Shown here: positions 1 to 33,478 of the stretch, one piece after another
Layout: each line of letters begins with the position of its first letter
Numbering within the stretch: position 1 is the stretch's first letter
Source of the DNA: Allorhizocola rhizosphaerae
GTDB lineage: Bacteria > Actinomycetota > Actinomycetes > Mycobacteriales > Micromonosporaceae
Direction: 5' to 3'
Assembly (NCBI RefSeq): GCF_003426775.1
Contig: NZ_QJUG01000082.1
Coordinates: 1 to 33,478 of the forward strand
Length of the DNA stretch: 33,478 nt
Program-made: the position numbers and the translations under genes
The notes under the pieces: generated by a model
Database searches by the model: none
What the model was told of the DNA's origin: nothing
What the model saw: only the letters and a program-made list of their open reading frames with translations

Positions 1-556
1 CGGCAAGGGGGGCGGGCCCGGAGGGCTGGGGGGCGGGAGGAACCAGGCCGAGCACGTCGGCGTATTTCGCGGCGCCCTCGCCCACCCCGGACAGCACGCC
101 ACGCTCGGCGAGCAACGACGTGATCGAAGAGGGCTTGTCCACAGCCGGGCCCAGGTCGGTGCGCACGCCGTCCTCATACACCGCCCAGTAGACCTCGCGC
201 CGCCGCGCGTCCGTGGCGGCCAGCACGCGACCCTTGCCAAATGCTCCCAGCACGTCCAAAGTGGACACCCCGTAGACCGGCACGCCCAGGGTCCCGGCCA
301 TCGTGGCGGCGGTCATCAGGCCGACCCGCAGCCCGGTGAACGGGCCCGGCCCGACCCCTGCCGCCAGCGCGCCCAGGTCACGCGGCTTGACGCCCGCCTC
401 CGCGAGCAGGCTCGCGATCTGCGGGGTGAGCCGCTCGGCGTGGGCGCGCCCATCAACGGTCACGCGTTCCCCCAGCATGCGCACGCCAGACTCCCCGACC
501 TCGGCGAGGGCCGCACTGATCGCGGGGGTGGCGGTATCAATGGCGAGCACGAGCAC
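1..556 (-). CDS. tsaB: TsaB, tRNA t6A biosynthesis protein (3' end beyond window)
   Basis: TsaB is the ASKHA-fold partner that, with TsaD and TsaE, transfers threonylcarbamoyl to A37 of ANN-decoding tRNAs. The reading frame from GTG 556 begins LVLAIDTATPA, the usual TsaB N-terminus, and carries the family motif GPGPFTGLRVG about a third of the way in, followed by ATDARRREVYW. About 185 residues are present and the C-terminal end is cut off by the window edge. GTG 556 is preferred to the in-frame GTG 550 because it gives the typical MLVLAIDT start. It is transcribed divergently from alr across a 50-bp gap, whereas actinobacterial tsaB usually follows tsaE directly. No Shine-Dalgarno sequence is seen; a TAGGCT hexamer lies 7 nt before the start, suggesting a leaderless message. 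Confidence 0.93.
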   Translation of the reverse strand, partial: MLVLAIDTATPAISAALAEVGESGVRMLGERVTVDGRAHAERLTPQIASLLAEAGVKPRDLGALAAGVGPGPFTGLRVGLMTAATMAGTLGVPVYGVSTLDVLGAFGKGRVLAATDARRREVYWAVYEDGVRTDLGPAVDKPSSITSLLAERGVLSGVGEGAAKYADVLGLVPPAPQPSGPAPLA

Positions 557-607
557 GTGATTAAGCCTAACCTGCCGACCGCGCGGCGATCTGTAATGTT
601 GGGAGCA
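556..607. promoter_or_regulatory. Divergent tsaB/alr promoter region with two leaderless-type -10 elements
   Basis: Only 50 bp separate the two divergent start codons. On minus, TAGGCT (569-564) is followed by 7 nt and then the tsaB GTG. On plus, TAATGT (594-599) is followed by 7 nt and then the alr ATG at 607. Both fit the TAnnnT rule of actinobacterial -10 elements and place +1 at or next to the start codon. No good -35 match is visible, so this rests on spacing and hexamer alone. Confidence 0.4.
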
Positions 608-1719
608 TGTGGCAGGCCGAGCTGGAGATCGATCTCGGGGCGATCCGGGACAATGCCGACCTGCTCAAGGCCGCCACGAGCGCGGAGATCATGGCCGTGG
701 TGAAGGCCGACGGCTACGGGCACGGCGCGGTCGAGTCGGCTCGCGCCGCGCTCGCGGGCGGGGCAACCTGGCTCGGCGTGTGCACGCTGGGCGAGGCGGC
801 GCACCTGCGCGAGGCGGGCATCGAGGCGCCCATGCTGGCCTGGCTGTGGCTCCCCGGGCAGCCGCTTGGAGCCGCGATCGGGCAGCGGGTCGATCTCGGG
901 GTGTCGAGCCACTCTCAGCTGACGGCCGTGATCGAGGTCGCACGAGCCACCGGGCTCACGGCCGGTACCCACCTGAAAATCGACACGGGCCTGAGCCGAG
1001 GGGGCGCCGCCGCTACCGACTGGGCCGCTTTGCTGGAAACCGCGGCGGCGGCACAGGCGGAGGGTTTGATCGATGTCGTCGGCGTCTGGAGCCATCTGGC
1101 CAACGCAGACTCGCCCGGCCACGACTCGGTCGACCGGCAGCTCAAGCTGTTCCACGAGGCGCTTGAGGCGGCCAAGCGCGCTGGCCTCGCGCCGCGGGTG
1201 CGCCACCTGGCCAACTCGGCGGCGCTGCTGACCCGGCCCGATACCCATTTCGATCTGGTACGGGTCGGGATCGCGCTTTATGGATTGCCTCCGGTCGATA
1301 CAACACTCCGGCTGAAGCCCGCGATGACCGCCCGCGCCCGCGTCATCCACACCAAGCGCCTGGCCGAGGGCGAGGGCGTGTCGTACGGGTACACCTACAT
1401 CACCCCGCGCGCCACGACGGTCGCACTCGTGCCGATCGGCTACGCCGACGGGGTGCCGCGGCATGCCTCCAACATCGGGCCGGTCCAGATCAACGGCGCC
1501 CGCTACCGGATCGCCGGACGGGTGTGCATGGACCAGTTCGTGGTCGATGTGGGCGACGCCGAGGTGAGCGACGGCGACGAGGTCGTCCTGTTCGGCTCGG
1601 GCGAGCGCGGCGAGCCCACGGCCGAGGACTGGGCGCGCGCCATCGACACGATCTCCTATGAGATCGTGACCCGCATGGGCAGCGGGCGGGTGCAGAGGAC
1701 GCACATTGGCATCGCCTGA
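607..1719 (+). CDS. alr: Alanine racemase
   Basis: PLP-dependent racemase converting L- to D-alanine for peptidoglycan in the cytoplasm. The 370-residue product has the usual family length. It begins with the (beta/alpha)8 PLP barrel: VVKADGYGHG near the N-terminus contains the Schiff-base lysine K33. The C-terminal beta domain carries GEGVSYGYTY with the second catalytic base Y260, then IPIGYADG-type VPIGYADGVPR and RVCMDQFVVDVG. It opens a plus-strand unit: its TGA lies inside the start of the next gene (14-bp overlap). A TAATGT hexamer just before the ATG suggests leaderless transcription. Its orientation relative to nnr and tsaB is reversed from the common actinobacterial order. Confidence 0.96.
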   Translation: MWQAELEIDLGAIRDNADLLKAATSAEIMAVVKADGYGHGAVESARAALAGGATWLGVCTLGEAAHLREAGIEAPMLAWLWLPGQPLGAAIGQRVDLGVSSHSQLTAVIEVARATGLTAGTHLKIDTGLSRGGAAATDWAALLETAAAAQAEGLIDVVGVWSHLANADSPGHDSVDRQLKLFHEALEAAKRAGLAPRVRHLANSAALLTRPDTHFDLVRVGIALYGLPPVDTTLRLKPAMTARARVIHTKRLAEGEGVSYGYTYITPRATTVALVPIGYADGVPRHASNIGPVQINGARYRIAGRVCMDQFVVDVGDAEVSDGDEVVLFGSGERGEPTAEDWARAIDTISYEIVTRMGSGRVQRTHIGIA

Positions 1720-2788
1720 TCCGCCCGTCAACCATCGCAAGCGCCGCGCCGGGCTGATCGGCACGGTCGTCGGCGTGGCCGCGGCCGGTGTGGCGGCTGG
1801 GGTTGCGGTCGAGCGCCTGATCATCAAGCGCGGGCGTGGCGGCGACGACCCGTATGGGGAAGAACCGTTCGGCATGCTGCCCTATGACGAGACCATGACC
1901 GTGACGACGACCGATGGGATCGAGCTGCACGTGGAGGTGGTGGAGCCGCTCAACCCGGTTGAGGGCAAGCCGACTCTGGTGTTCGTGCACGGGTTCTGCC
2001 TCGACCAGGGCACATTCCACTTCCAGCGCAAGATGCTCGACGAGCTCGGCTCCTACCGGATGGTGTTTTACGACCAGCCGGGGCATGGGTATTCGAGCTC
2101 GCTGCGCGAGGGCGAATACGAGCTTCCGGCACTGGGCGACGCGCTGTATGACGTGATCAAGGCGGCGGTCCCCTCGGGAGACATCGTCCTCATCGGACAC
2201 TCGATGGGCGGCATGACAATCATGGCCGCGGCAGAACAGCACCCGTCACTGTTCACCGAGCGTGTCAGCGGCGTGATACTGATCGCCACGTCGGGCGGGC
2301 AGATCGACGGCGCGCAGCTGTTCGGGCTGCCCAAGCTGATCGGGCGGGCCGCACCGCCCATGATGACCATAGTCAATGGCGCCTCGCGGCTTACCGGCGG
2401 GATGATCGACAAGGCACGCAAGGCGAGCACGGACCTGGCGTGGCTACTCACCCGCCGATATGGTTTCGGCAGCGAGAAACCGTCGCCCGCACTGGTGTCC
2501 TACGTGGAGCGGATGAACTCGCGCACGAGCACCGACACGGTCGCCCGCTATATGCGCACGCTATATTCGCATGCCCGCTATCCGGCGCTACGCACGCTTG
2601 AGGAGTTGCCGGTACTGTTGATCTCGGGCGAGAAAGACATGATCACGCCGCTGGCGCACTCGGAGGAGATCGCGCGCCTGCTGCCACGCGCCCGCTATGT
2701 CAAAATCCCCAACAGCGGACACGTCGTCATGCTCGAATGCGCCGACGAGGTGAACGAGGCGATCAAAGAGTTCTTGGAGCAATGGTGA
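1706..2788 (+). CDS. Membrane-anchored alpha/beta hydrolase (alr-tsaE operon type)
   Basis: A 360-residue alpha/beta-hydrolase of the kind commonly found between alr and tsaE in actinobacteria; its substrate is not known. The start used is TTG 1706, overlapping the alr stop by 14 bp. Residues 1-14 are basic, and about 15-37 form an Ala/Gly/Val-rich membrane segment followed by KRGRG, so the enzyme is probably anchored with the catalytic domain outside the membrane. The fold shows LVFVHGFCLDQG (oxyanion region), FYDQPGHG, nucleophile elbow GHSMGG with S166, the acid D311 in SGEKDMIT, and H339 in PNSGHVVMLE, so the triad is complete. It is followed with overlap by tsaE. Esterase, lipase or non-heme peroxidase activity cannot be told apart from sequence alone. 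Confidence 0.88.
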   Translation: MASPDPPVNHRKRRAGLIGTVVGVAAAGVAAGVAVERLIIKRGRGGDDPYGEEPFGMLPYDETMTVTTTDGIELHVEVVEPLNPVEGKPTLVFVHGFCLDQGTFHFQRKMLDELGSYRMVFYDQPGHGYSSSLREGEYELPALGDALYDVIKAAVPSGDIVLIGHSMGGMTIMAAAEQHPSLFTERVSGVILIATSGGQIDGAQLFGLPKLIGRAAPPMMTIVNGASRLTGGMIDKARKASTDLAWLLTRRYGFGSEKPSPALVSYVERMNSRTSTDTVARYMRTLYSHARYPALRTLEELPVLLISGEKDMITPLAHSEEIARLLPRARYVKIPNSGHVVMLECADEVNEAIKEFLEQW

Positions 2789-3225
2789 AAACACTGCCCA
2801 CTGTGGAGGATACCGTCGCGTTTGGACGGCGGCTGGCGAGCGTGCTGCGCGCCGGGGATCTGGTCATCCTCAACGGGCCGCTGGGCGCCGGCAAAACCGC
2901 GCTCACGCAAGGGATCGGGACGGGGCTCGGTGTCAGCGGTGAGGTCACCTCGCCGACCTTCGTGATCGCACGGGTGCACCGCGGGCCGCTGCCGCTGGTA
3001 CACGTCGACGCCTATCGCCTGCAGGGATTCGAAATCGACGACCTGGATCTGGACGCGTCGGTGGAAGATTCTGTCACCGTGGTGGAATGGGGTTCCGGCA
3101 AGGTCGAGCGGCTGTCGGATTCCTATTTGGAGGTACGAATCGAGCGCCGCGATGACGACACCCGCCTCGTGGAGCTGGTTGGCCACGGGGGCGACTGGGA
3201 TACGCGGGTGGAGTCGTTGCGGTGA
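2782..3225 (+). CDS. tsaE: TsaE, tRNA t6A biosynthesis ATPase
   Basis: P-loop ATPase that works with TsaB and TsaD in t6A37 synthesis. The 147-residue product contains Walker A GPLGAGKT (32-39), the family motif TSPTF (56-60), HVDAYRL (74-80) and VEWG (101-104). ATG 2782 is chosen because it overlaps the upstream TGA (ATGGTGA), has GGAG 4 nt ahead, and gives the family's normal length; an upstream in-frame start at 2737 would lie deep inside the hydrolase gene. Its stop overlaps the next gene's GTG by 2 bp (GTGA). The partner tsaB is not downstream as usual but about 2.2 kb upstream on the other strand. Confidence 0.94.
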   Translation: MVKTLPTVEDTVAFGRRLASVLRAGDLVILNGPLGAGKTALTQGIGTGLGVSGEVTSPTFVIARVHRGPLPLVHVDAYRLQGFEIDDLDLDASVEDSVTVVEWGSGKVERLSDSYLEVRIERRDDDTRLVELVGHGGDWDTRVESLR

Positions 3226-4274
3226 TTACCCTTTCGCAGCGGATCCTCAACCGCACCCTGCTCCAACGGCAATACCTGCTGTCGCGGGTGGCGGAGACTC
3301 CACTGGACACGATCCGGCATCTGGTCGCGATGCAGGCACAGTTCCCCAATGGGCCCTACATCGGGCTGTGGTCGCGGCTCGAAGGGTTCACGCGGGACGC
3401 GCTGACGGCGCTCATCACGGATCGGGTGGTCGTGCGGTCCACGATGATGCGCCGCACCCAGCACCTGGCGGCGGGCGACGACTTCGTGTGGCTGCGGCCG
3501 AGCGTCGAGCCGGTCATCACGGTGGCGCTCAAACATCCGTTCTACGCCAAGGAAATCGAGGGACTTGATCCGTACAAGGTCGCGGCGGTGGGACGCGACA
3601 TCCTCGGCGACCAGGCGTTGCCGCGCAGGGCTTTCGGCAAGCTGCTGGGCGAGCGTTTCCCGGGCCACCACAGCGGGCGGCTCGCCGACACGGTCGAGCT
3701 CGTGGAGCCGATGGTGCACACGCCGCCGGCTTCGCTGTGGGGGCCGTCGCGGCATCCGGCCGAAATCACGGTCGCGCTGGCGGCATCATGGCTCGGCCGG
3801 CCCATGCTCAAGGCGCAGCTGCACGAGCTGGCGTTGCGCTACCTGGCCTCGTTCGGCCCGGCGAGCGTGATGGACCTGCAAGCGTGGTCGGGGCTCACCC
3901 GGCTGCGCGAGGTCGTCGAGGGGCTCGATCTGCGGGTGTATAAAAGCGAGTCGGGCACGAAGCTGTACGACCTGCCCGACGCGCCGCTGGCCACCGGCGA
4001 CGAGCCTGCCCCGGTCCGATTCCTGCCCGCGTTCGACAACGCTTTGCAGGGCCACAAGGACCGCACACGGGTGATCAGCGAGGACGACCGCCAGCGCATC
4101 GCCCGCGGCGCCTCCGGCGGTGTGCCAATGTTCGTGGTCAACGGCTTCGTGGCAGGCACATGGTCCTATTCGGACGGTGACCTGCACCTGGACCCCTTCC
4201 GCCCTCTCTCCAAATCAGAGCGCAGCGCGGTCGACGAGGAGGCCGCCCACCTGCTGGCGTTCCTTTCGCGTTGA
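3222..4274 (+). CDS. Winged-helix (HTH_42) protein, AlkZ-like DNA glycosylase candidate
   Basis: A 350-residue protein of the winged-helix DNA-binding (HTH_42) superfamily, which includes the bacterial DNA interstrand-crosslink glycosylases AlkZ (azinomycin self-resistance) and AlkX/YcaQ. The N-terminus LSQRILNRTLLQRQYLL leads into DTIRHLVAMQAQFPNGPYIGLW. The Q38-A-Q40 pair sits where AlkZ-type enzymes carry their catalytic Q-phi-Q motif and YcaQ-type enzymes carry Q-phi-D; RSTMMRRTQHL follows. The C-terminal half has FLPAFDNALQGHKDR and FVVNGFVAGTW, typical of the family. GTG 3222 overlaps the tsaE stop, so it is translationally coupled to t6A genes. I infer a DNA-repair role; no natural-product cluster is visible nearby that would explain self-resistance. 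Confidence 0.8.
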   Translation: MITLSQRILNRTLLQRQYLLSRVAETPLDTIRHLVAMQAQFPNGPYIGLWSRLEGFTRDALTALITDRVVVRSTMMRRTQHLAAGDDFVWLRPSVEPVITVALKHPFYAKEIEGLDPYKVAAVGRDILGDQALPRRAFGKLLGERFPGHHSGRLADTVELVEPMVHTPPASLWGPSRHPAEITVALAASWLGRPMLKAQLHELALRYLASFGPASVMDLQAWSGLTRLREVVEGLDLRVYKSESGTKLYDLPDAPLATGDEPAPVRFLPAFDNALQGHKDRTRVISEDDRQRIARGASGGVPMFVVNGFVAGTWSYSDGDLHLDPFRPLSKSERSAVDEEAAHLLAFLSR

Positions 4275-4328
4275 TCATGAACTTAAGTCGGTTCGACGGT
4301 GTGTCGCGACGCTGACTTCATGGTCAAC
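4270..4328 (+). terminator. Inverted repeat at the end of the alr operon
   Basis: GTTGATCATGAA (4270-4281) pairs with TTCATGGTCAAC (4317-4328), 12 positions with one G-U pair, and the left arm contains the stop codon of the winged-helix gene. A smaller CGAC/GTCG stem sits in the loop. There is no T tract. It is the only structure after this operon and may act as a terminator. Confidence 0.45.
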
Positions 4329-4349
4329 TAGCACCCCTGTAGCAGGAGC

Positions 4350-4456
4350 CCACAGCGGCCGCTGTCAGCTGGCACCCTCCGCGGCAAGCCCTCTATGGCC
4401 GCGCGTGTGCCACAGCGGCCGCTGTCAGCCGGCGCCTTCCGCGGCAAGCCCCTTTA
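4350..4456. repeat. Imperfect 60-bp-period direct repeat: duplicated 3' tail of nnr with a 14-bp palindrome
   Basis: Two copies begin at 4350 and 4410. Over the first 41 positions they differ at only three bases, and they stay similar to about 4396/4456. Each contains the perfect palindrome ACAGCGGCCGCTGT. The second copy encodes the real nnr C-terminus (GLAAEGAG then stop, minus strand). The first, outside the gene, reads GLAAEGAS then stop with mostly silent changes, so it is a diverged copy of the gene end. Confidence 0.85.
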
Positions 4457-5861
4457 TGACAGCGCGCAAAGCGGAGGCCACATCGACCGCTGTCACCGGA
4501 CCGCCCTCGGCCGCCAGCCGCCCCGCCTGGCCATGCACGTATGTGGCCATGACCGCCGCGCGCACCGGGGACAGACCCGATGCGAGCAGCGAACCGAGCA
4601 GGCCACCGAGCACATCCCCGGTGCCGCCCGTGGCGAGATCGGGTGTGCCGGTCGGGTTGACCCACGCCTCCCCACCCGGCGACGCGATGATCGTCCGGTA
4701 TCCCTTGAGCACGACGGTCGCCCGTGTCCACGTGGCCAGCTTGAGCGCCGCGCCCACCCGGTCCGGGCCCGGCGACTCGCCGGCCAGGCGGGCAAACTCC
4801 CGGTCGTGCGGGGTCAGGATGGTGGGCGCGTCACGCCGGCGCAGCTCCCCGGCCATCGATCCGTCGACAAGCATCGTTATCGCGTCGGCGTCGAGCACCA
4901 CCGGCACCGGTGAGGCCAGCACCGATCGCAGCTCAGCACCCGCTTCAGGGGTCATGCCCAGGCCGCTCCCGCACACCCAAGCCTGCACCCGCTTCGCATC
5001 GGCGACGCGCGGGGCCGTCACCACCGAGGGATGGGCCGCGACCACCATTTCGTGCGCGCCGCCCGCATAGCGCACCAACCCGGCGGGCCCCACCAGCGCG
5101 CCCGCCACCGAAAGCAGCGCAGCCCCCGGATAGTCCGCCGATCCGGTCGCCAGCCCCACCACACCACGCGTGTACTTATCCGAATCGATGTGCGGGCGAG
5201 GCCACCACGCCTTGATGTCCATGGCGTCGGCGATGTGCAGGGCGGGACTGCCGCGCAGCCACGGCCCGAGCCCGATGTCGACCAGCTCGACCTGGCCCGC
5301 ATGCGCCACTGCCGGCCCGACCACGAGCGCGGGTTTGAGGCAGCCAAACGTCACGGTGACGTCAGCCCGGACGGCCGTGCCCGGCACGTCTCCCGTGTCC
5401 ACTTCCACGCCCGACGGGATATCGACCGCGACTATGGGCACGCCCTCCGGTACATCCTCCACAAGAGACAGTGCCGTGCCGCGCAACGGTCCAGTGGCGC
5501 CAATGCCCAGCAGCCCGTCAATAATCAAATCAATCTTTTGAGGGTACGCGGTGAGCACCCGCCCGCCGCGGGCCAAAAGCGCGCGGAGCCCCTGCTGATG
5601 CGCTCGCGCAGGATCGGAGAGCAACGCCGACACGGCCGCTCCGCGCCCGGCCAGCAGCGCACCGGCAAACAGCGCGTCGCCGCCGTTGTTGCCCGGCCCC
5701 ACAAGCAGCACGACCCGCGAGCCGGAAACCCGTTCAAGGCTGAGCGCCGCCCTCCTGGCCAGCCCGAAGGCGGCACGCTGCATCAGCGTGCCGTCGGGCA
5801 CGGTACGCATCAACAGCTCCTCGGCGGTCCGGACCTCACCCGCGCGATACACGGACCTCAT
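4425..5861 (-). CDS. nnr: Bifunctional NAD(P)HX epimerase/dehydratase
   Basis: Repairs hydrated NAD(P)H: the N-terminal YjeF domain epimerises R- and S-NAD(P)HX and the C-terminal ribokinase-like domain dehydrates S-NAD(P)HX using ADP. The protein is 478 residues, a normal fused length. The N-terminal half shows [34 protein letters not shown] and [14 protein letters not shown]. The C-terminal half shows [34 protein letters not shown] and [17 protein letters not shown], the nucleotide-binding signature. ATG 5861 overlaps the acpS stop (ATGA), so the two are coupled. The last codons are duplicated just downstream (see repeat 4350-4456). Confidence 0.94.
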
Positions 5862-6232
5862 ACGCCGGCCTCCGCAATCACGACGGCCGACGCGATCCCG
5901 CCATCGTGGGAAAGCGAAAGATGCCACCGCTCAATCCCACGATCGGCGGCCGCGGCGGCCACCGAACCGGACACGGTCAGCCACGGCCGCCCATCCGGAT
6001 CGACGACAATCTCGCAATCGTGCCAGTGCAGCCCGCTCGGCGCGCCCAGCGCCTTGGCCACGGCCTCCTTCGCCGCGAAGCGGGCCGCGAGCGACTCCGG
6101 CGAACGGGGATTGCCCGAGCGCGTCCGCCGCTCCGCCTCCGTGAACAGGCGCTCGGCCAGCAGCGGCGTGCGCTTCAGGGCCGCAGTGAACCGTTCGACA
6201 AGGACCACGTCGTTGCCCACCGACACAATCAC
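5858..6232 (-). CDS. acpS: Holo-[acyl-carrier-protein] synthase
   Basis: Transfers 4'-phosphopantetheine from CoA to acyl carrier proteins. The 124-residue product starts [14 protein letters not shown], matching the Mg-binding motif GxDxxxxxRF (D8), and carries [17 protein letters not shown], the second signature with the catalytic Glu/Lys. GTG 6232 is preferred: an in-frame GTG at 6259 adds nine residues but overlaps a DnaA-box-like sequence and makes an atypical N-terminus. It is the first gene of the acpS-nnr pair on minus, and its stop overlaps the nnr start. Confidence 0.9.
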
Positions 6233-6251
6233 GGAAGTGACCCTATCGCGG

Positions 6252-6274
6252 TTATCCACAGGACGTTATCCACA
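6252..6274 (+). promoter_or_regulatory. Two tandem perfect DnaA-box-like sites
   Basis: TTATCCACA occurs at 6252-6260 and again at 6266-6274, in the same orientation and 14 bp apart, between acpS and the divergent hydrolase gene. Each matches the high-affinity bacterial DnaA box exactly. This is not an origin (no dnaA/dnaN neighbours, only two boxes), but DnaA-dependent control of acpS or the hydrolase is possible. Confidence 0.45.
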
Positions 6275-6314
6275 GTGGTGTGTTCATGGATACGGGAGTC
6301 CAGACTGTATTGCC

Positions 6315-7247
6315 GTGCGAACACTCGTTGTCGAACCAGAAGTCCTTGCCCGCGTGGCGGATCGCCTCGATGCCATCGCCGATCGCCCGCCCGTGCACCT
6401 GCCCGCGCTGCGGGCGTGTCTAGCGGAGCTCGAGCCGGCGTGGTCAGGCACCGCCGCAGCGGCCGCCTGCGCCCGCCTCCGGCAACTGATCGGGCTCTGC
6501 CCCGAACCTCCGCTCGACCTGTTGCCGGCGCAGGAACGCGACCGGCTCAACCGCGAGCGCTATCCGGGCGGCATCCCGTTTCTCGACCGTTCGGATGCGC
6601 TGCTGCTTTCGTATTCCGAGGAGGGCGATGGGCGGTTGGTCGTCTCCTTCGGCGATCCCGACACGGCGCGCAATATCGTGACGTATGTGCCGGGCATGGG
6701 CAGCTCGCTACACGATAGCGCGGGCGAGCTCGAACGGGCCGTGGCGCTGCGCGAGCGGGCTGGGCCCGACACCGCGGTCGTGATGTGGCTCGACTACGAC
6801 GCGCCCGACTTCGCCGATGCCGTCCTGCTGAAGTCCGCGCGCGAGGGTGCGGAGGCCTTGCGCCGCTTTCAGGCCGGGCTGGAGGCCAATCACACCGGTG
6901 AGATTGGACAGCGCACCATCATCGGCCACTCCTACGGTTCGGTTGTCGTGGGTCTCGCGGAGCGCGAGGGCGATCTCATCGCCGACGACATCGTGGCCCT
7001 CGGTTCGCCGGGCATGGGTGTGCCCACCGCATCCGACCTCCGCGACCCGTCGCAGGTGTGGGCCAGCACCGCCCGCAACGACCCCATCCGCCTCGTGCCC
7101 GGCTTCCTTCTCGGTCGCGACCCAGACAGTCCTCGCTTCGGCGCGCAGCGGTTCGAGTCTGCCCCCATGGGCCACTCCGGCTACTTCCGCCCCGACAACC
7201 CGGCCCTGGACACCCTCGCCAAAATCGCCACCATCGGCACCGCTTGA
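6315..7247 (+). CDS. Alpha/beta hydrolase, DUF1023-type
   Basis: A 310-residue actinobacterial protein with an N-terminal helical region (about 1-90) followed by a hydrolase domain of the DUF1023 type. Key elements are VTYVPGMGSSLHDS near 120 (the family's oxyanion region), VVMWLDYDAPD, the nucleophile elbow TIIGHSYGSVVVG with S206, IVALGSPGMG, and a late histidine H287 in PMGHSGYF. GTG 6315 is the only start codon in frame near the point where homology begins; the open frame runs further upstream but there it is antisense to acpS/nnr. No signal peptide is seen. The natural substrate is unknown. Its TGA overlaps the -35 of the following promoter. Confidence 0.78.
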   Translation: MRTLVVEPEVLARVADRLDAIADRPPVHLPALRACLAELEPAWSGTAAAAACARLRQLIGLCPEPPLDLLPAQERDRLNRERYPGGIPFLDRSDALLLSYSEEGDGRLVVSFGDPDTARNIVTYVPGMGSSLHDSAGELERAVALRERAGPDTAVVMWLDYDAPDFADAVLLKSAREGAEALRRFQAGLEANHTGEIGQRTIIGHSYGSVVVGLAEREGDLIADDIVALGSPGMGVPTASDLRDPSQVWASTARNDPIRLVPGFLLGRDPDSPRFGAQRFESAPMGHSGYFRPDNPALDTLAKIATIGTA

Positions 7248-7272
7248 CACATCGACCTAGTCGATGTAATTT
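7244..7272 (+). promoter_or_regulatory. Consensus sigma-70 promoter with palindromic operator in the spacer
   Basis: TTGACA (7244-7249), a 17-bp spacer and TAATTT (7267-7272) form one of the best -35/-10 pairs in the window. The spacer is filled by the perfect inverted repeat ACATCGAC-CTA-GTCGATGT (7249-7267), touching both hexamers. A dimeric repressor bound there would block RNA polymerase. The regulator is not identifiable; no divergent regulator gene is adjacent. Confidence 0.75.
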
Positions 7273-7304
7273 GCTCATTCGTAAGCCACAAACGGGGAGG
7301 CCTG

Positions 7305-7379
7305 ATGACCAACACGGTTGCCGGCGGCTCGCCGGATCTGGTTTACTCGGTATCAATGTTCCCCGCCGTCGGAGCTTAG
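7305..7379 (+). CDS. Candidate 24-residue peptide
   Basis: ATG 7305 follows GGGGAGG (7294-7300, 4 nt away), a strong ribosome-binding site in a window where many genes lack one. It is about 26 bp after a consensus promoter. The product begins MTNTVAGGSPDLVY and ends SVSMFPAVGA, with a polar first half and a hydrophobic second half; it has no Cys, no charged cluster and no signal peptide. The stop codon lies in a terminator hairpin, so promoter, RBS, ORF and terminator form one complete unit. It could be a leader peptide, a small functional peptide, or the stub of a longer deleted gene. I do not recognise the family. Confidence 0.5.
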   Translation: MTNTVAGGSPDLVYSVSMFPAVGA

Positions 7380-7399
7380 CTCTCACTGGCGGGGCTTTT
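7361..7399 (+). terminator. Intrinsic terminator overlapping the small ORF's stop
   Basis: CCCCGCC (7361-7367) pairs with GGCGGGG (7388-7394); inside it GAGC-TTA-GCTC (7372-7382) forms a second stem. CTTTTC follows. The small ORF's TAG (7377-7379) sits in the inner loop, so a translating ribosome would disrupt the hairpin; that would also suit an attenuator. Confidence 0.65.
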
Positions 7400-7423
7400 C
7401 ATTGCCCTGGTCCGCGTCGCCTA

Positions 7424-7770
7424 TTGTTGAAGTGATCGCCCGCCCCTTGAAATATCCGCGCGGCTGGCCCGATCGTTGCCCGCCCGGCACGCGACCCCAG
7501 GAGAAGGGAATCGACGTCGCGTTGGCGGTGGACTTCACTGCCATGGCGCTTCTGAAGCGATACGACGTCGGCATTCTGTTCTCCACCGATACCGACATGC
7601 AATACGCGCTGGAGTTTGTGGCCTCGAAGACCGAAGCTCGCCCCGAGGTCTCCGCGTGGCGTGGTAACCGCTCGCGGCTGGAGATCAAGGACAAGAAGCT
7701 TTGGTGCCACTGGATCCGCGAGTCGGTCTACCGTCAGGTCGCAGATCCCACGTGCTATTCGAAGGCCTAA
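7424..7770 (+). pseudogene. 5'-truncated NYN-domain (PIN-like) protein
   Basis: The frame ending at TAA 7768-7770 encodes the C-terminal part of a NYN (LabA/DUF88-like) protein. ARPLKYPRGWP leads to QEKGIDVALAVDFTAMALLKRYDVGILFSTDTDMQYALEFV, which contains the conserved acidic KGIDVALAVD and STDTD motifs of this PIN-like nuclease fold, and then to LWCHWIRESVYRQVADPTCYSK at the end. The N-terminal region, which should supply the first acidic active-site residue, is missing: upstream lies a terminator and an unrelated 24-codon ORF. There is no good RBS or start before the homology begins. I read it as a remnant; a short expressed C-terminal product is not excluded. Confidence 0.7.
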
Positions 7771-7773
7771 GTG

Positions 7774-7804
7774 CCGCCCGCCCACCGATTTGGTGGGCGG
7801 GCGG
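7774..7804. terminator. Bidirectional terminator between the NYN remnant and the cellulase
   Basis: CCGCCCGCCCACC (7774-7786) and GGTGGGCGGGCGG (7792-7804) form a perfect 13-bp stem with loop GATTT. It lies between two convergent stop codons (7770 and 7815), so it can serve both strands. Confidence 0.8.
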
Positions 7805-7814
7805 TTGGTTGCGT

Positions 7815-9905
7815 TTACGTGGTGGAGCCGGTGACGGAGATGCCGTTCTTGGTCACGTAGTAGGTGACCGTGGCACCCGACCAGAAGTGGAAGGTCAACG
7901 TCACCCGCGCACCATCGTTCACCTCATTGAAAAACGCCGTCGTCAACGTGATGTTGCCCGCGCTGTAATTCGGCGCGAACGTCACATCAAACTCCTTAAA
8001 CGACGTCCAATTGTGCGGCCCCGCATTGCTGCCATCGGCATACTTGGCCTCCATCGTGGCCAACACATCACCCCGGAACGTCGCCGGAATCGCCAACCCG
8101 CTCGTGGAACCCGAAACGTTCTGCAGCTGCGGCACGTCATAGGTCATGATGTTCACCCGCCACGGCACGCCCTGCGAGAACACCAAATGCACCGTCGCGT
8201 TCACGCCGTAGGCACGGCTGCCCGACAGCCGGGTCAGCGCCGCCGCCGTGAAGGTGAGCTGGCTGCCCGACACCGTGTAGTCGCTGCCTTGGGCCAGGTT
8301 GGTCGACCCCTGCCGCACCGCGGTCAGGGTGGTGCCGTTGAGGTTCAGCGTGAGCGATTTGGCCGTGATCGACTGCGACCGCACGTTGAACACCTGGTCG
8401 GAAGACGCCGTCCCCGAACGCACCGTCCAGCTGGACTTGATCTGGTTGAACAGCTCCGGATCCGACCACTGGAACGACGTCCGGCCCAAATGCTGCCCGT
8501 TGTCCCACCACATCGTCGTGATCCGACGCTGCCGCGCGTAATACCCGAAGTACTCGAAGAACTTGAGCTTCTCTCCCTGCTGCACCGTACCGGTGTGCCG
8601 GTCGAAACCCAGCAACCCGTACTCACCCAAAATCACCGGGATGTTGCGGGAGATGAACGTGTTGTAGACCCGGTCAAAACGAGCCGTCAGATCATTTTGC
8701 ACCTCAGCGTTGTACCGGGTGTAGCCGGCCACGTTCACACTGAACGGCCAGAAACCGTAGTTGTGCACCGTAGCCACCAGGTTACGGTCGTTGAGCGCGG
8801 TGATGGTGGCCGCCAGCGAGTCCAGCGGCGCCTGTTCCTCCGACGTGTGCAACGAAGGCAACACCAGCAACCGAGACGCGTTGTTCCCACCCGACTGGCG
8901 CACGATCCGATGGAACGACCGGTTGAGCTCGTCGAGCAACTGGAACTCCTGCTGCTCACCCGAACTCCCGGTGAACTGCGGCTCGTTGATGCTCTCCAAC
9001 AACAACTTCGACGACGAATTACGGAACGTCGCCGCGATCTGCGTCCACAACGCGTTGAACCGGTTCAGCACGTTGGTGCGGTCGCCGGGCATGTTGTTGA
9101 CCCACTGCCACGAATCGTGATGCACGTTGAGCAGCACATACAGGTCGGCGGCCAGCGCCCAGTCCACGACCTCCTTGACCCGGTTCATGTACGCGGTCTC
9201 GACCGTGTAGCCGGGTGCGCCGCCCTGATGCTGACCCCACGTCACCGGAATCCGGATGCTCTTGAAGCCTTGGGTCTTCACATTGTTGATCAGCGCCTGC
9301 GTGATCCGCGGATTGCCCCACGACGTCTCATCGGAACCCGTCGAGTCCAACGAGTTCCCCAGGTTCCACCCGGGCTGCATCGCCGCCACCACCTGCATTG
9401 GGTTGCCTACCGGGGGCGGGCTGGAGGGAGGCGGGCTGGACGACGGCGGCGTGCTCGGCGATGGCGAGCCCACATTGCCGTCACACGTCGTGCCGTTGAG
9501 CGTGAACGATGTCGGGTTGGTGTTGCTGCCCGACCAGGAACCGTTGAAGCCGAACGAGACCTTGCCATTGGTCGGGATCGACGCGTTGTAGGACATGTTC
9601 GTGGCCGTGACCGTGGCCGCCGGTTGGGTGTGCGTGGCGCTCCAGATGTTGGTGATGCGCTGCCCGTTGGCGAACGTCCACACCAGATTCCAGCCGTTGA
9701 TGGGGTCGCCGAGGTTGGTGATCTCAACGTTTGCCGAAAAGCCACCGGGCCATTGATTTGGTACCGAATAGGCGACCCGGCATCCGGCCGCCGCATAGGC
9801 ATTGCCGCCGATGGTGAGCCCGGCACCGGCCACGAGGACGGCAACGCCGCCGGCGATCAGGCTCGCCCTCCACCGGGCAGAGCGCGGGACTTGCTTAACC
9901 GTCAT
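7815..9905 (-). CDS. Secreted multidomain endo-beta-1,4-glucanase, CBM2-GH5-X2-CBM46
   Basis: A 696-residue exported cellulase. A signal peptide occupies 1-39 (RWRASLIAGG basic/hydrophobic part, cleavage near AYA-AAG). CBM2 spans about 41-141, with the C42/C141 disulfide pair and aromatic residues W52, W72, W88 and W124. A Pro/Ser linker runs 146-168. The GH5 domain covers about 170-495: PGWNLGNSLDS, RIPVTW, VHHD, the acid/base E308 in ESINEPQ and the nucleophile E428 in ILGEYG. The motifs resemble GH5 subfamily 4, which acts on beta-1,4-glucans and xyloglucan. A CBM_X2-like Ig domain (about 505-590, GTTLTAV...GSDYTVSGSQL) and a C-terminal CBM46-like domain (about 592-693) follow, the order known from Bacillus Cel5B enzymes. 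A LacI-type gene lies directly upstream. Confidence 0.92.
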   Translation of the reverse strand: MTVKQVPRSARWRASLIAGGVAVLVAGAGLTIGGNAYAAAGCRVAYSVPNQWPGGFSANVEITNLGDPINGWNLVWTFANGQRITNIWSATHTQPAATVTATNMSYNASIPTNGKVSFGFNGSWSGSNTNPTSFTLNGTTCDGNVGSPSPSTPPSSSPPPSSPPPVGNPMQVVAAMQPGWNLGNSLDSTGSDETSWGNPRITQALINNVKTQGFKSIRIPVTWGQHQGGAPGYTVETAYMNRVKEVVDWALAADLYVLLNVHHDSWQWVNNMPGDRTNVLNRFNALWTQIAATFRNSSSKLLLESINEPQFTGSSGEQQEFQLLDELNRSFHRIVRQSGGNNASRLLVLPSLHTSEEQAPLDSLAATITALNDRNLVATVHNYGFWPFSVNVAGYTRYNAEVQNDLTARFDRVYNTFISRNIPVILGEYGLLGFDRHTGTVQQGEKLKFFEYFGYYARQRRITTMWWDNGQHLGRTSFQWSDPELFNQIKSSWTVRSGTASSDQVFNVRSQSITAKSLTLNLNGTTLTAVRQGSTNLAQGSDYTVSGSQLTFTAAALTRLSGSRAYGVNATVHLVFSQGVPWRVNIMTYDVPQLQNVSGSTSGLAIPATFRGDVLATMEAKYADGSNAGPHNWTSFKEFDVTFAPNYSAGNITLTTAFFNEVNDGARVTLTFHFWSGATVTYYVTKNGISVTGSTT

Positions 9906-9989
9906 GATGTTTCCTCGCTGGAGCTACGGCGCTAGCGGCGGCAGCCCGGGAACGCCGCCGCGCAGCGAATGACGAATGTTGATGTCAGC

Positions 9990-10019
9990 AGACTAAGTTT
10001 GGCGTCCAAACTTTGTCAA
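9990..10019 (-). promoter_or_regulatory. Cellulase promoter with palindromic operator
   Basis: On minus, TTGACA (10019-10014) and TAGTCT (9995-9990) are 18 bp apart. The spacer is almost entirely the perfect inverted repeat AAGTTTGG-CGT-CCAAACTT (9995-10013). Binding there would occlude the promoter. The start codon is about 85 bp downstream. The neighbouring LacI-type protein is a candidate binder, but the site lacks the CG-centred form of many LacI-family operators. Confidence 0.7.
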
Positions 10020-10117
10020 TCGCTCCACAGCGGCTGCAGGGTGGCGGTCAGGGTCTGTGAGCTCCAACCGCTCCACGTTGACGGCGTCTCGGAGCGCCGG
10101 TCGCGGATCATGGAGGA

Positions 10118-11152
10118 TCAGTGCCTCGGCGGTGCCGTGCTTCCACGCACAACAAGCGTGGTCGGCAGCTCGACGCGAATCTGCGGGGGAGTCTGCCCGG
10201 CAATGAGCGTGAGCAGCAGGTCGGCGGCCGCCGCGCCCATCTCGCGGAACGGCTGCCGCACCGTGGTCAGCGGCGGGCCAACCCAGTTCACGTTGTCGAT
10301 GTCATCGAACCCGACCACGCTGAGGTCATCCGGGATGCGCAGTCCAGCCTGACGCGCGGCCTCATAAACGCCGAGCGCCTGCAGATCGTTGCCGCACAGC
10401 ACGGCCGTGGGCGGGTCGGGCAGGCTCAGCAGCTCGCGCCCCAGGGCCACGCCGTCCTCGAAGGAATACTGTCCATTCCGGACGAGTCGCGGATCCATAT
10501 GGACCCCGGCGGTCTCCATCGCGGCACGGCACGCCTCCAGCCGCTCGCGCGCATGCAGATAGACACCCGGGCCGCCGATCACACTGATCCGCCTATGACC
10601 CAGGCTGAGCAGGTGACGCGTCGCGGCGACCGCACCGCTCCAGTTCGCCGCGCCCACCGATGGCGTCTCATGCTCGGGCTGCCCGGCGGGATCCAGTGCC
10701 ACCAAAGGGATCCCGCCCGCCGCCAGCTGCGCCACCTGTTGCGCGGTGAAGTGCGGATGCACGGCGATGACCCCCACCGGCCGCCGGGCGAGCATCTGCT
10801 CGACCCACGACCTTTCCGTGGAGGGAGAAGCCAGCAGATCGGTGAAGCCCACACTGAGATCCTGCCCGCTCACCACGTCCTGCGCACCGCGCATGATCTC
10901 GACCGCGATGTGGGTCAGCACGTGGTAGAAGACGACCTCCACGCCCGACGACGGGACCACCATGGGCGGCCGCTGGTACTGGTGCTCGCGCAGCAGCTCC
11001 TCGATCCGCCGCCGGGTTTCCGTGGCAACGCCCGACCTGCCGTTGAGCACCCTCGACACCGTGGGAGGCGAGACACCGGCCAGCCGCGCGATGGCCGCAA
11101 CCGTCAGCTCACCGCGCCGCCGCCCTCGGCGCGCGGTGGCATCTCCCGGCAT
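10118..11152 (-). CDS. LacI-family transcriptional regulator
   Basis: A 344-residue repressor. The N-terminal LacI-type helix-turn-helix and hinge are clear: LTVAAIARLAGVSPPTVSRVLNGRSGVATETRRRIEELL at about 16-54. The rest is a periplasmic-binding-protein-like sugar-sensing domain with PLVALDPAGQPE, ATRHLLSLGHRRISVIGG, AVLCGNDLQALGVYEAARQAGLRIPDDLSVVGFDDID and PLTTVRQP, all characteristic. ATG 11152 has GAGGAGGG about 11 nt ahead. It lies just upstream of the cellulase on the same strand, so it probably senses a cellulose- or hemicellulose-derived sugar. A palindrome CGAAACGTTTCG sits about 58 bp before its start and could be its own operator. Confidence 0.92.
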   Translation of the reverse strand: MPGDATARRGRRRGELTVAAIARLAGVSPPTVSRVLNGRSGVATETRRRIEELLREHQYQRPPMVVPSSGVEVVFYHVLTHIAVEIMRGAQDVVSGQDLSVGFTDLLASPSTERSWVEQMLARRPVGVIAVHPHFTAQQVAQLAAGGIPLVALDPAGQPEHETPSVGAANWSGAVAATRHLLSLGHRRISVIGGPGVYLHARERLEACRAAMETAGVHMDPRLVRNGQYSFEDGVALGRELLSLPDPPTAVLCGNDLQALGVYEAARQAGLRIPDDLSVVGFDDIDNVNWVGPPLTTVRQPFREMGAAAADLLLTLIAGQTPPQIRVELPTTLVVRGSTAPPRH

Positions 11153-11172
11153 TTCGCGGCCATCCCTCCTCG

Positions 11173-11188
11173 CGGGCCTTTCGGCCCG
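11173..11188. terminator. GNRA-capped hairpin between glmS and the LacI-type gene
   Basis: CGGGCC and GGCCCG form a 6-bp stem (11173-11188). On minus the loop is GAAA, a GNRA tetraloop, about 40 bp after the glmS stop and just before the RBS of the LacI-type gene. There is no T tract; it may end the glmS transcript or shape the regulator's leader. Confidence 0.35.
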
Positions 11189-11209
11189 GACGCGGTCTGG
11201 CCCATCCTA

Positions 11210-11221
11210 CGAAACGTTTCG
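11210..11221. promoter_or_regulatory. Candidate LacI-family operator
   Basis: CGAAACGTTTCG is a perfect 12-bp palindrome centred on CG, the usual form of LacI/GalR-family operators. It lies just upstream of the LacI-type gene and 4 bp downstream of the glmS stop, which suggests autoregulation of that regulator. Confidence 0.55.
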
Positions 11222-11225
11222 GCTG

Positions 11226-13079
11226 CTATTCCACCGTCACCGATTTGGCGAGGTTGCGCGGCTGGTCAACGTCGTGCCCCAGTGCGTCGGCGATCTCGGC
11301 GGCGAGCACCTGCAGCGGCACGGTCGTCACGAACGGCGCCAGCAACGTGGGCGTGCGCGGGACGCGGATGAGGTGATTCGCATACGGCACAACGGCTTCG
11401 TCGCCTTCCTCCGCGATTACTATCGTGTACGCGCCACGCGCCCGCACCTCCTGGATGTTGCTCACTATCTTGTCGTGCAGCACTCCCCGCCCGGCCGGCG
11501 AAGGCACGACACACACGACCGGCGTGCCCTCCTCGATGACCGCGATCGGCCCGTGCTTCATCTCCCCGGCCGCGAACCCCTCGGCGTGCACGTAGGCCAG
11601 CTCCTTGAGCTTCAAAGCCCCTTCCAATGCCACCGGGTATCCCACGTGCCTGCCGAGGAAGATGAACGTCTTCTGGTGGGCAAGCGACCGGGCGAGCGCC
11701 CGCACATCGTCCATTGTGGACAGCACCTGCGCGATCGCCGCCGGCATGGCCCGAAGCTGGTCGACCACCGCGCCGACCTCGTCGGCGTACTTCACGCCGC
11801 GCACCTGAGCCAGGTGCAGCCCGACCAGGAAGCACGCCGCCAGCTGGGTCAGGAACGCCTTCGTCGACGCGACCGCGATCTCCGGCCCACCGTGCGTATA
11901 CAGCACCGCATCCGACTCCCGCGGGATGGTCGAGCCGTTCGTATTGCAGATGGCCAGCACGCGCGCCTTCTGCTCCTTCGCGTGGCGCAGAGCCATCAGC
12001 GTGTCCATGGTCTCGCCCGACTGCGAGACGGCGATGACCAATGTGGACCGGTCGAGCACGGGATCGCGATAGCGGAACTCGCTGGCCAGCTCCACCTCGC
12101 ACGGGATGCGCGTCCAGTGCTCGATGGCATATTTCGCCACGAGCCCCGCGTGATAGGCCGTGCCGCACGCGATGATGAAGATCTTGTCGACGTCGCGCAG
12201 ATCCTGATCCGTCAGGCGCACCTCGTCCAGCAGGATCTCGCCGTGCTCGCCGACCCGGCCGAGCAGCGTGGCGTCGACCGCGTGCGGCTGCTCGCCGATC
12301 TCCTTGAGCATGAACCAGTCGTGGCCGCCCTTCTCGGCCGCGGACAGGTCCCAGTCAACATGGAAATCGCGGCCCTGGGCCGGCACCCCCAGGAAGTCTG
12401 TTATCTCGATGGAATCGGCCGTGATCAGCACCACCTGGTCCTGACCGAGCTCGATCGCGTCTCGCGTGTGCGCGATGAACGCGCTGACATCGCTGGCCAG
12501 GAAATTTTCGCCCTGTCCGCGACCGACCACCAACGGCGAGTTTCTCCGTGCTCCGACAACCTTCCCGGGGGTACCGGTATCGACCGCCAGCAACGTAAAA
12601 GCCCCCTCGAGCCGGCGGCAGACCAGGCGCATCGCCTCGGCCAGATCGCCTCCGGCGGCGGTGAGCTCCAGCGCCAGCAGATGCGCCACGCACTCGGTGT
12701 CCGTGTCGCTGGTGAACTCGATGCCGGAGGACTCAAGCGAGGCGCGCAGCTTGGCGAAGTTTTCGATGATGCCGTTGTGGATGACCGCGACCCGGCCGTC
12801 GGCCGACATGTGCGGGTGCGCGTTGCGGTCGGTCGGACCACCGTGGGTTGCCCACCTCGTGTGCCCGATCCCGGTCGTGCCGGTGAAGCCATCCGCCGCG
12901 GCGACAACCTCCTTTTCCAGGTTGGAAAGCTTGCCCGCCTTCTTCGCGACTCTGAGCGGACCCTCTGACAAAACCGCCACACCTGCGGAGTCATAGCCGC
13001 GGTATTCGAGCCGGCGCAGCCCATCGAGCACGACCTGAATGGCTTCCTGCGAACCGGTGTAACCCACGATCCCACACAT
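11226..13079 (-). CDS. glmS: Glutamine--fructose-6-phosphate aminotransferase (isomerizing)
   Basis: Makes glucosamine-6-phosphate from fructose-6-phosphate and glutamine, the entry step to UDP-GlcNAc. ATG 13079 gives MCGIVGYTG, so the catalytic Cys becomes N-terminal after Met removal. The 617-residue product has the N-terminal class II glutaminase (RRLEYRGYDSAG, GIGHTRWATHG, HNGIIENF) and two SIS sugar-isomerase domains (FIIACGTAYHAG, VIAVSQSGETMDT, ELAYVHAEGFAAGEMKHGPIA). It ends DQPRNLAKSVTVE, the standard C-terminus. It belongs to the minus-strand rplM-rpsI-glmM-glmS neighbourhood but is separated from glmM by two plus-strand units. Confidence 0.97.
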   Translation of the reverse strand: MCGIVGYTGSQEAIQVVLDGLRRLEYRGYDSAGVAVLSEGPLRVAKKAGKLSNLEKEVVAAADGFTGTTGIGHTRWATHGGPTDRNAHPHMSADGRVAVIHNGIIENFAKLRASLESSGIEFTSDTDTECVAHLLALELTAAGGDLAEAMRLVCRRLEGAFTLLAVDTGTPGKVVGARRNSPLVVGRGQGENFLASDVSAFIAHTRDAIELGQDQVVLITADSIEITDFLGVPAQGRDFHVDWDLSAAEKGGHDWFMLKEIGEQPHAVDATLLGRVGEHGEILLDEVRLTDQDLRDVDKIFIIACGTAYHAGLVAKYAIEHWTRIPCEVELASEFRYRDPVLDRSTLVIAVSQSGETMDTLMALRHAKEQKARVLAICNTNGSTIPRESDAVLYTHGGPEIAVASTKAFLTQLAACFLVGLHLAQVRGVKYADEVGAVVDQLRAMPAAIAQVLSTMDDVRALARSLAHQKTFIFLGRHVGYPVALEGALKLKELAYVHAEGFAAGEMKHGPIAVIEEGTPVVCVVPSPAGRGVLHDKIVSNIQEVRARGAYTIVIAEEGDEAVVPYANHLIRVPRTPTLLAPFVTTVPLQVLAAEIADALGHDVDQPRNLAKSVTVE

Positions 13080-13198
13080 GCACGCACCATATCGCGCAAA
13101 CCCCATGCGTGAAAGCCAAACTTTTGAGCAGAGACATTGCGCACTTCCGGCACGATCAGTTATCCGACAGGCCAGAGCGCCCACCGCCGTGATCCACC

Positions 13199-13212
13199 TA
13201 CGATCCCGGCCA
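13199..13212 (+). promoter_or_regulatory. Possible leaderless promoter of the MmpS-like gene
   Basis: TACGAT (13199-13204) fits the TAnnnT -10 pattern and ends 7 nt before ATG 13212, with no Shine-Dalgarno sequence between. No convincing -35 is seen. Confidence 0.35.
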
Positions 13213-13700
13213 TGACCTACGCCCCCGTCCCTCCCCCACCCACGCCGAAGAAATCGAACACCGGTCTGATCATCGGCATCATCCTGGGCGTCGTCGTGCT
13301 TGTCTGCGTCGGCTGCGGCGTGGGCGTCTGGGCGTTGGGCTGGTGGGCCGAGAAGAAGACCAACGAGATCCTCGACCAGCTCCCCACCGGCGAGGCCCTG
13401 CCGCCCGCCGCACAGGCCGGCTCGCACACCGTCCGCTACGAGGTCGAGGGCAGCGGTGAGGCACTGCTCAACTGGGCCCGGGGCACGGGCGGCCAGGACA
13501 GCGAGAACGCGCAGCTGCCCTGGACCAAGGAGATCGTCGTCAATGACGACAACTTCGGCCTCCTCGTGTCGGCCGTCCCACGCGGCAAGGACACGACCGT
13601 CAAGAGCTGCCGCATCCTCATCGACGGTCAGGAGCGCAAGAAGGTCGAGCCCAAGAGCGGCGCGGCCATTTGTACCTTCACTTTCGTGGGCAAGCCTTGA
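13212..13700 (+). CDS. MmpS-like single-pass membrane protein
   Basis: A 162-residue protein with a short Pro-rich cytoplasmic head (MTYAPVPPPPTPKK), one strong transmembrane segment at about 18-42 (TGLIIGIILGVVVLVCVGCG) and an extracytoplasmic domain. That domain has the pattern HTVRYEVEGSGEALLNW...LPWTKEIVV...CRILIDGQERK...AAICTF, with two Cys likely to form a disulfide. This matches the MmpS-type beta-sandwich seen in many actinobacterial small secreted proteins. ATG 13212 is chosen because the frame becomes protein-like there and a TACGAT hexamer precedes it. No transport partner of the MmpL type is nearby, so the role is unknown. Confidence 0.75.
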   Translation: MTYAPVPPPPTPKKSNTGLIIGIILGVVVLVCVGCGVGVWALGWWAEKKTNEILDQLPTGEALPPAAQAGSHTVRYEVEGSGEALLNWARGTGGQDSENAQLPWTKEIVVNDDNFGLLVSAVPRGKDTTVKSCRILIDGQERKKVEPKSGAAICTFTFVGKP

Positions 13701-13717
13701 GCGCTACCACGAGCGCT

Positions 13718-13739
13718 GTTCACCGCCGAAAGGCTGAAC
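13718..13739 (+). terminator. Weak hairpin after the MmpS-like gene
   Basis: GTTCA pairs with TGAAC, and inside lies GCC-GAAA-GGC with a two-base bulge. It is 18 bp after the stop codon. There is no T tract beyond a short TTT. Confidence 0.35.
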
Positions 13740-13777
13740 CCGTTTACGCCAGGGTGTTCTCGGCACCGCCATAGGGA

Positions 13778-14322
13778 GTGTCAGAGGATCGTCGTGTTCG
13801 CGTTTCACCCGAGCGCCGGAAGCTGCGGAAACGCTTGGCAGGGCGCGGCGCTTACGCCGGTGCGCCGAAAAACCCCCGCCATACAACGAGGCCCGGAGAT
13901 CGCGCGCAAGTTCGCGGGCTGGGTCAGCGACGAGTCATCACGTCCAGGTTTCACGATGATTGTCGCGCATTGCCGAGATGAGCCGATGGGCTTCGCCGAT
14001 GGGTTTTGCCATGCCTTCCGGCGGGTGGTTCCGCAATACCGACCAGCCTGCCCCCGCTGAAATCAAAGCGGTTGAGAAGTTCGCGGTGCTGGAATGGGCG
14101 GTCGTGCCCAAACACCGTGGCAAGGGTGTCGGCCGCACGCTGATGCAGTCCCTTTTGGACGGTCGTCACGAACCGTTTGCCGCGCTTACGGTCAACCCGG
14201 CCGCCGAAACCCGCGCGATCTACGAGCGGGTCGGGTGGCGTCGGGTCGCCGCCACGCATCCGAGCCGCAATTGGCCGGCGATGGATGTCGTGGTGCTCAA
14301 CCGAACCGAAAAGCGCTCATGA
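13778..14322 (+). pseudogene. GNAT-family N-acetyltransferase, frameshifted
   Basis: The last 100 codons read as a normal GNAT C-terminus: FAVLEWAVVPKHRGKGVGRTLMQSLL holds the acetyl-CoA loop (RGKGVG), followed by LTVNPAAETRAIYERVGWRRV. Upstream the matching sequence is in other frames. EIARKFAGWVSDESSRPGF and DEPMGFADGF lie in a second frame, joined to AMPSGGWF by one extra T in the run GGGTTTT at about 14006. Further upstream YAGAPKNP is in a third frame, so at least one more shift lies near 13870. An acetyltransferase cannot be made as read. The gene ends 2 bp from the convergent glmM stop. A sequencing error could explain the T run but hardly all the shifts. Confidence 0.75.
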
Positions 14323-14324
14323 CC

Positions 14325-15662
14325 CTATGCGGGACTGGCTGCCCGCACCTCGGCGGCCAGACCCTCCGCGATCTTCTGGGCGGCATCGGCGGTCGCGGCC
14401 TCGACCATCACGCGGACCAACGGCTCGGTGCCGGAGGGGCGGAGCAGGACCCGGCCCGTGTCGCCCAGCTGGGCCTCGGCCACCGTGACGGCCGCGAGCA
14501 CGGCCGGGCTCGTGGCCACGCCGCGGTCGCCGACCTTCACGTTGATGAGCACCTGCGGCAGCTTCGTGACCACGCCCGCGAGCTGCGCCAGGGTCTTGCC
14601 CGTGGCGGCCATGCGGGCCGCGACGGCCAGACCGGTCAGGATGCCGTCACCGGTCGTGGCGTATGCGGGCATCACCACGTGCCCGCTCTGCTCGCCGCCC
14701 AGGGCCAGCCCGCGCGCCCGCAGCTCCTCCAGCACGTAGCGGTCGCCCACCTTCGCCTCGACGAGCGTGATGCCGGCCTCGCGCATGGCGATGCGCAGCC
14801 CGAGATTGCTCATCACGGTGGCCACGAGCGTGTTGTCGGTGAGCGTGCCGGCCTCGCGCATGGCCAGCGCGAGGATCGCCATCAGCTGGTCCCCGTCGAC
14901 CTCGGCCCCGCTCGCGTCCACCGCTAGGCATCGATCAGCGTCACCGTCGACCGCCAGGCCCAGGTCTGCGCCATGCTCAACGACCGCCCGCTTGACCTCG
15001 TCCAGGTGGGTCGCGCCGCACCCGTCGTTGATGTTCAGCCCATCCGGAGCGGCGTGTATCGCGATAACGGAAGCGCCCAGCTCCTCGAACGCCGCCGGGC
15101 CGATGTCGCTCGCCGCGCCGTTGGCGCAGTCGAGCACGACCTTGAGCCCGTCAAGCCGGTGCGGGGTCGCGCTGACGAGATGCCGAAGGTAGTGCTCCGT
15201 ACCGTCGAGGAGGTCGTGCACGCGCCCCACCCCTGAACCCGTCGGGCGGGCCCAGGGCTGTCCCAGGTACCCCTCGATGGAATCTTCTAAATCATCGGGA
15301 AGCTTGTGACCGCCAGCCGCGAACAGCTTAATCCCGTTGTCTGGCATGGGATTGTGGCTTGCCGACACCATCACGCCCAGGTCCGCGCGGACCTCGGCGG
15401 TGAGGAAGGCGACGCCCGGGGTCGGGAGCATGCCGACGCGCACCACGTTGGCGCCGGCACTGGCCAGCCCGGCCACGACCGCCGCCTCAAGCATCTCGCC
15501 GCTGGCCCGGGGATCGCGGCCGACAAGCGCGAGCGGCGTGTGGCTGCTGTCCGCGGCGACCAGCGTCCGCACGGCCGCGAGCGCGATCGACATCGCGAGC
15601 TCGGGGCTCAAGTCGGCGTTGGCAAGACCCCTGACGCCATCGGTTCCGAAGAGACGACCCAC
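14325..15662 (-). CDS. glmM: Phosphoglucosamine mutase
   Basis: Converts glucosamine-6-phosphate to glucosamine-1-phosphate, the step after GlmS. GTG 15662 gives [11 protein letters not shown], the standard N-terminus, and a 445-residue protein of normal length. The catalytic phosphoserine S102 is in [16 protein letters not shown]. The metal site is VDGDADRCL, the sugar loop GGEQSGHV, and the phosphate-binding C-terminal loop [12 protein letters not shown]. It lies downstream of rpsI on the same strand, with a strong hairpin in the 80-bp gap. Confidence 0.96.
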
Positions 15663-15691
15663 CGGCACAAAACCTTCCTCGGGGAGCACAA

Positions 15692-15730
15692 CGGCCGGGC
15701 CACCCGTTTCGTGAAAGGGCAACCCGGCCG
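15692..15730 (-). terminator. Hairpin between rpsI and glmM
   Basis: CGGCCGGG (15692-15699) pairs with CCCGGCCG (15723-15730), and an inner CCC/GGG stem extends it. It lies 13 bp after the rpsI stop and just upstream of glmM, so it may terminate or attenuate the ribosomal-protein transcript. Confidence 0.6.
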
Positions 15731-15742
15731 AGGGTAAGACGG

Positions 15743-16234
15743 TCAACGCTTCGAGTACTGCGGAGCCTTGCGGGCCTTCTTCAGACCGTACTTCTTGCTC
15801 TCCTTGACGCGCGCGTCACGCGTGAGGAAACCGGCCTTCTTCAGCGCCGGGCGGTCGTCGATGTCGAGCTCGATCAGGGCGCGGGCGATGGCCAGGCGCA
15901 GCGCGCCGGCCTGGCCGGTGATGCCGCCGCCGCGCAGGTTGGCGATGACGTCGAGAACCTCGCCCTTGTCGGCGGTGACGAGCGGCTCGCGCACCGACTG
16001 CTGCGCGACCTTGCTCGGGAAGTACTGCTCCAGCTCGCGGCCATTGCAGGTGATCTTGCCAGTGCCCGGGATGAGGCGCACCCGGACGATGGCCTCCTTG
16101 CGGCGGCCGACCGTCTGGATCGGACGCTCACCACGGAACTTGGGCGCGGCCTTGGGCTTGGCGGCAGGAGTCGGCGCGAGCTCGGCGGTCTCGGCCACCT
16201 CCGCCGGGGACGGGACGGTAACGTCAGTCGTCAT
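15743..16234 (-). CDS. rpsI: 30S ribosomal protein S9
   Basis: Small-subunit protein whose C-terminal tail reaches the P-site tRNA. The conserved part is [34 protein letters not shown], then [20 protein letters not shown] and the invariant basic tail [17 protein letters not shown]. About 40 extra Ala/Pro-rich residues precede it, as is common in actinobacteria. ATG 16234 (MTTDVTV) is chosen over 16252 because GAAGGAA lies 5 nt ahead and the earlier start overlaps the rplM stop. It is co-transcribed with rplM, 14 bp upstream. Confidence 0.97.
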
Positions 16235-16248
16235 CAATGTTCCTTCGC

Positions 16249-16692
16249 TCACTGCGCGATCTGCTTGATCTCGAACGGCTTGGGCTGCTGCGCCTGGTGC
16301 GGGTGGTCCGGACCGGCGTAAACCTTCAGCTTGGACAGCACCTGGCGGCCCAGCCGGTTGTGGGGGATCATGCCCTTGACCGCGAGCTCGATGGCACGGG
16401 CCGGGTTTTTGGTCAGCAGGTCCTCATAGCTGACGGCCTTCAGACCGCCCGGGTAACCGGAGTGGCGGTAGGCGAATTTGGTCGCGCGCTTGTTGCCGGT
16501 CAGCGCCACCTTGGCGGCATTGACAACAATCACAAAGTCGCCCGTGTCGACGTGCGGCGCGAAAATGGGCTTGTGCTTGCCGCGCAGAAGTGTGGCGGCG
16601 TGGGAGGCGAGCCGGCCCAGCACGACGTCAGAAGCGTCGATGACGTGCCACTGACGCTCGATGTCACCCGGCTTCGGGCTGAACGTACGCAC
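16249..16692 (-). CDS. rplM: 50S ribosomal protein L13
   Basis: Early-assembly large-subunit protein. GTG 16692 gives [30 protein letters not shown] and a 147-residue product, the usual length. Other conserved blocks are [36 protein letters not shown] and [20 protein letters not shown] lies 4 nt before the start. It leads the minus-strand rplM-rpsI unit. Confidence 0.97.
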
Positions 16693-16907
16693 AGGTCTAC
16701 CTTGTCTGCTCAATGGGTCTGGCGGTTTGGGACATAGAAGATGGCGGTCGCAAGCGCAACAGCAGACAACGATACCCCCGGAGGTTCCCCAGGGCAAAAC
16801 CGGGGTGCAAGCTCACAGCCCACTCGACCGGAAGGTGCGCCCGTTTTCATCGCGCTGTTAGCACGGCCGGAACACGGCGGCAACGACCAATCCATAACCT
16901 GCCCGAC
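16693..16907. promoter_or_regulatory. Divergent rplM / narK control region
   Basis: This 215-bp gap must hold promoters for both directions. On plus, TAACCT (16895-16900) ends 7 nt before narK ATG 16908 with no RBS, a leaderless layout. On minus, TTGCGC (16759-16754) and TATGTC (16736-16731) are 17 bp apart, a weak -35/-10 pair for rplM. I found no good GlnR-type site (GTnAC-N6-GaAAC), only poor matches near 16857-16875. Confidence 0.35.
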
Positions 16908-18215
16908 ATGACCATCACCACCTGGGATCCGGAAAACGCGGACTTTTGGGCCACGACCGGGCGGCGGATCGCCCGGCGCAACCTGATATTTTCGATCTTC
17001 GCCGAGCATCTGGGCTTCTCGGTGTGGACCCTCTGGAGCGTGGTGGTCATCGCGTTGCCACCCGCGCTCTTCCCCTTCACCGTGGACCAGAAGTTCTGGC
17101 TGGTCGCGCTGCCCAACCTGATCGGCGCACTGATGCGCCTGCCCTACACCTTCGCGGTGACCCGATTCGGCGGCCGCAACTGGACCATCGTCAGCGCGCT
17201 GCTCCTGCTGATCCCGCTGTTCGGGCTGATCTTCGCGGTCACCGCCCGGCCGCCCTACTGGGTCGTGCTGCTGTGCGCGGCCAGCGCGGGCTTCGGCGGC
17301 GGCAACTTCGCCTCCTCCATGACCAACATTTCGTTCTTCTTCCCCGAGCGGGAGAAGGGCACGGCGCTCGGGTTCAACGCGGCCGGCGGCAACGTGGGCA
17401 TCTCGACCATGCAGCTGTTCGTGCCGCTCGTGCTGTCGGCCGGGCTGGTCTACGGCGGGCTGATGTGGGTGCCGCTGGTGATCACCTCGGCGATCTGCGC
17501 CTACTTCTTCATGAACAACCTGAGCGTGGCGAAGGCCCCGTTCCGCGCCCAGTTCGCCACGGTCAAGCGCGCTCATACCTGGATCATGTCTTTTCTTTAC
17601 ATCGGTACCTTCGGCAGCTTCCTCGGATACTCGGCCGCATTCCCGCTCGTGCTCAAACTGCAGTTCCCGGGTGCGCCGGTGTGGAAGGTCGGCGCGGCCG
17701 CGACCATCACGCTCGCCTTCACCGGGCCGCTGATCGGCTCGCTGGCCCGGCCCATCGGCGGGTGGCTGTCCGACAAGATTGGCGGCGCGCGGGTCACGGC
17801 CTTCTGCTTCGTCGCCATGGGTCTGGGCTCCTACGGGGTGGTCTCGGCGGTCGGGGCCAAGAGCATGGGCCTGTTCATCGGCTCGTTCCTGCTGCTGTTC
17901 ACGGCCGCGGGCGCGGGCAACGGCTCGACCTACCGCATGATCCCGGCGATCTTCGCGGCCAAGTCGCCGGACCTGCTCACGGCCAAGCGGGAGTCGGCGG
18001 CGACACTCGGCCTCGCGGGCGCGATCGGCGCGGTCGGTGGGTTCTACCTCCCGCGGGCCATCAGCGACTCGATCAATGCGACCGGCGGGATCAGCACCGC
18101 CTTCACCTGGTTCGGCGTGATGTATGCCGCATGCCTGGTCGTCACGTGGTGGTGTTACCTGCGTAAGCGCGTTTTGATCGAACGTGCTCCGAGTCTCGCC
18201 CATGCGAGTGTGTGA
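16908..18215 (+). CDS. narK: NarK-family nitrate/nitrite transporter
   Basis: Major-facilitator inner-membrane protein of 435 residues with about 12 hydrophobic segments. Both nitrate signatures are present: AGFGGGNFASSMTNISFFFP at 127-146 and GAGNGSTYRMIP in the second half. The substrate-binding arginines correspond to R77 in ALMRLPYT and the Arg in LARPIGGWLSD. ATG 16908 is preferred because upstream sequence in the frame is not protein-like and TAACCT sits 7 nt before it. It probably feeds the nitrate assimilation operon 6 kb downstream, but that is inference; the gene is followed by a MarR regulator rather than by nasA. Confidence 0.92.
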   Translation: MTITTWDPENADFWATTGRRIARRNLIFSIFAEHLGFSVWTLWSVVVIALPPALFPFTVDQKFWLVALPNLIGALMRLPYTFAVTRFGGRNWTIVSALLLLIPLFGLIFAVTARPPYWVVLLCAASAGFGGGNFASSMTNISFFFPEREKGTALGFNAAGGNVGISTMQLFVPLVLSAGLVYGGLMWVPLVITSAICAYFFMNNLSVAKAPFRAQFATVKRAHTWIMSFLYIGTFGSFLGYSAAFPLVLKLQFPGAPVWKVGAAATITLAFTGPLIGSLARPIGGWLSDKIGGARVTAFCFVAMGLGSYGVVSAVGAKSMGLFIGSFLLLFTAAGAGNGSTYRMIPAIFAAKSPDLLTAKRESAATLGLAGAIGAVGGFYLPRAISDSINATGGISTAFTWFGVMYAACLVVTWWCYLRKRVLIERAPSLAHASV

Positions 18216-18233
18216 ACAGCAGTAAATAGCCAA

Positions 18234-18246
18234 TACAGTAGGTGCA
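18234..18246 (+). promoter_or_regulatory. Leaderless promoter of the MarR gene
   Basis: TACAGT (18234-18239) ends 6 nt before ATG 18246. TGTGAA (18211-18216) lies 17 bp upstream as a weak -35. No Shine-Dalgarno sequence is present. Confidence 0.45.
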
Positions 18247-18716
18247 TGACCCGTTGGCTGAGTGAGGACGAGCAACGCGCCTGGCGCGCCTACCTCGCTG
18301 CCAACCGGCTGCTCGCGCTCGAGCTGGAGAAGGGCTTCGGTCAACACGGCCTCTCCAGCTCGGACTACGAGGTGCTGGTGCACCTGTCCGAGGCACCCGA
18401 GCGGCGCCTGCGCATGTGGGAGCTGGCGCACAAGACACTGCTGGAGAAGAGCCGACTGTCGCACCAGATCACGCGCATGGAAAAGGCCGGTCTGGTGCGC
18501 CGGGAGAGCTGCCAGGGCGACCGGCGCGGGCAGTTCGCGGTGCTGACCGACCACGGCTGGGAGAAGATCAAGGGCGCCGCCCCCGACCATGTGGAGCAGG
18601 TGCGTCGGTTCTTCATCGACCGGATGGACGACGAGCAGCTCAAGACGTTGACCGAGGTCTTCGCGACCATGGCCGATGATCTTCGCCAGCGCTGCCCCAA
18701 AGACGATGTTGCCTAA
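18246..18716 (+). CDS. MarR-family transcriptional regulator
   Basis: A 156-residue winged-helix regulator. The dimerisation helix comes first (AWRAYLAANRLLALELEKGF), then the DNA-binding core LSSSDYEVLVHLSEAPERRLRMWELAHKTLLEKSRLSHQITRMEKAGLVRRESCQGDRRGQFAVLTDHG, where SRLSHQITRMEKAGLVRR is the recognition helix and GDRRGQ the wing. It ends with a C-terminal dimerisation helix. It is 30 bp after narK and 39 bp before a secreted protease whose promoter is a near-perfect AT-rich palindrome of a form MarR proteins often bind, so control of the protease is plausible. Confidence 0.9.
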   Translation: MTRWLSEDEQRAWRAYLAANRLLALELEKGFGQHGLSSSDYEVLVHLSEAPERRLRMWELAHKTLLEKSRLSHQITRMEKAGLVRRESCQGDRRGQFAVLTDHGWEKIKGAAPDHVEQVRRFFIDRMDDEQLKTLTEVFATMADDLRQRCPKDDVA

Positions 18717-18739
18717 GCTATAGGCGGCGCGGCCAACGG

Positions 18740-18755
18740 TACATATAAATATGTA
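18740..18755 (+). promoter_or_regulatory. Palindromic leaderless promoter/operator of the subtilase
   Basis: TACATAT-AA-ATATGTA (18740-18755) abuts ATG 18756. Its centre contains TATAAA at -12 to -7 relative to the A of ATG, so it is both -10 element and inverted repeat, with no room for a Shine-Dalgarno sequence. A dimeric repressor, perhaps the adjacent MarR protein, would block transcription directly. Confidence 0.6.
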
Positions 18756-20783
18756 ATGAGAATTCTCAGGTTGACCGCGCTCGCATCCGCGCTCACCCTC
18801 ACCATCGCCACCATCGGCGGGCCCGCTGTGGCACGCCCCGACCAGCCGGACGGCTCAAAGTCGAGCGTCTCGGACACCGCCAGAGCCAAGGGCAAGCGGG
18901 GCATCCTGCGGGCGGGCGGCCCGACGGCCGTCGCCGACAGCTACATCGTGGTGTTCAAAGACACCGCGGTGAGCCGCTTATCCGTGGCCGGCAAGGCAAA
19001 CGAACTCGCCAACCGCGTGGGCGGCAAGGCACGGCACACCTACTCGCACGCACTGCGCGGCTTCGAAATCAACACGACCGAGGCCAAGGCGCGGCAGCTG
19101 GCGTCAGACCCAGCCGTGGCGTACGTGGAGCAGAACCACACGGTCAAGCTCGCCGACACGCAGACCCCCGTCCCGTCGTGGGGCTTGGATCGCATCGACC
19201 AACGCAACCTCCCGCTGAACAACAGCTACACCTATCCAGCCAACGGGTCGGGCGTGCGGGTGTACGTCATCGACACCGGAATCCGGTTCACCCACACCGA
19301 CTTCGGCGGGCGGGCAGTCACCGGGTTCGACGCCATCGACGGCGGCAGTGCCGACGACGGGCACGGGCACGGCACACACGTGGCCGGCACGGTCGGCGGC
19401 ACGGCCTTCGGCGTGGCCAAGGGCGTCACGCTGGTCGGCGTCCGGGTGCTCAACAACCAGGGCTCGGGCACCAACGCTCAGGTCATCGCGGGCATCGACT
19501 GGGTGACCGGCGACCACGACCCGGGCGAGCTCGCCGTCGCCAACATGAGCCTCGGCGGCGCTGGCACCGCACTCAACGCGGCCGTCACCAACTCGATCGC
19601 CGACGGCGTGTCCTATGCCGTGGCGGCGGGCAACGAGTCCACGGACGCCTGCACCCGCACGCCCGCCAGCACACCCAACGCGATCACCGTCGGGGCGACC
19701 GACTCGGGCGACAACCGGGCATCGTTTTCCAACTTCGGCACGTGCCTGGATATCTTCGCGCCCGGCGTGAGCATCACGTCGGCCTGGATCGGCAGCGACA
19801 CCGCCACCAACACCATCAGCGGCACGTCGATGGCCTCGCCGCACGTGGCCGGCGCCGCGGCGCTCGTGCTGGCGCAGAACCCGTCGTTCACCCCGCAGCA
19901 GGTACGCGACTCGCTGTTCAACAACGCGACGAACAACGTGGTGGGCAACCCGGGCTCGGGCTCGGTCAACAAGCTGCTGTTCGTCGTCAACGGCCCGCCC
20001 GGCAACGACTTCTCGATCGCGGTGTCGCCCGCCTCGGGCACGACCCCGCAGGGCGGTTCGGTCACGGCGACGGTCAGCACGGCAACGACATCGGGCTCGC
20101 CGCAGACGGTGACGTTCTCGGCGGGCGGCCTGCCGTCCGGAGCCACCGCGTCGTTCAACCCGCCGTCGGTCACGTCGGGCGGCTCGTCCACGCTGACCAT
20201 CCAGACGTCGGCGTCCACCCCGCCCGGGTCGTACCCCGTCACGATCACCGGCACGGCCGCCTCGGGTAGCAAGAGCACCACGTTCACGCTCGTGGTCACG
20301 GGCCCCGGCGGCTGCTCCAGCCCCGGGCAGAAGCTCGCCAACCCCGGCTTCGAGAGCGGCCACTCGGTGTGGCAGATGACGCCCGATGTCATCGGCCAGC
20401 ACGCCCCCTACCAGCCGCCACGCAGCGGCACCTGGAACGCGTGGCTCGTCGGCTATGGCTTCAGCACCTACGACATCGTCCAGCAGTCGGTGACGCTGCC
20501 CGCCGGATGCTCGTCGTACACGCTGAGCTTCTGGCTACACATCGACACCGACGAGTATGAACCGATCGCGTTCGACGGCCTGCGTGTGCAGGTCATCGTC
20601 GGTTCCACCACCACGACCCTGGCCACCTACACCAACCTCAACGCGGCACCTGGCTACACCCAGCGGACCGTCAACCTGTCGGCGTTCGCCGGCCAGACGA
20701 TCCTGCTGCGCTTCTACGCCACAGAGGACCAGTCGCTTCAGACCTCGTTCGTCATCGACGACACCGAACTGAACGTGTCCTGA
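18756..20783 (+). CDS. Secreted subtilisin-like serine protease (S8, proteinase K-like)
   Basis: A 675-residue exported pre-pro-protease. A signal peptide (1-26, ending near PAVA) is followed by an inhibitor I9 propeptide (YIVVFKDTAVSR...YSHALRGFEIN...YVEQNHTVKL, about 62-130). The S8 domain (about 140-405) has D173 in VIDTGIR, H208 in GHGHGTHVAGT, the oxyanion N293 in VAAGNES and S358 in SGTSMASPHVAG, so the catalytic set is complete. An Ig-like domain rich in Thr/Ser (about 412-510) and a C-terminal jelly-roll-like module (about 515-675, LANPGFESGHSVW... to FVIDDTELNVS) follow and may bind substrate or surface. It is adjacent to a MarR regulator and ends in a strong terminator. Confidence 0.95.
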   Translation: MRILRLTALASALTLTIATIGGPAVARPDQPDGSKSSVSDTARAKGKRGILRAGGPTAVADSYIVVFKDTAVSRLSVAGKANELANRVGGKARHTYSHALRGFEINTTEAKARQLASDPAVAYVEQNHTVKLADTQTPVPSWGLDRIDQRNLPLNNSYTYPANGSGVRVYVIDTGIRFTHTDFGGRAVTGFDAIDGGSADDGHGHGTHVAGTVGGTAFGVAKGVTLVGVRVLNNQGSGTNAQVIAGIDWVTGDHDPGELAVANMSLGGAGTALNAAVTNSIADGVSYAVAAGNESTDACTRTPASTPNAITVGATDSGDNRASFSNFGTCLDIFAPGVSITSAWIGSDTATNTISGTSMASPHVAGAAALVLAQNPSFTPQQVRDSLFNNATNNVVGNPGSGSVNKLLFVVNGPPGNDFSIAVSPASGTTPQGGSVTATVSTATTSGSPQTVTFSAGGLPSGATASFNPPSVTSGGSSTLTIQTSASTPPGSYPVTITGTAASGSKSTTFTLVVTGPGGCSSPGQKLANPGFESGHSVWQMTPDVIGQHAPYQPPRSGTWNAWLVGYGFSTYDIVQQSVTLPAGCSSYTLSFWLHIDTDEYEPIAFDGLRVQVIVGSTTTTLATYTNLNAAPGYTQRTVNLSAFAGQTILLRFYATEDQSLQTSFVIDDTELNVS

Positions 20784-20792
20784 CCCAGTGAG

Positions 20793-20820
20793 CCGGGGTG
20801 GGAGCTTCCTCCCACCCCGG
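20793..20820 (+). terminator. Rho-independent-type terminator of the subtilase
   Basis: CCGGGGTGGGAG (20793-20804) and CTCCCACCCCGG (20809-20820) form a perfect 12-bp stem with loop CTTC, 9 bp after the stop codon. Confidence 0.8.
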
Positions 20821-20870
20821 TCGGGACATAATTCGAGCCATAATTCAGACCGGTTGATATGGTGGCCGCT

Positions 20871-21170
20871 ATGGAGATCATCCCCATCACCGAGGCAAAG
20901 GCTCGGATCGCCGAGCTGGCCGACCGCGTCGCTCGTTAGCATGACCATTTCACGATCACGCGCAACCGCCGCGCCCGACGTAATGCTCATTTCGGTGGCT
21001 GAGTACGAGTCGATGCAAGAAACACTTGACCTTCTCTCCGATGATGAAGCCCTTGTGGACCTGCGTCAGTCGCGGGAGGACTTCACCTATCGGATCATCT
21101 ACCGGATCGACGAGGCCAAGCGCGCAGTCGAGATCCATTCCATTCGCCATCGCGGTGTCCAGGGTCACTC
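20871..21170 (+). pseudogene. relBE-like toxin-antitoxin relic, antitoxin fused to toxin tail
   Basis: ATG 20871 begins a Phd/YefM-type antitoxin, MEIIPITEAKARIAELADRVAR, then TAG at 20937 where Gln is expected. HDHFTITRNR continues in the same frame. DVMLISVAEYESMQETLDLLSDDEALVDLRQSRED then follows in another frame, so there is one nonsense and one frameshift mutation. At about 21085 the antitoxin sequence ends abruptly and YRIIYRIDEAKRAVEIHSIRHR begins, the C-terminal strands of a RelE/ParE-type toxin; the antitoxin tail and the toxin's N-terminal half are gone. A direct repeat CATAATTC (20827, 20839) upstream may be part of the old operator. Confidence 0.75.
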
Positions 21171-21422
21171 ATCGTGCTGGCCGATCCCGCTCTCGGCGCT
21201 CACGTCCGATCAAGTCGATCACGCGCCGGTTTACTCGCACGATGGGCGGGTGAGCTGCTGCATGGCATCCGCGTCGTGGCGACCGGCGACGCGCTGCTAG
21301 CGCGGCGCATCACGCGCCGGCTCATCGGCGCCGCGGGCCGCACGGCACAGCACGCCGCCTCCGATCGCCTCGCCGCACTCACCGGACGGGTCGTCATCGC
21401 CTACCAAAGCGGCCTCGTCTGA
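21171..21422 (+). pseudogene. Response-regulator (NarL/LuxR-type) fragment
   Basis: In the frame ending at TGA 21420-21422, ELLHGIRVVATGDALLARRITRRLIGAAG and SDRLAALTGRVVIAYQSGLV match the linker and start of the output domain of NarL-type response regulators (usually AIRxVAxGxALLAPxxTRRLI ... LTxREREVL). The receiver domain and the rest of the HTH are absent, and the REREVL part is damaged. It starts directly after the relBE relic, so several deletions have met here. Confidence 0.55.
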
Positions 21423-21450
21423 CCCGAAACGAAGGCGACTGTCCTGGCTT

Positions 21451-21718
21451 TCAGTCTTCGTAGTGATAACGGCAGGCGATGATCTGCAGTTCATTGTCGG
21501 CCACTCTGTAGACGAGCCGGTGCTCGGGATCGATACGGCGGGAAGCGAACCCGGCGAGTTTCTCCCTTGAGCAGCTCCGGCTTGCCTAAGCCACCGTTAG
21601 CTTCGTCGCCACGCAAGATGTTCTTGATCAGCAAGTTGATCCGCTTGCGTGTCTTACGGTCCCGGCTTTGCCAGTAGATGCAGTTCTCCCAGGCGTCCTC
21701 AGTGAAGACAATCTTCAT
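21451..21718 (-). pseudogene. yoeB: YoeB/Txe-family toxin with a single frameshift
   Basis: ATG 21718 starts MKIVFTEDAWENCIYWQSRDRKTRKRINLLIK, a clear YoeB/Txe N-terminus, through GKPELLKG. One extra base in GAGAAA at about 21565 then shifts the frame. The next frame holds LAGFASRRIDPEHRLVYRV and IIACRYHYED before TGA 21451, exactly the missing C-terminus. With the shift corrected the protein is 88 residues, the family length. The catalytic Arg and terminal His/Tyr lie after the shift, so the read product should be inactive. It overlaps its antitoxin by ATGA. A sequencing error is the main alternative. Confidence 0.8.
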
Positions 21719-21972
21719 TCGTCCAGCTCTTCGGGCGAGACTGAGCGCGTGCGACCGACTTCGAGCTGCTCGATCGAGCGACGCAGGCGACGGCCGTTGG
21801 CCCCGCGCATGAGATAGAGCGTCTCCTGCATCGCCTGGTAGTCCTCCAAAGGCAAGACCACCATCGGCTGATGCCCACTGCGGGTGATCATCAGCTCCTC
21901 CGCATCACGCTCGATAGCATCGAACGCGCTGGAAAGGTTCTGGCGCGCGTCCGACAAACTCATGACCTTCAC
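21715..21972 (-). CDS. yefM: YefM/Phd-family antitoxin
   Basis: An 85-residue antitoxin: VKVMSLSDARQNLSSAFDAIERDAEELMITRSGHQPMVVLPLEDYQAMQETL is the Phd/YefM DNA-binding domain, followed by a charged C-terminal arm that would wrap the toxin. GTG 21972 is preferred because AAGGGG lies 6 nt ahead; ATG 21963 is an alternative. Its stop overlaps the toxin start. Upstream is an inverted repeat TGTAC/GTACA, like the TGTACA motifs bound by E. coli YefM. The partner toxin is frameshifted, so the antitoxin may now only autorepress or neutralise related toxins. Confidence 0.85.
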   Translation of the reverse strand: MKVMSLSDARQNLSSAFDAIERDAEELMITRSGHQPMVVLPLEDYQAMQETLYLMRGANGRRLRRSIEQLEVGRTRSVSPEELDE

Positions 21973-21988
21973 ACTCAGCCCCTTCCGG

Positions 21989-22006
21989 TGTACCAAAAAA
22001 CGTACA
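21989..22006. promoter_or_regulatory. yefM operator candidate
   Basis: TGTAC (21989-21993) and GTACA (22002-22006) form an inverted repeat with 8 bp between, just before the antitoxin start. TGTACA hexamers are the known core of YefM operators. Confidence 0.5.
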
Positions 22007-22040
22007 AATGCAGCAATTTTTCCAGGCGCCCAACTGCGAA

Positions 22041-22064
22041 GGCCGGGCGCAAATCCGCCCGGCC
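22041..22064 (-). terminator. Hairpin downstream of the mazF-like gene
   Basis: GGCCGGGCG (22041-22049) and CGCCCGGCC (22056-22064) make a perfect 9-bp stem with loop CAAATC, 20 bp after the toxin stop codon and before the yefM operator. There is no T tract. Confidence 0.6.
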
Positions 22065-22084
22065 CATCGCCGTACCGTATGAAG

Positions 22085-22378
22085 TTAGAGATCCTGGATG
22101 ATCCGCAGGGCGCGGCCGACGCGATTCATCGTGTCGGTGTCTGCGACATCTACCATGTCGGTGAACCAGCGTTTCATCGGGGAAGAGACCCGGTCCGGCA
22201 TAATGATCAACTCACCCATCGGTACCGCAAGCGGGGAGTCGCGAAGCTCTTCTTCCTCGACCACCTCGACCACAACCACAATTGGCACGTCCGTGCTGTT
22301 GTAGACATCAGAGGAGATCACGAGGCCAAGCCGTTCCCGGGCACCCTCGATTCGCCAGATCTCACCTCTACGAAGCAC
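22085..22378 (-). CDS. MazF/PemK-like endoribonuclease toxin
   Basis: A 97-residue toxin of the PemK/MazF type. GTG 22378 gives VLRRGEIWRIEGARERLGLVISSDVYNSTDVPIVVVVEV, with the GEIW strand and the LVISSDVYN strand that carry RNA-binding and catalytic residues. PMGELIIMPDRVSSPMKRWF and TMNRVGRALRIIQDL complete the fold. The loop after GEIW is short compared with classical MazF. The start overlaps the antitoxin stop by 11 bp, so the pair is translationally coupled. The frame is open from start to stop, unlike the neighbouring toxins. Target sequence is unknown. Confidence 0.8.
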   Translation of the reverse strand: MLRRGEIWRIEGARERLGLVISSDVYNSTDVPIVVVVEVVEEEELRDSPLAVPMGELIIMPDRVSSPMKRWFTDMVDVADTDTMNRVGRALRIIQDL

Positions 22379-22622
22379 GCCGCCCCCGGAGTTCCATACG
22401 GACCATCTCCACTTCACGCTCGTCATCCAGAGCGGTCTTCTCAAGCCGGTCCAGACCGGCGCGCCGCACCACGGCGGCATGGGCATTGAACAGCTCGCGC
22501 AGCGCCTTCTCCCGAGCGGCCTGGTCTATCCAGGCGGATAACGACATCCCGTCACGCTCGGCATACCGCCGCGCCTCTTCGATCGTCTCGTCCGTGAAGG
22601 ACAGGGTAACCTTGGCAGTCAT
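22368..22622 (-). CDS. Ribbon-helix-helix antitoxin of the mazF-like toxin
   Basis: An 84-residue protein. TAKVTLSFTDETIEEARRYAERDGMSLSAWIDQAAREKAL has the beta-strand plus two helices of a ribbon-helix-helix DNA-binding domain. The charged second half (LDRLEKTALDDEREVEMVRMELRGRRAS) would bind the toxin. ATG 22622 gives the normal start; an upstream in-frame start at 22658 overlaps the operator. The toxin start lies within its last codons. The palindrome just upstream suggests autoregulation. Confidence 0.8.
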   Translation of the reverse strand: MTAKVTLSFTDETIEEARRYAERDGMSLSAWIDQAAREKALRELFNAHAAVVRRAGLDRLEKTALDDEREVEMVRMELRGRRAS

Positions 22623-22643
22623 GCAGATGAGCGTACATCTGGT

Positions 22644-22658
22644 ATGACCATTGGTCAT
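22644..22658. promoter_or_regulatory. Operator of the mazEF-like pair
   Basis: ATGACCA-T-TGGTCAT is a perfect inverted repeat (7-bp arms, 1-bp centre), 21 bp upstream of the antitoxin ATG. RHH antitoxins bind such short palindromes. Confidence 0.55.
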
Positions 22659-22818
22659 CCCTTCCTGTGTGCCACCTGGGTGAGTGATATACCACTTTTA
22701 CCCTTCGTGAGTTGATCCTCACTCAATGTGCAGTCTGGGTGAATCGGTCAAGTGGGCACAACGCACTCAATCAAACGTGCGGGGCTCTTAGCAGGCTCGA
22801 AACATACGGGACCCTCCA
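22659..22818. other. Intergenic region upstream of nasA
   Basis: About 160 bp, less GC-rich than the rest, must contain the promoter of the nitrate operon. It holds a small hairpin GTGAG-TTGATC-CTCAC near 22710 and repeated GTGAGT/CACTC words. I see no convincing -35/-10 pair, Shine-Dalgarno sequence or GlnR-type site (GTnAC-N6-GaAAC); the lone GAAAC near 22799 has no matching upstream half. Confidence 0.4.
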
Positions 22819-24870
22819 ATGAAACGGGTTTCCCGGACGCTTGTGCACATGCCTGAAGTCGCGACCCATTGTCCCTACTGCGCTTTGCAGTGCGGGATGA
22901 CCCTGCGCGAGACCGACGGCAAGGTCGAAGTGGGCGCCCGCGATTTCCCCACAAACCGGGGCGGGCTGTGCCAGAAGGGCTGGACCTCGGCCGAACTACT
23001 CGATCACCCCGACCGGCTGACCTCGCCATTGATCGACGGGCGCGCCGCCTCCTGGGATGAGGCCTACTCGCTGATCATTGAAAAAATCGTGGACATTCAG
23101 CGAACGCACGGCAAAGACGCGGTGGCCGTGTTCGGCGGGGGCGGGCTGACCAACGAGAAGGCCTATGCGCTGGGCAAGTTTGCCCGCGTGGCCCTCGGCA
23201 CCAAGCACATCGACTATAACGGCCGGTTCTGCATGAGCTCCGCAGCCGCAGCCGGCATCCGCTCGTTCGGCCTCGACCGAGGGCTGCCCTTCCCCATGGC
23301 CGATCTGGCCGAGGCCGACACCCTCCTTCTCGTGGGCGGCAACGTCGCCGAGACCATGCCCCCGTTCGCGCGGTACCTGACCGAGCAGCGCGAGCGCGGC
23401 GGCACCCAGATCGTGATCGACCCCCGCGCCACGCTCACCGCCCGCGCCGCGACCCTGCACCTGCAGCCGACCCCCGGCACGGACCTCGCGCTCGCGCTCG
23501 GCCTGCTGCACATCGTGATCGCCGAGGGCCTGGTCGACCAGTCCTACGTGGACGATCGCACCACCGGGTGGGAGTCGGTCAGGGCGAGCGTCGCCGCCTA
23601 CTGGCCCGCCCGCGTCGAGCGCATCACGGGCGTTTCCAGCGCCGACCTCGAACTCACCGCTCGCGCGCTCGCCCGCGGCAAGTCGATCATCCTCACCGCC
23701 CGAGGCGCCGAGCAGCACAGCAAGGGCGTGGACACGGTCACCGCGTTCATCAACCTCGCCCTCGCGCTGGGCCTGCCGGGCCGCCGCGGCTCCGGCTACG
23801 GCTGCCTGACCGGTCAGGGCAACGGGCAGGGCGGGCGCGAGCACGGGCAGAAGGCCGACCAGCTGCCGGGCTACCGCAGCATCGAGGACCCGGCGGCCCG
23901 CGCGCACGTCGCCAAGGTGTGGGGCGTGGAGCCCGAAACGCTCCCTGGCAAGGGGATTTCAGCCTATGAGCTGCTCGACTCGCTGGGCGACACGGTCAAG
24001 GCCCTGCTGGTCTTCGGGTCCAACCCGGTGATATCGGCGCCGAATGCCGTACACATAGAAAAGAAGTTAAAAGAACTTGAATTGCTTGTCGTATGTGACT
24101 TCGTTCCCAGTGAGACCGCAAGTCTGGCCCATGTGGTGTTGCCCGTGGCACAGTGGGCAGAAGAAGACGGGACAATGACCAATTTGGAGGGCCGCATCCT
24201 GCGGAGGCGGGCCCTTCGCGAGCCACCGCCGGGGATAGGGACGGATCTGGCGGTGATGGCTGAGTTGGGCGCCCGGCTCAGCCAGGGCAAGTCCGGTGTG
24301 CGGTTCGACTCCGCTCCGCACGCCGTGTTCGAGGAGCTGCGGCGGGCCACCGCTGGCGGGGTCGCCGACTACGCAGGCGTTACTTGGGAGCGGGTGGACG
24401 CCGAGGACGGCGTATTCTGGCCCTGCCCCGCAGCGGACCGGGCGGGCACGCCGCGGCTCTTCGAATCCTCCTTCGCGACCCCGGACGGTCGCGCGCGAAT
24501 GATTGCGGTGGAGCACCGGCCAGTCGCGGAGGAGGTCGACGCCGAGTTCCCGCTCTACCTGACGACCGGCAGGGTCCTTTCGCAGTACCAATCGGGCGCA
24601 CAGACGCGCCGGATCCTCAACGGATCTATCTTTGTCGAGATGCATCCCGACCTAGGGTTCGATGACGGCACCCTGGTTCGCGTGATCAGCAGGCGGGGCT
24701 CGATGGAGGCGCCGGTGCGGCTGTCGGAGCACATCCGGCGGGACACCGTCTTCGCGCCATTCCACTTCCCAGGCATGGGCCGCGCCAACTCGCTCACCGG
24801 AGACGCGCTCGACCCGATCTCGCGCATGCCGGAATTCAAGGTGTGCGCCGTCCGAGTGGAACCAGCATGA
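22819..24870 (+). CDS. nasA: Assimilatory nitrate reductase, molybdopterin subunit
   Basis: Cytoplasmic Mo-bis-MGD enzyme reducing nitrate to nitrite. The 683-residue protein binds one [4Fe-4S] through C18, C21, C25 and C51 (THCPYCALQCGM ... GGLCQKGW). The Mo ligand is probably C138 in YNGRFCMSSAAAAG. TARGAEQHSKG, GSGYGCLTGQGNGQGGREHGQKADQLPGYR and the C-terminal TGRVLSQYQSGAQTR / FHFPGMGRANSLT complete the cofactor site. Longer NasA proteins carry a C-terminal BFD [2Fe-2S] domain; it is absent here but occurs in the next gene. ATG 22819 is used; ATG 22849 (MPEVATHC) is an equally possible start, and neither has a clear RBS. The stop overlaps the next ATG (ATGA). Confidence 0.93.
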   Translation: MKRVSRTLVHMPEVATHCPYCALQCGMTLRETDGKVEVGARDFPTNRGGLCQKGWTSAELLDHPDRLTSPLIDGRAASWDEAYSLIIEKIVDIQRTHGKDAVAVFGGGGLTNEKAYALGKFARVALGTKHIDYNGRFCMSSAAAAGIRSFGLDRGLPFPMADLAEADTLLLVGGNVAETMPPFARYLTEQRERGGTQIVIDPRATLTARAATLHLQPTPGTDLALALGLLHIVIAEGLVDQSYVDDRTTGWESVRASVAAYWPARVERITGVSSADLELTARALARGKSIILTARGAEQHSKGVDTVTAFINLALALGLPGRRGSGYGCLTGQGNGQGGREHGQKADQLPGYRSIEDPAARAHVAKVWGVEPETLPGKGISAYELLDSLGDTVKALLVFGSNPVISAPNAVHIEKKLKELELLVVCDFVPSETASLAHVVLPVAQWAEEDGTMTNLEGRILRRRALREPPPGIGTDLAVMAELGARLSQGKSGVRFDSAPHAVFEELRRATAGGVADYAGVTWERVDAEDGVFWPCPAADRAGTPRLFESSFATPDGRARMIAVEHRPVAEEVDAEFPLYLTTGRVLSQYQSGAQTRRILNGSIFVEMHPDLGFDDGTLVRVISRRGSMEAPVRLSEHIRRDTVFAPFHFPGMGRANSLTGDALDPISRMPEFKVCAVRVEPA

Positions 24871-26195
24871 GAGTTGTGATTGTGGGCAACGGCATGGCCG
24901 GGGCCCGTTTGGCCACTGAACTGTCCGATCAAGACGTTCTCGTGCTGGGCGCAGAGGAGCACCCGGCCTACAACCGGATTTTGCTGTCCAGCGTGCTCGC
25001 GGGCAAGCACCGGCCGGGCGACATCGCGCTCGTCGGCTCGCCGAAGGCGCGCACCGGAGTGACCGTCACCGCGATCGACCGCGTCGAAAAGACGGTGACC
25101 ACTTCGGACGGTTCAATTGAGACATACGACCATCTCGTGCTCGCCACCGGTTCCCGCGCCATCGTGCCGCGGGGCATGGAGGGCGCGCTGACGTTCCGCA
25201 CGCTCGACGACTGCCACAACATCCTGGCGCAGGCGCAAAACGCCAGCACCGCAATCGTTTTGGGCGGCGGCCTGCTCGGGCTGGAGGCGGCCCGCGGCCT
25301 GGCCGGGCGCGGCATCACGGTGGAGGTGGTGCACGCGGTGGGGCATCTGATGGAGCGCCAGCTCGACCCGGGCGCGAGCCGGGTGCTCGAGCGCACGCTC
25401 GGCGAGCTCGGCATCAAGGTGCATCTCAATGCGATGGCCACGTCCATCAGCGATGAGCGCAACCTGCACCTCGACGACGGCAGAGTGCTCACCGCCGATC
25501 TGATCGTCGTGGCGTGCGGGGTCCGGCCGGAGACCGAACTCGCGGTCAAGGCCGGGCTCAAGGTCGATCGGGGAATCGTCGTCGATGAACGGCTGCGCAC
25601 GTCGGACCGGTTCATCTCGGCGATCGGCGACTGCGCGCAGCTGGGCAACGAGGTCGGTGGCCTGGTGGCGCCGGCGTGGGAGCAGGCACGCGTGGTGGCG
25701 CAACAGCTGACCAGCGACCCGCTCGCGGTGTATCAGCCGCAGCCGCCCATCACGCGGTTGAAGGCGTCGGGGATCGACCTCGCGGCGATGGGCACGCTTC
25801 AGGGCGACGACGAGGTGCTGTTCGCCGACCCGGCCCGGGGCACCTACGCCCGCGTGCTGATCAGTGGGGACCGGGTGACAGGCGCGGTCATGCTGGGCGA
25901 CAACCCGGCCGTCGGTCAGGTGATCCAGATCTTCGATCGCAAGCTTCCCCTGCCCCTGGACCGGCGCACGCTGCTGCTGGGGCGGGGCGGCGGTTCGGCG
26001 TCCGCTGTGGACAGTCCGGCGCTCATGCCGGACGCCGCGACGGTCTGCCAGTGCAACGGCGTGAGCAAGGGCGCTCTGGTCAAGTGTTTCCGCGACGGCG
26101 ACGACGTGGTCACGCGGACCCGCGCGACCACGGGGTGCGGCAGTTGCAAGGACGCGGTGGAGGGAATCATCCGGTGGCTGGAGGTGGCGGCGTGA
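24867..26195 (+). CDS. FAD-dependent oxidoreductase with C-terminal [2Fe-2S] BFD domain (nitrate reductase electron-transfer protein)
   Basis: A 442-residue pyridine-nucleotide:disulfide-oxidoreductase-like flavoprotein. FAD binds at VIVGNGMAGARL (6-16), NAD(P)H at IVLGGGLLGLEAARGL, and the second FAD motif is FISAIGDCAQ. The C-terminal 55 residues are a BFD-type [2Fe-2S] domain with C394-x-C396 and C424-x-x-C427 (VCQCNGV ... TTGCGSCKDAV). This matches the role of NasB/NasC-type electron donors to NasA. The gene is coupled to nasA by ATGA and to nirB by GTGA. Its domain order repeats that of the N-terminal half of NirB next door, so the two probably arose by duplication. Confidence 0.85.
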   Translation: MRVVIVGNGMAGARLATELSDQDVLVLGAEEHPAYNRILLSSVLAGKHRPGDIALVGSPKARTGVTVTAIDRVEKTVTTSDGSIETYDHLVLATGSRAIVPRGMEGALTFRTLDDCHNILAQAQNASTAIVLGGGLLGLEAARGLAGRGITVEVVHAVGHLMERQLDPGASRVLERTLGELGIKVHLNAMATSISDERNLHLDDGRVLTADLIVVACGVRPETELAVKAGLKVDRGIVVDERLRTSDRFISAIGDCAQLGNEVGGLVAPAWEQARVVAQQLTSDPLAVYQPQPPITRLKASGIDLAAMGTLQGDDEVLFADPARGTYARVLISGDRVTGAVMLGDNPAVGQVIQIFDRKLPLPLDRRTLLLGRGGGSASAVDSPALMPDAATVCQCNGVSKGALVKCFRDGDDVVTRTRATTGCGSCKDAVEGIIRWLEVAA

Positions 26196-28552
26196 GTAGG
26201 AAGCTGGTAGTCGCCGGGTATGGCATGGTGGCGCAACGATTCCTGGAGGCGATGGCCGGAAGCGATTGGGACGTCACGGTTCTGGCCGAGGAGAGCGTGC
26301 CGGCCTACGACCGGGTGCGGTTGACTTCATGGTACGAAGGCGAGTCGCTCGACATGGGCGGGCCGCCCGAGGGCGTGAAGGTGCTCTACAACACCCCGCT
26401 GCGCGAGGTCGACCGGCTCAACAAGACGGTCAACGGCGACATCCCTTACGACGCACTGGTTTTGGCGACCGGATCGCGGCCGTTCGTGCCGCCGATCCCC
26501 GGGGCCGATCTGCCGGGCGTGTTCGTGTATCGGACGATCGACGATCTGCGCAGCATCAAGGAGTGGGCGCAGGGCAAGCGGGTCGGAGCCGTGCTCGGCG
26601 GCGGGCTGCTGGGGCTCGAAGCGGCCAACGCGCTCAAGGGCATGGGCCTTTTGGTCCACGTGGTCGAGTTCGCGCCGCGGCTCATGCCGATGCAGGTCGA
26701 CGAGGGCGGCGGGGCGGTGCTCAAGCGGCACATCGAGGAGCTCGGGCTGACCGTCCACACCGGATCGGCGTGCTCGGCGCTCAAGCCCGGCGGGATGGTC
26801 ATCGGCGAACAAGAGCTGGACGTGGACATCGTCATCATCGCGGCCGGGATCAGGCCGCGTGACGAAGTCATCGACCTGCCGAAGGGGCCGCGCGGTGGAT
26901 ACCTGGTCGACGAGACATGCCGCACCGCTGACGAGAGCATCTGGGCAATCGGCGAATGTGCTGCCCTGCAAGGGGTCTGCTACGGGCTCGTGGCGCCGGG
27001 CTATGCCATGGCCGAGGTGGTCGCCGACCGGCTGACCGGCGGGCAGGCCATGATGACCGCGCCCGACACGTCCACCAAACTCAAGTTGCTGGGCGTCGAC
27101 GTCGCGAGCTTCGGCACACCGTTCGCCGAAGGCCTCGATGTCGTTGTCTCCGATCAACTCAGCGGGGTCTACGCCAAACTCCTGCTCACCGATGACGCGC
27201 AAACGCTGCTGGGCGGGATTCTCGTCGGCGACGCTTCCGCCTATCCGGCGCTGCGCGCGTCCGTCGGCGGCCCGCTGCCCGGCCCGCCGCTGTCCGTCCT
27301 GTCCGGACAGGTGAAGCTTGAGGTCCAGCAGGTGTGCTCGTGTCACGCGGTCACCAAGGACCACATCACCGAGGCGATCGCGGGCGGCTGCCAGGACGTG
27401 CCCGCGCTCAAGGCGTGCACCAAGGCCGGGACCGGTTGCGGCTCCTGCGTTCCGCTGCTCAAGCAGCTGCTCGCCGAGGGCGGCGTGACGCTGTCGAAGG
27501 CGCTGTGCGAACACTTCGCCTATTCGCGGCAAGAGCTTTTCGACATCATTCATGTACGAGGCATCACCTCGTTCAACGCGCTGATCTCCGAGCATGGGAC
27601 CGGTCGCGGCTGCGACATCTGCAAGCCCGCCGTGGCGTCCATCCTCGCCTCGATGAGCAACGGCTACATCCTCGACGGCGAGCAGGCCGCGCTGCAGGAC
27701 ACCAACGATCACTTCCTCGCCAACATCCAGCGCGACGGCACGTATTCGGTGGTGCCGAGAATTCCCGGTGGGGAGGTCACCCCCGACAAGCTCATTGTGA
27801 TCGGCGAGGTGGCGCGAGACTTCGGCCTGTACACGAAAATCACCGGCGGCCAACGCATCGACCTGTTCGGAGCGCGGGTGGAGCAACTGCCGCAGATCTG
27901 GCGGCGGCTCGTCGACGCGGGCTTCGAGTCGGGCCACGCGTATGGAAAAGCGTTGCGCACGGTCAAAAGCTGCGTCGGCTCGACGTGGTGCCGCTACGGC
28001 GTGCAGGACTCGGTCGGCATGGCCGTCGAGCTCGAACTGCGCTACCGCGGCCTGCGCGCGCCGCACAAAATCAAGTCGGCGGTCTCCGGCTGCGCCCGCG
28101 AGTGCGCCGAGGCGCGCAGCAAGGACTTCGGCATCATCGCGACCGAGAAGGGCTGGAACCTTTACGTGGGCGGCAACGGTGGCTTCCGCCCGCGCCACGC
28201 CGACCTGTTCCTCACGGACGCGTCGAAGGAGCTGCTGATCCAGACGATCGACCGCTTCCTCATGTACTACATCCGCACGGCGGACCGGTTGCAGCGCACG
28301 GCATCGTGGATCGAATCGCTCGACGGCGGGCTGGACCACCTGCGCGAGGTCATTGTGGACGACTCCCTCGGGCTGTGCGCCGAACTGGACGCGATGATGG
28401 CCAAGCACGTGGAGTCCTATTCGGACGAGTGGAGCGACACGCTGGCCGACCCGAACCGGTTGGCGCGCTTCGTGTCCTTCGTCAACGCGCCGGACACGCC
28501 GGACCCAGACATCAAGTATGCCGTGGAACGTGGACAGAAGGTGCCGCTATGA
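26192..28552 (+). CDS. nirB: Nitrite reductase (NAD(P)H), large subunit
   Basis: Reduces nitrite to ammonium in the cytoplasm with NirD. The 786-residue protein has FAD (VVAGYGMVAQRF) and NADH (AVLGGGLLGLEAANAL) domains, a BFD [2Fe-2S] domain (C382, C384, C416, C419), and a C-terminal sulfite/nitrite-reductase region. There C594 and C600 (KSCVGSTWCRYG) with C634 and C638 (SGCARECAEA) bind the [4Fe-4S]-siroheme. It is about 60 residues shorter than E. coli NirB, with no missing motif seen. GTG 26192 overlaps the upstream stop, and its own stop overlaps nirD (ATGA). Confidence 0.95.
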   Translation: MSRKLVVAGYGMVAQRFLEAMAGSDWDVTVLAEESVPAYDRVRLTSWYEGESLDMGGPPEGVKVLYNTPLREVDRLNKTVNGDIPYDALVLATGSRPFVPPIPGADLPGVFVYRTIDDLRSIKEWAQGKRVGAVLGGGLLGLEAANALKGMGLLVHVVEFAPRLMPMQVDEGGGAVLKRHIEELGLTVHTGSACSALKPGGMVIGEQELDVDIVIIAAGIRPRDEVIDLPKGPRGGYLVDETCRTADESIWAIGECAALQGVCYGLVAPGYAMAEVVADRLTGGQAMMTAPDTSTKLKLLGVDVASFGTPFAEGLDVVVSDQLSGVYAKLLLTDDAQTLLGGILVGDASAYPALRASVGGPLPGPPLSVLSGQVKLEVQQVCSCHAVTKDHITEAIAGGCQDVPALKACTKAGTGCGSCVPLLKQLLAEGGVTLSKALCEHFAYSRQELFDIIHVRGITSFNALISEHGTGRGCDICKPAVASILASMSNGYILDGEQAALQDTNDHFLANIQRDGTYSVVPRIPGGEVTPDKLIVIGEVARDFGLYTKITGGQRIDLFGARVEQLPQIWRRLVDAGFESGHAYGKALRTVKSCVGSTWCRYGVQDSVGMAVELELRYRGLRAPHKIKSAVSGCARECAEARSKDFGIIATEKGWNLYVGGNGGFRPRHADLFLTDASKELLIQTIDRFLMYYIRTADRLQRTASWIESLDGGLDHLREVIVDDSLGLCAELDAMMAKHVESYSDEWSDTLADPNRLARFVSFVNAPDTPDPDIKYAVERGQKVPL

Positions 28553-28890
28553 GTGTTGATGTCATTACCCAGTGGACCACCGTTTGCCCGATCAGCCGGA
28601 TCCAGCCCGAGCGGGGTGTGGCCGCGCTCGTGGAAGGAACGCAGATCGCGCTGATTCGCACATGGGACGACGAGTTGTATGCGGTGAGCAACCGCGACCC
28701 GATCGCGGGTGCGCAGGTGATGTCGCGCGGCATCGTCGGCACGCGCGGCGATGCGCCGACCCTGGCCTCGCCGCTGCACAAGCAGGTTTATGACCTGCGC
28801 ACCGGCGAGTGCCTGGACGTGCCGGGCGTGAGCCTGCCGACCTACCGCGTCAGATGCACCGACGACGGCCTGGTCGAAGTGGCGATATGA
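28549..28890 (+). CDS. nirD: Nitrite reductase (NAD(P)H), small subunit
   Basis: A 113-residue Rieske-fold partner of NirB. WTTVCPISRIQPERGVAALVEGTQIALIRTWDDELYAVSNRDPIAGAQVMSRGIVG and PLHKQVYDLRTGECLDVPG follow the NirD pattern, in which the Rieske Cys/His cluster ligands are not conserved. ATG 28549 overlaps the nirB stop. The stop overlaps the next gene (ATGA), continuing the coupled chain. Confidence 0.94.
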   Translation: MSVDVITQWTTVCPISRIQPERGVAALVEGTQIALIRTWDDELYAVSNRDPIAGAQVMSRGIVGTRGDAPTLASPLHKQVYDLRTGECLDVPGVSLPTYRVRCTDDGLVEVAI

Positions 28891-30038
28891 GCGAGGGCTT
28901 GCCCCGAGCGAATCGACGGGCAGGCGCCGCGGAGCGTAGCGGAGGGACGCCATTGAGCGAGTTGGCCGGGTTCACGATCGGTGTCACCGCGGACCGGCGG
29001 CGCGACGAGCTGGCCGCGCTGCTCGAACGGCGCGGCGCCCGGGTCGTCATCGCGCCCGCGCTGCGGATCGTGCCGCTGCACGACGACTCGCAACTGCGCG
29101 AGGCGACCCGGCGCTGCCTGGACGACCCGCCCGACATCGTGGTGGCCAACACGGGCATCGGCATGCGCGGCTGGCTTGAGGCCGCGGAGGGCTGGGGCCT
29201 GGCCGATCCGCTCCGGACGGTGCTCGCCGAGGCGTACATCGTGGCGCGCGGGCCCAAGGCGCGCGGCGCGGTCCGCGCGGCCGGGCTGATGGACCAGTGG
29301 TCGCCGGACTCCGAGTCGTGCGACGAATGCCTGGCGCACCTGCTGCGCAGGGGTGTTCAGGGCAAGACCATCGCGGTACAGCTGCACGGCGAGCAGCAGC
29401 CGGAGTTCTGCGCATCTTTACGAGCCGCGGGAGCGGATGTCATCGAGGTGCCCGTCTATCGGTGGGCGCCGCCGCTTGACCCCGCTCCCCTGCACCGCCT
29501 GGTCGACCTGGTGTCAAGCCGGCTCGTCGACGCCATCACGTTCACCAGCGCGCCCGCCGTGGGCGCGCTGCTCGCCGCCGCCGGGACGGGCGCCGACGGG
29601 GTGCTGGAGGCACTGCGCTCCGATGTGCTCGCCGCGTGCGTCGGGCCGGTGACGGCTGCACCGCTGATCCGCCAAGGCATTCCGGTCATCGCGCCGGCGC
29701 GGGCCCGGCTGGGCGCGCTCGTGCGGGCCATCGTGGACGAGTTGCCCCAGCGGTCGCTCACGCTCACCGTGGCCGGTCATCAGCTCACGCTGCGTGGACA
29801 TGCGGCGATGGTGGATGGGACGCTCAAGCCGCTCGCCCCCGCGCCGATGGCCGTTTTGCGGGCGCTGGCACAGGTACCGGGAAAGGTTAGATCCAGGGCT
29901 TCTCTTCTGCCGGCACTTCCGCGCGGTGCCGATGAGCATGCGGTGGAAATGGCCGTGGCGAGGCTGCGCGCCGGTCTTGGGGATCCGGCATTTGTTCAGA
30001 CGGTGGTAAAGCGCGGCTATCGACTCCAGGTCGAATAG
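28887..30038 (+). CDS. nnaR: HemD-domain / winged-helix regulator, NnaR-type
   Basis: A 383-residue fusion: an N-terminal uroporphyrinogen-III-synthase-like domain (about 27-290; GFTIGVTADRRRDEL, VVANTGIGMRGWLEAAEGWG, ITFTSAPAVGALL, ACVGPVTAAPL) and a C-terminal OmpR/PhoB-type winged helix (about 305-383; PAPMAVLRALAQVPGKV, VEMAVARLRAGLGDPAFVQTVVKRGYRLQVE). NnaR of Streptomyces coelicolor has this architecture and regulates nitrate/nitrite assimilation together with GlnR. Its position directly after nirD supports the same role here. ATG 28887 overlaps the nirD stop; TTG 28953 with GGAGGG ahead is an alternative start that removes 22 poorly conserved residues. Residual HemD activity is possible but not required. 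Confidence 0.85.
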   Translation: MSEGLPRANRRAGAAERSGGTPLSELAGFTIGVTADRRRDELAALLERRGARVVIAPALRIVPLHDDSQLREATRRCLDDPPDIVVANTGIGMRGWLEAAEGWGLADPLRTVLAEAYIVARGPKARGAVRAAGLMDQWSPDSESCDECLAHLLRRGVQGKTIAVQLHGEQQPEFCASLRAAGADVIEVPVYRWAPPLDPAPLHRLVDLVSSRLVDAITFTSAPAVGALLAAAGTGADGVLEALRSDVLAACVGPVTAAPLIRQGIPVIAPARARLGALVRAIVDELPQRSLTLTVAGHQLTLRGHAAMVDGTLKPLAPAPMAVLRALAQVPGKVRSRASLLPALPRGADEHAVEMAVARLRAGLGDPAFVQTVVKRGYRLQVE

Positions 30039-30055
30039 CACGTACTGTCCCGTGG

Positions 30056-33216
<3,161 letters not shown>

Positions 33217-33220
<4 letters not shown>

Positions 33221-33478
33221 GGCAGCAGTCCTTTCACGACACTCGCCGGATCGTCGGCGCGCATGACGGCGCCCATTACGGCAACGCCTATTGCGCCCGC
33301 TGCGCGGCATTCATAGGCTCGTTGTGGCGTGTCGACCCCGCCGAGCGCCACCACGCGCCGCCCGCCTGCCTCGCCTCCTGCAAGCGTCGCCGCCACCTCG
33401 GCCGCCGCCGAGCCTCCCGCAAGCGTCGCCGCCACCTCGCCCGCCGCCGAGCCTCCCGCAAGCGTCCCCGCCACCTCG
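33217..33478 (-). CDS. thiE: Thiamine-phosphate synthase, C-terminal part (5' end beyond window)
   Basis: The last 46 residues, [38 protein letters not shown], are the final strands and phosphate-binding region of ThiE, which joins HMP-PP and THZ-P. Directly before them the frame encodes a 13-residue repeat ([13 protein letters not shown]-like) instead of the usual sequence of the TIM barrel. The start lies outside the window. It leads thiD and thiC; any TPP riboswitch would be upstream, not visible here. Confidence 0.8.
33371..33478. repeat. In-frame 39-bp minisatellite inside thiE
   Basis: Units start at 33371, 33410 and 33449 (the last cut by the window end), each 39 bp and nearly identical, with the core CCCGCAAGCGTC. 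Read on minus they encode 13-residue Ala/Gly/Thr repeats without a frame change. The array may continue beyond the window. Confidence 0.85.

What the first reader, a model, noticed from the sequence alone, without database searches (positions are those of the whole stretch)
7244..7399. Complete miniature transcription unit for a 24-residue peptide
A consensus promoter (TTGACA-N17-TAATTT) whose spacer is a perfect 8-3-8 palindrome drives a strong-RBS ORF of 24 codons that ends inside a terminator hairpin. Every part of a regulated gene is present in 156 bp. It could encode a signalling or regulatory peptide, be an attenuator, or be the stub left by a deletion.
Basis: partly seen in the sequence, partly recalled or inferred. 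Interest (0 to 1): 0.65.

Follow-up and report, generated by a model that had tools for sequence, protein, structure and literature searches.

The report
RNase-gene leader hairpin beside deletion scar
The supposed tiny peptide gene is most likely a scar, in which an operator-like promoter and a start codon run into the conserved leader hairpin of an RNase-like gene whose front part is gone, and that same hairpin turns up in viruses of related bacteria.

Summary
The "terminator" (7354-7401) is a conserved 5' leader hairpin, usually with a bulged U, that lies just upstream of NYN-domain (putative RNase) genes in relatives. A covariance model built without the window finds it at E=1.5e-8, its only hit in the 8.8-Mb draft genome at E<=1. 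Directly behind it is the C-terminal part of such a gene (7402-7770); about 81 N-terminal residues, start codon and ribosome-binding site are missing. The 24-codon ORF has no recognisable homologue in 354 family genomes, and its stop lies in the hairpin's apical loop. The palindromic promoter is unlikely as chance (about 1e-5, post hoc) but was found nowhere else; it may be the stub of another, lost gene. The peptide is therefore probably incidental. Unexpectedly, the hairpin, without an Rfam match, also occurs in 79 viral contigs and in named actinophages. For the G-version, control patterns without bulge, with bulged A and with a changed inner stem gave 6, 0 and 0 contigs against 36. Its function is inferred only.

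The parts
7244..7272 (+). Promoter-like sequence TTGACA-N17-TAATTT; the -35 overlaps the stop codon (7245-7247) of an Abhydrolase_8 gene
   Evidence: sequence; Abhydrolase_8 PF06259 E=1.6e-29; 1 of 2 TTGACA-N16-18-TANNNT in the window
7249..7267 (+). Perfect 8-3-8 palindrome ACATCGAC-CTA-GTCGATGT, possible operator
   Evidence: the inner 7-3-7 pattern has one exact site in the own genome, 13 others with 1 mismatch
7294..7300 (+). Ribosome-binding-site-like GGGGAGG
   Evidence: sequence
7305..7379 (+). 24-codon ORF, probably incidental
   Evidence: no recognisable homologue
7318..7347 (+). Position of the NYN leader promoter in relatives; here only TTGCCG-N18-TTTACT, perhaps eroded
7354..7401 (+). 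NYN leader RNA element: hairpin 7361-7394 with bulged U, then a short T-rich tail
   Evidence: model R1 35 bits, E=1.5e-8, window not used for the model; fold
7402..7770 (+). C-terminal remnant of a NYN-domain gene (model positions 82-203, no internal stop), start codon and N-terminal part missing
   Evidence: Pfam NYN E=7e-5, 23.8 bits, just under Pfam's cut-off of 24.2

Best explanation
The 156 bp is a join of two pieces, not a mini-gene. Shown by comparison: 7354-7401 belongs to a conserved hairpin family found just upstream of NYN-domain genes, and 7402-7770 is the rear part of such a gene without its start, ribosome-binding site and about 81 residues. Shown as sequence only: 7244-7307 is a promoter-like element with a palindrome, a ribosome-binding site and an ATG. 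Inferred: the palindromic promoter and first codons are the stub of a different, lost, locally regulated gene, and the ORF exists because this stub runs into the leader and meets a TAG in the hairpin loop. Inferred: in intact loci the hairpin, about 10 nt behind the expected transcription start, works as an early terminator or protein-binding site that limits NYN expression. In the window it stands before a gene fragment that lacks the front of the domain, including an acidic residue I recall as catalytic in PIN/NYN RNases.
For: Remnant matched in 4 Phytohabitans genomes at 58-62%, whose leaders share promoter position and hairpin. Held-out model hit E=1.5e-8, single in the genome at E<=1. Hairpin in 24 of 29 class-wide NYN loci read and in 6 of 8 plasmid NYN loci that were not used for the model. 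Paired changes in 5 of 9 pairs, 25 cells against 3.1 in shuffles. Similar decay elsewhere: of 49 strong hairpin sites 10 precede partial and 19 no detectable NYN. Remnant and small ORF are in different frames.
Against: The palindrome-promoter combination and the good ribosome-binding site are not explained by the NYN leader, and the lost gene was not identified. 5 of 29 class loci and 2 of 8 plasmid loci with NYN lack the hairpin. The seed leaders were picked by eye for having a hairpin. The deletion junction rests on one draft assembly. The remnant has no internal stop, so it may still be read.
Confidence: 0.72

Rival explanations
1. A genuine regulated small-peptide gene: a repressor binds the palindrome, and the 24-residue peptide is made and ends at its own terminator.
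For: Palindrome in the promoter about 1e-5 by chance; good ribosome-binding site; stable hairpin.
Against: No recognisable homologue in 354 family genomes; the hairpin belongs to NYN leaders; third-position GC of the ORF 0.70 against 0.80 in the neighbouring hydrolase (only 23 codons, weak).
Confidence: 0.12
2. A leader-peptide attenuator: ribosomes on the ORF, whose stop is in the hairpin loop, open the hairpin and let transcription pass into the NYN remnant.
For: Stop codon in the apical loop; T-rich tail; an open frame follows.
Against: The ORF is absent from the four Phytohabitans leaders; what follows is only a gene fragment without its own start.
Confidence: 0.06
3. For the hairpin itself: a generic intrinsic terminator, convergent or copied by chance between NYN leaders and phages.
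For: G+C-rich stem with T-run; in 5 of 19 viral loci examined it lies 14-19 nt after an ORF's stop; one copy is annotated as a terminator in Clavibacter phage CN1A.
Against: The G-version with bulged U is in 36 viral contigs against 6 without bulge, 0 with bulged A and 0 with a changed inner stem; 24 of 25 records searched whole hold one copy; 61 of 374 class genomes have a hit at E<=0.01.
Confidence: 0.35

Closest known systems
NYN-domain (PF01936, LabA/DUF88-like) putative ribonucleases; PADLOC candidate HEC-09
   Same: The intact Phytohabitans protein matches HEC-09 at 5.7e-11 and the window remnant at 1.1e-6; the remnant matches Pfam NYN positions 73-114 at 7e-5
   Different: The window copy lacks the front of the domain; its Pfam score is just under the cut-off; HEC-09 itself is only a candidate, and no test of it was seen
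5' leader attenuators / terminator-like leader RNAs
   Same: Hairpin and T-run between promoter and start codon of one gene family
   Different: No ligand, leader peptide or alternative structure known; shared with phage sites far from any NYN gene
Operator inside a promoter spacer (repressor-controlled promoter)
   Same: Perfect palindrome covering the spacer; same architecture on the minus strand near 9990-10019 in this window
   Different: No intact gene or regulator identified; sequence found nowhere else
RNase Y autoregulation (PMC10303841, listing with start of abstract only)
   Same: Precedent for an RNase that regulates its own transcript
   Different: Different enzyme family; no cleavage of the NYN leader has been shown

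Membership tests
NYN leader hairpin (defined here by model R1) | Match to a model built without the window | tested here: met
   35 bits, E=1.5e-8; only hit in the genome at E<=1
NYN leader hairpin (defined here by model R1) | Bulged U on the 3' side | tested here: met
   U in the window; U in 56 of 60 aligned hairpins, 3 C, 1 A
NYN leader hairpin (defined here by model R1) | Directly followed by an intact NYN gene | tested here: not met
   Only model positions 82-203 follow
NYN leader hairpin (defined here by model R1) | Promoter TTGAC / TANNNT at the usual distance | tested here: not met
   Window has TTGCCG and TTTACT; relatives: TTGAC in 27 of 49, TANNNT in 30 of 49, both in 18, neither in 10
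NYN-domain RNase | Complete domain | tested here: not met
NYN-domain RNase | RNase activity | not testable with these tools
   needs protein
Small-peptide gene | Conserved peptide in relatives | tested here: not met
   354 family genomes, best other match 27 bp at E=6.5e-4 in another gene; no dedicated small-ORF database searched
Small-peptide gene | Transcript and translation | not testable with these tools
   needs RNA-seq and Ribo-seq
Known structured RNA (Rfam 15) | Match to a curated family | tested here: not met
   None in the window at gathering score, none in 7200-7450 at E<=1; five other loci that carry the hairpin gave only a tRNA at E<=0.1
Intrinsic terminator | Stops transcription | not testable with these tools
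   Hairpin plus short T-run only

The most novel reading that the evidence does not exclude
The bulged-U hairpin is a specific, protein-read regulatory RNA motif shared by the leaders of an actinobacterial NYN RNase family (candidate defence genes) and by single sites in many actinophage genomes. A NYN gene behind a phage-type terminator would stay off until a phage anti-termination factor, or titration by phage hairpins, switches it on; or NYN itself cuts the motif in phage transcripts and in its own leader. The window would hold a decayed copy of such an alarm.
Probability: 0.15. Interest if true: 0.85.

Novelty: new variant of a known kind. Interest (0 to 1): 0.5.

Why it matters
The peptide reading would add one more unverified small ORF. 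What matters instead is that the supposed terminator belongs to a conserved hairpin family without an Rfam match, which links a candidate defence RNase, actinobacterial plasmids and many actinophages, and which keeps a bulged U that a plain terminator should not need. If a protein reads it, it offers a direct handle on how a candidate phage-defence gene is kept silent and switched on.

Tried and rejected
Rejected: chance for the hairpin (held-out E=1.5e-8). Rejected: the ORF as the front of the NYN gene (different frame; relatives start NYN downstream of the hairpin). Rejected: a gene fragment in the ORF; a 25-28 nt match to a conserved helicase-like gene (name recalled) recurs in many family genomes and in the own genome, but it is one short stretch. 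Rejected: a strict link to tRNA genes; they occur in only 7 of 79 viral loci, though several hairpins do adjoin tRNAs.

Led nowhere: palindrome promoter in viral contigs (none); window DNA 7230-7800 in plasmids (none); NYN protein in named phages (none); NCBIfam (none); PHROGs (only families of unknown function); solved structures (none); genome-contig scan with NYN patterns (3 loci); four palindrome matches with 3 mismatches, not followed.

Limits: one search listed 33 NYN places in 27 of 394 genomes; I read 30 loci, one the window's own; 5 of the other 29 lack the hairpin by model (L045, L049, L052, L058, L060). The 26 seed leaders (22 class, 4 Phytohabitans) were chosen by eye because they had a hairpin, and two near-duplicates (L051, L062) were dropped before A3 (24 rows). 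Unselected tests are the window, the plasmid loci and the genome scan. Of 17 plasmid records with NYN I fetched 8; the two Mycolicibacterium ones lack the hairpin. 'Strong' means the first 50 rows, window included; some sites counted 'none' still show first NYN codons. Pair counts on A4 lean to the model. Viral pattern scans fix part of the sequence, so only the comparison with controls informs; the A-version has no control, and the 79 contigs hold 48 distinct flanked sequences, many near-identical. Records were chosen because they hold the hairpin.

Literature: (listings with abstract starts) showed no paper on this hairpin; only open-licence PMC papers are held. On HEC-09, searches were listings. 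In PMC8565338 and PMC12988326 I saw passages: the first names Hma a candidate system, the second says several Hma-embedded candidates, HEC-06 among them, showed antiviral activity; 'NYN' occurs in neither text.

Full report
WHAT IS THERE. The -35 overlaps the stop of an Abhydrolase_8 gene. In 300 simulated windows 8-3-8 palindromes and GGAGG-ATG pairs are common, but a palindrome centred in such a promoter is expected about 1e-5 times per window, an after-the-fact figure. The only other TTGACA-N16-18-TANNNT in the window, on the minus strand at 10019, also carries an 8-3-8 palindrome; it lies upstream of a cellulase-like gene and beside a LacI-like regulator (names recalled from the sequences). 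This architecture therefore looks real.

WHAT LIES BEHIND IT. Frame 7402-7770 encodes the C-terminal part of a NYN-domain protein (PF01936 positions 73-114, 23.8 bits against a cut-off of 24.2). Of 300 family genomes, 6 match the remnant: its own, four of one genus at 58-62%, one of another at 34%. That genus is Phytohabitans (equal contig lengths for two of the four), family Micromonosporaceae, so the window is from that family. From the GTG start three of the four genes run over 205 residues; the fourth is frameshifted. In the window model positions 1-81, start codon and ribosome-binding site are missing.

THE TERMINATOR IS THE NYN LEADER. In the Phytohabitans loci TTGAC and TATAAA are followed within about 12 nt by the CCCGCC...GGCGGG hairpin and a T-rich tail, then GGAG and the GTG start (one copy has an exchanged outer pair). 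Class-wide, 27 of 394 genomes have NYN matches at E<=1e-10; of 29 other loci read, 24 have the hairpin (22 by eye; two by model) and 5 do not. A model from 24 leaders, without the window, finds the window hairpin at 35 bits, E=1.5e-8, the only hit in its genome at E<=1. Six of eight plasmid NYN loci, not used for the model, have it 15-45 nt upstream of the annotated start. On 60 aligned hairpins (55 distinct) 98.4% of cells pair, five of nine pairs have double changes, and 25 cells do against 3.1 in shuffles. The bulged base is U in 56 of 60.

WHY THE ORF IS PROBABLY INCIDENTAL. The end of the ORF is leader, and its middle overlies the place where many relatives have the leader promoter. There the window has TTGCCG and TTTACT; of 49 relatives 27 have TTGAC, 30 TANNNT, 18 both and 10 neither, against 1% and 7% in shuffles. 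A 110-bp query (7244-7353) gave matches at E<=1 in 349 of 354 family genomes, but those printed beyond the own locus were short; the best was 27 bp at E=6.5e-4 inside another gene, and a recurrent one lies in a conserved helicase-like gene. I judge these chance. The palindrome pattern is exact once in its genome, and the promoter has no match under 3 mismatches in 354 family genomes. The closest hydrolase relative (61%) shows no NYN gene in the 1.5 kb read downstream. I read 7244 to about 7350 as the stub of another gene, or stray promoter sequence, now abutting the NYN leader. The lost gene was not identified.

RECURRENT DECAY. Model R1 hits 61 of 374 class genomes at E<=0.01. Of the 49 strongest sites outside the window, 16 precede a full NYN frame without stops, 4 a full frame with a stop, 10 a partial one and 19 none that the profile detects, though some of these still show first NYN codons. 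In L025 hairpin and NYN start are parted from the rest of the gene by about 0.9 kb of other sequence. The window is one more case: leader kept, gene broken.

AN UNEXPECTED LINK TO PHAGES. The hairpin occurs in viral contigs: 43 with the A-version and 36 with the G-version of the stem, each confirmed by the model; they hold 48 distinct flanked sequences, many near-identical. G-version controls gave 6 contigs without bulge, 0 with bulged A and 0 with a changed inner stem. BLAST finds it in named phages of Microbacterium, Gordonia, Mycobacterium and Clavibacter (four Caulobacter records match another part of the query). Of 25 records searched whole (6 phages, 5 plasmids, 14 viral contigs, chosen because they hold it) 24 have one copy and one has two in tandem. 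In 5 of 19 viral loci it lies 14-19 nt after an ORF's stop; some adjoin tRNA genes; one is annotated as a terminator. No Rfam family matches. No NYN relative was found in 50,697 phage records.

MECHANISM. Shown: position, structure and conservation of the hairpin, and truncation of the gene. Inferred: early termination or protein binding that limits NYN expression. The NYN proteins match PADLOC's HEC-09 candidate model (5.7e-11 intact, 1.1e-6 remnant), so a defence role is possible but untested. Whether NYN, a host factor or a phage factor reads the motif is open, and a generic terminator stays a serious rival.

VERDICT. Observation confirmed; peptide gene not supported; deletion supported in altered form. 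The peptide is ordinary; the hairpin family is worth following.

Noticed in passing
window 9990-10019, minus strand: A second TTGACA-N-TANNNT promoter with a perfect 8-3-8 palindrome (9995-10013) upstream of a cellulase-like gene (7815-9905 minus) and beside a LacI-like regulator (10118-11152 minus); looks like its operator (gene names recalled).
   Followed up: no
L169-L247 (79 viral contigs); L248-L253 (named actinophages): The bulged-U hairpin of NYN leaders occurs in many actinophage-like genomes, one copy in 24 of 25 records searched whole.
   Followed up: partly
L034 1402-1441 and 2137-2185 minus (G640): One NYN gene has a hairpin both upstream and about 60 nt downstream.
   Followed up: no
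L025 (G129), hairpin at 3078-3118 minus: A NYN gene with the hairpin seems interrupted by about 0.9 kb of other sequence shortly after its start.
   Followed up: no
L235, hairpin at 5091-5131 minus; L253, 2001-2050: Hairpin near a TROVE/Ro-like ORF (L235, name recalled) and about 300 nt behind an annotated 'RNA-binding protein' gene in Mycobacterium phage Krypton555.
   Followed up: no
L135 (G609), hairpin at 1501-1543 minus: A chromosomal hairpin hit lies inside a cluster of five tRNA genes, directly before a tRNA-Gln.
   Followed up: no
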